Below are positions 1 to 43,912 of a stretch of 43,912 nt of DNA, one piece after another. Position 1 is the stretch's first letter; the number at the start of each line of letters is the position of its first letter. The stretch covers positions 1 to 43,912 of the forward strand of contig QHOS01000022.1 in the NCBI GenBank assembly GCA_003219415.1, given 5' to 3'. The DNA comes from Verrucomicrobiota bacterium (GTDB taxonomy: Bacteria; Verrucomicrobiota; Verrucomicrobiia; Chthoniobacterales; UBA10450). The notes below the pieces were generated by a model that did not search any database, was not told the DNA's origin, and was given only the letters and a program-made list of their open reading frames with translations. Made by a program: the position numbers and the translations under genes.

Positions 1-1316
1 TCGCCTCGTCCGGCAAGCGAATGCGCAGTTTCGTAGCCGCGACCACCGCGCACCTGCATCGCGTCATCGGCGATTCTCCAGGTCGTTTCGGTCGCCCACA
101 TTTTGCACATGGCGGTTTCGATGCGCAGATCGCCCGCTTTACGATCGAGCAGCGACGAGGTGAGAAACGTCATCGCTTCCATGGCGAAAAGATTCCCGGC
201 CATTTCCGCGATTTTCCCTGCGATGGCAGCATGTTTGCCGATCGGCACGCCCCATTGGATGCGTTCGCTTGCCCATTTGCGCGAGATTTCGAGCAGCCGT
301 TTGGAAAGGCCAACGCACGCTGCGGGCAATGTGAGGCGCCCGGTGTTCAACGTTGTGAGCGCGACCTTTAATCCGGCGCCTTCCTTCGAGATGATATTCT
401 CGCGCGGCACTCGCACGTCTGTGAACTTCACCACTGCGTTGTAAAGCGCGCGCAATCCCATGAACCGGCAACGATAAATAATCTCCAGTCCTGGCGTATC
501 GACATCGACAATGAACGCCGTTATTTGCTTGCGCTCTTTCCCTCCGACCATCTTCGACGGCGTCCGCGCCATGACTACTAGCACGCCTGCCTTCACGCCG
601 TTGGTACACCAAAGTTTTTCCCCGTTTAGAACGAATTCACTGCCATCAGAGCTGGGCTCGGCGCGCAGGCTCATTGTTGCCGGATCAGACCCGGCATGTG
701 TCTCTGTCAATGCGAACGCAGAGATTTCTCCGCCAGCAACGCGAGGGAGATACTTTTGTTTCTGCTCCTCTGTGCCGAACAAGAGGAGCGGCTGGGCGAC
801 TCCGATCGATTGATGCGCCGAAACAAGTGCCGCCACGTTTCCGTCCCAACTCCCAAGCAAAACTGCGGCCCGTCCGTAATTGCACTGCGACAAACCGAGT
901 CCGCCATATTTCTTTGGCACCTTGATTCCAAACGCGCCGATTTCCGCAAGTCCCTTGAAATTTTCTGGAGGAATTTCACCCGTACGATCGATCTCGTCCG
1001 GATCGACGTGGTCACGCAAATAAGTTTCCAACTTCTGCAAAAATTCTTCGCCAGCGGCGCGATCTTCCGCGCTCTGCGCAGGATACGGGTAAATCCGATC
1101 GAAATCGTAGCGACCAACAAAAAGGTTGCTGGCGAAACTGCCGCGGTCCTCGAGCGGATCGCGCGCGGCTTCCGCCAATTCGAGCGCTTCCCGCTGCCCT
1201 TTCGCCATCTTCGACGTGTCGATAACGCCGGCAGCCGGCTTTTCTGGTTCGCCACCGGACTTCGCGCTGGTTTCCTCAGCGATTTGTTTTTCGGGCGCTT
1301 CGAGCGGGGATTTCAT
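1..1316 (-). CDS. acyl-CoA dehydrogenase (3' end cut by window)
   Basis: FAD-dependent acyl-CoA dehydrogenase, first oxidation step of fatty-acid beta-oxidation. The frame is open from an ATG at 1316 to the window edge (438 codons, no stop seen), so the C-terminus is missing; family members of the long (VLCAD/ACAD9-like) type are near 550-600 residues. Visible motifs are the FAD/substrate-binding stretch FALTETHAGSDPATM (about residue 195-210) and QVRGGRGYETAHSLAGRG at the end (about residue 418-435). The first 70 residues are Glu/Lys/Ala-rich and look like a poorly conserved leader. It lies downstream of the 3-hydroxyacyl-CoA dehydrogenase gene on the same strand, with one palindromic repeat between, so a shared fatty-acid operon is likely. 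The family is certain; chain-length preference is not. Confidence 0.9.
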   Translation of the reverse strand, partial: MKSPLEAPEKQIAEETSAKSGGEPEKPAAGVIDTSKMAKGQREALELAEAARDPLEDRGSFASNLFVGRYDFDRIYPYPAQSAEDRAAGEEFLQKLETYLRDHVDPDEIDRTGEIPPENFKGLAEIGAFGIKVPKKYGGLGLSQCNYGRAAVLLGSWDGNVAALVSAHQSIGVAQPLLLFGTEEQKQKYLPRVAGGEISAFALTETHAGSDPATMSLRAEPSSDGSEFVLNGEKLWCTNGVKAGVLVVMARTPSKMVGGKERKQITAFIVDVDTPGLEIIYRCRFMGLRALYNAVVKFTDVRVPRENIISKEGAGLKVALTTLNTGRLTLPAACVGLSKRLLEISRKWASERIQWGVPIGKHAAIAGKIAEMAGNLFAMEAMTFLTSSLLDRKAGDLRIETAMCKMWATETTWRIADDAMQVRGGRGYETAHSLAGRG

Positions 1317-1326
1317 ATCATCCGTT

Positions 1327-1435
1327 TGTCATTCCGAGCGGAGTCGCTTGCCTCGCCGTAGCTTTATAAGAAGGCTGGGAGGAATCTCTGGATTTAAGGG
1401 CGAGATCAGAGATGTCTCGACTTCGCTCGACATGA
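1327..1435. repeat. TGTCAT-type palindromic repeat, copy 1
   Basis: Imperfect inverted repeat. The left arm begins TGTCATTCCGAGCGGAGTCG; the right arm, read on the minus strand, begins near TCATGTCGAGCGAAGTCGAG and continues into ACATCTCTGATCTC. It fills the spacer between the two beta-oxidation genes. It belongs to the same family as the copies near 6724, 14106, 17102, 19405, 23556, 25184 and 28775. Confidence 0.8.
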
Positions 1436-1465
1436 AAAGAATAGAAGCTCGGGTGGCTGTTAGTT

Positions 1466-2953
1466 TTAATAAAATTTCGTTCCATCGCCGGCGTGCTTTT
1501 TCAATATCTCGCACGGCGAAAATTTCTCCTCCGCCTGCGCCAGCCGTTCCAGCTCATCGACGACTTTCTTCAGTCCAAAGTGTTCCGCGAAACGTAATGG
1601 GCCACCTCGGAACGGCGCGAAACCGGTTCCCAAAATCATTCCGTAATCTGCATCCTCGGGCGAACCGACGACTTTCTCTTCCACGCAGCGCGCAGCTTCA
1701 TTGACCATCAGGAGGATTAATCGCTTCGCCAGCTCCTCTTCGTTCAACCCCGAAAGCGTTCGGGGATCGCGATGCCAGTCCGGAGGAATATTCGGCCCCT
1801 CGGCGCCTTCCGGCTCGCCGTGCAATGCACGACGCCACTGCGCGAGCGATTCGTTAGGCGTCTGCGCTTTACCCTCGTATTTGTAAAAACCGGCGCCTGC
1901 TTTGCGGCCACGCATCTGGCCGTCGCGCAGCCAAAGCAAAACCGAGGAAACGTGATCCCGCCGCCCGTACGCATTTTCCAGTGTGTTGCCAATATCGATG
2001 GTAATATCGACGCCGATTTCATCGATCAATCGCAGCGGCCCCATCGGCATGCCCCATTGCACTAGCGCATTGTCAATCGTGGCAGCATCCGCGCCGCTCT
2101 CGAAAAGCTCAGCGGCATCAAGCAAATACGGAAACAAAACGCGGTTGACCAGGAAACCGGGATTGTCGCGTACAATCACCGGCAGTTTTCCAATTTGTCG
2201 TACAAAACCGAGGCTCCGATCGCGCGTCTCGTCTGATGTTTGTTTCGCAATTACAACTTCAACCAGTTTCATTCGGCTGACCGGATTGAAAAAATGAAGA
2301 CCAATCACGTGCTCAGGTGAAACGGTCGTGTCGGCGAGCCTGCCGACCGGAAGGGCCGATGTATTTGTGGCGACGATCGTTTTCGGGCCGGCCTGCATTC
2401 CGAGTTCACGAAAGATTTCTTTCTTTACCTCAAATTTTTCCGAGGCAGCCTCGATGATGAATTGCACGTCGCGCAATTCCATCGGCGCGGTGGAGGCGAC
2501 AATCCGCGCGCGGCCTGCTTTCGCTTTCTCCTCAGTCATCAAACCACGCTTTACGGCATCTCCATAGGTTTTCTCAATGTTCGCGAGGCCGCGATCGACC
2601 TGCTCCCGCGCGATGTCGCGCAGAATCACGGTCACGCCGCGCGAACTAAGCCATTGCGCGATACCTGAGCCCATTACGCCGGCGCCGATCACTGCGGCAT
2701 GCACCACCTTCTCCAGCGGCGCTTTCGAAGTTCCTTTCTTGTACTTTTCAGCCAGGAAGAAATTGCGAATCAAGTTTTGTGTCGATTCCGATTTGCCAAG
2801 ATCGACAATCGCATCCAGCTCCATCTGCAGCGATTGGTCTGGCGAAATCGATAAAGTCTTGTTGATGATTTCCCAGGCCCGTTCCGGTGCGGCGTTTTTG
2901 CAATCACTTCCGCCGCCTTCTCGACGCCAATTAGCCGCGGCAAACGGGTGCAA
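1466..2953 (-). CDS. 3-hydroxyacyl-CoA dehydrogenase part of a FadJ/FadB-like protein (frameshifted from its hydratase half)
   Basis: NAD-dependent oxidation of L-3-hydroxyacyl-CoA in beta-oxidation. The NAD-binding motif VIGAGVMGSGIAQ sits at about residues 88-100. The catalytic His/Glu pair typical of the family is visible in GLHFFNPVSRMKLVEVV, and the C-terminal helical dehydrogenase domains follow (GTGFAPFRGGPLRF near the end). Residues 20-75 (RAWEIINKTLS to NLIRNFFLAEK) resemble the end of the crotonase domain plus the linker of FadJ, so this is the second half of a fused protein. The true coherent similarity starts at about position 2895; the codons before that are out-of-frame hydratase sequence. 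The dehydrogenase half looks intact. It may be translated alone from an internal start, or the whole gene may be dead. Confidence 0.85.
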   Translation of the reverse strand: MHPFAAANWRREGGGSDCKNAAPERAWEIINKTLSISPDQSLQMELDAIVDLGKSESTQNLIRNFFLAEKYKKGTSKAPLEKVVHAAVIGAGVMGSGIAQWLSSRGVTVILRDIAREQVDRGLANIEKTYGDAVKRGLMTEEKAKAGRARIVASTAPMELRDVQFIIEAASEKFEVKKEIFRELGMQAGPKTIVATNTSALPVGRLADTTVSPEHVIGLHFFNPVSRMKLVEVVIAKQTSDETRDRSLGFVRQIGKLPVIVRDNPGFLVNRVLFPYLLDAAELFESGADAATIDNALVQWGMPMGPLRLIDEIGVDITIDIGNTLENAYGRRDHVSSVLLWLRDGQMRGRKAGAGFYKYEGKAQTPNESLAQWRRALHGEPEGAEGPNIPPDWHRDPRTLSGLNEEELAKRLILLMVNEAARCVEEKVVGSPEDADYGMILGTGFAPFRGGPLRFAEHFGLKKVVDELERLAQAEEKFSPCEILKKHAGDGTKFY

Positions 2954-3414
2954 CCGCCCCAGGCGGGAACAAGGCCCAGTGTCGTCTCGGGAAGTCCGAT
3001 CCGCGTCGCCGGATCATCCGAAGCTATCCGATAGTCGCACGCCAGCGTTACTTCGTAGCCGCCACCAGCGGATGCGCCGTGTATTGCGGCGACAGTCGGG
3101 ATTTTCAATCCTGCCAGCCGATTCAAAACCTGTTGCCCGTGAGCAATGAAGGCCCGCATGTCGCCGCTTTGGGCTTGTTGTAACAGCGTCTTTAAGTCAG
3201 CCCCTGCCACGAAAATGGATTTTTTTGCCGACGCGATGATCAAACCGCGCAACGAAGCATCGTTCTCAACAGAATCGAGATGTTCGTTCAACTCGTCGAG
3301 CGTAGCTGCGTCGAAGATGTTCGCGCCGGATTCAGGGCGATCGAAGACAAGCAGGCAAACGTGATCGTCGCCGATCTCGCGCCGGATCATTGGACCTGTA
3401 GCGACTGCGGGCAT
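2770..3414 (-). CDS. enoyl-CoA hydratase (crotonase) half of the same FadJ/FadB-like gene, broken 3'
   Basis: Hydrates 2-enoyl-CoA. The crotonase fold is recognisable from the start to about position 2895: an oxyanion-hole region (FVAGADLKTL), HGASAGGGYEVTLACDYR with the first catalytic Glu, and IGLPETTLGLVPAWGG with the second. After TRLPRLIGVEKAAEVIAK the frame runs into unrelated residues and stops at 2770. The continuation is in the next frame from a run of five A (minus strand, 2895-2899), but roughly 80 residues normally found between this point and the linker (the GKxLSAxxALxLGLVD segment) are missing. I chose the ATG at 3414 because a G-rich stretch precedes it; the frame is open to an earlier start at 3462. 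Either a pseudogenised fusion or an assembly/sequencing error. Confidence 0.8.
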   Translation of the reverse strand: MPAVATGPMIRREIGDDHVCLLVFDRPESGANIFDAATLDELNEHLDSVENDASLRGLIIASAKKSIFVAGADLKTLLQQAQSGDMRAFIAHGQQVLNRLAGLKIPTVAAIHGASAGGGYEVTLACDYRIASDDPATRIGLPETTLGLVPAWGGCTRLPRLIGVEKAAEVIAKTPHRNGPGKSSTRLYRFRQTNRCRWSWMRLSILANRNRHKT

Positions 3415-3470
3415 TACCCCCAATTTTGGAACGTTTCCGCCAAATGCCAAGCGGAGAAGCATTGCAGAAT

Positions 3471-3539
3471 TGGAGTCATGGAGTTCGTGACATTACTCCA
3501 TAACCCACCACTCCATTATTCCATTGCTGCTCCGTTGCT
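3471..3539. repeat. phased-arm palindrome P1 (period 8)
   Basis: Spacer between the divergent fadJ-like gene and mgtE. The left arm carries two units, TGGAGTCA (3471) and TGGAGTTC (3479). The right arm, read on the minus strand, carries ATGGAATA (3524-3517), ATGGAGTG (3516-3509), GTGGGTTA (3508-3501) and ATGGAGTA (3501-3494), so the step is 8, 8 and then 7. The arms are complementary as well as internally tandem. Confidence 0.65.
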
Positions 3540-3569
3540 TTAGGCCAACGCGAATGTTAGAAACGCGAC

Positions 3570-4952
3570 GTGGTTGGCAATCTTCTCGCGCCAGAAATCA
3601 AGAACATGATCGACGCCCGAAATTTCGGGGCGTTGCGGGAGCTGTTTCGTGAATGGCCACCAGCCGATGTCGCAGAAGTGATTCTCGATCTTCCCGAAGA
3701 CGAACAGGTGATCATCTTTCGCGTCCTGCCAGCGGCGCTGGCCGCGGATGTCTTCGAATACATCGGAGTCGAGGAACAACAGAAATTGTTACGCGCGATG
3801 GCGCACGAGCAGGTCGTCGCCATTCTAAATGAGATGTCGCCGGACGATCGCACGGCGCTCCTGGAGGAATTGCCCAGCGCCGCGGCGCGCCAACTAATCC
3901 GCCTGCTCACGCCGGAAGAACGCCACGTGGCCACGGCGCTTCTGGGTTACCCGGAAGACAGCGTTGGACGTTTGATGACGCCGGACTTTGTCGCGGTGAA
4001 GGAGGATTGGACAGTGCAACACGTGCTCGACTACGTGCGCGAGTATGGCCGCGACACTGAGACGCTAAACTTCGTTTATGTGGTCGATGAGCGCGGCAAA
4101 TTAATCGACGACGTGCGGATGCGTGAGTTCCTGCTCCGACCGCTTACAGCGAAGGTGAGCGATATTCGCGATCAGACCTTCGTGGCGTTGAACGTGACCG
4201 ATTCGCGGCAGGACGCGCTGAATGTTTTCCGCAAGTACGATCGCGCCGCGTTACCCGTAGTCGATTCAAATGGTGTGCTGGTCGGAATCGTCACAAGCGA
4301 CGACATGCTCGACGTAGCGGAGGAAGAAGCGACCGAAGACATCCAGAAACTCGGCGGTATGGAAGCGTTGGACGAACCGTACACAACCATTCCGCTTCTG
4401 CGGATGGTAAAGAAACGCGCGACCTGGCTGATCATCCTGTTTCTCGGCGAAATGCTGACCGCTACCGCGATGCAGGGTTATAACAGCGAGATCGAAAGGG
4501 CGGCCATTCTTGCGATGTTTTTGCCCTTGATCATTTCCAGTGGCGGTAACTCAGGATCGCAGGCGACGACGCTGGTCATTCGCGCGATGGCTCTCGGCGA
4601 ATTGCGTCTGCGCGATTGGTGGCGCGTCGTCCGCAAGGAATTGCTGTCCGGATTTTCACTCGGTTTAATTCTTGGAACCATCGGTTTTTTCCGAATCACG
4701 CTATGGCAATACCTGCACATTTTTGATTACGGAAAATATCACTCGCTGGTTGCGTTAACTGTCGGGGCTGCGCTTGTGGGAGTGGTGCTATGGGGAACCC
4801 TGAGCGGCGCGATGCTTCCCTTCTTGCTGCGCCGTTGCGGACTCGATCCCGCGGCGTCATCAGCACCATTCGTCGCCACCCTGGTCGATGTAACGGGATT
4901 GGTAATCTATTTCAACGTCGCGTTATTCATCCTTCGCGGCACGCTGCTGTAG
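3570..4952 (+). CDS. mgtE: MgtE-family magnesium transporter
   Basis: Mg2+ channel/transporter of the inner membrane. Order of parts: cytoplasmic MgtE N domain of alpha-helical repeats (about residues 15-120, including DVAEVILDLPEDEQ), two CBS domains (about 125-250, with RLMTPDFVAV and ALPVVDSNGVLVGIVTSDD), a connecting helix, then the membrane domain of about five helices (275-460). The family signature PLIISSGGNSGSQATTLVIR and the pore-helix segment ATLVDVTGLVIYFNVALF are both present. At 460 residues the length is normal. The start is a GTG at 3570; an ATG a few codons later is also possible. The N domain and CBS pair are known to act as a Mg2+ sensor that closes the channel, so regulation is likely post-translational. 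It is followed by DUF47 and PiT genes on the same strand. Confidence 0.95.
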   Translation: MVGNLLAPEIKNMIDARNFGALRELFREWPPADVAEVILDLPEDEQVIIFRVLPAALAADVFEYIGVEEQQKLLRAMAHEQVVAILNEMSPDDRTALLEELPSAAARQLIRLLTPEERHVATALLGYPEDSVGRLMTPDFVAVKEDWTVQHVLDYVREYGRDTETLNFVYVVDERGKLIDDVRMREFLLRPLTAKVSDIRDQTFVALNVTDSRQDALNVFRKYDRAALPVVDSNGVLVGIVTSDDMLDVAEEEATEDIQKLGGMEALDEPYTTIPLLRMVKKRATWLIILFLGEMLTATAMQGYNSEIERAAILAMFLPLIISSGGNSGSQATTLVIRAMALGELRLRDWWRVVRKELLSGFSLGLILGTIGFFRITLWQYLHIFDYGKYHSLVALTVGAALVGVVLWGTLSGAMLPFLLRRCGLDPAASSAPFVATLVDVTGLVIYFNVALFILRGTLL

Positions 4953-5035
4953 CCGGTATAGGCGATCGCAGTGTTGGCTCTGGCAAGAAACAGGCTGGCC
5001 GAGATCAACGCTCTCGGCTACAACTGAACAAGCTC

Positions 5036-5674
5036 ATGTTGTCGATCCAAAAAATCTTCGGACGCGACGAAAAGTTCTATGATTTACTGGAGAAAAGCGC
5101 GGAGGAGGCAGATGCGAGCGTGCATCATTTGATCGCGTTGCTGGAACGCCTCGAACAACACGAGTCGCCACAGAGCCTTGAACAATTCATCCTGAGCCGG
5201 CGCAAGGACAAGGAAATCACACAGGAGCTGACCGAGCAGCTTTGCAAAGTCTTCATCACACCTTTTGAACGTGAAGACATTCAGGCTCTAGCCGGCGCCC
5301 TGTATAAGATACCGAAGACCGTGGAGAAGATTGGCGAGCGCGTCTTGATCTGTCCGGAGGACTTGCATGGCCGCGATTTTCGCAAACAGGTCGAGCTCCT
5401 CGATCAAGCGGCGGAAACAGTTATGGCGATGGTAAAACAATTACGCAAGGGCACGGACGCGGCAACCGCGCGCGAGATGAATGCAAGGCTCCAGTCGATT
5501 GAGGGCGAGGCTGACAAACTCGAGCTCGATCTATTGCGCGACCTTTACCAGGGCGATTACGAAGCGAAACAGGTGATTTTTCTGCGCGATCTGTTCGCAT
5601 TGATCGAAAAGGTCATCGACCGTTGCCGCGATGCAGGAAACATCGTCCTTGAAGTGGCGCTGAAGTATTCGTAG
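5036..5674 (+). CDS. DUF47 (PhoU-like) protein, partner of PiT permease
   Basis: All-helical protein of the DUF47/PhoU-like family, 212 residues, the usual size. Family features are the KFYDLLEKSAEEAD start, the basic/acidic segment CKVFITPFEREDIQAL, and a C-terminal helix with FLRDLFALIEKVIDRCRDAGN. Members typically sit next to PiT phosphate permeases, and here the stop is only 19 bases before the pit start, so the pair is almost certainly co-transcribed. The role is inferred to be control of PiT-mediated phosphate uptake. The open frame continues upstream into mgtE, but the family N-terminus matches the ATG at 5036. Not recognised: any enzymatic motif. Confidence 0.9.
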   Translation: MLSIQKIFGRDEKFYDLLEKSAEEADASVHHLIALLERLEQHESPQSLEQFILSRRKDKEITQELTEQLCKVFITPFEREDIQALAGALYKIPKTVEKIGERVLICPEDLHGRDFRKQVELLDQAAETVMAMVKQLRKGTDAATAREMNARLQSIEGEADKLELDLLRDLYQGDYEAKQVIFLRDLFALIEKVIDRCRDAGNIVLEVALKYS

Positions 5675-5693
5675 CCCGCTGCCCACTGCGGCT

Positions 5694-6734
5694 ATGTTTA
5701 CGTTTCTCATCGTCGTAGTCGCAGCGATCATCTTCGAATACAGCAACGGCTTTCATGACGCCGCCAACGCGATCGCGACGGTCGTCTCGACCAAAGTACT
5801 CACGCCGCGCCAGGCCATTGCGATGGCGGCATTCTTCAATCTCACAGGCGCTCTCCTTGGCGGCGCGGTGGCCTCGACGATCGGCAAAGGCCTTGTGGAC
5901 ACGAACGTTGTCACAATGCCCACAGTGCTTGCTGCTGTCGTCGCTGCGTTCGTGTGGAACATCACCACGTGGTGGTTCGGTTTGCCTTCGAGCTCGAGTC
6001 ACGCGCTCATCGGCGGACTTTGCGGGGCGGCGCTTGCGACGGCGCGCGGCGATTGGTCAGTAATAAAGTGGAACGCTGGCATCTGGCCGAAAGTCGTTGT
6101 GCCAATGATCACCTCGCCACTTGCTGGCTTTATTTTTGGCGGGCTACTGATGTTCTTGCTTTTCGCAGCGCTTCATCGCTTCACGCCACACTTCGTGAAC
6201 ACGCTCTTTGGCAAACTGCAAATCTTCAGCGCAGCGTGGATGGCTCATAGCCACGGTTCAAATGACGCGCAAAAGACGATGGGTATCATTGCGCTCGCGC
6301 TTTTCACCGGCACCAAAGCCGGTAGCTTCGATCACTTGCCCGGCTCACTCGCTTTTCTTAAGACTCCGACCTTCGTCCTGCCGATCTGGGTCGTGGCTGT
6401 CTGCGCGTTAACGATGGCCGTTGGGACCGCCGCGGGCGGCTGGCGCATCATTCGCACGCTGGGCCACCAAATGGTGAAGTTGCAGCCAGTGAACGGATTC
6501 GCCGCCGAGACAACCGCTGCAGTAATTATCCAAGCCGCGAGCTACTACGGAATTCCGCTCTCAACCACACACGTAATCACAACATCGATCATGGGCGTAG
6601 GCGCAGTGAAACGTTTCAGCGGAATGCGATGGACAGTCGTCGAGCGAATCATATGGGCCTGGCTATTTACCCTGCCAGCAAGTGGAATCGTTGGTTACGC
6701 CCTCGAGCGTGCCGCGGCTGCGTTGTTATCCTGA
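5694..6734 (+). CDS. PiT-family inorganic phosphate permease
   Basis: Low-affinity phosphate (metal-phosphate/H+ or Na+ symport) permease of the PHO4/PiT family, 346 residues with about ten hydrophobic segments. Duplicated signature motifs are visible: GFHDAANAIATVVSTKVLTP near the N-terminus and HGSNDAQKTMGIIALAL in the middle, with the conserved loop GLPSSSSHALIGGLCGA and its C-terminal counterpart GIPLSTTHVITTSIMGVG. It forms a unit with the DUF47 gene upstream. Oddity: the last codons and the TGA stop (6732-6734) lie inside a palindromic repeat that starts at about 6724, so the natural C-terminus may have been replaced by repeat sequence. Confidence 0.95.
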   Translation: MFTFLIVVVAAIIFEYSNGFHDAANAIATVVSTKVLTPRQAIAMAAFFNLTGALLGGAVASTIGKGLVDTNVVTMPTVLAAVVAAFVWNITTWWFGLPSSSSHALIGGLCGAALATARGDWSVIKWNAGIWPKVVVPMITSPLAGFIFGGLLMFLLFAALHRFTPHFVNTLFGKLQIFSAAWMAHSHGSNDAQKTMGIIALALFTGTKAGSFDHLPGSLAFLKTPTFVLPIWVVAVCALTMAVGTAAGGWRIIRTLGHQMVKLQPVNGFAAETTAAVIIQAASYYGIPLSTTHVITTSIMGVGAVKRFSGMRWTVVERIIWAWLFTLPASGIVGYALERAAAALLS

Positions 6735-6839
6735 GCGCAAGCGAAGGACTCTCAAAAAAATCGAGGGTCACGCTGAGACATTCATGTGACCCATCACCCT
6801 GTGTGAGGTCCCTCATCGTCTGCGCGACTCGGGATGACA
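6724..6839. repeat. TGTCAT-type palindromic repeat, copy 2 (diverged), overlapping the pit stop
   Basis: Left arm TTATCCTGAGCGCAAGCGAA; right arm on the minus strand TGTCATCCCGAGTCGCGCAG followed by a GAGGGACCTC-like block. It contains the stop codon of the PiT gene and may act as a terminator between pit and the convergent M28 peptidase gene. The remaining 110 bases to 6948 show no gene I can support. Confidence 0.7.
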
Positions 6840-6948
6840 ACGCATTCAACGCTCACTCAATCCGCGGACAAATCGGCAACTGCCTCGGCAACGCCACACC
6901 ACGGAACAGACGCCTTCATCGAAATCCACACGCAGATCGGATCTGTTG

Positions 6949-7956
6949 CTACAACTTATCTAGATCTTCGATGACTTTCTCCATTCCGCTAACCACAAGC
7001 GCAAACCGATCGTAGTCGAGCTTGTCGGGCGTGTCGTTAGCTGAATGATAGTACGGATATCGAAAGGGCGCCGTGTCGGTGACCATGATGCCGGGATAAC
7101 CGTGTCGCCAGAATGACCATTGATCCGACCAACTGACGCCTGGAACGAATGAGGGAAGCGCTGCGCCTTCGGATGGAATCTTTGCGTGTTTGCGGAAAAG
7201 CGAAACGATACGACGGAGCAACGTGCGTGAATGAACGTTGCTGACGAATCCGATAAAGTTACCGACGTTTGGATAAAACGCGCCCAATACCCGCGACGGA
7301 TAGGTTTGCGAATTGGGTGCATCGGAAAAATAGCCGATCGTTTCGAGGCTGATCATGGCGGAGATCTTGTCGCCGCGCGCTTTGCATCTACCGGCGTAAA
7401 TGTTGCTTCCCATTTCATCCAATAAGAAATAAGGCGGCTCTTCGTTCACGAACGCGACAAAGCGCATCGTGTGCTGCGTCTTTCTGTTGGCAAAGCGTCG
7501 CGCCAAAGCAAGCGTTGCAGCGACACCGCTGCCATTGTCGTTCGCCCCCGGCGAACCAAATACTGAGTCGTAATGTGCGCCGATTAGAAGAACCTCTGGA
7601 CGAGTTCCGGGTATCTCGGCTTCGATGTTGTGACAGGCTTGGCCGCGCAGTTCATAACTGTCTCGCCGCGGATGAAGACCAGCTTGTGAAAAGGAGTTCT
7701 CGATAAAATCGGCAGCGGCGTTGAGCTGCGCGTAGTGCCACATATTTCGCTCGCCAATTTCTCCGGCGAGTTTTTGCACATCGGCACGAAGCTCTTCGCG
7801 TAGCGTAAATTCATCAGACGACAACGGCGCAGCCTTCGAAATATTTTTGCCGGGCATCCTCATTCCGAACCACCAGAGTAACGCCAAAATCGCTGCGACA
7901 GCGATTGTAATGCGCAGGGCGCTTACGAAAAGTTTTGAGAGAGCAGCTGACCGCAC
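6949..7956 (-). CDS. M28-family metallopeptidase (aminopeptidase-like), membrane-anchored
   Basis: Zinc-dependent exopeptidase of family M28, 335 residues. An N-terminal hydrophobic helix (about residues 12-31) suggests export with a membrane anchor. The di-zinc ligands can be placed: His128 and Asp140 in GAHYDSV...GANDNGSG, the Glu pair at 174-175 in NEEPP (catalytic Glu and bridging ligand), Glu207 in SLETIGY, and the last His in PYYHSANDTPD near residue 308. It probably releases N-terminal amino acids from peptides in the periplasm; the substrate cannot be told. It is monocistronic by appearance and convergent with pit. Confidence 0.9.
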   Translation of the reverse strand: MRSAALSKLFVSALRITIAVAAILALLWWFGMRMPGKNISKAAPLSSDEFTLREELRADVQKLAGEIGERNMWHYAQLNAAADFIENSFSQAGLHPRRDSYELRGQACHNIEAEIPGTRPEVLLIGAHYDSVFGSPGANDNGSGVAATLALARRFANRKTQHTMRFVAFVNEEPPYFLLDEMGSNIYAGRCKARGDKISAMISLETIGYFSDAPNSQTYPSRVLGAFYPNVGNFIGFVSNVHSRTLLRRIVSLFRKHAKIPSEGAALPSFVPGVSWSDQWSFWRHGYPGIMVTDTAPFRYPYYHSANDTPDKLDYDRFALVVSGMEKVIEDLDKL

Positions 7957-7974
7957 GAGCAGTATTTCCTAACG

Positions 7975-8003
7975 GTAGGGACGGATCGCCGAGCCGTCCG
8001 TCC
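7975..8003. repeat. short imperfect palindrome
   Basis: Between the M28 peptidase start and the ABC permease stop. ACGGATCGCCGAGCCGT reads nearly the same on both strands (14 of 17 positions), flanked by GTAGGGACGG and CCGTCCGTC. It may be half of a larger repeat or a weak terminator for the efflux operon. Confidence 0.45.
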
Positions 8004-8032
8004 GTCGACGCGCTCTACCAATTATTCGAATG

Positions 8033-9157
8033 TTACGCGATCTTTTTTCGAAATCGCAAGGCGCAGAGAGCAAAAAGCAAGTTCGACATCAGAATGAGAA
8101 CGACGAGATTCTGCCAGTATTCGAAGAGATTTGCGCCGCGCAGAATGATGGCGCGCATGAGCGCGATAAAATAGGTCGTGGGAAAGAGTGTGCCAAGCGC
8201 ATAAAAAATCCACGGCATCGTTTCACGTGGAAAAATGAAACCGGAAAAGAAAACGCTCGGCAACAGAAACACCATCGACATTTGCAGCGCTTGCATCTGA
8301 TTTTCAGCATAGGTCCCTACGAGCAAACCGAGGCTCAGCAACGCAAAGACATAGACCAGCGTTGAAAACAGCATCGCTACGATATTGCCCTCGATGGGGA
8401 CGAAAAATACAAACCGCATAACAAGAAAGAGGACCACCGCCATGGCCATTCCGATGCACAAATACGGCACGAGCTTACCGAGCATCAGGCCCGCGCTACT
8501 CAAGGGACTAACGAGTAATTGCTCCAGTGTCCCGCGCTCTCGTTCACGCACAAGGGCCATGGCAGTAGCGACTGTCGTTCCGATCTGCAGGACGATCCCA
8601 ATCACACCCGGCACATAAAAATTCGGGGCGCGCATTGCCGGGTTGTAAAGCATCTGGGGGCGAATATCGATCGGCACTCCCTGGCGGCCGGTCTCACGCA
8701 AAAGCGATTCCACGGATTGGGTCAATGCCACGCCGAGGCCCGTGTTAAGGGCTTGGAGAGCTGTTGTGGAATTGGATCCGTCGACAAGCAATTGCACCTG
8801 CGCGGAGTGGCCTGCGTTAAGGTCGCGGGTGAAGTTTGGCGGAATGTCTAGCGCAGCGTAGGCGCGGCCCTTGCGCATTTCGCTCTTCAGTTGCTCCAAA
8901 CTTTGCACTTCACCAACCACACGAAACGTCTCTGTATTCACGAAGCGATCGATCAACAGACGACTCTCCACCGTGCGGTCTTCGTTCAGAATAAGCATCG
9001 CCATGTGTTTTACGTCGTTGTCCAGCGCATAACCGAACGCGACCATCTCGATCAACGGCGGAAAAAACATGAAGAAAAGCGTCATCGGATCGCGCCAAAC
9101 GATGATGAATTCTTTGAACAAAATTGCGCCGAGCCCGCGAAAGAATTTGTGTTTCAT
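8033..9157 (-). CDS. ABC-2 type permease of a drug/lipid exporter
   Basis: Membrane subunit of an ABC-2 exporter, 374 residues. One helix near residue 25-45 is followed by a large periplasmic domain (about 50-175) and then five helices in the C-terminal half, the YbhS/YbhR layout. The conserved segment RERERGTLEQLLVSPLSS at about 225 is typical of this family. The start ATG overlaps the stop of the ATPase gene by one base (TGATG), so translation is coupled. Only one permease is present, whereas YbhFSR has two, so this one probably works as a homodimer. The exported compound is unknown; the TetR/HlyD context suggests toxic small molecules or membrane stress. Confidence 0.92.
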   Translation of the reverse strand: MKHKFFRGLGAILFKEFIIVWRDPMTLFFMFFPPLIEMVAFGYALDNDVKHMAMLILNEDRTVESRLLIDRFVNTETFRVVGEVQSLEQLKSEMRKGRAYAALDIPPNFTRDLNAGHSAQVQLLVDGSNSTTALQALNTGLGVALTQSVESLLRETGRQGVPIDIRPQMLYNPAMRAPNFYVPGVIGIVLQIGTTVATAMALVRERERGTLEQLLVSPLSSAGLMLGKLVPYLCIGMAMAVVLFLVMRFVFFVPIEGNIVAMLFSTLVYVFALLSLGLLVGTYAENQMQALQMSMVFLLPSVFFSGFIFPRETMPWIFYALGTLFPTTYFIALMRAIILRGANLFEYWQNLVVLILMSNLLFALCALRFRKKIA

Positions 9158-10116
9158 CAGGCAGCCTTCTGTTGTTCAGCAGCATGTTTCGCTGAAAGCT
9201 CGACGAACACGTCCTCAAGCGAAGGGCCTATTTCGCGAATCTCGGAATGATCGACGCCGACTTTGCGTAGTTGTTCGTCTATGTGCGCGCGCTTGACGCT
9301 CTCATCGACCAGCAAATGCATCGATTGACCGAACACCGTCGCACTGCGCACTCCACGCATTTCGTGCATTGCGCGCAATGCCGTGGTCACATGATCGCAA
9401 GTCACGTCGAGCCGGCGCGTTCCGGGCGGATTTACATCCGGTAGTTTTTTTAGCTCGTCCGGCTCACCACATACAATCAACTTCGACATGTAAATGTAAC
9501 CCACGTGATCGCAGCGTTCCGCTTCGTCCATGTAATGGGTCGTGACGAAAAGGGTCATGCCTTTACCGGCGAACTCGAAAAGCAAATCCCACAGTTCGCG
9601 GCGGGCGACCGGATCAATGCCAGCCGTTGGCTCATCGAGAAACAGCACGGTCGGCCTGTGCATAAGCGAGCAAGCCATTGCCAAACGTTGACGCCAACCG
9701 CCGGAAAGCTGCGAGGCGCGTCTGCCGATGTACGGCTCAAGATGCGTTGTTGCGATCATTTCGTCGCGCCGTTGATCCAATTCGCGACCGCTCAAGCCAT
9801 AAAGTTTTCCGGCGAAGATGAGGTTCTCATTCACGGTCAGCTCGTCATAGAGCGAAAATTTTTGCGACATGTAGCCGATCATTTCTTTGATCGGCTCGGC
9901 ATCTCGCACAACATCATGGCCCCCGATGCGCGCCGTGCCCTCAGTAGGCTCGAGAATTCCGCACAACATCCGGATCACGGTTGTTTTCCCGGAACCATTC
10001 GGCCCGAGAAACCCGAAGATCGATCCTTTTCCGACCGAGAATGAAATATGATCAACAGCCGTGAACGTGCCGAATCGCTTCGTCAGCCCATCCACTTCGA
10101 TCATCGATTCACTCAT
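9157..10116 (-). CDS. ABC transporter ATP-binding protein
   Basis: Energises the ABC-2 permease encoded directly downstream. Single nucleotide-binding domain of about 319 residues with Walker A GPNGSGKT, ABC signature LSGGWRQR, Walker B TVLFLDEPTAGIDP and the switch His in VTTHYMDEA. A C-terminal extension of about 90 residues is followed by the GPSLEDVFVELS segment common in export ATPases. I start it at the ATG at 10116 (MSESMIEVDGLTKRFG), since the upstream codons in the open frame match nothing. The upstream spacer holds palindrome P2. Confidence 0.93.
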   Translation of the reverse strand: MSESMIEVDGLTKRFGTFTAVDHISFSVGKGSIFGFLGPNGSGKTTVIRMLCGILEPTEGTARIGGHDVVRDAEPIKEMIGYMSQKFSLYDELTVNENLIFAGKLYGLSGRELDQRRDEMIATTHLEPYIGRRASQLSGGWRQRLAMACSLMHRPTVLFLDEPTAGIDPVARRELWDLLFEFAGKGMTLFVTTHYMDEAERCDHVGYIYMSKLIVCGEPDELKKLPDVNPPGTRRLDVTCDHVTTALRAMHEMRGVRSATVFGQSMHLLVDESVKRAHIDEQLRKVGVDHSEIREIGPSLEDVFVELSAKHAAEQQKAA

Positions 10117-10151
10117 AAAGTCAGCGGGAAAAAATCGGGATTGGCATCTTC

Positions 10152-10225
10152 GCCCACTAAACACACGAAATATCCGAAATGAAATTCACAGTAATCTTTT
10201 CGTGTTTTTCGTGTGTTTCGTGGGC
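10152..10225. repeat. phased-arm palindrome P2 (period 9, CACGAAA units)
   Basis: Lies inside the efflux operon, between the HlyD and ATPase genes. Left-arm units of nine bases: CCCACTAAA (10153), CACACGAAA (10162), TATCCGAAA (10171). Right-arm units on the minus strand: CCCACGAAA (10224-10216), CACACGAAA (10215-10207), AACACGAAA (10206-10198). The arms pair across a spacer of about 17 bases. Confidence 0.8.
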
Positions 10226-10233
10226 ACCGCTAC

Positions 10234-11070
10234 TCATTTCACATTGGGAAAATAAACATCAGCAGCCATTCCGGCGCGCAAACGATCGTCGTCGGGAGGC
10301 AAACGAATCTTCACCCCAAACACCTGTTTGATACGGTCCGCGACCGTTTGCACGTTGCGCGGGGTAAATTCGGCCTGACGATTTATTTGCTCTACGACGC
10401 CGTCGAAATCTTTGCCGGGAAAGGAATCGACACGGACCCGGACGTGCTCGCCCAGTTTGATCAAACCCAGCCAGGATTCCGGAACATAAACGCGAACCCA
10501 GACGTGTCCGGTCAGCAGCAGGGTGGCGGCTTCGCGATTCGCCGGCAGCACATCGCCAGCTTTCACACTGAGCACCTCCAGGACGGAATCGGCCGGAGCA
10601 ACGACCTGCATTTCCGCTAGCTGCGCGTCGATATCGGCAAGCTGTGCACGCGCCTGCGCGATACGCATCTTCGCAGCGGCAAGGTTCTTCTCCTGCGTTT
10701 TCGCGGAGCTTCCCGCGCGTTCAGCATCACTCGAAGAAACGACTCTCCGCTGAAGTAAATCCTGCTGACGCCGTGCTTCATCTTGCAAGAACACCAATTG
10801 CGCCTGTTGTGCGTCCGCATCGTGGAGCGCCGTATCGATTTGTGCGGCGGCAAGATCGCGACGCGCTCGCAGCTCTGACGCATCCAATTGCGCTATCAGT
10901 TGGCCTTCGTGCAAATGGTCGCCTTCCCACGCCAAAATTTTTTCGACGCGGCCCCCCGCGCGCGGGCCCACATGCGCCTCGTCCACTTCGATGGTTCCCG
11001 AGACCGCCTTCCCGCGACCGCTGCAACCGATGAGCAACAGAATCATTGTCAAAGCCCGCGCTGCGTGCAT
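10234..11070 (-). CDS. HlyD-family periplasmic adaptor, probable lipoprotein
   Basis: Membrane-fusion protein linking the ABC exporter to the outer envelope, about 278 residues. The N-terminus MHAARALTMILLLIGCSG has a hydrophobic stretch and a lipobox (LIGC). It is followed by the first half of a lipoyl/beta-barrel hybrid (VDEAHVGPRAGGRVEKI), a coiled-coil hairpin rich in Ala/Gln/Arg (about residues 75-155) and the second lipoyl half (MQVVAPADSVLEVLSVKAGDV). I start it at 11070, preceded by GGAG. An in-frame GTG at 11181 would overlap the tetR stop by four bases, but the extra residues (Arg-rich, repeat-like) match no adaptor. Confidence 0.85.
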   Translation of the reverse strand: MHAARALTMILLLIGCSGRGKAVSGTIEVDEAHVGPRAGGRVEKILAWEGDHLHEGQLIAQLDASELRARRDLAAAQIDTALHDADAQQAQLVFLQDEARRQQDLLQRRVVSSSDAERAGSSAKTQEKNLAAAKMRIAQARAQLADIDAQLAEMQVVAPADSVLEVLSVKAGDVLPANREAATLLLTGHVWVRVYVPESWLGLIKLGEHVRVRVDSFPGKDFDGVVEQINRQAEFTPRNVQTVADRIKQVFGVKIRLPPDDDRLRAGMAADVYFPNVK

Positions 11071-11177
11071 CAACTCCGAAAGTCTTCGCGAGTCGCGATT
11101 GTTTCGGGGTTGTTCGCGACGGCGAACCCGTCCCGCTACACAGTGGGCAGATCGATTTTCCATAAGCGATGACTCAT

Positions 11178-11810
11178 TCACGCTTTTCGGCCCTTTGATG
11201 TCAGCGCGCCTTCGAGAACAATCTTAAGAATCCCGGTGAAGCCTTCTTTCGGCATCATCCCAAGCTCCTCCATCTTCGGCGGATTCATGATGGATTGAAC
11301 CATTGCCAGCAAAATTTCGATAATCAGTTTGACCGGAACATCCTTGCGCACCATTCCCGCGCGTTGGCCCTCGACGAAAAATTTTCCGAAGTATCGCTGA
11401 ATTAGCGCGGCCCGGCGGCGTTCGACGAGTTTAAAGACTTCGGGTGCTTTCTGGCGCATATCGCGCACGAACGGCGGCTTGATCTCATCCAATTCGCGGT
11501 GCGTACCGGCCAACAAGTCCCGCAAAGCCGCCGGGAAATCGTGCGGATGCGAGCGCGTAACTTCCTTCAGTGCCGCTTCGACGCTGGCGAGCTTATCGGC
11601 CAGCACAGCCTCGAGCAGATCGAACTTACCCGGAAAATGCGCGTAGAGCGTTTTCTTGCTGATGCCTAGCTCCTCCGCCAGATCGTCCATGGTCACACTG
11701 CGGAACCCGTGACTGAGAAAGTGGATCCGCGCAGCGTCGACAATTCGCTGCCGATGCGGATCGCGCTTTCGGCTTCGCGGCCGCGATTTGTGTGCCCGTT
11801 TCATATTCAT
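11178..11810 (-). CDS. TetR-family transcriptional regulator
   Basis: DNA-binding repressor of the TetR/AcrR family, 210 residues. The helix-turn-helix spans about residues 22-62 (IVDAARIHFLSHGFRSVTMD, then ISKKTLYAHFPGKFDLL). A helical ligand-binding domain follows. It is the first gene of the efflux operon, and the palindrome at 11828-11859 directly upstream is the natural candidate operator, so it probably represses itself and the exporter until a ligand binds. The ligand is unknown. A lysine/arginine-rich leader of about 20 residues precedes the HTH; the start could be the first or third codon (both ATG). Confidence 0.92.
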   Translation of the reverse strand: MNMKRAHKSRPRSRKRDPHRQRIVDAARIHFLSHGFRSVTMDDLAEELGISKKTLYAHFPGKFDLLEAVLADKLASVEAALKEVTRSHPHDFPAALRDLLAGTHRELDEIKPPFVRDMRQKAPEVFKLVERRRAALIQRYFGKFFVEGQRAGMVRKDVPVKLIIEILLAMVQSIMNPPKMEELGMMPKEGFTGILKIVLEGALTSKGRKA

Positions 11811-11827
11811 GGTAGTCTTATCACAGC

Positions 11828-11859
11828 ATGGAAACTAATCCAGTATATTTGGTTTCCAT
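11828..11859. promoter_or_regulatory. candidate TetR operator overlapping a -10 box
   Basis: Inverted repeat with 11-base arms: ATGGAAACTAA (11828-11838) and TTGGTTTCCAT (11849-11859), which match at 10 of 11 positions across a 10-base spacer. Read on the minus strand the spacer contains TATACT, a good -10 hexamer for tetR. A repressor bound here would block its own promoter. The same site could affect the divergent DUF3052 gene. Confidence 0.65.
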
Positions 11860-11954
11860 AGTCGACAGTCGGATATTTTGATGTCTCACTTTTTACTCAG
11901 GCTGCTGCAAACTGGGAAAATCCCTCAAAAAAGCCAAGCCAGATTGCTAACACA

Positions 11955-12368
11955 ATGACGATGGCCGGTTACTCAGGAACACCGCTACCGCAGAAGTTGG
12001 GAATCAAACCGGGTCTGACCGTTGTCACAATTAACACGCCAGCAAACTATCGTCGATTGCTGGGTGCAATCCCCGAAGGCGTAACTTTTTCCGACTATTT
12101 GAAGCCGGATTCGAGTTTTGTTCACGTGTTCATCAACAAGCGCAGCGAATTGGAGAAGCAATTGGCGATCTTGCGTGAGAAAATCGCCGACACCGGACCA
12201 GTTTGGGTTTCCTGGCCAAAAAGATCATCCGGCGTGTCAACTGACGTAACAGAAGATGTGGTTCGCGCTGTCGCGCTGCCGCTGGGATTTGTCGATGTAA
12301 AAGTGTGCGCGATTGATGAAACCTGGTCTGGGTTGAAACTGATGGTCCGAAGAGAGAACCGAAAATGA
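11955..12368 (+). CDS. DUF3052 family protein
   Basis: Small cytoplasmic protein of 137 residues matching the DUF3052 family: GYSGTPLPQKLGIKPG at the N-terminus, a middle segment resembling LFxxxxxxLExxLxxLR (VHVFINKRSELEKQLAIL), PVWVSWPKRSSG, and a C-terminal VDVKVCAIDETWSGLKLM. No function is established for the family that I can name, and no catalytic motif is evident. Its last four bases (ATGA) overlap the start of the VOC gene, so the two are translationally coupled. It is divergent from tetR. Confidence 0.8.
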   Translation: MTMAGYSGTPLPQKLGIKPGLTVVTINTPANYRRLLGAIPEGVTFSDYLKPDSSFVHVFINKRSELEKQLAILREKIADTGPVWVSWPKRSSGVSTDVTEDVVRAVALPLGFVDVKVCAIDETWSGLKLMVRRENRK

Positions 12369-12793
12369 AAACGCGTTGCTTTGATCACATTGATTTGCGA
12401 GTGGAAAACATGGAGGTAGCAATTAAGTTTTACGGACAATTTTTGCCGCAGCTCGGATTTGTTCGTGAACGGCACGAACCGTCGCCCCGCCCGGAAGCCG
12501 GCGGCGATTTCCATACTTTTTATTCTGCAGGCATCGACAAGCCGTCGGAGTTTTTCGTGATTGACGAGGACAAGAACCACCAGCCGAACGGAACGCGCAT
12601 CGCATTCTGGGCCGATACGCGAGACGAAGTCGATCGTATTGCAGAACTGGTGCGGCAAGCAGGCGGAAAAAATCTGGAAGGTCCGGAAATCTGTGTCGAG
12701 TACAGCCCGGGCTATTACGCGTTCTTCTTCGAGGACCCTGACGGCAACAAATTAGAAATCTGCTGCCGGGAAAGTCCGATCGTTGCCGCTTAG
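12365..12793 (+). CDS. VOC-superfamily (glyoxalase/bleomycin-resistance-like) protein
   Basis: Single-copy VOC domain protein of 142 residues, consistent with a metal-dependent dimer. Metal-ligand positions are visible: His in CFDHIDLRVENM (about residue 8) and Glu in YAFFFEDPDGNKLEIC near the C-terminus. Family members act as glyoxalases, dioxygenases, epoxide-opening resistance proteins or simple binding proteins; the sequence does not decide which. It starts inside the DUF3052 stop region. Confidence 0.85.
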   Translation: MKTRCFDHIDLRVENMEVAIKFYGQFLPQLGFVRERHEPSPRPEAGGDFHTFYSAGIDKPSEFFVIDEDKNHQPNGTRIAFWADTRDEVDRIAELVRQAGGKNLEGPEICVEYSPGYYAFFFEDPDGNKLEICCRESPIVAA

Positions 12794-14085
12794 GAAGGCA
12801 ACTCGCCAGCTGATCGCGTGTGAGCTGTTTGTTGTTTGAAACGCAAAAGCTCAATCGACAGTCCGACAAACAGCAGCAACGTGGCGAAAAATGTATTGCC
12901 GTAGAGCTGCGCACCGCGCGGAAATATCAAGCCCACAGCGAGCAACGCTAGCGCTGACAAGGTCCACCACAAAATAGTCGAGCCTTTCCCAGCGAACACT
13001 CGCTGCGTTACTACGGCAAATGGCAGCATCAGCCAGGAATAAAAGTATCCAAACGAGAGTGGCGTGACCATCAGCATCAGTAAAAGGAGCAGAGCAAATT
13101 CGATCGCATCAGTCTCTGTTGTTCGCATGTCGCGTCGAGGCATCGCAGCGATAAACAAGATGCCAAGAGCTAGCGCTACGCTGATGATGATTGCGTTGAC
13201 GACTCGAAAGTTAAGATCCGCAACATTTACATAAACTGGTGTGTGCGGAGCCGAAGCAGCATCGGCATCTACGTGGCGTAGCAGGCGATTGCTTACGCCC
13301 ACGAGTGATTGATTTTTCCACGTGTAGCTGCGCATGGGACGCTGCCCCACGGTCACGTCGCTGTATTTCAACATTCCAGCGCTCCACTTCTCGAGGTCGT
13401 GCCAGCCTCGTTCGAATCCTCGAAGCGGGGCCGGCAAGATGAAAAGCAAAAACAAGAGCGTCGCGACAAGGCTAACAGCTGCTTTCCAGTAACGCCGGTA
13501 AACGAGATAAATGATGGCAAGTACCGGAAACGCTTTGATCGCAGCAGCGACTGCAATGAGGCTGCCAGCCACGATTTCGCGTTTTGTCCGCAGCGCAACA
13601 AAAGCGCCAAGCATCAGGGCAAGTAAAACCAAGCTCGGCTGACCAAGGTGATAACTTGACCAGATATAGACAATCACCAGCAGGCTCGGAATTAGGTATA
13701 GCCATGAGTTTGTTGTGCCTCGATTGCCTGCAGCGAGAACAGCGCTCAACTTCGCGCTGTAAAACCAGGCGACCGAGTTGATCGCGACGAGAAGAACAAT
13801 CAATCCTCCTTGCCCAAGCAGACTCGCGCCCGCAAGAAAGAGCGCGCATGGCGGCGGATACATGAAATCGTATTTCCCGGCGCGGAAGAAATAGATCTCA
13901 TCGCCCGCCAGCACATGTTTGCCGGTGGCGTGCCAGAGTTCGTAATCAAAGATGCTGTGGCCGCGGAGGTACCGCAGGATCGGAAGCGCGGAGAAGACTG
14001 TCGCTATCGCGATGAAAGTCCAAAGCAATCCGTGAAGCGCGACTGGGCTTTTGAATCGGCGATCTAAGGTGGACCACAACGTCAC
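12790..14085 (-). CDS. GT87 / DUF2029-type polyprenol-linked glycosyltransferase
   Basis: Integral membrane protein of about 431 residues with roughly ten hydrophobic helices. It resembles GT87 (DUF2029) mannosyltransferases, which use polyprenyl-phosphate sugars on the outer side of the membrane. Supporting motifs are an acidic early loop (FDYELWHATGKHVLAGDEIY), PPPCALFLAG, and HLGQPSLVLLALML in a middle helix. I use the GTG at 14085. The open frame continues to an ATG at 14130, but those 15 codons fall in the palindromic repeat at 14106-14196 and so are unlikely to be native. Its 3' end overlaps the VOC gene 3' end by four bases (convergent). The acceptor is unknown. Confidence 0.8.
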   Translation of the reverse strand: MTLWSTLDRRFKSPVALHGLLWTFIAIATVFSALPILRYLRGHSIFDYELWHATGKHVLAGDEIYFFRAGKYDFMYPPPCALFLAGASLLGQGGLIVLLVAINSVAWFYSAKLSAVLAAGNRGTTNSWLYLIPSLLVIVYIWSSYHLGQPSLVLLALMLGAFVALRTKREIVAGSLIAVAAAIKAFPVLAIIYLVYRRYWKAAVSLVATLLFLLFILPAPLRGFERGWHDLEKWSAGMLKYSDVTVGQRPMRSYTWKNQSLVGVSNRLLRHVDADAASAPHTPVYVNVADLNFRVVNAIIISVALALGILFIAAMPRRDMRTTETDAIEFALLLLLMLMVTPLSFGYFYSWLMLPFAVVTQRVFAGKGSTILWWTLSALALLAVGLIFPRGAQLYGNTFFATLLLFVGLSIELLRFKQQTAHTRSAGELPS

Positions 14086-14105
14086 GGTTGAGGAGTCCTC
14101 ACGTT

Positions 14106-14196
14106 TGTCATGTTGAGCGAGGCGAAACATCTCTGGTTATTTCAGCTAGTTCCATCTCAGGAAGCACCGAGATTCTTCGACTCGCTCAGAATGGCA
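14106..14196. repeat. TGTCAT-type palindromic repeat, copy 3
   Basis: Left arm TGTCATGTTGAGCGAGGCGA with AACATCTCTGG; right arm on the minus strand TGCCATTCTGAGCGAGTCGA with AGAATCTCGG. It sits between gatA and the GT87 gene and overlaps the 5' extension of the latter. Confidence 0.85.
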
Positions 14197-14244
14197 GTGA
14201 AGGCGCTCTTGATCTCGCTGTCGCTTGCCTGTGTGTTTGGCAAA

Positions 14245-15714
14245 TCATTTCGTCGCGGCGATGGGCGGCCGCGCCTTGTGCCAGTCTGTGGTCTGTTCGT
14301 AGGCATGCGCGATTTGCAAAATGCGCGCTTCATCCAGCGGTTTGCCTAACAACTGCAAACCGATCGGCAGGCGATGCCCGTCCACCTCCGTGAAGCCACA
14401 CGGCACGCTGATTCCGCAGATTCCAGCGAGGTTGGCTGCGATCGTGAAAATATCGGCGAGATACATTTGCAGCGGATCTGCGGTGCGCTCGCCTAGTTTG
14501 AACGCCGGCACCGGTGACGTGGGTGAAATCAACGCATCGACTTTCTCGAAGGCCTCCGCGAAATCCCGGCGGATCAACTCGCGCACTTTTTGCGCCCGCA
14601 AATAATAGGCGTCGTAATATCCGGAGCTCAAGACATACGTGCCGAGAATGATGCGACGCTTCACTTCCGGTCCGAAACCTTGCTCACGCGTGTGGCCATA
14701 AAGATCGAGCATGTCCCTGGGATTTTCCGCTCGAAATCCATAACGGACTCCGTCGAAGCGAGCGAGGTTGGCGGAGGCTTCCGCCGTGGCCAGAATGTAA
14801 TAGACCGCGACGGCGTAATCAGTATGAGGCAACGAGACATCGACAATCTCGGCACCTAACGAATTCATCTGTTTCACTGCCGCGTCGATCGCAGCTTTCA
14901 CCTGTGGATCGATCCCTTCGATCATGTATTCCTTCGGCACACCCAACCGGACTCCGCGCAAATCGTTTCCGAGTTTTGCAACATAGTCAGGCACCGGCTC
15001 GTCGAGAGACGTGCTGTCTTGCGGATCATGCCCTGCGATCGCGTTCATGATAAGGCAAGAGTCGCGGACGGTTTTGGTCAACGGCCCGATTTGATCGAGT
15101 GACGAAGCGAACGCGACGAGACCGAATCGCGAGACCCGACCGTAAGTGGGTTTGAAACCGACGACGCCCGACAGCGCAGCGGGTTGCCTAATTGAGCCGC
15201 CCGTATCGCTGCCCAACGCACCGAACGCAGCGTCCGCCGCGACTGCTGCCGCCGAACCGCCACTCGAGCCGCCCGGTACGCGCGACAAATCCCACGGATT
15301 GCGCGTCAACTTCACCGCAGAATTTTCGGTGGACGAACCCATGGCAAACTCGTCCAGGTTCGTTTTTCCAAATGGGATTGCGCCCGCAGCGCGCAATCTT
15401 TGAACGACAGTGGCGTTGTACTCGGCTCTATAACCGCGCAAGATCTTTGAGGCGCACGTGCAAGGCTGACCCATCACATTGATGATGTCTTTAATCGCAA
15501 GCGGGACGCCGCCCAATGGAAGATCGACATTCGCCGTGTCCGCTTCTTTAAGCGCAGCATCAATGTCCAGCGACAGATAAGCGCCAATTTCTCCATCGAC
15601 AGCTTCAATGCGTTCTCGCAAAGCACCGATAGCTTCCCGCGCGGAAACTTCCCTGCGACGCAACAATGATTGCAAATCGGCGATGCTAAGCGCCGGCAGA
15701 TCCTTCTCCGTCAT
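14245..15714 (-). CDS. gatA: aspartyl/glutamyl-tRNA amidotransferase subunit A
   Basis: Amidase subunit of GatCAB, which converts Glu-tRNA(Gln) and/or Asp-tRNA(Asn) to the amidated form; GatA releases ammonia from glutamine. It is 489 residues, the normal length. The amidase-signature triad can be placed: Lys in PLAIKDIINV (about residue 74), the cis-Ser in PGGSSGGSAAAV, and the nucleophilic Ser in GSDTGGSIRQPA (about residue 175). The start overlaps the gatC stop by four bases. gatB is not in this window, so the complex must be completed from another locus. Confidence 0.97.
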   Translation of the reverse strand: MTEKDLPALSIADLQSLLRRREVSAREAIGALRERIEAVDGEIGAYLSLDIDAALKEADTANVDLPLGGVPLAIKDIINVMGQPCTCASKILRGYRAEYNATVVQRLRAAGAIPFGKTNLDEFAMGSSTENSAVKLTRNPWDLSRVPGGSSGGSAAAVAADAAFGALGSDTGGSIRQPAALSGVVGFKPTYGRVSRFGLVAFASSLDQIGPLTKTVRDSCLIMNAIAGHDPQDSTSLDEPVPDYVAKLGNDLRGVRLGVPKEYMIEGIDPQVKAAIDAAVKQMNSLGAEIVDVSLPHTDYAVAVYYILATAEASANLARFDGVRYGFRAENPRDMLDLYGHTREQGFGPEVKRRIILGTYVLSSGYYDAYYLRAQKVRELIRRDFAEAFEKVDALISPTSPVPAFKLGERTADPLQMYLADIFTIAANLAGICGISVPCGFTEVDGHRLPIGLQLLGKPLDEARILQIAHAYEQTTDWHKARPPIAATK

Positions 15715-16001
15715 TCCACAACTTTGGGGACGATAAAAAGACCGTTGGCCTTTCGGGGGGCATTGCTCAACGCTTGTTCTGCCGTAAACCAGTCACGCGG
15801 CGCGTCCTCGCGAAAAACATTAAAAACCGGAAGTGCGTGAGCAGCCGCTTCCACACCGGTCACGTCAGTCTGACGAAGTTTTTCGACGTAATTCAGCACA
15901 TCGCCCAATTGCTTCTGAAAAGCGTTCGCTTCCTCTTCGGACAGATTGATCCGCGCCAGCCTGGCGACGTACGCAACATCGAGATCCGCGGCCCCGGCCA
16001 T
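15711..16001 (-). CDS. gatC: aspartyl/glutamyl-tRNA amidotransferase subunit C
   Basis: Small GatCAB subunit, 96 residues, that wraps around GatA and stabilises its contact with GatB. It has the family start LDVAYVARLARINLSEEEA, the helix QLGDVLNYVEKLRQTD and the C-terminal hook LSNAPRKANGLFIVPKVVE. It is coupled to gatA by an ATGA overlap. The gene upstream ends only nine bases before its start, so gatCA appear to be expressed together with the two coiled-coil membrane proteins. Confidence 0.96.
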   Translation of the reverse strand: MAGAADLDVAYVARLARINLSEEEANAFQKQLGDVLNYVEKLRQTDVTGVEAAAHALPVFNVFREDAPRDWFTAEQALSNAPRKANGLFIVPKVVE

Positions 16002-16010
16002 GGCTGTCGT

Positions 16011-16361
16011 TCAGGAATGCAGGTTGCTGATTAGCCAGATGACGACTCCAGCAAGCGCCACCAGAAGAAGGAGAAAAATGATTTGGCCGTCTCGTCGCTC
16101 TTTGCGCATCGAACGAGGACGCCGGGAACGTCTGCTTTCGTGCTGGTCATGCGACGCCACCGAGACGCGGAATCGTTTATTGGTTCGATTATCTTTTGAC
16201 CCTTGTTCCGTCCTGTTTTTCTCGATTTGCGGCACCTTCGCAACAAGCCGCTCGAGTTTTTCGAGTCTCTCACGCAGGTCCGCTTCCTGGCGTGCAATTT
16301 CTTCCTCCCTGCGACGAAGCGGCGGGCTGGACTTGGACGAACGACGAAACATCGCCATCAC
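16011..16361 (-). CDS. small protein with coiled coil and C-terminal membrane helix
   Basis: Not recognised as a known family. 116 residues: an N-terminal charged heptad-like helix (about residues 15-45, RRREEEIARQEADLRERLEK), a basic Arg/Ser-rich middle, and one C-terminal transmembrane helix (IIFLLLLVALAGVVIWLI, about 93-111). The layout is that of a tail-anchored protein with its N-terminus in the cytoplasm. It starts inside the stop codon of the preceding coiled-coil gene (ATGA overlap) and ends nine bases before gatC. The repeated architecture of the two neighbours suggests they work as a pair. Confidence 0.7.
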   Translation of the reverse strand: MMAMFRRSSKSSPPLRRREEEIARQEADLRERLEKLERLVAKVPQIEKNRTEQGSKDNRTNKRFRVSVASHDQHESRRSRRPRSMRKERRDGQIIFLLLLVALAGVVIWLISNLHS

Positions 16362-16978
16362 TTACTCGCCATCCAAACGAAAAGAGCGAGGGCAACAGCG
16401 CCAAAGATAATCAGAGGCAAAGTCAGTGCGACGCCAATCTGGAACCACTGAACAAATGAACGTCCGTCGCTGCTCTCGTAAGCGTCTGTGCCCACGTCAG
16501 GCAGCGACGCATCGCCTTCATGTCCACCCGCTGCCTGCAACCTGCTGCGTTGCTCATTGTAGACCGTGCGCGCCTCATCCACTGTGCTTAAAGCCCGGCT
16601 CAGTTCCTTGTGTAAATCGGATGGGTTCCAGCTCTTTGGATCAATCGCTTCAATTAATTCCAAATGCTGGCCGAAACTCTCCCGGGCTGCGCGAATTTGC
16701 TCGAGCCGGCTTTGTGCGTTGTACCCCTCGCGCTCAAGCACAACGAGCGAGCGAGTCAGTTTATCGGCCATCTCCGCGCGACCGTGCTCTAATTCTTCCT
16801 GACGACGACTTAGTTCTTCCAGCTCGCGCTTTTGTTTTTCGATCTGCTCTTGCTGGCGTTTGAGCTGGAGCAGTTGGTCCTGCGCTTTCTGCACTTGCGA
16901 ATCCAAATGCTCGGGAGAATTGGCTTCGTCCTCGCTCAATTCGAGCATTTGTTCACTCGATCGAAATTTTTCTGCCAT
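16358..16978 (-). CDS. coiled-coil protein with C-terminal membrane helix
   Basis: Not recognised as a known family. From the ATG at 16978 it has 206 residues: a long coiled coil (about residues 20-85, Gln/Glu/Lys/Arg-rich with heptad spacing), a helical middle with DPKSWNPSDLHKELSRALST, a low-complexity Gly/Asp/Ser stretch, and a C-terminal transmembrane helix (IGVALTLPLIIFGAVALALF). The frame is open to 17107, but the first codons fall in a palindromic repeat, so a start at 17014 or 16978 is more likely. Overlap with the next gene implies coupled translation. A structural or envelope-organising role is only a guess. Confidence 0.7.
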   Translation of the reverse strand: MAEKFRSSEQMLELSEDEANSPEHLDSQVQKAQDQLLQLKRQQEQIEKQKRELEELSRRQEELEHGRAEMADKLTRSLVVLEREGYNAQSRLEQIRAARESFGQHLELIEAIDPKSWNPSDLHKELSRALSTVDEARTVYNEQRSRLQAAGGHEGDASLPDVGTDAYESSDGRSFVQWFQIGVALTLPLIIFGAVALALFVWMASK

Positions 16979-17101
16979 GACAGATGGTGATTCGCCGTGC
17001 GCGCTGTAGCGCATATTAAATGGCTCACTTGAGAATTCCACATATTTCTCGGTAAGCACGCGCGAAAATTTCGTGTCGACATCTGTTCCGCCGCCACGTC
17101 G

Positions 17102-17212
17102 TGTCATCTCGAACGAAACGAGGGACCTCGCCTACGAAGTTTGCGTCACCTCGGGCGGTCAGCGTAATCGATCTCTCTTGTCGGAGGTCCCTCGCTGCGC
17201 TCGGGATGACAT
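17102..17212. repeat. TGTCAT-type palindromic repeat, copy 4 (GAGGGACCTC subtype)
   Basis: Left arm TGTCATCTCGAACGAAACGA followed by GGGACCTCG; right arm on the minus strand TGTCATCCCGAGCGCAGCGA followed by GGGACCTC. It occupies the whole spacer between the RlmI-like gene and the coiled-coil operon and could terminate the upstream transcript. Confidence 0.85.
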
Positions 17213-17221
17213 TTGAGCGTG

Positions 17222-18391
17222 CTACCGTCCCGGCATCATTTCCAGAAGGAAGCCTTTGAAATATTCCGTTTCGGGAATTGTCGGCAGCACGGGATGATCG
17301 GGCGCTTGCTCGAACCGGCGTAACCGTCGGGCGGACCGCCGGGCGTCGACAAGCGCATCGGCGATTGCCTGCGAAAATGCGGTATCGCTCACGTGATGGG
17401 AACATGAAAAGGTCGCCAGCAGGCCATCCTTTGACAACAGCTTGAACACGCGCATGTGCAATTCCCGGTAGCCACGCAACGCGTCGCGCAATCCGCTCCT
17501 GGTTTTTGTAAACGACGGCGGATCGAGAACAATCAAATCATACTGCACCCCGGCTTTTTCGGCCGCGCGCAGGAACTGAAAGACATCCTGCTCGATCCAT
17601 CGCACTTCCAGATCATTGCGCACCGCGTTTCGTTTCGCACCTGCGATGTTCTCGGAGCTTTCTTCAACCCCGGTCACATCCGCCGCGCCCGCGCGGACGC
17701 AGGTCAGCGCAAATGCTCCCTGATTGGTGAAACAATCCAGAACGCGCCGGCCGTGCGCATATCCAACAAGGACCGAATAATTGTGTTTTTGATCAAGATA
17801 AAAACCGGTCTTTTGTCCATGCAAAAGATCGATTTCGAACTTTACGCCTTCGATTTCGATCCCGATTTGCGATGGACTGTCTCCGCGCAAAACGCCGCTG
17901 CGTAATTCCATCCCTTCCGCCTTGCGGACAGGCGCGTCATTTCGTTCGATGATCGTGGCGTTTCCAAAGAGATCGATGACCGCATTGGCGATCAAATCTT
18001 TTCGCATGTCCATCGCCAGAGTCAGCGTTTGCATCACGAAATGATCGCCGTATCTGTCGATGATCAACCCCGGCAAGCCGTCGCTTTCGCTCCAAACGAC
18101 ACGGCAGAGTTTGGGATCGACACCCCGTCGTGTCCGGTATTCTGTCGCTTGGGCGATGCGTCGTTTGAAGAAATCCAGATCCAGTTCCTGTTTTCGACGC
18201 GAAAAGCGGCGCCCCACGATTTGTGACTTGGAATTGTAGATCGCGCTGCCGATCAGACGATCCTTACCGTCCTTTAGGGAGATGACATCGCCGTCCGCCG
18301 GTTTTCCAAAGACTTTCAGCACTTCGCTGGAAAATACCCAATCGTGTCCGTGCAGAATTCGCGCTCGCGGTTTGACAACGATTCCGGCCAT
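17222..18391 (-). CDS. RlmI-like class I SAM-dependent rRNA methyltransferase
   Basis: Probable 23S rRNA (cytosine-C5) methyltransferase of the RlmI/YccW type, 389 residues. An N-terminal PUA-like RNA-binding domain (KPRARILHGHDWVFSSEVLK, about 7-80) is followed by the EEHGI-like middle region and a Rossmann methyltransferase domain: FYLDQKHNY, motif I region VLDCFTNQGAFAL (about 218-230), the acidic binder GVEESSENI, and LDPPSFTK (about 289-296). CSHHV near 335 carries a cysteine, as RNA m5C enzymes often do. It is divergent from purC across palindrome P3. Confidence 0.9.
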   Translation of the reverse strand: MAGIVVKPRARILHGHDWVFSSEVLKVFGKPADGDVISLKDGKDRLIGSAIYNSKSQIVGRRFSRRKQELDLDFFKRRIAQATEYRTRRGVDPKLCRVVWSESDGLPGLIIDRYGDHFVMQTLTLAMDMRKDLIANAVIDLFGNATIIERNDAPVRKAEGMELRSGVLRGDSPSQIGIEIEGVKFEIDLLHGQKTGFYLDQKHNYSVLVGYAHGRRVLDCFTNQGAFALTCVRAGAADVTGVEESSENIAGAKRNAVRNDLEVRWIEQDVFQFLRAAEKAGVQYDLIVLDPPSFTKTRSGLRDALRGYRELHMRVFKLLSKDGLLATFSCSHHVSDTAFSQAIADALVDARRSARRLRRFEQAPDHPVLPTIPETEYFKGFLLEMMPGR

Positions 18392-18406
18392 GGTTTCAAA
18401 TGAAGT

Positions 18407-18480
18407 GTGAAACGTGAGAAGTGATTAGTGAGAAGTAATTAGGCTGCCCACTTCTCACCTCTTACGTCTCACTAATCACT
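18407..18480. repeat. phased-arm palindrome P3 (period 7)
   Basis: Between the divergent rlmI-like gene and purC. Five left-arm heptamers in exact step: GTGAAAC (18407), GTGAGAA (18414), GTGATTA (18421), GTGAGAA (18428), GTAATTA (18435). Five right-arm heptamers on the minus strand, also in exact step: GTGATTA (18479-18473), GTGAGAC (18472-18466), GTAAGAG (18465-18459), GTGAGAA (18458-18452), GTGGGCA (18451-18445). It ends seven bases before the purC ATG, so it must lie in that gene's leader. Confidence 0.85.
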
Positions 18481-18486
18481 ACGCAT

Positions 18487-19383
18487 ATGCAAACCGCCAC
18501 ACAATCGTCCATCGAACTACCGGGAATCAAGAAATTGCGCAGCGGCAAGGTGCGCGAAGTTTTTGATCTTGGCGACACGCTTCTGTTTGTCGTAACCGAT
18601 CGGATCTCGGCTTTCGACGTGATCCTGCCCGACCCGATCCCGCACAAGGGCGCCGTGCTCAATCAAATTTCCGCGTTTTGGTTCAAGCGTTTCGGGGACA
18701 TCAAGAATCACCTCGTGACGGCGAATTTCGAAGAGTTTCCGAAGGAGTTGGAATCGTTCCGCGAGCAGCTCGCGGGACGCTCGATGATCGTGAAGAAAAC
18801 GAAGCCGCTCGCGGTGGAATGCGTGGTGCGCGGTTATCTGGCTGGCTCCGGATGGAAAGAATATCAGGAATCGCAGAACGTTTGTGGAATCGAGCTTCCG
18901 GCCGGACTAAAACAAGCCTCGCAATTACCGAAGCCAATCTTCACGCCGTCGACGAAAGCAGAGCAAGGTCATGACGAGAACATCGACATGAAACAATGTG
19001 TCAGGATTCTCGGCGATGAAATTGCCAATCGCTTGAAAACGCTGAGTCTCGAAATTTATTCGCTCGGCCGCGAATATGCGGCGCAAAAGGGAATCATCGT
19101 TGCAGACACGAAATTCGAGTTTGGCATCGTCGATGGAGAATTGCTTTTGATCGACGAATGCCTCACGCCGGACTCTTCACGGTTCTGGCCGAAAGATGAA
19201 TACATTGTCGGGCAGAGCCCGCCGAGCTTCGATAAACAATTCGTGCGCGATTATCTGGAGACACTCGACTGGGACAAAAGTCCGCCTGCTCCGCGTCTCC
19301 CGAGAGATGTTATCGAGAAAACGTCGGCGAAATACCTCGAAGCATTTCGCCGCTTAACCGGCAACGAGATCGCAAACGCTTAG
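18487..19383 (+). CDS. purC: phosphoribosylaminoimidazole-succinocarboxamide synthase
   Basis: SAICAR synthetase of de novo purine synthesis: ATP-dependent ligation of aspartate to CAIR. It is 298 residues, the longer form of the family. Motifs: [20 protein letters not shown] with the ATP-binding loop and [20 protein letters not shown] at the N-terminus, [18 protein letters not shown] in the middle, and ADTKFEFG...[16 protein letters not shown] in the second half. No other purine gene is adjacent. Its 5' leader consists of palindrome P3, which leaves no obvious Shine-Dalgarno sequence. Confidence 0.97.
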
Positions 19384-19404
19384 AAGTCATCTCATTGATG
19401 ACGC

Positions 19405-19497
19405 TGTCATGTTGAGCGAAGCGAAACATCTCTGACTGTTCCAGCGAAAGACTGCTCCGAAAATGATCAGAGATTCTTCGCTTCGCTCAGAATGTCA
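19405..19497. repeat. TGTCAT-type palindromic repeat, copy 5
   Basis: Left arm TGTCATGTTGAGCGAAGCGA with AACATCTCTG; right arm on the minus strand TGACATTCTGAGCGAAGCGA with AGAATCTCTG. The internal spacer resembles that of copy 6 (ATCATTT...GGAGCA) but in the opposite orientation, so these are two insertions of one element. It follows purC. Confidence 0.9.
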
Positions 19498-19559
19498 TTT
19501 GTGAGATAGCTTGCAGACGGACTCGCTTGTCGATTCAAGTGCTCGGGACTCATAACGAA

Positions 19560-21101
19560 ATGTCACTAACCCGGCCGGACATACTGTTCATCATGACGGA
19601 TCAGCAGCGATTCGATACCATCGCTGCGCTCGGTAATTCGCACATTTATACGCCGAATCTGGATCGTCTGGTGCGCAGGGGAATCAGCTTTTCCAATGCG
19701 TACGCGACTTGTCCGATTTGTATCCCGGCGCGGTACACGATCCGTACAGGCTGCGAACCGGTGACCACGCGCGCCTTCAGCAACGCAAAGCCAAAGCCGG
19801 CAGCGGGGCAGGCTGCTGAAATGGAAGCGCGTTGCGGACCGTATCTGGCGCGCACAATGTCGCGCCTGGGATACCGGACTTTTGGAATCGGGAAGTTCCA
19901 TACATATCCCTGGAATGAAGACGTAGGTTACGAAACCCTGTGGCGCAGCGAAGAGACGTACCATCCGCCGGCGCGCGAAGGCGACGACTATGGTTCATGG
20001 CTGACGAAGGAGCATCCGGCGTTCGATTTTCTGGAGCAACCTTTTGGGGAACGCACCGAGATGTATTACCTGCCGCAGCGTAGTCCGCTCCCTGCGGAAT
20101 TAGGTGCTGAATGGTGGGCGACTGGCCGTGCTGTACAGGAGATTACAAGCTCGGATAATTCACGCCCTTTTTTCGGTTTTGTATCGTTTGTCGGCCCGCA
20201 TCCGCCGCTGGCTCCGCCAATTCCTTTCAACCGGATGTACGATCCAGATCGACTGCCGGACATCGTTCTCGGCAGCGTCGAGGAAGATCATCTGGACGAA
20301 GAAATTCCCTTCATGCGATATGCCGTTTGGGCGGAAGCAATCAACCCGGCGCTGGCGCGAATCGTGAAGGCCCGATACTACGGCGAGATCAGCTACCTGG
20401 ATCATTGTCTCGGCCGAATCCTCGACGCGATCGAAGCGCGCCCGAAATCGGAGAATGTTCTTGTCTGCTTCTTTTCGGACCATGGAGATCTTTTGGGTGA
20501 TCATCATGGTTGGCAGAAACACAACTTTTTTGAAGCCGCCAGCCGTGTTCCGCTCCTGCTGAGTTGGCCGGCAACGCTGTCGAAGGAAACTGTCCGGAAT
20601 GAATTGATCAGCCTTGCGGACTTATTCGGAATTGCGACTGAGGCGGCTGGTCAGTGCGACGTGCGAGAGGGGATAAATGTTCTGAAATTGTTGCGAGGCG
20701 AATGCGCACGGCGCCAGTATCTTGTTGGTATGGTTGAACCTCCCGGCTCGCACGATTTCAAACTCATGGTGGTTACCGATGAGTGGAAATACATTTTCAT
20801 GGCAAACGGTGGACGGGAACAGCTCTTCAATCTCAGGCAAGATCCCAACGAACTGTCAAACTCCGTCGCATCGGATTCTAAAATCAGGAACGATCTGCAC
20901 GCTTTGGGTGTGCAAGCATGCCAGGCGCCAGGCGCGATAGACGCCCTCGATGGCAAAAAGCTACGCGCGTTTCCTTTCCGCGAGCGTCCACGGACGCGCA
21001 TCTATCAATTCGACCGGTCGCGCGGGGTCGTTGGATTTCCGGATCGACCAGAGGACGCGTTGAAAAGTTTCGACCCCGTCACCTCGAAGCGAGCGAACTG
21101 A
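19560..21101 (+). CDS. sulfatase (family S1, formylglycine-dependent)
   Basis: Hydrolyses a sulfate ester; 513 residues from the ATG at 19560 (an in-frame TTG at 19527 is less likely). The family start PDILFIMTDQQRFD supplies an Asp metal ligand, and the active-site signature CIPARYTIRTG gives Cys54 as the residue expected to be converted to formylglycine. FFSDHGDLLGDH (about residue 311) provides further calcium ligands. No signal peptide is visible, so unless the start is wrong the enzyme would be cytoplasmic, unusual for carbohydrate sulfatases. The C-terminal part contains the usual LFNLRQDPNELSN segment. Substrate unknown. The next genes are two methyltransferases. Confidence 0.93.
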   Translation: MSLTRPDILFIMTDQQRFDTIAALGNSHIYTPNLDRLVRRGISFSNAYATCPICIPARYTIRTGCEPVTTRAFSNAKPKPAAGQAAEMEARCGPYLARTMSRLGYRTFGIGKFHTYPWNEDVGYETLWRSEETYHPPAREGDDYGSWLTKEHPAFDFLEQPFGERTEMYYLPQRSPLPAELGAEWWATGRAVQEITSSDNSRPFFGFVSFVGPHPPLAPPIPFNRMYDPDRLPDIVLGSVEEDHLDEEIPFMRYAVWAEAINPALARIVKARYYGEISYLDHCLGRILDAIEARPKSENVLVCFFSDHGDLLGDHHGWQKHNFFEAASRVPLLLSWPATLSKETVRNELISLADLFGIATEAAGQCDVREGINVLKLLRGECARRQYLVGMVEPPGSHDFKLMVVTDEWKYIFMANGGREQLFNLRQDPNELSNSVASDSKIRNDLHALGVQACQAPGAIDALDGKKLRAFPFRERPRTRIYQFDRSRGVVGFPDRPEDALKSFDPVTSKRAN

Positions 21102-21145
21102 TAGTGCGCCAAACAGTATTTTACTTTAATGAGCACGTTGATTCG

Positions 21146-21254
21146 ACTCTCTCTTCCCAAGGGAGAGGATAGGGCGAGGGTTTGCAGCCTTGACTACTGT
21201 ACGCTTTCGTAACCCCTCACCTCAATCCTCTCCTCTTGCAGCAAGGGGAGAGGC
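21146..21254. repeat. CTCTCCC-type palindromic repeat
   Basis: Inverted repeat between the sulfatase and the two-domain methyltransferase. The left arm contains GGGAGAGGATAGGGCGAGGG; the right arm on the minus strand contains CCTCTCCCCTTGC, GAGGAGAGGATTGAGG and TGAGGGGTT. It has no similarity to the TGTCAT family. Such elements often act as intergenic terminators. Confidence 0.75.
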
Positions 21255-21320
21255 GGTCAGCAATGCCAAGATTTTAACGGAGCTTTATACGTAACGTGAC
21301 TTGTCACGTTATACGCTAGG

Positions 21321-22808
21321 ATGGAAACGCCTTTGGACGACCAGGAAAGTCTGGGCGTCGGTCTCAAGCCCGGGGACGCGCATTATCGCGCGTATGTCGG
21401 TCCTCCGGAAGATTACGATTTGATCGCAGCGATGGCGTTCAACCTCCTGACCACACTGGGTCTGCGGCAGCATCATTCCCTGCTCGACGTGGGATGCGGT
21501 TCTCTTCGGATTGGCCGCTTGTTAATTCCTTATCTGAATCGCGGAAAGTATTTTGGTGTCGAGCCGAATGAATGGCTGGTGGAGCAAGGAATTAAGCGGG
21601 AGCTCGGAGAGGCGTTGTTGGAAATCAAACGCCCGACATTCTTTTTTTCCGATTCACCGGAAACAATTGCCCAGGCGAAAGTCTCATTCGATTTCGCTCT
21701 GGCTCAATCGATCTTTAGTCACTGCGGACTGGATCTGATCAAAAATTGGCTGTCCGCAATTTCGGGCTCACTTGCTGAAGATGGAGCTTTGGTCGCCACG
21801 TTTTTACCCGGAGAGCAGGACGCGCCAATCAGAGGCTGGGTCTATCCCGAATGCGTGAATTACAGGCCAGCGACAATGAGACAAGCCGCGGCAGAAGCAG
21901 GTTTGCGATTTGAACTTCTGGATTGGAGACATCCCAGGCAAACGTGGGCACTTTTCGCCGCGCCAAAGTTTGATTCGGGATGGTTCAAGAACAAACCTCT
22001 CACCTGGAATGCAGGAGTGGCAAAGGCGCTAGCGAAGAACAAAGCCGGGAATGTTCCCTCTGCCGCGCCAGCGGCTTCTGCCGATTTCTCGCACGCGGAA
22101 GGCCACGTCTACGAACAGGACGGATTGCGATCGATTCACAATCATGAATTCATGGACGATCCGGCTTTTCGAAAGGCTTACGAGCGCGGTGTTCGCGCGG
22201 CAGGCGACGATTATCGGTGGCACTGGCGGGTTCACGTCGGTCTGTGGGCAGCGGCCAGCGCCGCGCGGCTCGAAGGCGACTTCGTCGAATGCGGAGTGAA
22301 CCGCGGGTTCCTCTCCTCAGCGATCATGGATTATCTGAACTGGGATTCTTTGGGAAAACACTTTTATCTGCTGGATACTTTTCGGGGCTTGGACGAACGG
22401 TTTGTTTCATCTGCAGACAGGGCTTCAGGAGCAGTGGAGAAAAACAAGAAGAGCCTGGATTCGGGATTTTATGTCCAGGGGGTTGAAGATGTCCGAGCGA
22501 ATTTTTCTCAATGGAAAAATGTCTCTCTCATCGAAGGATCGATTCCGGAAACCCTGTCGCAGGTTCGCGCGGAGAAGATCGCCTACCTGCATCTTGATAT
22601 GAATTGTTCGGCGCCCGAGATTGCAGCGATCCAGTTCTTTTGGGAGCCTCTCGTCCCAGGCGCATTTGTGCTTCTCGATGACTATGCCTATTACGGCTAT
22701 CTTTCGCAGAAAATTGTCATGGATCAGTTCGCCCAGGAAAAAGGGATCAAAATTTTGTCGTTGCCCACTGGCCAGGGGCTCTTGGTGAAGCCGGTCGACA
22801 GTCGTTAG
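21321..22808 (+). CDS. two-domain methyltransferase: class I SAM domain fused to a TylF-like O-methyltransferase
   Basis: 495 residues with two apparent methyltransferase domains. Domain 1 (about 30-215) has motif I LLDVGCGSLRIGRLL and the acidic ribose binder GVEPNEW, ending in TWALFAAPKF. A Pro/Ala/Ser linker follows (about 220-255). Domain 2 (about 290-490) resembles the TylF/macrocin O-methyltransferase family: GDFVECGVNRGFLSSAIM, LLDTFRGLDERF, and the metal-binding region YLHLDMNCSAPEI with VLLDDYAYYGY. TylF-type enzymes methylate sugar hydroxyls and need Mg2+. The fusion suggests sequential methylation of one glycan. Its stop is five bases before the next methyltransferase gene. Confidence 0.85.
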   Translation: METPLDDQESLGVGLKPGDAHYRAYVGPPEDYDLIAAMAFNLLTTLGLRQHHSLLDVGCGSLRIGRLLIPYLNRGKYFGVEPNEWLVEQGIKRELGEALLEIKRPTFFFSDSPETIAQAKVSFDFALAQSIFSHCGLDLIKNWLSAISGSLAEDGALVATFLPGEQDAPIRGWVYPECVNYRPATMRQAAAEAGLRFELLDWRHPRQTWALFAAPKFDSGWFKNKPLTWNAGVAKALAKNKAGNVPSAAPAASADFSHAEGHVYEQDGLRSIHNHEFMDDPAFRKAYERGVRAAGDDYRWHWRVHVGLWAAASAARLEGDFVECGVNRGFLSSAIMDYLNWDSLGKHFYLLDTFRGLDERFVSSADRASGAVEKNKKSLDSGFYVQGVEDVRANFSQWKNVSLIEGSIPETLSQVRAEKIAYLHLDMNCSAPEIAAIQFFWEPLVPGAFVLLDDYAYYGYLSQKIVMDQFAQEKGIKILSLPTGQGLLVKPVDSR

Positions 22809-22813
22809 GCAGA

Positions 22814-23524
22814 ATGGGTGAGCCGTCTCCGAGTTTGAAGGTCTGCCCGGTATGCGGCGGCGGGCAGTTCACAAAGGACCCAGTGCTCTGGCCGGAACTG
22901 ATCCAGCAATGGGAGTTGTCGCCCGAAGAAGTCGCTTACATCAATCTACAGCAGGGATTTTGTTGTGCGGGTTGCGGCAATAATCTGAGAACGATGACGC
23001 TGGCCGCGGCAGTGACCAGAGCGTTCGGGTTCGCCGGCAGTTTCAAGGATTTCTGTCGCAAGGATCCCACGATTCGCCAGCTCACTGTGATCGAAATTAA
23101 TCCCGCCAAAAATCTGTCGGCTTTCCTCCAGGTTCTGCCTAAGCACGCGCTTCATTCCTTCCCGGAGCTCGACATGCAGCGAATGAGCTTTGCGGATTCA
23201 TCCATCGACATCATCATTCATTCCGACACACTGGAACACGTTCCAGACTCAAAGGCCGCTCTAAAAGAGTCCCTGCGCGTTCTAAAACCAGGCGGCCATT
23301 TATTTTATACCGTGCCGATTATTATTGGCCGCCTGACTCGGACACGGCGCGGTTTGCCTCCAAGTTATCACGGAAAACCTGGAGCGAACCGCGATGACTG
23401 CGTCGTGCAAACGGAATACGGCGCCGATTTCTGGTGCGAAATTTTCGAGGCCGGATTTGGCGAAGTGAGCCTGACGAGTCTGATCTTCCCCGCATCCGTG
23501 GCAATCCACGCAGTCAAAACGTAG
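22814..23524 (+). CDS. methyltransferase-like protein with N-terminal zinc ribbon
   Basis: 236 residues. An N-terminal treble-clef or zinc ribbon (VCPVCGG with Cys11/Cys14; FCCAGCGNNLR with Cys50/51/54) precedes a type-11-like methyltransferase domain. Its C-terminal half is clear: FADSSIDIIIHSDTLEHVPD and ALKESLRVLKPGGHLFYTVP. The glycine-rich SAM loop of motif I is not evident; the corresponding stretch reads LTVIEINPAKNLSAFL. It is probably co-transcribed with the two-domain methyltransferase and may act on the same surface glycan. Whether it binds SAM is uncertain. Confidence 0.8.
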   Translation: MGEPSPSLKVCPVCGGGQFTKDPVLWPELIQQWELSPEEVAYINLQQGFCCAGCGNNLRTMTLAAAVTRAFGFAGSFKDFCRKDPTIRQLTVIEINPAKNLSAFLQVLPKHALHSFPELDMQRMSFADSSIDIIIHSDTLEHVPDSKAALKESLRVLKPGGHLFYTVPIIIGRLTRTRRGLPPSYHGKPGANRDDCVVQTEYGADFWCEIFEAGFGEVSLTSLIFPASVAIHAVKT

Positions 23525-23555
23525 GACGAACCTGGGCAAGGGCATTATCGATGAA

Positions 23556-23648
23556 TGTCATTCTGAGCGAAGCGAAGAATCTCAGATCATTTCTGGAGCA
23601 ACCCTCTGCAAGAATAACCAGAGATGTTTCGCTTCGCTCAACATGACA
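23556..23648. repeat. TGTCAT-type palindromic repeat, copy 6
   Basis: Left arm TGTCATTCTGAGCGAAGCGA with AGAATCTC; right arm on the minus strand TGTCATGTTGAGCGAAGCGA with AACATCTCTGG. It lies between the convergent Zn-ribbon methyltransferase and mdh genes, a position suited to a bidirectional terminator. It is the inverse orientation of copy 5. Confidence 0.9.
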
Positions 23649-23669
23649 GCCCGTTTGAGGGATGGCTGC

Positions 23670-24653
23670 CTACGAAATCAATTCGCTAACGAGGGACTTC
23701 TCTTCTTTTAACTCCGCCACTGATGCATCGATTTTCGCGCGGCTAAAATCGTTGATTGGTACTCCCTGCGCGATTTCCCATTTCCCACCGCGCACACGAA
23801 TCGGGAATGACGAGATCAATCCTTTCTCGACATCATAACTTCCGTCGGAACAAACCGCCACGCTGTGCCAGTCGTTACCCGGAGTGTCATTGGTGAGCGA
23901 AAAGACGGTGTCAATGACCGCGTTCGCCGCGGAACCGGCTGACGAAAGTCCTCGTGCTTTGATCACTGCAGCGCCGCGCTGTTGCACAGTGGCAATGAAT
24001 TCTTCTTTCAACCAGTTTTCGTCTCCGATCACCTCGTTCGCTGGACGATTGTCGATTCGGGCGTTGTAGAAATCCGGATACTGCGTCGAGGAATGATTGC
24101 CCCAGATGGTCATGTTTGTGACTGACCCGATGCCTACACCGGCTTTGTGTGCGAGCTGGGCGAGTGCACGGTTTTCGTCCAGACGGGTCATTGCGAACCA
24201 CCGCTCCTGGGGAATCGCCTTTGCATTATTCATCGCAATCAGGCAATTCGTATTACAAGGATTTCCGACCACGAGCACACGCACGTCGGAGGCAGCGTTC
24301 TTCTCGATTGCCTGACCTTGTCCAATGAAAATCTTGCCGTTGATCCCGAGCAAATCTTTCCGCTCCATGCCGGCCTTGCGCGGAACACTTCCGACCAGCA
24401 ACGCCCAATTAATATCGCGAAAGCCTTCATTGAGATCTGCAGTGGGCACTACCGACTCAAGCAGCGGAAAGGCGCAATCGTGCAATTCCATTACGACGCC
24501 ATCCAGCGCGCTGAGCGCGTCCGGAATTTCGATCAAATGGAGTATGAGCGGTTGGTCCGGCCCGAACATCTGTCCAGAGGCGATGCGGAACAGAAGTGCG
24601 TAACCAATTTGCCCAGCGGCGCCTGTCACGGCGACCTTAATCGGTGTCTTCAT
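23670..24653 (-). CDS. mdh: malate dehydrogenase
   Basis: NAD(P)-dependent interconversion of malate and oxaloacetate (TCA cycle), 327 residues from the ATG at 24653. It is the cytosolic/type-2 form: nucleotide loop [19 protein letters not shown], substrate loop [12 protein letters not shown] with the two Arg, [22 protein letters not shown], and the catalytic His in [13 protein letters not shown]. The frame extends to 24692, but the family starts at [12 protein letters not shown]. It is divergent from sufE with a spacer of only about 65 bases, which must contain both promoters. Confidence 0.96.
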
Positions 24654-24718
24654 GATGCAATTAGCCATAAACGCTTTGGTGAGCAAAGCCAAAGCGCGTG
24701 ATAGATTAACGATGGTCC

Positions 24719-25174
24719 ATGTATCCGACCCAGCTAAACAAGATCATCAACCTGTTCGAGTCGCTCCCCGAGGATGAGCGGCGTGAGACACTTGTTTCGT
24801 ACGCGGACAATGCGAAGAAACAGGAGCCGCGCGAGGGCGAGAATTTCGATCTTGTCGATGTGCGAAAAGACGAGGAATGCACGGACACGGTTGGTGTTTA
24901 TCTGCACGTGGATGAAAACGGCAGGGCGCACATTCGGATGACGCTCGGTCCGGAAGTGCAAACACTTACCCGCTCCATGACGGCGATTCTTTGCAAGGGA
25001 CTGGAGGGCTCCACGCCGCAGGAAATTTACGATCTTCAGAGTGATTTCGTCAGGCGCATCGTCGGGACAGAGCTGGTGCGGATCCGCAGCCAGACCGTCT
25101 ATTACGTGCTGACGCGCATTAAAAGCATCTGCAAAGTCTGGCTCGATCGACAACGCATGGCGCAGGTGGCGTAA
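24719..25174 (+). CDS. sufE: SufE family Fe-S cluster sulfur acceptor
   Basis: Accepts sulfane sulfur from the cysteine desulfurase SufS and hands it to the SUF scaffold. It is 151 residues. The N-terminal [25 protein letters not shown] resembles the family start. The persulfide-carrying Cys is at about residue 54 ([12 protein letters not shown], corresponding to the VPGCxSxVW region), and [15 protein letters not shown] matches the conserved IVRGLxALLxxxxxGxTPxEI stretch. The C-terminus has an unusual [20 protein letters not shown] in place of the common RxNGxxAML. sufS is not nearby. Confidence 0.85.
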
Positions 25175-25183
25175 TGAACGCGC

Positions 25184-25299
25184 GGTCATTCCGAGCCGCG
25201 CAGACGGCGAGGAACCTCGCATTCGAAGCTTTGGTCACACGATTTTCGATGCGTGAATTTCTCGGCCTGTGCGAGGTCCCTCGCTTCGCTCGGGATGAC
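25184..25299. repeat. TGTCAT-type palindromic repeat, copy 7 (GAGGTCCCTC subtype)
   Basis: Left arm GGTCATTCCGAGCCGCGCAG with a GAGGAACCTCGC block; right arm on the minus strand GTCATCCCGAGCGAAGCGAG with GGACCTCGC. It lies in the sufE-carB spacer. Confidence 0.85.
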
Positions 25300-25359
25300 G
25301 CTGTTAATAGTTCTCGCGTGACGATCGCGTGATTTCGTTTACCGTCCCGGCTGGCGCAG

Positions 25360-28300
25360 ATGCCGCGAAATAACGAGCTTAAAAAAATCCTGCTGATCGG
25401 GTCCGGTCCAATCGTAATCGGACAGGGTTGCGAATTTGATTATTCCGGCGTGCAAGCGTGCAAGGCGTTGCGCGAGGAAGGCTATGTGGTCGTGCTGGTG
25501 AATTCCAACCCAGCCACCATCATGACCGATCCAGAATTCGCGGATCGCACCTATATCGAGCCGATCACTCCGGAAGTAATCGAGGCGATCATGGAACGTG
25601 AAAAACCAGACGCTATTTTGCCAACTCTGGGCGGACAAACTGCGCTTAACGCTGCGATGGAATTGAACCGCAACGGCGCGTTGGCGCGACACGGGGTGAA
25701 GTTGATTGGCGCAAACGCCCAGGCGATTGCAAAAGGCGAAGATCGCCAATTGTTTAAGGAAGCGATGTTGCGCATCGGGCTGGACGTGCCGCGCTCAGAA
25801 GTGGCGCGTTCTCTCGCGGACCTTGACCGTATCGTCGCTGAAGTTGGAACTTTTCCGCTCGTCATTCGCCCGGCCTTCACTCTGGGCGGAGCCGGCGGTG
25901 GGATCGCTTACAATCGTGAGGAGCTCGATGTAATCGCGGCGCGAGGCCTCGATCTGTCGCCGGTCCACGAAGTGCTGATTGAGGAATCGCTGGTCGGATG
26001 GAAAGAATTCGAGATGGAAGTGATGCGCGATCGAATGGACAACTGTGTGGTTGTTTGTTCCATCGAGAATTTCGATCCGATGGGTGTGCATACCGGCGAC
26101 TCGATTACTGTCGCGCCCGTGCAGACCCTTACCGACAAGGAATATCAGATCATGCGCGATGCTGCGTTCGCGGTCATTCGCGAGATCGGTGTGGAGACCG
26201 GCGGTTCGAACATTCAGTTTGCGGTGAATCCTGACAACGGCCGGATGGTCGTAATTGAAATGAACCCGCGGGTCTCGCGTTCCAGCGCGCTGGCGTCGAA
26301 GGCAACGGGATTTCCGATCGCGAAAATCGCGGCAAAGCTCGCAATCGGTTACACGCTTGATGAAATCAAGAACGATATCACCCGCGAAACGCCGGCATGC
26401 TTTGAGCCGACCATCGATTACTGCGTGGTGAAGGTGCCGCGGTTTACGTTCGAAAAATTTCCGCAGGCGGATGCAACGCTCACGACGCGGATGAAAAGCG
26501 TCGGCGAAGCAATGGCTATCGGACGGACGTTTAAGGAAGCCTTGCAAAAAGCGCTTCGCAGTCTGGAGATCAAGCGCTTCGGCTTATGCGGCGATGGTGC
26601 GAATAAAGATGTCGATGCTGAGACGTTGCGCTTGAAGCTGGCGATCCCGAACGCGGAGCGGATTTTTTATCTAGCCCAGGCGTTTCAAGACGGAATGCCA
26701 ATCGACGAAGTTTTCGAATTAACGAAGATCGACAGGTGGTTTTTGCGGAATGTGCAGCAGATCGTGGAGGAAGCGAATCGGCTGCGTAGTAGCACAGGCA
26801 TCTTGCCTGTGGGGCAGGCGGGCGTCTCGCCTGCCGAACGGGAGAATGACTCAAGCGGCCGTGACCCGCAATTTCATCCCGTGGATCGGCACGGGAAAAT
26901 TCAAAAACACCAGCCCGCCGGCCCCACAGGCAAGATGCCCGTGCCACAACTTCTTCGCGCAAAAAAGCTCGGTTTTTCAGATCGACAACTGGCGGTAGCG
27001 AACGGAGTCAGCGCAACTGAAATCCGTACCAAGCGGCAGTCGTCAGGCGTCCTGCCTACCTATCGGCTCGTCGATACATGCGCGGCGGAGTTTGAAGCGT
27101 ACACGCCTTATTACTACTCGACGTATGGCGATGAGAACGAGCGGCGCGAGAGCGGCAAACGCAGGATTATGATCCTTGGCGGCGGCCCGAACCGGATCGG
27201 CCAGGGAATCGAATTCGACTATTGCTGCGTGCACGCGGCCTTTGCTCTGCGCGAGCTCGGATTTGAAACCATCATGGTCAACTCCAATCCAGAAACGGTC
27301 TCCACGGATTACGACACGAGCGACAAACTTTACTTCGAGCCGCTCACGCTCGAAGATGTGCTCAACATTTATGATCAGGAGAAACCAGAGGGCGTATTCG
27401 TTCAGTTTGGCGGTCAAACACCGCTGAATTTGGCGGACGGATTGAAGGCGGCAGGCGTACCCATTCTTGGCACTCAGCCCGAAAGCATTGAGACCGCAGA
27501 AGACCGACGCTTGTTCGCGGCCATGCTCGACAAGCTTGGTCTGCGCCAAACCCCAAATGGATCGGCCACGAGCACCGAAGACGCCGTCGCGATAGCCAGG
27601 AAAATTGGCTATCCAGCACTTGTTAGGCCGAGCTTCGTTCTCGGCGGGCGCGCCATGGAGCTTGTCTATAATGAGGAGGATCTTCGGCGTTATATGGCCA
27701 GCGCCATTGAGGTAACGCCTGATCGTCCAGTGCTGATCGATCGTTTTCTTGAAGATGCGATTGAGGTCGATGTCGATTGCATTTCGGACGGCGAAGCGAC
27801 CGTGATCGGTGCAATCATGGAGCACATCGAGGAGGCGGGCATTCACAGCGGTGACAGTGCATGCGTCATTCCGACATTCTCGTTGTCGCAAGAAGTTCTG
27901 GACGAGATTTCCGCCGCCACAAGGGCGATGGCGCGCGAGTTGAATGTGCGAGGCCTGATGAATGTGCAATTCGCCGTGAAGGGCGACAACGTTTACGTGC
28001 TGGAAGTGAATCCGCGGGCGTCGCGCACGGTTCCCTTCGTCAGCAAGGCAATTGGTGTCCCGCTTGCAAAACTCGCTGCCAAAGTGATGACCGGAAAATC
28101 ATTGTGCGAGCTCGGGTTCACAGAGGAAATCGTGCCGAAACATTTCTCGGTGAAAGAAGCGGTGTTCCCCTTTCTGCGCTACGAAGGCCTGGATATCTCG
28201 CTCGGGCCGGAGATGAAATCGACCGGCGAAGTGATGGGCATCGATGTCGATCTCGGCCTCGCCTATGCAAAATCGCAGATGGCCGCACCGCCGCCACTGC

Positions 28301-28701
28301 CGAAAAGCGGAAAAGTGTTCATCAGCGTCAAGGACACTGATAAGGAAGCGGTGATCCCGGTCGCGCGCGAGTTTGTGAAACTCGGCTTTGAAATCATTTC
28401 CACGAGCGGGACTGCAGACGCGCTGACAAAGGCGAAAATCAAAGTGACCAAGGTCTTCAAGATTCACGAAGGACGCCCAAATGTCCTCGACCGCATCAAG
28501 AATGGCGACATCAACTTCATCATCAACACGCCTAGCGGGAAAATTCCGCGCGAGCACGAAGTGGTCATTCGCAATGCGGCGCTAGCGGCGAAAATTCCGA
28601 TCATGACGACGGTGCGCGCCGCGCTGGCGAGCGCGAACGGAATCCGATCACTGCAAAAACGCAAGGTTCAGGTGCGCAGTTTACAGGAATACCATACGTG
28701 A
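25360..28701 (+). CDS. carB: carbamoyl-phosphate synthase large subunit, with repeat-encoded insertion
   Basis: Makes carbamoyl phosphate from bicarbonate, ammonia (from CarA) and two ATP, for arginine and pyrimidines. Order: first ATP-grasp half ([20 protein letters not shown] near residue 11; [10 protein letters not shown]), the oligomerisation domain (about 400-600), second ATP-grasp half ([19 protein letters not shown] at about residue 605; [12 protein letters not shown]), and the C-terminal MGS-like allosteric domain (from [13 protein letters not shown], about 985). At 1113 residues it is about 40 longer than the E. coli enzyme. The excess is an in-frame block at about residues 477-530, encoded by the palindrome at 26788-26950, inside the oligomerisation domain. 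carA is not in the window. Confidence 0.97.
26788..26950. repeat. TGILPV/TGKMPVP palindromic repeat inserted in frame inside carB
   Basis: Long inverted repeat. Left arm (26788-26824) and right arm (26911-26948) share CAGGCATCTTGCCTGTGGGG, or its near-copy on the other strand. The left part contains two hairpins of its own: CACAGGCA/TGCCTGTG (26793-26811) and GGCAGGCG/CGCCTGCC (26813-26835). The reading frame crosses the element without a stop, giving [18 protein letters not shown] at one end and [12 protein letters not shown] at the other. The element is otherwise of a type found between genes. Confidence 0.9.
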
Positions 28702-28774
28702 ATGACGAAATCTGAATGACCAATGACGAAAAAAATCCGAACGATCGAAATGACAAATGCCCAACGTTCGATTC

Positions 28775-28846
28775 TGTCATTCCGAGCGAAGTCGAGGGAT
28801 CTCTGATTTATCATTAAGAGATACCTCGACTCCGCTCGACATAACA
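28775..28846. repeat. TGTCAT-type palindromic repeat, copy 8 (short)
   Basis: Left arm TGTCATTCCGAGCGAAGTCG with AGGGATCTCTG; right arm on the minus strand TTATGTCGAGCGGAGTCGAG with GTATCTCTT. The arms are close together (72 bases in all), so it can fold into one simple hairpin. It lies between carB and the cyclophilin gene. Confidence 0.85.
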
Positions 28847-28869
28847 TCCCATTGGTGCCATTTGTCAGC

Positions 28870-29472
28870 ATGAAATTATCGGTCCTCCTTGCCGTACTGT
28901 TAAGCGCTGTGGTCTTTGCCGCCGAAGAAAAGAAAGAAGCTTCTCCTATGAGTACCTCAAACGAAGTTGCCGTTATCAAAACTAACGAAGGTGAAATGAT
29001 CGTGCAGTTTTGGACTGATGCCGCGCCAAACACGATCGAGAATTTTAAGAAACTGGCGCGTCAAGGCTTCTACGACGGCACAATCTTCCACCGGATCGTC
29101 AAGGGGTTCATGATCCAGGGCGGCGACCCGAACTCAAAAGACCCGACAAAAGAGAGCACTTACGGAGCAGGCGATCCTGGTTACAAAATCAAGGCCGAGT
29201 TTAACAATCATTCCCACGATCGTGGTGTCATCTCGATGGCGCGCGGGCCCGATCCCGACTCAGCCGGTTCGCAATTCTTCATCTGCCTCGCGCCCGTTCG
29301 GCGGCTTGATGGGCAATACACGACGTTCGGCAAATTGATCAAAGGCGAAGACGTGCTGGACAAAATCGGCGACACGCCGGTCGAGCGAAATGCACAAGGC
29401 GAAATGAGCAAGCCGACGAAACGGATCGTGATCGAAAGCGTGAAAATCGTGCCGGCGAATTCGGTGAAGTAA
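28870..29472 (+). CDS. secreted cyclophilin-type peptidyl-prolyl isomerase
   Basis: Catalyses cis-trans isomerisation of peptidyl-prolyl bonds; 200 residues from the ATG at 28870, which begins a clear signal peptide (MKLSVLLAVLLSAVVFAAEE, cleavage probably after VFA). The cyclophilin core is complete: FHRIVKGFMIQGGDP (about residue 75), the catalytic and binding segment AGSQFFICLAP, and TTFGKLIKGEDVLDKI. A short charged linker lies between signal and core. An acidic/Gly-rich loop (NSKDPTKESTYGAGDPG) is typical of bacterial members. It should act on proteins in the periplasm. Confidence 0.94.
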   Translation: MKLSVLLAVLLSAVVFAAEEKKEASPMSTSNEVAVIKTNEGEMIVQFWTDAAPNTIENFKKLARQGFYDGTIFHRIVKGFMIQGGDPNSKDPTKESTYGAGDPGYKIKAEFNNHSHDRGVISMARGPDPDSAGSQFFICLAPVRRLDGQYTTFGKLIKGEDVLDKIGDTPVERNAQGEMSKPTKRIVIESVKIVPANSVK

Positions 29473-29480
29473 TGAATTAT

Positions 29481-29562
29481 TGTAGTCGCCTCGCTCTGTG
29501 AAGCGCGGCACTGATTTGATAAACACCAGCGCGCCGCGCCGCCCGGAGGCCGGCGGCTACAG
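29481..29562. repeat. TGTAG-ended palindromic repeat
   Basis: Spacer between the cyclophilin and amidase genes. Left end TGTAGTCGCCTCGCTCTGTG; right end on the minus strand TGTAGCCGCCGGCCTCCGGG. The ends match as TGTAG(T/C)CGCC and the interior is GC-rich with GCGCGGC/GCCGCGC. It belongs to none of the other families here. Confidence 0.6.
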
Positions 29563-29585
29563 CGCCAGGAATCAATTTCTCAGCA

Positions 29586-30473
29586 ATGACAGACGGTTCG
29601 AAAACAAAGATTGCGCTTATTCAGATGCGATGCGGCCCAGAGCCGGAGAAGAATTTCTCGCGAGCAATTGAATTCATCCGCGAGGCAACAGGTAAAGGCG
29701 GGCAAATCGTTTGTTTACCGGAGCTTTTTCGGTCGCAATACTTTTGTCAGACAGAAGATCACAAGAATTTCGATCTGGCTGAGGAAATTCCGGGCAAATC
29801 AACATCGACATTGGGAGAAGTAGCCCGAGAAACTGGGACGGTAATCATTGCCTCACTTTTCGAGAAACGCAGCGCCGGTCTCTATCACAACACGGCGGCA
29901 ATCATTGACGCGAATGGAAAATTGCTAGGCAAGTACCGGAAAATGCATATCCCGGACGACCCGCTGTATCACGAGAAATTTTATTTCGCACCAGGCGATC
30001 TCGGATTTCAGGCGTGGCCAACAGCACGCGGCAAGATTGGAGTCTGCGTTTGCTGGGACCAATGGTACCCGGAAGCCGCGCGCCTGACGGCGTTGCACGG
30101 GGCAGAAATTATTTTTTATCCCACAGCGATCGGTTGGCACCCTTCGGAAAAGAAGGAGTTTGGCGCAGTGCAACATGCCGCCTGGGAAACAATCCAGCGC
30201 AGCCACGCAATCGCGAATGGCTGCTACGTCGCAGTCCCAAACCGAGTAGGCCATGAAGCGCCTGCGGGTGGAGATGGGATTGAATTTTGGGGACAAAGTT
30301 TCGTTTGCGGACCAGACGGCGAAATCATCGCTAAAGGTTCCATCGATCAAGAAGAGATCGTGATGGCTGATGTGGAATGGGACCGCGTGAACGAACAGCG
30401 CACGCACTGGCCATTTTTGCGGGATCGACGCGTCGATGCTTACGGCGGTCTTGGTCAGCGGATGATAGACTGA
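29586..30473 (+). CDS. aguB: N-carbamoylputrescine amidase (nitrilase superfamily)
   Basis: Hydrolyses N-carbamoylputrescine to putrescine, CO2 and ammonia in the agmatine route of polyamine synthesis. It is 295 residues, the normal length. The nitrilase-fold triad is visible: Glu46 in VCLPELFRSQYF, Lys at about 119 in YRKMHIPDDPLYHEKFYF, and Cys at about 155 in VCVCWDQWYPEAAR. The last two motifs are those of the plant/bacterial AguB subgroup. Agmatine deiminase (aguA) is a usual partner but is not within view. The next gene starts 88 bases later. Confidence 0.92.
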   Translation: MTDGSKTKIALIQMRCGPEPEKNFSRAIEFIREATGKGGQIVCLPELFRSQYFCQTEDHKNFDLAEEIPGKSTSTLGEVARETGTVIIASLFEKRSAGLYHNTAAIIDANGKLLGKYRKMHIPDDPLYHEKFYFAPGDLGFQAWPTARGKIGVCVCWDQWYPEAARLTALHGAEIIFYPTAIGWHPSEKKEFGAVQHAAWETIQRSHAIANGCYVAVPNRVGHEAPAGGDGIEFWGQSFVCGPDGEIIAKGSIDQEEIVMADVEWDRVNEQRTHWPFLRDRRVDAYGGLGQRMID

Positions 30474-30561
30474 TTTCTCGAAGCGTTTGGTGCGCGTCAG
30501 CTAAGGACCAAAAGCCTGAAACACCTGTCTCGGATTTGAGCGTTGTGCTAATACGGTAGCG

Positions 30562-31914
30562 ATGACGACGGGAGTTCCTCGGCGCACACGCCGGCCATGG
30601 TATCGGCCCTCGTTGACGGTGCAGATCATGATCGGGTTAGTTGTCGGCGGTGCGATCGGGTGGCTAAGGCCCGATTGGGGGAACGCGGTTTATTTTCTGC
30701 GCGACATCTTCATTAACCTGATCAAATCCATCATCGCGCCCCTGGTTTTCTCGACCGTCGTGGTTGGAATCGCAGGCGCAGGTGCATTGCGAAAAGTAGG
30801 GCGGATGGGCGTGAAAGCGCTCGTCTATTTCGAGATCGTTACTACAGCAGCGTTATTCATTGGCCTGGCTGTAGTTAATTTCACAAAGCCTGGCGCAGGT
30901 GTAACTCTCGCCGTTACCGGCACCGATGTAATCAAGACAATCGAGCAAAGTCACCCAAAGACTCTGGTCGAAACGATCGTCCATGCATTCCCCTCAAGCG
31001 TGATTGAAGCAATGGTGCGCGGTGACGTTTTGCAAATCGTCATGTTTAGCGTGCTGTTTGCGCTCGCGGTATCAGCGATTGGCGAAAAAGGGAAACCAAT
31101 CATCCGGGCGATGGATAGCCTCGCCCAGGTTATGTTCAAGTTCACGAATTACGTGATGCTGTTCGCACCAATCGGCGTAGGCGCGGCGATGGCCCACACG
31201 ATTGGCACCCAGGGTCCGAGTGTCCTGGTGAATCTGGGCAAATTGATCGGCTCGCTTTACCTCGCACTCGTGATTTTCATCCTGTCGATCTTCGGATTGG
31301 TGATTTGGATCGCGCGGATTCCGGCGCTGCAATTCGTCAGGGCTGTGCGGGAGCCTGCGGCAGTCGCATTCGCGACCACGAGCAGCGAATCGGCGTTGCC
31401 AAAGGCGATGGAATCGATGGAACGTTTCGGCGTGCCGCCGCACATTGTTGGGTTTGTGATGCCGACCGGCTACTCGTTTAACCTCACCGGATCGACATTA
31501 TACCTGGCGATGGCCTCGGTATTTGTAGCGCAAGCAGCCGAGACGACAATGGGATGGCACATGTCGTTAGGCCAACAGATTACGATGATGTTAACGTTGA
31601 TGCTGACTTCCAAAGGCGTAGCCGGCGTGCCCCGGTCATCGCTTGTCATTTTACTGGCGGCATTGAATTCGTTTGTGCCGTCAGGACTGGGACCGATCGG
31701 GGTGGCGATTATTTTCGGCGTAGATGAATTGATGGATATGGGTCGCACCTGCGTGAATGTGATCGGCAATTGTCTGGCGACGGTGGTTGTCGCACGCTGG
31801 GAAAAAGAATTCGATGAAAGCCGCGCTCGTGTTTTTGGAACAGCGGCGGAAGCGGAGTTGGATTTTAAATCTGGCGACGTTGCCTTCGCTGACGCAGTCG
31901 CCCAAGGCGATTAA
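30562..31914 (+). CDS. dicarboxylate/amino acid:cation symporter (DAACS/SDF family)
   Basis: Secondary transporter of dicarboxylates or acidic amino acids driven by Na+ or H+, 450 residues with about eight membrane helices and two re-entrant loops. Visible family landmarks: FINLIKSIIAPLVFSTVVVG near residue 50, the first hairpin FATTSSESALPKAMESMERF (about 270-290), GFVMPTGYSFNLTGSTLYLA in TM7 (about 294-315), and the second hairpin SKGVAGVPRSSLVILLAAL (about 350-370). Oddity: the TM7 cation motif usually read as NMDGT or NTDGT is NLTGS here, so the Asp is missing. Substrate unproven. Confidence 0.9.
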   Translation: MTTGVPRRTRRPWYRPSLTVQIMIGLVVGGAIGWLRPDWGNAVYFLRDIFINLIKSIIAPLVFSTVVVGIAGAGALRKVGRMGVKALVYFEIVTTAALFIGLAVVNFTKPGAGVTLAVTGTDVIKTIEQSHPKTLVETIVHAFPSSVIEAMVRGDVLQIVMFSVLFALAVSAIGEKGKPIIRAMDSLAQVMFKFTNYVMLFAPIGVGAAMAHTIGTQGPSVLVNLGKLIGSLYLALVIFILSIFGLVIWIARIPALQFVRAVREPAAVAFATTSSESALPKAMESMERFGVPPHIVGFVMPTGYSFNLTGSTLYLAMASVFVAQAAETTMGWHMSLGQQITMMLTLMLTSKGVAGVPRSSLVILLAALNSFVPSGLGPIGVAIIFGVDELMDMGRTCVNVIGNCLATVVVARWEKEFDESRARVFGTAAEAELDFKSGDVAFADAVAQGD

Positions 31915-32066
31915 GGGAAACACCTGATCGGAGGACTATCCGCCGGTCCGCTCGCCATGATTGCTCCCGGGTTGCGGCAGAAATCAACACAGATTGTCAG
32001 GCGAAAGGATTATTGACATTCGAGTGCCCCCATCCCAAGTTCCTGATCCTTTCACCCACCAAATCT

Positions 32067-34337
32067 ATGAAAAAAATCATCGCAGCATTCCTAATATTTT
32101 CTTCCATTGGTTTGAGCGTCATAGCACTTGGCGTCGGCGGCTCGGCGACGACTCGACCGAACGCTAACGCTGATGCCTTCAATCCAGGTCCGGACGTGGA
32201 CAGATCGAGCGCGATTGTCCAACTCAAAGGCGATCCGCTGAGTACTCATTCCATTACGAAACCAGCGGCTGGCAAGAAAATCGATTTTAAGAATAATAAC
32301 GTGAGATCGTACCGCGCGCAGTTATCTGCCGGACGCAACGAGTTCAAAAGATGGCTGCGAGCCAATGCGCCGAGGGCAAGAGTAACTAGTGAGTATGATA
32401 TCTCACTCAACGCAGTCGCCGTTGAGCTTAATGGGACGCCACTGCAGACGATCGCAGCCGCCCCGATGGTAGAGCGGGCCGAGTACAACGCCCTTTATCA
32501 CCCTACCCTGAGCGAGAGTTATAAGATCATTAATGCGATGGATGCTTGGAATGCCGCCGGTGGCAGATCGGTTGCAGGGGCTGGCATCAAAATTGGAGAC
32601 ATCGACTCAGGGATCGACGAGACGCATCCGTTCTTCGACCCGACTGGTTTTACCTACCCAGCTGGCTTCCCCAAGTGCGATGCAGCAGACAGCAATTCGC
32701 ACCACCAAGACCAGGACTGTAATTACGTCTCGCCAAAGGTCATTGTCGCCAAGGTCTTCTATAACAAGGCCCACCAACAGGCCCTGGATGCTCAGGCCAT
32801 CCAAGACCACGGGACGCATACCGCGGGGATTGCAGCCGGCGTCACCGGCCAGACTGCCGTCGTCAACGGCGTGAATATCGATGACATGTCTGGCATCGCG
32901 CCGGGCGCATGGCTGGGTAACTACAATGTCTTTCCTGGCGCTGTTGATAACGCCCGCAGTGAAGACATTCTCAACGCCGTCGATGCCGCCATCGCTGACG
33001 GAATGGATGTTCTCAATCTTTCGCTCGGCGGCGGCTACCATGGTAATAATGACCTGCTTGCGAACGGACTCGACAACGCTGTGGATGCAGGGGTAGTGGT
33101 AGCCGTTGCAGCTGGTAACAGCGGACCAGGGGCAGGCACCCTGGAGTCGCCTGGCCGCGCGCGTAAAGTCATTACAGTCGGCGCTAGTACAAACCAGCAT
33201 TTCGTTGGCCAACCGTTCACCTATCCGGCAGGCGGTGGAACAACGATCGGTGCAGCTGTGGGTGACTTCCCGCCGCTGCCTGGCGCGTCCTTTGATCTAT
33301 TCGACACCCACTCCAATGGTTGCACCAGTGTTGACCCGGGTGCCTCGGGTAAGCTAGCAATCATCGACCGAGGCGTATGCACATTTAGTCAGAAGGTCGC
33401 GAACGCTAAAGCGGCCGGCGCAGTTGGCGTAGTCGTAGTCAACAACGTCGCCGGGGACCCCACTGCAATGGGTAGGACCGCCGGCTTCGACGATAATCTG
33501 CCCGCGGTCATGATCGGCATAAATGAAGGGGCCGCGCTGCGCGCATCCGGTGCGACAACAGCTTCAGCCGACGCGACGTTCCAGGAGTTCATCACTCCCA
33601 ATAAGGACATCTTGGCTGGTTTCAGCAGCCAGGGACCGACAGGAGTGGACTTCGCTGTCAAGCCAGACCTAACGTCAGTCGGCGTCAATGTCCTTAGCTC
33701 GATCACATGCGTGGGCAAACCTGAAACCTGCCCGGGCGACGGAACTGGTTGGGCCTTCTTCAGCGGGACGTCGATGTCAACGCCACATATTGCAGGGTCG
33801 GCAGCCGTGCTGTTGAACCTTAATCCGTCGTGGTCACCGGCGCAGATTAAGTCAGCGCTCGTCAATCATGCCGAGTTGGTAGTCAAGGATGCCCGGACCG
33901 GCTTGCACGATATCGGCCCGACGGCACAAGGCGCCGGGCGTGAAAATCTCTCGGTCGCAGCGGACGCGACGAGTTGGATGGATCCCGTCTCGGCAAGTTT
34001 CGGCCGCGTGACGCTTGGCCATCCAACGTCGGTGACGATTACACTGTCCAACCCGAGTGGCACTGACGAAACGTTTAGCGTCTCTGTTACGAAATTTACG
34101 CCGGACACCTTCGGCGGAACGGTCCCGAGCATCTATGATGCTGGGACCTTGAGCGCAGGCGATGATCGTGTCACTGTGCCCGCTAGTGTAACGGTGCCAG
34201 CCAATGGTTCGACCACGATGACAGTCACCGTCAATGGGGGTCACGGATCGGGCGAGGTAATTCAAGGTTGGATTAACCTCGATGGTCCGGGCTCCAACGA
34301 TCTGCACTTAGCGTATTACGCCATCGTTGGCCACTAG
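32067..34337 (+). CDS. secreted subtilisin-like serine protease (S8) with propeptide and PA domain
   Basis: Extracellular endopeptidase, about 756 residues from the ATG at 32067, which opens a signal peptide (MKKIIAAFLIFSSIGLSVIA). An I9-like propeptide (about 50-150) is followed by the S8 catalytic domain: Asp in IKIGDIDSGIDETHP (about 179), His in DHGTHTAGIAAG (about 250) and Ser in GTSMSTPHIAGSAAVL (about 569). A PA domain (RGVCTFSQKVANAKAAGAVG, about 415-510) is inserted before the Ser segment. A C-terminal immunoglobulin/Fn3-like domain follows (about 650-750). No sorting tail or membrane anchor is visible. Codons upstream of 32067 (open to 32013) match nothing. Confidence 0.95.
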   Translation: MKKIIAAFLIFSSIGLSVIALGVGGSATTRPNANADAFNPGPDVDRSSAIVQLKGDPLSTHSITKPAAGKKIDFKNNNVRSYRAQLSAGRNEFKRWLRANAPRARVTSEYDISLNAVAVELNGTPLQTIAAAPMVERAEYNALYHPTLSESYKIINAMDAWNAAGGRSVAGAGIKIGDIDSGIDETHPFFDPTGFTYPAGFPKCDAADSNSHHQDQDCNYVSPKVIVAKVFYNKAHQQALDAQAIQDHGTHTAGIAAGVTGQTAVVNGVNIDDMSGIAPGAWLGNYNVFPGAVDNARSEDILNAVDAAIADGMDVLNLSLGGGYHGNNDLLANGLDNAVDAGVVVAVAAGNSGPGAGTLESPGRARKVITVGASTNQHFVGQPFTYPAGGGTTIGAAVGDFPPLPGASFDLFDTHSNGCTSVDPGASGKLAIIDRGVCTFSQKVANAKAAGAVGVVVVNNVAGDPTAMGRTAGFDDNLPAVMIGINEGAALRASGATTASADATFQEFITPNKDILAGFSSQGPTGVDFAVKPDLTSVGVNVLSSITCVGKPETCPGDGTGWAFFSGTSMSTPHIAGSAAVLLNLNPSWSPAQIKSALVNHAELVVKDARTGLHDIGPTAQGAGRENLSVAADATSWMDPVSASFGRVTLGHPTSVTITLSNPSGTDETFSVSVTKFTPDTFGGTVPSIYDAGTLSAGDDRVTVPASVTVPANGSTTMTVTVNGGHGSGEVIQGWINLDGPGSNDLHLAYYAIVGH

Positions 34338-34358
34338 GCCTGCGAAATAGTTCTACAA

Positions 34359-34396
34359 AACAGGGACGCGAATGAAATTGCGTCCCTGTTTTTTTT
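34359..34396 (+). terminator. Rho-independent terminator after the S8 protease
   Basis: Perfect 11-base stem AACAGGGACGC (34359-34369) with GCGTCCCTGTT (34380-34390), a 10-base loop, and a run of eight T (34389-34396). It starts 21 bases after the protease stop. It is the only textbook intrinsic terminator I found in the window; other gene ends carry palindromic repeats instead. Confidence 0.9.
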
Positions 34397-34480
34397 CCAA
34401 GGAGTCCCGTCAAATATTTGCAGCGTTCGCATCATGAAGCATCGACAAAACTGAATTGTTGCAGCTAAGATTCGTGAGTC

Positions 34481-34894
34481 ATGCCACCTTTGCACACACT
34501 CACGGGAGCAATTTATCTGACGCAGATTTTAGGCTCCGCCTTTCTCTCGATTCTTTTTCTTCAATCAGGGATTGATAAAATTATCGATTACCGCAGTAAC
34601 CTCGAATGGCTCAAGGGACATTTTGCCAAGAGCCCACTGGCCGGAGTTGTGCCCATTCTATTAGCGGCGATCACGCTACTTGAAGTTGCAGCCGGAGCAC
34701 TAAGCGCGATTGGATGCCTGATGCTAATCGTTTCGCGAGAAACGACCATCGGCTTCTACGGCGCCGTCAGTTCAGCAGTTGTCCTCATTGCGCTGTTCTT
34801 CGGACAACGCATGGCAAAGGATTACGCGGGTGCGGCCGTGCTTGTTCCGTACTTCTTGCTGACGCTGGTCACAATTTACCTGCTCGCTCAATGA
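34481..34894 (+). CDS. DoxX-like small membrane protein
   Basis: 137 residues with four predicted membrane helices. The first contains LGSAFLSILFLQSGIDKIID, the usual DoxX/MauE-like FxxxGxxKxxD start, followed by a loop with KGHFAKSPLAG and helices ILLAAITLLEVAAGALSAIG, YGAVSSAVVLIALFFGQRMA and YFLLTLVTIYLLAQ. Family members are linked to quinone or sulfur redox chemistry, but the sequence fixes no function here. It is convergent with sixA and has its own spacer downstream of the protease terminator, so it is probably an independent unit. Confidence 0.75.
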   Translation: MPPLHTLTGAIYLTQILGSAFLSILFLQSGIDKIIDYRSNLEWLKGHFAKSPLAGVVPILLAAITLLEVAAGALSAIGCLMLIVSRETTIGFYGAVSSAVVLIALFFGQRMAKDYAGAAVLVPYFLLTLVTIYLLAQ

Positions 34895-34912
34895 CACATT
34901 AGCGACCCGGGC

Positions 34913-35374
34913 CTATTTCTTGCCGATCTTTGGCGGCAAAAGCCAAAGAAGCTTTGCTTCCTCAGATTCGGGATCAACATCCACAAGCGCCACGCCAGCT
35001 TTGGAAAGTTTGAGTGACGCCCCAGTCAAACCTGCAATGACATTGGTGAAGTCCGGTTCGTGGCCAACCAGCATCAGAACATTTGCTCGATGCCGCTTCA
35101 CCACAGTTCGCAATTTGCTTCTCCCAAATCCCGGTGCGAGCGATTCATCCTTGCGCACCTTCGCTTTGAGATAGTCGGCCGCGATTTCGGCGGTCTGGGC
35201 CGCCCTGGGCAATGGGCTGGTCACGATTAAGTCGGGCCGCACTTTCAGGCGGTCTAGAAATTTCGCTACGTCGCGCATTTCTCTTTTTCCGCGCTTGGTC
35301 AACGGGCGTTCGTCATCGGGTTTTTTCCAACCCGGCCAGTCCGCTTCACCGTGTCTGAGAAAATAGAGTTTCAT
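34913..35374 (-). CDS. sixA: SixA-like histidine phosphatase
   Basis: Histidine phosphatase superfamily (phosphoglycerate-mutase fold), 153 residues, close in size to SixA, which removes phosphate from HPt or PTS-Ntr proteins. Catalytic His8 is in FLRHGEADW, with the second His at about 104 in LMLVGHEPDF. PLTKRGKREM and TSPLPRAAQTAEI supply the conserved arginines. It is the last gene of the minus-strand phosphate/polyphosphate cluster, separated from the ROK kinase by palindrome P4, and may be a separate transcript. Substrate unknown; the context would also fit a small phosphoester. Confidence 0.88.
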   Translation of the reverse strand: MKLYFLRHGEADWPGWKKPDDERPLTKRGKREMRDVAKFLDRLKVRPDLIVTSPLPRAAQTAEIAADYLKAKVRKDESLAPGFGRSKLRTVVKRHRANVLMLVGHEPDFTNVIAGLTGASLKLSKAGVALVDVDPESEEAKLLWLLPPKIGKK

Positions 35375-35383
35375 GGTAATGGA

Positions 35384-35473
35384 GTTAAAAAGTTAAGACG
35401 TTACAAAGTTAAAAGGAAGAAAGCAGTTGATGATGGTCCATTTTAACTTTGTAACTCTTTTAACGTTTTTAAC
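35384..35473. repeat. phased-arm palindrome P4 (period 8, GTTA units)
   Basis: Between the ROK kinase stop and the sixA start. Left-arm units start at 35384 (GTTAAAAA), 35392 (GTTAAGAC), 35400 (GTTACAAA) and 35408 (GTTAAAAG), exactly eight bases apart. The right arm on the minus strand has the same GTTAAAA and GTTACAAA units with steps of 9, 9 and 8. The arms of about 32 bases pair across a 25-base loop. Confidence 0.85.
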
Positions 35474-35477
35474 TGCT

Positions 35478-36167
35478 TTAAAGAATCTGCCACTTCGGTC
35501 GTCGTGTGCATGAGTCAATTTGCCAGAGTCGAACTCCACCCAGAAACACATTCCGGTTATGTCCAAGCTCAATTCCCTTAGGGATTTCGTTCAATGCTTT
35601 GGCATTTCCACCACCGAGCACGACATAATCGGCAATGAGTGATTTCTTTAATTGTACTAGGGCGTGCTGAACATCGCGCTGCCAGGTTTTCTCTCCGAAC
35701 CGTGCCTGGCCGGCCTTGCCAAGGTATTCCTCAATGATGCTTCCGTTGCGATAAGGCAAGTCGCCTAATTCGAGAGGAAGGACATAATTGTCCCAAACCA
35801 GAGCCGAGCCAAGTCCTGTACCGAGTCCGAGAAAGAGCATCCGGCGACCGTGGTAGCTACCGAGCGCCTGCATGGCTGCGTCATTCATTATGCGCACTGG
35901 TCCGCCCAATGCTTTCTTGAAATCGAATCCCACCCAGCCTTTACCCAGATGTTTAGGCTCGCTCAGAATCCTTCCCTCTCGCACCGGCGAAGGAAACCCG
36001 ATCGAAATGGCTTCAAATTCCCAATCCGAGACTAAAGGCTTGATTTGGGCGACCATCGCGCGCGGCGTCAATTTGGCTCCCGATTTGAACTTTCTCCTCT
36101 CCGCGCGAGAGATCATTAGCTTCACGTTTGAGCCGCCAACGTCTATGACCAGAACTTTTTTCTTCAA
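35478..36167 (-). CDS. ROK-family kinase, polyphosphate-glucokinase-like
   Basis: Probable glucokinase able to use polyphosphate, 229 residues. ROK features: phosphate loop VIDVGGSNVKLMI at the N-terminus, sugar-site NDAAMQALG with the catalytic Asp (about residue 94-102), second phosphate loop LGLGTGLGSAL, and PLELGDLPYRNGSIIEEY in place of the ELGHLP of PPGK enzymes. It lacks the CxCGxxGC zinc motif of many ROK proteins, as PPGKs do. Its start overlaps the ppk stop by four bases (ATGA), tying it to polyP synthesis. ATP or polyP preference cannot be read from the sequence. Confidence 0.82.
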   Translation of the reverse strand: MKKKVLVIDVGGSNVKLMISRAERRKFKSGAKLTPRAMVAQIKPLVSDWEFEAISIGFPSPVREGRILSEPKHLGKGWVGFDFKKALGGPVRIMNDAAMQALGSYHGRRMLFLGLGTGLGSALVWDNYVLPLELGDLPYRNGSIIEEYLGKAGQARFGEKTWQRDVQHALVQLKKSLIADYVVLGGGNAKALNEIPKGIELGHNRNVFLGGVRLWQIDSCTRRPKWQIL

Positions 36168-38491
36168 GGTTGCTTTCGAGTTGCAGCTGGCTTCGGTGAT
36201 GCCGATACAGTCATGTCCGATGGCACAGCCTTCTCACTGCTTTCGGTATCAGGACTCGTCGCGACGGAGGGATCCGTGGCCACGGTAATCGGAGTTAATT
36301 TGTCCGCGCGCAATTTCTTCTTGGAGCCCGTCATTTTTTTTGCACGCTCGCGGGAGACTTCGCGGAAATGCCATTGAGCCTGGGCACTCTGTTCCGGCCC
36401 CTCAGGTTTCAACCGCCGATAGGTTCCATCGGGCTGCAATTCTCGCGCTTTGACACGATCGTGCAGAAAACTCGGAAGCACCTCGTTGATGATCTGATCG
36501 CGCAATGCAGGGTTTTCGACGGGGAACGCCAGTTCAATGCGCCGGAAAAAATTTCGCGGCATCCAATCCGCGCTGGAAAGAAACACTCTGGGCTGGCCGG
36601 CATTCTCAAAATAAAAAATCCGGCTGTGCTCTAAGAAGCGGCCGACGATGCTAATGACACGGATATTCTCGCTCAAGCCGGACATTTTTGGCCGCAAGCA
36701 ACAGATGCCACGAACAATCAAATCGATCGTCACATCTGCACACGAAGCTTCATACAGTTTCTCGATGATCTCCTGATCGACGAGCGCGTTCAATTTCGCA
36801 ACGATCCGGGCTGGTTTGCCCGCCCGGGCGTGGTCGCGCTCGCGCTCAATCAATCCGATAAGGCGGCTGTGCATATCAAACGGCGCCACCATCAGTTTTT
36901 TCAGGCCGGGATAGCCGGCGAGGCCAGTCAGTGTGTTGAAAACGATTGCTACTTCCTCGGTCAATTTCGGTTCACTGGTGAGCAAACTAAAATCCGTGTA
37001 GATCCGGGCGGTGCGCGAGTGATAATTGCCGGTGCCCAGGTGGACGTAGCGCCGGAGTTGATCCGCGTCGCGGCGAACGATCAGCAGTGCCTTGCAATGC
37101 GTTTTTAGGCCGACCACCCCATAGATGACATGCGCGCCGGCTTCCTCCAGACGGCGGGCCCATCGGATATTGCTCGCCTCGTCAAAGCGCGCGCGCAGCT
37201 CAACAATAGCAGTGATTTGTTTCCCGGCATTGGCTGCTTCGATAAGGGCTTCCACAATTGGCGAATCACCACTTGTGCGGTACAACGTGATTTTGATCGC
37301 CAGCACCTGTGAGTCGCACGCCGCGGCCTCGATCCACTCAACTATTTGATCGAAGCTGTCGTAAGGATGATGAAGCAGCACATCCTGGCGTCGCAAGACC
37401 TCAAAAAAATCAACGTGCGGCGGAAGCGCCGGATCGCGAGCAGGCTGAAATGGTCGGTCCTTCAGCTTGGCAAACGCATCGTTGGTCACGAGCGGCATCA
37501 GATGCGTCATCGTAAGCGGGCCGTCGAGTTTGTAAGCATCAGCCTCGGTCAAGTCGAAGAACCTCAGCAGCAATTCCAAAACATCCTTTGGACAATCCGC
37601 TTCCACTTCCAGCCGGACAGCTTTACCTCGACTTGAGCGCCGCAGCTCCTGTTCGATGCTGCGCAGCAGGTTTTCCGCTTCTTCCTCGTCGATATACAGA
37701 TCGCTATTGCGCGTGACTCGAAACGCGTGAACCTCATCCAGGATCAAGCCGGGAAACAGTTCTCCGATGTGCTGTTTGATAAGAGAGGCGAGGTAAATGT
37801 ACTCCCATGGCTCGTCGGCGCTCTTGCCGCGTGGCAGGAGAATCAGACGCGACACCGCTCTGGGCACCTGCACAATGGCGTGTAGCGGTTCGCCGCCTCG
37901 TTGCAATTTTGCCTGCACCAGCAAGTTATGGCTTCGGTTCAAAAGATGGGGGAAGGGATGGCTGGCGTCCACCGCAAGCGGAGTCAGCATTGGAAGAACT
38001 TCCTGCTGAAAATAACGATGCGCCCATGCGGCGCGTTTTGGCGTCAGTTCTGCCATTTCGCGCACGTAAATCCCGTTCTTCGCAAGTTCGGGCAGCAATT
38101 CATTTTTCCACAGCGCGCATTGCGTCGCCACAAGCCGGCGCACGGTTTTCTGGATACGATCGAATGTATCGGTCGGACTTAGACCGTCCGGCCCGATATC
38201 GCTCGTTTCACTTTTGATTTGCTGCTTGATCCCGGCTACCCGAATCTCGAAAAACTCATCGAGGTTAGAGCTAAAGATCGTAAGAAACTTCACTCGCTCG
38301 ATAAGCGGCTGGGTGGGGTCCTGGGCTTCCTCGAGAACTCGCCGGTTAAACTCAAGCCAGCTCAGTTCGCGGTTGATAAAATTTCCAGGATCCAAAAGAT
38401 GCGCTTCCTGGGGACCATCCTTCTGGAGCACCTCCATCCTGGCAGGAGGCTCCTGGGCAACACTAGTTTTGGCGGCCGCTGTAGGCATCAT
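36164..38491 (-). CDS. ppk1: polyphosphate kinase 1
   Basis: Reversible transfer of the ATP gamma-phosphate to long-chain polyphosphate, 775 residues. N-terminal domain from FINRELSWLEFNRRVLEEA, head domain with HPFPHLLNRSHNLLV, then two phospholipase-D-like catalytic domains. The autophosphorylated His is in GLKTHCKALLIVRRD (about residue 465) and the second in GRFLEHSRIFYFENAG (about 620). FFEVLRRQDVLLHHPYDSF is also conserved. About 60 extra C-terminal residues, rich in Lys, Ser, Thr and Pro, extend beyond the usual end. It follows phoU by about 57 bases and is coupled to the ROK kinase. Confidence 0.97.
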   Translation of the reverse strand: MMPTAAAKTSVAQEPPARMEVLQKDGPQEAHLLDPGNFINRELSWLEFNRRVLEEAQDPTQPLIERVKFLTIFSSNLDEFFEIRVAGIKQQIKSETSDIGPDGLSPTDTFDRIQKTVRRLVATQCALWKNELLPELAKNGIYVREMAELTPKRAAWAHRYFQQEVLPMLTPLAVDASHPFPHLLNRSHNLLVQAKLQRGGEPLHAIVQVPRAVSRLILLPRGKSADEPWEYIYLASLIKQHIGELFPGLILDEVHAFRVTRNSDLYIDEEEAENLLRSIEQELRRSSRGKAVRLEVEADCPKDVLELLLRFFDLTEADAYKLDGPLTMTHLMPLVTNDAFAKLKDRPFQPARDPALPPHVDFFEVLRRQDVLLHHPYDSFDQIVEWIEAAACDSQVLAIKITLYRTSGDSPIVEALIEAANAGKQITAIVELRARFDEASNIRWARRLEEAGAHVIYGVVGLKTHCKALLIVRRDADQLRRYVHLGTGNYHSRTARIYTDFSLLTSEPKLTEEVAIVFNTLTGLAGYPGLKKLMVAPFDMHSRLIGLIERERDHARAGKPARIVAKLNALVDQEIIEKLYEASCADVTIDLIVRGICCLRPKMSGLSENIRVISIVGRFLEHSRIFYFENAGQPRVFLSSADWMPRNFFRRIELAFPVENPALRDQIINEVLPSFLHDRVKARELQPDGTYRRLKPEGPEQSAQAQWHFREVSRERAKKMTGSKKKLRADKLTPITVATDPSVATSPDTESSEKAVPSDMTVSASPKPAATRKQP

Positions 38492-38548
38492 TCAAGCAAC
38501 CACTGCTTGGAAGACTAGGCAAGACCAGCTGCGTCCGCCAATGGTCCC

Positions 38549-39235
38549 TCACGTTGCGGCAGCGAGAGATGGATGCCGGATATCCTCAGCAGCGGCCGCG
38601 TAAACTGCGTCTTCGGCAATGTTGGTAGCGTGATCGCCGACACGCTCCAGGCAGCGGCCAATAAAAATCAGATTCAAGTAACCGCGCAATTGATCCGGAT
38701 CCTGCGCCATCCGATCAACTAGCTTGTGGCTGGCCGCGCGGTTCAGGTCATCCAGTTTTTGGTCACGCGGAACGACTGCACGCCCAAGCTCGACGTCCTC
38801 GCGCGCGAAGGCATCCACACTGTCTTTAAACATCGACACCGCGTGGTCGTACATTGGGCGGATCAACTCGACTTCGGGCAGCGGCGGATGCCGGTTCAGC
38901 TTCCGCGCGCGCCGCGCGATTGTAGTCGCCTGATCGGCCATGCGCTCCAGATTGGATGACAGTTTCATTGCTGAAACGACGCGGCGCAGATCGGACGCAA
39001 CGGGCTGAAAGCGCAATAGAATATCCACGCCGTCCTTATCGATTTGTTTTTCGAGCTGATCGATCTCCTCGTCATCGGCAATTGCGTTTGCACAAAGATC
39101 GTCATTGCGATCGACCAGGCCTTTCATGGCTCGCTCCAGGCTGCGCTCAGTCAGTCCAGCCATCATGAGCACGTTGTTGCGCAACGCTGCCAAGGATTCA
39201 TCAAATGTTCCTAGAATGTGTCTTGCCGCGATCAT
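38549..39235 (-). CDS. phoU: phosphate-specific transport system accessory protein PhoU
   Basis: Helical regulator that connects Pst transport to PhoR and keeps the Pho regulon off when phosphate is ample. It is 228 residues with the two three-helix repeats: the first carries EEIDQLEKQIDKDGVDILLR and SSNLERMADQATTIARRA, the second DQKLDDLNRAASHKLVD and CLERVGDHATNIAEDAVY. The E/DxxxD metal-binding positions are preserved in ERMADQ and ERVGDH. It follows pstB by 86 bases on the same strand. Confidence 0.96.
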   Translation of the reverse strand: MIAARHILGTFDESLAALRNNVLMMAGLTERSLERAMKGLVDRNDDLCANAIADDEEIDQLEKQIDKDGVDILLRFQPVASDLRRVVSAMKLSSNLERMADQATTIARRARKLNRHPPLPEVELIRPMYDHAVSMFKDSVDAFAREDVELGRAVVPRDQKLDDLNRAASHKLVDRMAQDPDQLRGYLNLIFIGRCLERVGDHATNIAEDAVYAAAAEDIRHPSLAAAT

Positions 39236-39321
39236 TGCCTATCAATCCTTAATCGTTTCTTGTTGTTATGTTGCTCTTGCTGCTATTCGCGGCGCACCTG
39301 GCATCGCGTGTTGTCGTGGAC

Positions 39322-40170
39322 TTATCCAAATCGACCCGTGATATAATCCTCCGTCTGTTTCTCGGTTGGATTTGTGAAAATCTTGGTTGTCGGTCCAAAC
39401 TCGATCAGCCGGCCGAGGTACATGAAGGCCGTGTAATCCGAAATACGGCCGGCTTGCTGCATATTGTGCGTCACTGTTACAATGGTGTATTTCGCTTTTA
39501 GTTCGTGGATCAGTTCCTCGATTTTCGCCGTGGCAATCGGATCCAGCGCCGAACAAGGCTCATCCATCAAGATCACTTCCGGTTCCACGGCGAGCGCGCG
39601 CGCGATGCAGAGCCTCTGTTGCTGGCCACCCGAAAGACTGGTGCCTGGCTTGTGTAAATCGTCTTTGACCTCATCCCACAAAGCAGCCATACGCAGGGAT
39701 TTTTCGAGACGTTCATTGAGAAATTTCTGATTGCGTACTCCATTCAAGCGCAAGCCAATGACGACGTTTTCGCCGATCGTCATCGTTGGGAACGGATTCG
39801 ATTTCTGAAAAATCATGCCGACGCGACGCCGAACAATCGCCGGATCGGTCGTACTCGAATAGAGATCATCGCCATTCAGCAGGACGGTGCCTTCCATACG
39901 CGTCCTTGGTGTCAGCTCGTGCATGCGGTTGAGAGCGCGGAGAAAAGTCGATTTTCCGCAACCGCTTGGTCCGATGATCGCAGTGACGGCGTTCGAAGCG
40001 ACGCCAAGGGTCACATTATCGATGGCGCGCTTCTCGCCATACCAGATCGAGAGATTTTTCACTTCGAACGTGCATGCCGCTGGAGTCTCCGCTTCGGGCG
40101 GGGGTGCGGTCCCCTGTTCCATACGCTCCATAACGGTTCGTTCGGGTGTTTCCATAACTAGATGGTCCAT
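39322..40170 (-). CDS. pstB: phosphate ABC transporter ATP-binding protein
   Basis: ATPase of the PstSCAB phosphate importer, 282 residues. A Glu/Pro-rich leader of about 35 residues precedes the domain. Walker A is [20 protein letters not shown] (strongly PstB-like), signature [16 protein letters not shown], Walker [14 protein letters not shown] and the switch His in [33 protein letters not shown] is the PstB Q-loop. It lies 11 bases after pstA. Confidence 0.97.
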
Positions 40171-40181
40171 TTGCGAAAGCC

Positions 40182-41042
40182 TTAGACGACCGACGCCGTA
40201 TGTCCTCGAGTCAAAATTCTAACCAATATATTAACGCAAAAAACACCGGTGACGAGCACCAGCGCGCCAGCCCAAGCCTGGCGATGCCAATCGTCATACG
40301 GAGAAATGGCATAGGTAAAAATCTGCAAAGGAAGCGCGGCGATGGGCTGGCTGAGGCTGTGATTCCAAAAACGATTACCGAAAGCGGTGAAAAGAAGCGG
40401 CGCTGTTTCGCCGCCCACACGAGCGAGAGCAAGGAGAATCCCGGTGATGATTCCCTTGGATGCAGTCTTCATCACGATATGGACGATTGTTTTCCAACGG
40501 CTGACGCCAAGCGCGAGCGCGGCTTCACGGTATCCATTTGGTACAAGAAGAATAACTTCCTCCGTCGTGCGCAGGATTAGCGGAATCATGATCAGGCCCA
40601 ATGCGAGGCCACCAGCATAGGTTGAGAAGCCTTTGAAGCGCAGCACCACCATACCGTAGACCACAACGCCCCACGTGATCGATGGAACGCCGTTGAGGAC
40701 GTCGGCCAGGAAGCGGAGAACGGAGTTGATCCGCGCCGATCCGTATTCCGCCAGGTAAACTCCACCCAACACGCCGATCGGTATCCCGATTGCGCCGGCA
40801 AGAGCCAGCAATTCAAGCGAGCCGACGATTGCATTCGCCATTCCACCGCCCACCGCTCCAACCGGTGCTGGCAGTTTCGTAAAAAAGTCCCAGTTCAACG
40901 AGCTGGCACCGTTGACGACAAGATGAAAGAACACCAGACCCAGCGGGGCGATCACAAGGACTGCGGAAATAAACGCGATTGCTGACGCCAGCGCGCTTTT
41001 GATTTTGCGCCACGTGTAGTTGCCTGACCGTTTCGTCTTCAT
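40182..41042 (-). CDS. pstA: phosphate ABC transporter permease PstA
   Basis: Inner-membrane subunit of PstSCAB, 286 residues with about six helices. Landmarks: [20 protein letters not shown] near residue 65, [20 protein letters not shown], the coupling helix [20 protein letters not shown] (about 175-195) and [18 protein letters not shown]. Its ATG follows the pstC stop by two bases, so translation is probably coupled. Confidence 0.96.
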
Positions 41043-41044
41043 GG

Positions 41045-42028
41045 CTACTGCACTGCGCGTGTGGCTGATGTGGTGGCGATCGTCCGCAACAGCAATTGGG
41101 CGAGAAGGTTCACCAAAATTGTTATTCCAAAAAGGACCAGCCCAATTTCGAACAACGCCTGAAGATACATATCGGTCGTCGCTTCGGTGAATTCATTGGC
41201 GAGCACACTGGCTAGAGTATATCCCGGCTTAAAGAGCGATGCGGCGATCTGCGGTGTATTGCCGATCACCATCGTTACGGCCATCGTTTCGCCAAGGGCG
41301 CGTCCTAAGCCAAGAATTACTGCGCCGAACAACCCTTTCTTGGCATAACTTAGTACCGCGATTCGGGTTGCCTCCCAGCGGGTCGCGCCGAGACCGTAAG
41401 CGGCTTCCCGTTGCAAATCCGGTACACTGCGCAAAATCTCGCGCGAGACCGAAGTGATAATCGGCAGAATCATCACCGCGATAATAATACCGCCTGCGAG
41501 CATGCATGGCCCGTAGATCGGGCCACTGAAAAACGGCGTCCAACCGAACAAACGCTTGAGCCATGGGAAGGGATAATCGCGCAACCACGGAATCATCACG
41601 AAAATGCCCCAGAGCCCGAGGATGACACTGGGAATCGCCGCCAGCATTTCGATCAACGACGTAAGGGGCTGCCGAATCCAGAGAGGAGCAAGCTCAGTCA
41701 GATACGCTGCCGTTGCGATGCCCAATGGAACCGCAATCAACAGCGCGATGAGCGAAGAAACCAGCGTTCCGTAAATGAAGGGCAGCGCGCCGAATTGCTC
41801 CGCGACTGGGTCCCAGGTTGATGTGACGAGGAAATGAAAACCGAATTTCTTGATAGCGACCGAAGACCCAATCCAGAGCTGCCAACCAATCAGGATAATC
41901 AGCACTACCACGGCCAGTGCCATCGCGAGCGTAAGCCACTCGAATGCCTTATCGCCAAAGCGGGATGGAGACGCCATGCGCGCTTGGACAGAGCGCTCTT
42001 CCCCCGCTATCGATGCGGCCACAGCCAT
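41045..42028 (-). CDS. pstC: phosphate ABC transporter permease PstC
   Basis: Second membrane subunit of PstSCAB, 327 residues. Landmarks: FLVTSTWDPVAEQFGALPFI near residue 80, GTLVSSLIALLIAVPLGIAT, EMLAAIPSVILGLWG, the coupling helix REAAYGLGATRWEATRIAVL and GRALGETMAVTMVIGN. The first 25 residues are a non-conserved leader, and translation could also start at the second Met. The 53-base gap to pstS contains a strong hairpin. Confidence 0.96.
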   Translation of the reverse strand: MAVAASIAGEERSVQARMASPSRFGDKAFEWLTLAMALAVVVLIILIGWQLWIGSSVAIKKFGFHFLVTSTWDPVAEQFGALPFIYGTLVSSLIALLIAVPLGIATAAYLTELAPLWIRQPLTSLIEMLAAIPSVILGLWGIFVMIPWLRDYPFPWLKRLFGWTPFFSGPIYGPCMLAGGIIIAVMILPIITSVSREILRSVPDLQREAAYGLGATRWEATRIAVLSYAKKGLFGAVILGLGRALGETMAVTMVIGNTPQIAASLFKPGYTLASVLANEFTEATTDMYLQALFEIGLVLFGITILVNLLAQLLLRTIATTSATRAVQ

Positions 42029-42049
42029 AAAAACTTAATACTTTGATTA

Positions 42050-42067
42050 GCAGCGGCAGGCCGCTGC
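42050..42067. promoter_or_regulatory. hairpin between pstS and pstC
   Basis: GCAGCGGC (42050-42057) pairs with GCCGCTGC (42060-42067) around a two-base centre. It lies in the 53-base spacer just after the pstS stop on the transcribed strand and is not followed immediately by a T-run, so it looks more like an mRNA 3'-stability or partial-termination structure than a full terminator. Confidence 0.6.
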
Positions 42068-42081
42068 GGTACACCCCTCGG

Positions 42082-43101
42082 TTACATCTTAATTTCGTCG
42101 ATTCGTTTGAGAACGCGCTGCTGAAGGCTGTCGGGCAATGGCGCATACTGCAGATCCGTCGCCATTTTCTCGCCGTCCTTCGCAGCCCACCTTAAGAACT
42201 CAACGAGCTTCTTACCTTTCGCCGCATCTTTTTGCTGCTCGTACACTAATAACCACGTCGCGCCGCAGATCGGATAAGCATCCGCTCCTGGAGCGTTGGT
42301 GATTGAAAAACGGAAGTCATCTGGAATATCCGCCGTCCCCAGCGCCGCGGTAATAGATTCGAGCGACGGCTTTACAAACTTCCCAGAAGCATTTTTCACC
42401 TCTGCGTAAGGCATTTTATTTTGGACCGCGTATATCAATTCCACATATCCGAGCGCACCCGGGGTTTGTTTGATCTGCCCGGCAACGCCTTCATTGCCCT
42501 TGCCGCCAATACCCGTGGGCCAATTTACAGAAGTGTTCGTCCCGACCTTGCTTTTCCATTCGGAACTGATTTTACTCAGATAGTCGGTCCAAATGTAGGT
42601 CGTCCCGCTACCATCCGAACGATGCACGACTACGATCTCCTGATCCGGCAAGCTAACTCCAGGGTTGAGCGCGGCGATTTTTGCGTCATTCCATTTTTTG
42701 ATTTGGCCGAGAAAAATCCCGGCAATCGCGTCCGCATCAAGCTTCAACGCCGGGTTTCCGGGCAAATTGTAAGCGACCACATCCGCGCCAGCGACTGTCG
42801 GGATATGCAGAATTTTCCCAGGTGCCTTGGCCAAGTTGTCGTCGCTCATAGGGCCATCGGACGCACCAAAATCAACTGTTTGCGCGAGAATTTGCTTTTG
42901 GCCTCCGCCTGATCCGATGGATTGATAATTAAACCGGACCGAGGGATCGACTTTCGCGTACTCATCGAACCATTTTGAATAGATGGGATACGGAAAAGTC
43001 GCGCCTGCGCCATTAATCATCATCTGAGCTGAGGCGGTCACGCTGACGCCGGCTAATAGTACCGTTGCTAGGAGTTTGTGGGTAAAAGTGCGAGATTTCA
43101 T
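42082..43101 (-). CDS. pstS: phosphate-binding periplasmic protein PstS
   Basis: High-affinity phosphate receptor of the Pst importer, 339 residues from the ATG at 43101, which opens a signal peptide (MKSRTFTHKLLATVLLAGVS, cut after SASA). Phosphate-binding segments: INGAGATFPYPIYSKWFDEY, SIGSGGGQKQI, DFGASDGPM and VHRSDGSGTTYIWTDYLSK. The frame extends upstream to 43140 without match. A candidate Pho box lies 48-67 bases upstream of the start. It is the first gene of pstSCAB-phoU and separated from phoR by palindrome P5. Confidence 0.96.
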   Translation of the reverse strand: MKSRTFTHKLLATVLLAGVSVTASAQMMINGAGATFPYPIYSKWFDEYAKVDPSVRFNYQSIGSGGGQKQILAQTVDFGASDGPMSDDNLAKAPGKILHIPTVAGADVVAYNLPGNPALKLDADAIAGIFLGQIKKWNDAKIAALNPGVSLPDQEIVVVHRSDGSGTTYIWTDYLSKISSEWKSKVGTNTSVNWPTGIGGKGNEGVAGQIKQTPGALGYVELIYAVQNKMPYAEVKNASGKFVKPSLESITAALGTADIPDDFRFSITNAPGADAYPICGATWLLVYEQQKDAAKGKKLVEFLRWAAKDGEKMATDLQYAPLPDSLQQRVLKRIDEIKM

Positions 43102-43148
43102 AGACCACTCAGCCTGCCGTAGCGCGCTCGGGAGCGTCAAAATTTTTA

Positions 43149-43168
43149 ATGTTACTTTTGTGTGACAG
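43149..43168 (-). promoter_or_regulatory. candidate Pho box upstream of pstS
   Basis: Read on the minus strand: CTGTCACACAAAAGTAACAT. The first heptamer CTGTCAC fits the PhoB half-site well; the second, eleven bases later, fits weakly (GT and A conserved). An AT-rich stretch (TTAAAAATTTT) follows at -10 distance. Position and gene make it a plausible PhoB site. The responder gene itself is outside the window. Confidence 0.45.
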
Positions 43169-43180
43169 GAGGCTTCGCAG

Positions 43181-43285
43181 TCGTTAAATCGTTGACGCGT
43201 TGAACCGTTAAAGCGGATGCGTCTTCTCGCTCTCGTGCTTTGGAGCCCGTACCGCTTCAGCGCTGCGACGCTTTAACGTTCTAAC
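43181..43285. repeat. phased-arm palindrome P5 (period 8, CGTT units)
   Basis: Between phoR and pstS. Left-arm units in exact eight-base step: CGTTAAAT (43182), CGTTGACG (43190), CGTTGAAC (43198), CGTTAAAG (43206), CGGATGCG (43214). Right-arm units on the minus strand, also in exact step: CGTTAAAG (43278-43271), CGTCGCAG (43270-43263), CGCTGAAG (43262-43255), CGGTACGG (43254-43247). The phoR stop codon (43281-43283) lies inside the element. Confidence 0.85.
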
Positions 43286-43912
43286 CCGCCGGACGCAGCG
43301 GCAGCACTACTCGAATTGTGGTTCCACGTCCCAGCTCACTCTCAGCTTCCACGCGCCCACCGTGCAATTGGGCAATATGTTTCACAATCGCCAACCCCAA
43401 GCCGGTGCCTCCCAGTTCGCGGCTGCGAGCCTTATCAGCGCGATAAAAGCGCTCAAAAATTCGCGGCAAATGCTCTTTGCCGATCCCAACTCCGTTATCA
43501 GTCACGCTTAATACCATGTCGGAGCCGCGACGTGTCGCCCGCAGATGAATCTGGCCGTTCTCGGGTGAAAATTTAACTGCATTGTCCAGCAGATTATAGA
43601 GCACCTCCTCCAGGCGCGTTCCGTCAACGCGAAGCGTCAACGCCTCCGGCGGCAAATCGACAATCACCTTCAGATTTTTCGCGACTAGTCTTTCCTTCCA
43701 ATCACGGATGAGATTATTGAACAACTCATCGACCCGCACGTCGCTGAGCTCCAGCGTAGCCTGAGACGACTCCAATTGAGCAAGGCTTAGCAGGTCATCA
43801 ACCAGCCGCTGGAGTCGTTTGGAATGCCGGTCCATGATCGAAAGGATGCGTGTGAGTTCCTCCCGTGAGGTCTGCGGCTCATCAAACAATACCTCGAGGT
43901 AGCCGCGTAAAA
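43281..43912 (-). CDS. phoR: PhoR-type sensor histidine kinase (5' end cut by window)
   Basis: C-terminal 210 residues of a membrane histidine kinase; the frame is open to the window edge, and the H-box should lie just beyond it. Visible here: the end of the dimerisation helix (LRGYLEVLFDEPQ, then LSIMDRHSKRLQRLVDDLLS), the N-box LYNLLDNAVKFSP, G1 DNGVGIG, the F-box region RIFERFYRADKARS and the G2 loop GGTGLGLAIVKHIAQLHGG. Position directly before pstSCAB-phoU marks it as the phosphate sensor PhoR. Its stop codon comes from palindrome P5. Confidence 0.88.
   Translation of the reverse strand, partial: LRGYLEVLFDEPQTSREELTRILSIMDRHSKRLQRLVDDLLSLAQLESSQATLELSDVRVDELFNNLIRDWKERLVAKNLKVIVDLPPEALTLRVDGTRLEEVLYNLLDNAVKFSPENGQIHLRATRRGSDMVLSVTDNGVGIGKEHLPRIFERFYRADKARSRELGGTGLGLAIVKHIAQLHGGRVEAESELGRGTTIRVVLPLRPAG

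Follow-up and report, generated by a model that had tools for sequence, protein, structure and literature searches.

P2, a palindrome at positions 10152 to 10225 of the 43,912-nucleotide stretch of verrucomicrobial DNA analyzed here (the window), belongs, as a solo copy without a gene, to a repeat family whose full form encloses a single GxxExxY gene. The full form consists of an inverted array of three 7-nt words, the gene, and a matching inverted array. We consider it probable that the GxxExxY protein reads the words and moves or maintains the elements in trans. The family appears to be very widespread and previously undescribed: the open-licence literature gave no account of an association between GxxExxY and repeats, although an earlier description elsewhere is possible. 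The open-licence papers on GxxExxY or PF13366 did not appear to deal with mobility, and when that literature was searched with the repeat sequences, the matches listed were unrelated.

Structure and setting of P2

The two arms of P2 are 31 nt each, are 84% complementary, and enclose a loop of 12 nt (10183 to 10194). The left arm (10152 to 10182, plus strand, GCCCACTAAACACACGAAATATCCGAAATGA) comprises three 9-nt units and carries the words CACTAAA (10155 to 10161), CACGAAA (10164 to 10170), and TCCGAAA (10173 to 10179), the last being a decayed word that reads CACGAAA in the orthologous palindrome L023. In the right arm (10195 to 10225, minus strand, GCCCACGAAACACACGAAAAACACGAAAAGA as read on the other strand), all three words are CACGAAA (words 1 to 3 at 10216 to 10222, 10207 to 10213, and 10198 to 10204, minus strand). 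The word spacings are 9,9 in either arm, and the corresponding 9-mers, CCCACTAAA, CACACGAAA, and TATCCGAAA on the left and CCCACGAAA, CACACGAAA, and AACACGAAA on the right, all end in AAA. P2 thus shows the arm structure of the proposed family, with three words per arm (one of them decayed), equal spacings, and the C[AG]C side of the words facing outward, a polarity found in the family at a ratio of 116:7. No GxxExxY gene lies between the arms, the 12-nt loop taking the place that the gene has in full elements.

The palindrome of three in-phase nine-base units per arm that had been reported in a preliminary description of this DNA is real. The folding energy of P2 as single-stranded DNA was −21.9 kcal/mol, compared to −7.0 kcal/mol in shuffled sequences (z of −7.1), and 0 of 200 shuffles folded as well. 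Its stem score of 18.5 was higher than that of any of 5000 Markov shuffles (maximum, 17.5), and none of the other 74-base segments sampled from the window reached it. An Rfam search of the window gave no match.

The location of P2 in an HlyD-ATPase spacer was also described correctly. P2 occupies the gap between the genes for an HlyD-type membrane fusion protein (PF16576, PF13437; 10234 to 11181), its upstream neighbor, and an ABC ATPase (PF00005; 9157 to 10164), its downstream neighbor, both on the minus strand, within a TetR-HlyD-ABC-ABC2 operon. The listed GTG start of the ABC ATPase falls inside P2, and the gene more likely begins with an ATG at about 10115. P2 is orthologous in two close relatives (L022 and L023), while in more distant congeners the spacer holds unrelated palindromes, decayed arrays or arms, or half arms. 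No clean empty site was found at this spacer, some palindrome, half arm, or decayed array being present in every relative read. P2 may have persisted in the operon gap because an insertion there breaks no gene.

It had further been proposed that P2 and four other palindromes of the window share one construction rule. In this form the proposal does not hold. The palindrome at 18400 to 18490 (GTGAGAAGTGATTAGTGAGAAG...) is a period-7 array, and those at 17102 to 17211, 19405 to 19497, 23556 to 23648, and 28770 to 28845 form a TGTCAT..TGAGCGAAGCGAA family (TGTCAT..TGAGCG) without arrays of 7-nt words; at least three distinct families are represented among the palindromes of the window. The motifs searched for from the TGTCAT..TGAGCGAAGCGAA family were absent from all seven Y1_Tnp loci of the source genome. 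At 26786 to 26950, 38-nt inverted arms (GTAGTAGCACAGGCATCTTGCCTGTG) surround about 89 nt and constitute a further repeat family.

Word arrays and the GxxExxY gene

The core word pair of P2 occurs six times in the source genome (an assembly of 253 contigs). When the entire palindrome served as query, ten matches were listed, two of them being P2 itself and its own reverse arm. Congeners carry full-length P2-like palindromes. Some of the matches in the source genome are longer versions of the arms of P2 and enclose an open reading frame of the GxxExxY/PDDEXK_3 type, a PD-(D/E)XK nuclease family (PF13366/TIGR04256) of about 125 amino acids. The source genome has four GxxExxY copies, which are old (dS of about 0.8). 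Arms of CACGAAA words were found at two of them, the copy on contig C226, whose start codon lies within the arm (ATGACACGAAAAG, MTRKE), and the truncated copy C211:9815; the arms of the copy on C217 are of the CACGAATT type, and those of C211:3340, a pseudogene, are of the ACAGAAGG type. P2 and the GxxExxY element have in common the word and the outer GCCCACGAAACACACGAAA, so that P2, like a miniature inverted-repeat transposable element (MITE), shares its ends with a gene-bearing, putatively autonomous element. Its spacing code is 9,9, compared to 9,10 in the intact resident element, and P2 thus represents a sister family rather than a direct deletion of that copy.

GxxExxY was present in 104 of 194 genomes of the phylum. 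When the two flanks of each gene were compared as inverted sequences, with a score of at least 16 as the threshold, inverted word arrays were detected on both flanks in 80% of 109 GxxExxY genes; of 1248 control windows taken at these loci, 0.16% reached the threshold. The same score was reached across phyla in 68% of 77 named loci versus 0.29% of controls, the 77 being those scored among eighty loci that came from a narrower alignment and are biased to the GPGLLES clade. These loci belong to Acidobacteria, Chloroflexi, Planctomycetes, Bacteroidetes, Proteobacteria, Cyanobacteria, Nitrospirae, Methanosarcinales, Methanophagales, and others. The arm words are 7 nt long, of the type C[AG]CN[AG]A[AGT], with lineage-specific versions such as CACGAAA, CACAGAG, CGCAAAG, CAGGAT, and others, and are mostly spaced by 8, 9, or 10 nt (121, 214, and 59 cases, respectively). 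The exact nine-base phase noted earlier is therefore correct for P2 but is one variant and not a rule, the spacing differing by element.

A three-word pattern with 9-nt spacing gave 929 matches in the 194 genomes, while the same pattern read backwards gave 5, bearing out the earlier suggestion that phased arms are widespread beyond chance. A gene tracking such arms had also been envisaged, and GxxExxY proved to be one: 921 of the 929 matches, which include in part the GxxExxY genes' own arms, were in GxxExxY-bearing genomes. Array and gene were found together in 73 genomes, the array only in 5, the gene only in 31, and neither in 85 (P = 3.8e-22; n = 194). Permutation within families gave a mean of 65.5 and a maximum of 72 genomes with both, against the 73 observed (5000 permutations). 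Among S23-bearing genomes, the array was present in 68 of 95 with GxxExxY but in only 5 of 45 without it, and the presence of S23 thus does not explain the co-occurrence.

In several genomes, array matches far exceeded the number of genes (197 for 1 gene, 91 for 5, and 58 for 2), and 39 of 40 sites fetched from high-copy genomes were gene-less. In some high-copy genomes, the solos spread inside larger repeats. In G199 (L315 to L317) and G061 (L306 to L312), word-array palindromes lie within larger near-identical repeats, seemingly spreading with them. G074 (L286 to L304) displays intergenic mosaics of successive single arms with different words and a recurring CTGGCAG tag between them.

The words also follow the protein. 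In the GxxExxY tree, 82% of nearest neighbors have the same word class, compared to 34% after shuffling (maximum, 47%), and this is still the case for 76% of nearest neighbors that are more than 0.6 substitutions per site apart. The spacing code is more loosely coupled than the word, being common to 50% of nearest neighbors versus 20% in the null. With words located separately in the two flanks, the arms of an element had both spacings equal in 94% of cases (null, 24%; maximum, 38%) and agreed at 94% of word bases (null, 73%) but at only 47% of linker bases (null, 35%; maximum, 52%), which is close to chance.

The GxxExxY protein and the origin of the arrays

The GxxExxY, D, and ExK residues were invariant in 32 diverse members of the protein family. 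dN/dS among copies of the genus was mostly 0.04 to 0.17, with one comparison at 0.24, showing, as judged from these substitution ratios, that the protein is under purifying selection. An AlphaFold model (pLDDT, 92) has a PD-(D/E)XK nuclease fold, and the structures closest to it were Cas4 SSO0001 (4ic1; Z of 9.7) and, at a Z of 7.3, an archaeal Hjc resolvase. Foldseek gave no match below an E value of 0.001 in the PDB, and a sequence search of solved structures returned only T7 endonuclease I, which was not significant (E of 0.99). On the basis of the modeled fold, GxxExxY is likely a nuclease. The gene was rare on plasmids, and none was found in phages with one query.

Related genomes differ in where they carry the elements. 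At the overlap of nuoL and nuoM (nuo names as read from the flanking sequences), many congeners are empty, while the source genome, G019, and G015 have a CACGAAA element; the element in G013 belongs to another clade, whose words are CGCGAAT. Between nuoK and nuoL, some spacers are empty and others hold GxxExxY elements, which represent both clades (L326 and L327; L328 and L329). In L331, this spacer has a CGCGAAT palindrome without a gene, and in the source genome (L335) it has a gene-less derivative that retains the 3' end of the gene and contains a second palindrome. These two junctions of one genus (L326 to L335 and L071 to L092) repeatedly hold different palindrome elements, including period-7 ones. 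Locus L003 (C211) has lost the middle of the gene and retains the region of the start codon together with the final codons. No clear target-site duplication was seen, the flanks at the nuo junctions being too diverged to define one. The empty sites, the gene-less derivatives with gene remnants, and the low dN/dS would all be consistent with an active element.

We favor a reading in which GxxExxY, a compact Cas4-like PD-(D/E)XK nuclease, would recognize the words of its own arms and cut or process the element ends, and would thereby move or maintain its own element and also, in trans, solos like P2. In bacteria as in archaea, differences in the word accompany differences in the nuclease, which points to a protein that reads its repeats. 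Several observations speak against this reading: a clean empty site for P2 and a clear target-site duplication were not found, the spacing of P2 is not that of the intact resident element, even the gene copies of the source genome are old, some solos spread within larger repeats, and the gene is rare on plasmids, with no match in phages from one query. The same coupling could be expected if the arrays were operator or maintenance sites, through which a GxxExxY that is not self-mobile regulates itself or serves the host in DNA processing or repair, the solos being relics or dispersed binding sites. The strong purifying selection, the near absence from plasmids, the lack of phage matches, and the old divergence of the copies speak for such a role, but we regard it as unlikely, given that element positions differ between related genomes, that the same operon gaps are empty or filled by different element clades, and that gene-less copies far outnumber genes in several genomes, which looks like proliferation.

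Of the two processes that the preliminary description had offered for building the palindromes, an array-binding protein is favored by the comparison of arms, since words and spacings match between the arms of an element while linkers hardly do. Hairpin-primed slippage or template switching, which would build and homogenize palindromes without a sequence-reading protein, could account for the near-mirror-image arms and for the strong folding of P2. It should, however, have homogenized the linkers too, whereas these match scarcely above chance, and the arrays track one protein family, so that we consider this origin improbable; that a word-reading protein fits better than hairpin copying is our main mechanistic inference. 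We give equally little credence to the possibility that P2 is an RNA hairpin under selection in its operon, as a processing site, an attenuator, or a device for differential expression. P2 does form a strong stem in an operon gap and is conserved in L022 and L023, but in distant congeners the same gap holds unrelated palindromes or decayed or half arms, and elsewhere the same arms enclose the nuclease gene; an RNA-hairpin role may be a side effect. The least credible origin is from a REP/REPIN-type system, in which a RAYT (a Y1 HUH transposase) would move the palindrome. Dispersed extragenic palindromes and seven Y1_Tnp genes in the source genome would suit it, but CACGAAA arms were present at none of these seven loci, the arms flank GxxExxY instead, and P2 has no GTAG foot. 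The RAYT-like transposase suggested earlier is thereby not supported as the partner in the source genome. Two Y1_Tnp genes (L353, at C246:36134, and L351) are bordered by long inverted repeats whose sequence is different.

With a word-reading nuclease, a very common family of proteins whose function is unknown would acquire a role that can be tested, and an explanation would be at hand for a large class of palindromes interspersed in the genomes of archaea and of many bacterial phyla. Should the nuclease indeed read the words, their natural variety and that of the spacings would amount to a ready-made specificity code for a nuclease of about 125 amino acids. More tentatively, and with somewhat less than even confidence, we propose that GxxExxY could define, as founding enzyme, a class of minimal mobile elements of its own, in which a single stand-alone Cas4-like nuclease would read terminal arrays of three spaced words and move or amplify palindromes in trans. 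Word specificity would have co-evolved with the protein in both bacteria and archaea, and the period-7 S23 elements would be a parallel class.

Relation to known elements

Like REP/REPIN elements with their RAYTs, and like TIRYTs (PMC3733652, PMC3116915), the P2 family consists of small, dispersed, extragenic palindromes, numerous in this family as well, with gene-bearing and gene-less forms and a family-specific partner gene in or beside the repeats. The partner is a PD-(D/E)XK nuclease in the P2 family and an HUH transposase in REP/REPIN systems. Furthermore, the arms are made of three spaced words instead of one hairpin with a GTAG tag, and the words, unlike REP/REPIN sequences, vary between lineages in step with the protein. 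The GTAG (or CGTC) foot of REP/REPIN elements is not seen in P2, whose foot is GCCCAC and which has no GTAG anywhere in 10152 to 10225. With MITEs, which are non-autonomous deletion derivatives of DNA transposons, the family shares gene-less copies that retain both ends and gene remnants; it differs from them in having no DDE transposase, word arrays as terminal inverted repeats, and no established target-site duplication. GxxExxY has the fold and the catalytic D..ExK residues of Cas4- and Hjc-type PD-(D/E)XK nucleases but is set apart by its N-terminal GxxExxY helix motif and by having no solved homologue by sequence. Unlike for Cas4, no CRISPR genes were noticed in reading the element loci.

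A parallel in plan is offered by the S23/IVS elements (PMC4990558), in which, as in GxxExxY elements, inverted repeats enclose one small gene. The 23S rRNA intervening sequence of Coxiella has three to four tandem heptamers (GACAGAT) ahead of the start codon of S23 (PMC4990558). Searches of the source genome gave 12 matches to S23 four-helix-bundle genes, which here, as in other genomes of the phylum, are flanked by strict period-7 arrays: identity in the flanks was 0.58 at lag 7 and 0.22 to 0.29 elsewhere, except at its multiple, 14. The palindrome at 18400 to 18490 of the window, with its period of 7, matches the arms of one of these genes (C120:17177; L362) and is a solo copy of the S23 class, the window thus holding solos of two classes. 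P2 itself does not belong with S23/IVS elements, as it has a 9-nt period and CACGAAA words and its gene-bearing relatives carry GxxExxY. The long-unexplained heptamer repeats of S23/IVS elements are in this way tied to a parallel class of the same plan, with two differences: S23 has another protein fold than GxxExxY, and its arrays have a strict period of 7, whereas those of GxxExxY elements are 7-nt words spaced by 8 to 10 nt.

Follow-up and report, generated by a model that had tools for sequence, protein, structure and literature searches.

A palindrome of phased heptamers between rlmI-like and purC genes of a verrucomicrobial genome and its probable relation to S23 elements

The palindrome in the rlmI-purC spacer

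The window analysed here is the whole stretch of 43,912 nucleotides from the verrucomicrobial MAG of a soil bacterium (3.6 Mb, 253 contigs); its nearest named purC relatives are Verrucomicrobia MAGs. Within it, a palindrome fills the spacer between two divergent genes. The match of the RlmI-like gene falls below the curated cut-offs, and this gene is therefore assigned at family level only. The features are as follows.

17222–18391, minus strand: RlmI-like 23S rRNA methyltransferase gene (family level), with 15 nt between its start codon and the left arm of the palindrome
18407–18441, plus strand: left arm, five 7-bp units towards the centre, GTGAAAC GTGAGAA GTGATTA GTGAGAA GTAATTA
18442–18444: centre, GGC
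18445–18479, minus strand: right arm, units read from 18479 to 18445 towards the centre, GTGATTA GTGAGAC GTAAGAG GTGAGAA GTGGGCA
18487–19383, plus strand: purC, ATG at 18487, seven bases (18480–18486) after the right arm

All ten units start with GT, seven of them with GTGA, and there is no phase slip, so that the five exact-phase heptamers per arm of the preliminary description were confirmed when the units were re-read. The left arm contains one C in 35 bases. Period 7 alone stands out, with 20 + 20 of 28 + 28 in the two halves, and other periods from 5 to 10 reach at most 11 per half. As a null model, we used 4000 dinucleotide-preserving shuffles of 18392–18486. No shuffle gave a run of five GT-phased units in either half, and no shuffle came up to the inverted-repeat score or to the period-7 score of one half or the other. 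The superposition of inverted symmetry on tandem phasing, as first described, is thus real and non-random. Shuffled spacers did not yield equally long phased arms, and the relatives G027, G016, G017 and G018 have phased heptads in this place and not a simple unphased hairpin.

The folding z-scores of the palindrome are −4.1 for the plus-strand RNA, −5.6 for the minus-strand RNA and −6.0 for DNA. The arms have more than one pairing register because any GTGANNN unit pairs with any unit of the opposite arm. An Rfam search with the palindrome returned just sub-threshold hairpins of microRNA shape, which were taken as chance. An intrinsic terminator was rejected, as there is no G+C-rich stem with a T run at the palindrome. 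Nor is the palindrome a classical REP, in agreement with the earlier statement that the structure is neither an ordinary REP nor a terminator.

GTGANNN arrays in the source genome and at orthologous sites

The palindrome is not unique. Three phased GTGANNN units have 92 matches in the source genome versus 7 for the reversed control pattern, and the 92 matches group into about 41 places, of which 19 are closed palindromes with loops of 12–51 nt. GTGA is kept and the other three bases vary among the units of one element. Loops and the order of units are unrelated between copies, and a masked all-against-all comparison found no shared loop sequence among the closed palindromes; unlike those of a MITE, the copies are thus not similar along their whole length. 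Although 85% of the sequence is coding, 38 of the 41 places lie outside genes as predicted by a simple codon-usage script. The genes beside the arrays of the source genome are tandem in 18 cases, convergent in 6 and divergent in 5. The emphasis once placed on a divergent promoter region was wrong, as this position is not characteristic of the arrays. We take the palindrome at 18407–18479 to belong to a dispersed class of elements and not to be a regulatory feature of purC.

The GTGANNN pattern was found in all 34 genomes of the same genus that were searched and in other families of the order. One 5.9-Mb genome from another family (G056) has 477 matches of GTGANNNGTGANNNGTGA, five times the number in the source genome. 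At L098, L100, L105, L106, L110, L111 and L126, one-sided GTGA arrays, some of them close to contig ends, adjoin a common repeat of about 90–110 bp (70–86% identity), and these perhaps represent the border of a larger element. An unbiased, strict period-7 scan of 435 kb misses GTGANNN arrays because three of the seven bases vary. It yielded nine arrays of different unit sequence, and in this set a putative S23-like gene, recognised by eye, lies between arrays of GATTGCG. Gene-less period-7 palindromes with other units are present at L207 and L202, and a period-7 array, AAATCCGAAATCC, lies inside an apparent prmC coding region at L212:13484–13515.

Orthologous sites were compared at two junctions. 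At MoxR-DUF58, compared in 30 genomes of the genus, an S23 gene stands between GTGA arrays in 10 of the 30, whereas L223 has a GTGA array without the S23 gene and L220 combines an array with the truncated start of an S23 gene, after which comes a GIY-YIG element. Other genomes carry GIY-YIG elements, complete or gene-less, and six of the 30 are empty, with 15–27 nt and nothing more. With-gene and without-gene states thus exist at one orthologous site of the same genus. In the rlmI-purC spacer, compared in 29 genomes, GTGA arrays occur in eight and GTTGANN arrays in at least 13, and the loops of several of the latter enclose a TGTCAT palindrome (such nesting is seen at L133, L136, L139 and L147). 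This spacer is empty or nearly so in five or six genomes, the empty form being about 20 nt, and in G021 it holds a minimal GTGAcatTCAC palindrome. No S23 gene or remnant was found in the rlmI-purC spacer of any of the 29 genomes, 18407–18479 included. The minimum number of changes on a tree of the two genes is 7 at rlmI-purC and 10 at MoxR-DUF58, counts that treat gene trees as species trees and that whole-locus transfer would also raise. In five orthologues, gain or loss of units shifts the alignment, and unit-by-unit covariation was therefore discarded. By-eye comparison of empty with filled sites at both junctions gave no evident target-site duplication.

S23 genes between inverted 7- or 8-bp arrays

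In contig C120 of the source genome (L108 in G000), facing GTGA arrays 480 bp apart enclose a 154-aa reading frame. This frame matches PF05635 (S23, '23S rRNA intervening sequence protein') with an E value of 1.3e-28 and also the solved structures 2rld and 2gsc. The units at L108 differ from those of the palindrome at 18407–18479 by one base over a 22-nt stretch. The presence of an S23 gene between GTGA arrays led us to test the flanks of PF05635 genes in general. When the 250-bp flanks of 30 S23 loci from the order were scored, period 7 came out best at 28 loci and period 8 at the other 2. Period-7 scores averaged 37.1, as compared with 24.0 at random places and 24.3 in shuffled sequence, and the inverted-arm score was 36.5, as compared with 17.9 and 18.1, respectively. 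Among 27 S23 loci from other groups and phyla, in genomes reached through purC relatives, the best period was 7 in 13 and 8 in 10 (23/27), whereas in control windows displaced by 700 bp one of the two was best in 3 of 23. A second batch of 20 loci gave 7 in nine and 8 in eight (17/20), and 12 of 12 S23 genes on annotated plasmids, from cyanobacteria, Azospirillum, Gemmatirosa and Riemerella, gave 7 or 8. In the pooled sample, which spans Verrucomicrobiota, Omnitrophota, Planctomycetota, cyanobacteria, Azospirillum, Riemerella and others, period 7 or 8 was best in 82 of 89 loci versus 24 of 120 random places (Fisher P = 3e-27); the 89 loci are mostly strong matches and several are mutually orthologous, so that independent cases are fewer and the P value is too optimistic. 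Most of the arrays pair as inverted arms. S23 genes are therefore associated with inverted 7/8-bp arrays.

The flanking units differ from element to element and include GTTGAGA, GTGACGA, GTCAGAG, GATTCAC, TTTTAAG, GGAGCCA and GCTGATA, among more. The two arms of one element match each other (score 32.6), arms of different elements do not (11.0), and the inward strand of the arms has more G than C in 46 of 50 loci. Some S23 elements lie inside operons, for instance at MoxR-DUF58, cas6-cas4 and cas10-cmr3, and elements also occur in convergent spacers and antisense to their neighbours. An element with GGGAGTA units is located between nrdB and nrdA in Nostoc edaphicum, and one with AAAAGCT units between cas6 and cas4 in Pseudanabaena; two annotated cas6-cas4 cases have period-7 inverted arrays. 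Eighteen S23 genes have been counted in cas loci (PMC3936711). In the source genome gene-less GTGA arrays far outnumber those that bear S23, and the correlation of array with S23 copy number is weak once genome size is taken into account (rho 0.52 within the genus and 0.29 for density).

Other small-gene families were compared in the genomes sampled for S23. The arrays around PDDEXK_3 (GxxExxY) genes are inverted and of period 9 in 16 of 23 cases. GIY-YIG genes have inverted arms in 11 of 16 cases, and their inverted ends show no period. Around neither family is the period-7 score raised above background in these genomes. Relative to the other small-ORF families tested, inverted 7/8-bp arrays are specific to S23.

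Origin of the palindrome

In our reading, the palindrome at 18407–18479 probably belongs, without a gene, to a class of S23/heptad elements akin to rRNA intervening sequences. In a complete element, a PF05635 gene would be bracketed by two inverted arrays, whose units of 7 bp, or sometimes 8 bp, are rich in G and poor in C inwards, and the gene-less form would consist of two arrays around a short loop. The palindrome has opposed arrays of this kind, of period 7 only, with a G-rich and C-poor inward strand, and it has inverted arms capable of a long stem, a trait of S23/IVS elements. As mobile or parasitic DNA, such elements would come and go at intergenic sites, and a role in purC or rlmI expression would be unneeded. 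The arrays may act as DNA, in a hairpin or cruciform that can pair in many registers, and slippage together with hairpin-templated correction could keep the arms matched. The least certain step is that S23, whose five-subunit assembly is solved in Xanthomonas, might recognise the repeated units or the hairpin. S23 proteins that are 71–75% identical can have different heptads (GTTGAGA versus GCTGATA), which speaks against simple sequence-specific recognition. As to direction, a gene may have been lost at 18407–18479 or may never have been present. The S23-less rlmI-purC spacer in 29 of 29 genomes gives no support to loss at this site, and arrays could precede the entry of S23. Spread driven by a reverse transcriptase was rejected, as the source genome has no PF00078 match; the compared sites show no transposition event either, and no mobilising enzyme was therefore identified.

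The class has partial counterparts among known repeats. The STRR-type heptanucleotide repeats of cyanobacteria are intergenic direct arrays of period seven in many copies. These and the TAACTGA repeats of Beggiatoaceae (PMC4679880) share period, intergenic position and copy number with the GTGANNN arrays, but they are direct arrays with hardly any inverted pairs, and no S23 link is reported for them. In the 23S IVS of Coxiella burnetii, tandem heptamers (GACAGAT) whose number varies by strain stand directly before S23p, and the ends are inverted repeats (PMC4990558). The S23 gene between inverted repeats and the tandem heptamers are common to both classes. The IVS, however, is located within rRNA helices and removed from the rRNA, whereas the present elements are intergenic, as is 18407–18479, which is not in a 23S rRNA gene, have arrays on both sides and are mostly gene-less. 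Xanthomonas genomes each contain some 70 pairs of GGGAATC heptamer arrays in convergent (inverted) arrangement, and these arrays have been described as possible G-quadruplexes with no S23 link drawn; the same paper cites the heptanucleotide 5'-GTGATTA-3' in Helicobacter (PMC4692102). The GGGAATC arrays are likewise intergenic, G-rich inwards and paired in inversion, but the GTGANNN units are without the G runs of a G-quadruplex. The solved S23 protein XCC0516 is from the same species as the GGGAATC repeats. REP/BIME sequences with RAYT and MITEs resemble the present elements as dispersed intergenic palindromes with gene-bearing and gene-less forms; here, by contrast, nothing but the unit is conserved between copies, no transposase lies between the arms and no target-site duplication was seen. 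The open-access literature searched holds no statement of a general link between S23 and such arrays; preprints and most subscription papers were outside its scope, and the link may be described elsewhere.

A different origin is possible, if doubtful: heptad palindromes could arise and grow by themselves through 7-bp replication slippage and hairpin-templated correction, and the S23, GxxExxY and GIY-YIG genes would be passengers that enter the loops as safe landing sites. The unrelated loops and unit orders, the different heptads of close S23 paralogues, the TGTCAT palindromes nested at rlmI-purC and the minimal palindrome of G021 are all in line with self-growth, as is the general over-representation of bacterial heptamers, for which polymerase slippage has been proposed (PMC4692102). 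Self-growth would leave unexplained why S23 goes with period 7–8, GxxExxY with 9 and GIY-YIG with none, and why GTGA stays constant beside three variable bases within one element. It is rather improbable, and compatible with membership in the S23/heptad class, that the arrays act as RNA. RNase III would then cleave a long stem, as it does in 23S rRNA intervening sequences, freeing the S23 mRNA and making insertion in transcripts tolerable. The highly stable predicted RNA fold, the excision of the Coxiella IVS by RNase III (PMC4990558) and the S23 elements within operons would fit this mechanism. G-U pairs on the S23-sense strand of the arms are not commoner than A-C mismatches (102 versus 130), contrary to selection for an RNA stem, and the convergent and antisense elements also argue against it.

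A regulatory role in the rlmI-purC divergent promoter, as a symmetric operator array or a 5' leader for both genes, is suggested by the close fit of the palindrome between the two start codons, 15 and 7 nt away. We regard it as very unlikely and rejected the promoter/operator reading from a comparison of genomes and positions: in related species the spacer is empty, at about 20 nt, or holds a different heptad palindrome (GTTGANN), similar arrays occur in tandem and convergent spacers, and there is no sigma-70-like site in the spacer. Mobilisation by a RAYT (Y1) transposase, in the manner of REP/BIME elements, is hardly credible, for although the arrays are intergenic, palindromic and multi-copy and most of these genomes have Y1_Tnp genes, the copies lack a conserved head or loop, array copy number is unrelated to the Y1 count with genome size and S23 allowed for (partial −0.31), the gene between the arrays is S23 and not Y1, and a search for PF01797 in 58 genomes gave no specific link to the arrays.

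The role of the S23 protein has been open since its discovery in interrupted rRNA genes. With inverted 7- or 8-bp arrays as its near-constant anatomical partner, a candidate substrate is at hand and the function becomes testable. The link would explain many scattered 'heptamer repeats' and gene-less palindromes of bacterial spacers, and S23 genes within cas operons as passengers. We tentatively propose that S23 with inverted 7/8-bp arrays forms widespread transposase-free mobile elements, of which the 23S rRNA intervening sequences might be just the rRNA-borne subset; S23 might act on the array hairpin and so mobilise copies with and without the gene. The GxxExxY elements, of period 9, and the GIY-YIG elements, with their inverted ends, might be parallel classes built on the same plan.

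Several other palindromes lie in the window. Those at 17102–17211, 19405–19497 and 23556–23648 have TGTCATnnnGAnCGAA ends; in congeners, a small GIY-YIG nuclease gene at MoxR-DUF58 lies between ends of this sequence, and gene-less copies with these ends are nested in loops of heptad palindromes 5' of purC. At 10152–10225, in the spacer 10165–10233, a palindrome of 9-bp-like CACACGAAA / TTTCGTGTG units resembles the period-9 inverted arrays around PDDEXK_3 (GxxExxY) genes of relatives. A 38-nt inverted repeat (89%) around 89 nt is located at 26786–26950, within the long reading frame 25360–28701.

Follow-up and report, generated by a model that had tools for sequence, protein, structure and literature searches.

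Among the bacterial repeats built from short words are the short tandemly repeated repetitive (STRR) sequences of heterocystous cyanobacteria, whose unit is a heptanucleotide. REP elements and REPINs, tagged with GTAG or CGTC, are short inverted doublets that lie between genes and can fold into hairpins, occur in dozens or more copies per genome and have a variable loop, and REPINs are also found inserted into or adjoining each other (PMC3733652, PMC3116915). REP elements within palindromes were reported in three other bacteria, Anabaena variabilis, Halothiobacillus neapolitanus and Thermomicrobium roseum, where a REP element or dimer is central in a host palindrome (PMC3733652). Those host palindromes have a fixed consensus, and REP-free ones were not found in A. 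variabilis and H. neapolitanus (PMC3733652).

Here, we examined a phased palindrome between phoR and pstS in a 43,912-nucleotide stretch of Verrucomicrobiota DNA, the whole of which is called the window. The element is probably one copy of a lineage-specific, non-coding, miniature dispersed palindromic repeat, which is made of two inward-facing CGTTRAAN arrays, also hosts REP dimers and would have spread via a trans-acting enzyme. The locus is laid out as follows, in window positions.

42082..43101, minus strand: pstS (phosphate-binding protein), the gene downstream.
43135..43168, minus strand: Pho-box-like block CTGTCACACAAAAGTAACATTAAAAATTTTGACG, conserved and outside the element (0.94–1.00 identity across 35 bp; adjacent spacer unconserved).
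43171..43178, plus strand: outer cap GGCTTCGC, located on the outer side of many left arms in the family (GGCTTCGCCA).
43182..43221, plus strand: left arm of five octamers, CGTTAAAT CGTTGACG CGTTGAAC CGTTAAAG CGGATGCG, by the 8-base CG step and self-match.
43222..43252, strand not assigned: loop between the arms, without recognised content, by the inverted-repeat scan.
43253..43284, minus strand: right arm of four octamers (CGCTTCAG CGCTGCGA CGCTTTAA CGTTCTAA on the plus strand), by the inverted repeat and CG step.
43281..43283, minus strand: phoR stop codon TAG, within the last right-arm octamer.
43281..43912, minus strand: 3′ part of phoR (HisKA and HATPase_c), leaving the window at its end.

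CG recurs in an exact 8-base step five times in the left arm (43182, 43190, 43198, 43206 and 43214) and four times in the right (43253, 43261, 43269 and 43277). Self-match at lag 8 is 0.61 in the left arm and 0.60 in the right, and other lags reach at most 0.33. These confirm the exact-period-8 palindrome of nine octamers, five plus four, that an earlier note had described. Its unit CGTTRAAN stands for the left arm, where CGTTRA begins four of the five octamers, but not for the right arm, which is a degraded reverse complement (NTTYAACG) of the left and not CGTTRAAN on the plus strand. The inverted repeat pairs 43183–43216 with 43252–43285 (34 nt, 74% complementary, arms 35 nt apart). The outer-cap motif also adjoins arrays in L004, L178, L205, L209 and L224.

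With the whole window randomised, the 5 + 4 CG arrangement arose in 2 of 300 Markov-1 copies. In its own 3.6-Mb genome, CGTTRAANCGTTRAA gave 42 matches at 31 places while the reversed control gave 0, so the other phased palindromes that the earlier note suggested looking for do exist. Because of the genome-wide recurrence, the zero reversed-pattern matches and the Markov-1 control, the 8-base phasing is not chance. The genome-wide counts are from pattern searches, and the genomes used are all MAGs or draft assemblies.

The three-unit pattern is present in 34 of the 35 genus genomes, the own one included, and in one neighbouring genus of the same family. It is absent from the other families of the order that were sampled, and its stricter form occurs in 0 of 336 other genomes drawn across the phylum. 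The named relatives, as identified by pstS, are soil Verrucomicrobia MAGs, Spartobacteria/Chthoniobacterales and Candidatus Udaeobacter.

Phased octamer arrays may occur well beyond the genus, judging from viral contigs (L313–L338). There, 26 stretches have at least three CGTTRAAN units by the strict three-unit pattern, in mixed contexts. Those of L316, L337 and L338 are long uniform tandems, and those of L313 and L329 are palindromic or lie beside other octamer words.

Family anatomy and context were counted from 137 distinct arrays. An array has 2–6 perfect units, and the octamer after it starts with CG again in more than 80%, often as CGG. In the flank profiles GTGATT is favoured on the outer side, and GGCTTCGCCA precedes the array in one sub-type. 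The usual order is [GTGATT]-[CGTTRAAN]2–6-CGG-loop-inverted arm, with the partner arm downstream (inward) in 57 arrays and upstream in 2. At loci defined by flanking genes, 120 of 124 units have a purine at position 5, and position 8 is free; the purine count is mildly biased, as units were accepted at five of seven matches and purines counted among these. TRA every 8 bases places stop codons in all three frames within 24 bp of array. A simple codon-based gene caller marks 77% of these loci as coding, yet 122 of the 137 arrays fall outside its predicted genes.

Arms pair with their own partners no better than with permuted ones (12.8 versus 13.0 ± 0.27, 200 permutations). Each arm tracks the common consensus, not its partner, and the arms do not co-evolve. 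Orthologues differ by exact 8-bp steps (L184/L193, L145/L173, L188/L198, L164/L194 and L205/L176); the number of units therefore changes through slippage or unequal exchange. Little sequence is common to the copies beyond the octamers; hence, copying of whole elements is not demonstrated, and a short seed growing in place would leave much the same picture.

Such local birth is the main rival. In it, replication slippage lengthens a short octamer seed, the inverted arm arises from template switches where forks stall, and the copies are alike owing to a shared sequence bias, not to transposition. The 8-bp steps, the scarce similarity outside the octamers and arms that are no more alike within than between elements all agree with it. 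Nevertheless, we consider it unlikely. The same degenerate word, including the position-5 purine, recurs in 34 of the 35 genus species and elsewhere in the phylum sample only in the neighbouring genus, and fresh template switching predicts arms matching their own partner, which is not observed. Moreover, the window has no excess of single CGTTRAA words (14 found versus 13.9 expected), so there is no seed pool, which speaks against local birth. A DNA uptake sequence was rejected by the same lack of over-representation in the window.

In the dispersed-repeat reading that we prefer, the copies would have spread as hairpin-forming non-autonomous elements. A trans-acting enzyme would copy or insert single-stranded hairpins, and the IS200/RAYT-type transposases of the genus are the obvious candidates. 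After the spread, array length would change by slippage or unequal exchange, and the exposed hairpin would then be a landing site for REP dimers. Copies would persist where they are least harmful, abutting gene ends, with the regular TRA supplying stops in all frames.

The arrays are without flanking transposase, and no dedicated enzyme was found. PF01797 genes, although frequent in the genus, have terminal repeats of a different kind. Of the 24 RAYT loci, L239 alone carries an array nearby, roughly 100 bp beyond its inverted repeats, and one locus in 24 is about the chance expectation. A RAYT as the direct parent was rejected, as the arrays are not at RAYT ends. New insertion was not directly observed, and only distant relatives lack an element at the site of the window copy; no target-site duplication is visible at the phoR-pstS site, which has no close empty site for comparison.

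A lead comes from the RAYT-type genes of L231, L238–L241, L245, L249 and L250. Their inverted hairpin flanks have a common loop, CGTTRAAACG, on two different stems (CCCAGCGTTGAAACGCTGGG, AAGCCGTTRAAACGGCTT). This loop is close to the array unit CGTTRAANCG.

The phoR-pstS slot varies widely among relatives. It is near-empty or empty between phoR and the conserved block in six (L025, L028, L033, L037, L040 and L072), in most of which phoR ends LP(I/V)VTQT with the stop within block GTCACACAAACGTAA. CGTT palindromes occupy it in the window, L013, L016, L018, L023 and L054, GTAGCCGC palindromes in, for example, L015, L022, L024 and L046, GGGACGAC palindromes in L019 and L021, and CGAATGA words in L016 and L038. 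In several relatives the phoR stop is supplied by the inserted DNA. The block GTCACACAAA(A/C)GTAACA is kept both in the element-free relatives, where its own TAA is the phoR stop, and where unrelated elements occupy the slot.

As the earlier note had stated, the element adjoins the conserved Pho-box-like block and provides the phoR stop. Its comparison of the phoR C-terminus and spacer between relatives with and without the element, now made, finds that the stop shifts while the block is kept. The suggested slight truncation of phoR by an insertion has two parts: an insertion is plausible but ancestral, as diverged copies stand at the site in L023, L013 and L054, with decayed units in L013 and L054, and truncation is not supported, as HATPase_c is complete (profile 2–110 of 111) and variation is confined to the final few residues past the LP motif. 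The window copy is not recent because it is orthologous to that of L023, the spacers differing by 13% and the phoR fourfold sites by 19%.

The suggested influence on Pho regulation is not supported, since relatives retain the block without the element or with unrelated elements in the slot. The element is not a Pho element, and the phoR stop within it is an incidental by-product.

On the pstS side, the genes of L023 and L054 look mosaic. They follow the window first and fall to about 70% identity from about 200–300 bp in, while L013 stays at about 90%. A recombination breakpoint at the element edge was therefore rejected, the switch lying about 200–300 bp inside pstS. Also rejected was strong conservation of the window/L023 spacer (13% versus 60% at pstS fourfold sites), which is an effect of the pstS mosaic, as the phoR fourfold value is 19%.

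Orthologous spacers elsewhere likewise hold either the element or another palindrome family. At locus B, an unrelated intergenic locus in 28 species, CGTT arrays are present in 17, with no fewer than 12 switches of element type across the gene tree. A third locus has arrays in 18 of 27. The nested 176-bp spacer of L288 and L290 at locus B differs at one aligned base between these two species while their neighbouring genes differ by 9–16% at fourfold sites, reflecting either recent exchange or strong constraint.

A second alternative is a cis-regulatory array, in which a protein binds the CGTTRAAN repeats beside genes and here touches phosphate regulation. It gains from the constraint on CGTT.AA and the position-5 purine, from the persistence of arrays at loci A and B across large distances, and from spacer divergence at or somewhat below the fourfold level in most pairs (13% versus 19% for window/L023; 13% versus 37–42% for L298/L311). 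However, array gaps and array-free gaps have equal proportions of co-directional, divergent and convergent types (p = 0.51), unrelated palindromes replace arrays at the same slots, many relatives keep the Pho block with no array upstream of pstS, and units have decayed in L013 and L054. Regulation of this kind thus appears quite improbable.

A role in RNA, as a terminator or an mRNA-stabilising hairpin between genes, is the least probable and would be surprising. In its favor, 47 two-armed copies fold better on average than their dinucleotide shuffles (mean z about −2.5, both strands). Yet the window copy in the phoR/pstS sense folds no better than shuffles, with z of +0.32 for 43170–43295 and −0.46 for the narrower element, and has no terminator-like site in that sense. 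Divergent gaps, where a terminator is useless, make up 25 of the 112 array gaps, the arm pairing is not maintained, and an Rfam search gave no match. A terminator or a tuned RNA hairpin is unlikely because array gaps are of the same types as array-free ones and the fold of the window copy does not surpass its shuffles. The intrinsic terminator was rejected on the window fold, the lacking site and the occupied divergent gaps.

REP dimers are nested in the palindromes of the family. Dimers of TGTCATnnTGAG...ATGACA occur within 90 bp on the inside of the CGTT palindrome in 14 of the 137 arrays and on the outside in 1. The intergenic dimer background, estimated via the coding fraction rather than by a direct count, is about 2% (Fisher 2.7e-5; 1.9e-4 with about 12 independent loci). 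The dimer is usually offset from the last octamer by 12–19 bp. Judged on their tag and arrangement rather than on a profile, these dimers fit the CGTC/TGTC-tagged REP type of PMC3733652. The same slot is seen with and without the dimer in L194 versus L164/L175, L105/L144 versus L221, and L136 versus L169, and the dimer-free loops may be deletions, not empty sites.

The window itself has three TGTCAT...ATGACA inverted dimers of the TGTCATTCTGAGCGAAGCGAAGAATCTC type, at 17102–17211, 19405–19497 and 23556–23648. They are not nested and resemble the CGTC/TGTC-tagged REP dimers nested in CGTT palindromes elsewhere. A palindrome at 10152–10225 repeats TTTCGTG about every 9 bases in its right arm (TTTTCGTGTTTTTCGTGTGTTTCGTGGGC) and is possibly a second phased family, perhaps the P3 of the earlier note. 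Another inverted repeat at 26786–26950 (38 nt, 89% complementary, 89 nt apart) lies within a 1113-aa ORF (25360–28701), and is an intragenic palindrome if the ORF is a gene.

More tentatively, the intergenic spaces of this lineage might serve as slots for interchangeable palindromes. An octamer-phased palindrome would be a docking structure that pairs in multiple registers, forms a single-stranded hairpin and is a preferred target of REP dimers; subsequent loss of the outer or inner part would let one family replace another at a fixed slot. We regard this as conceivable, though doubtful.

Candidatus Udaeobacter and its relatives abound in soil, yet among the papers searched none dealt with their intergenic repeats. 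The family offers a clear and testable example in which REP dimers sit within an independent palindrome, filled and unfilled at the same orthologous sites. It bears on target choice by the CGTC-type REPs, for which a dedicated transposase is not known. It further cautions against reading gene-end hairpins here as regulators, for several unrelated palindromes can fill the same gap in sister species.

Compared with the known systems, the octamer family is small, non-coding and dispersed with inverted ends like MITEs, but no target-site duplication at the phoR-pstS site, no parent transposon among the PF01797 genes and no conserved interior were found for it. As in STRR, tandem short words with a length not divisible by three are dispersed, mostly non-coding and lineage-restricted, whereas the 8-bp unit of unrelated sequence, the inward inverted layout and the Verrucomicrobiota host are different.

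It resembles REP in being intergenic and in many copies. Unlike REP, it lacks the GTAG or CGTC tag, has GTGATT outside and CGG inside, builds its arms from a variable number of tandem octamers instead of one conserved stem-loop, and does not sit at RAYT gene ends. It is an inverted pair as REPINs are, but without compensatory pairing between the arms. Like the host palindromes of A. variabilis, H. neapolitanus and T. roseum, it can hold a central REP dimer; unlike them, most of its copies have no dimer, and a single orthologous site can be found in either state.
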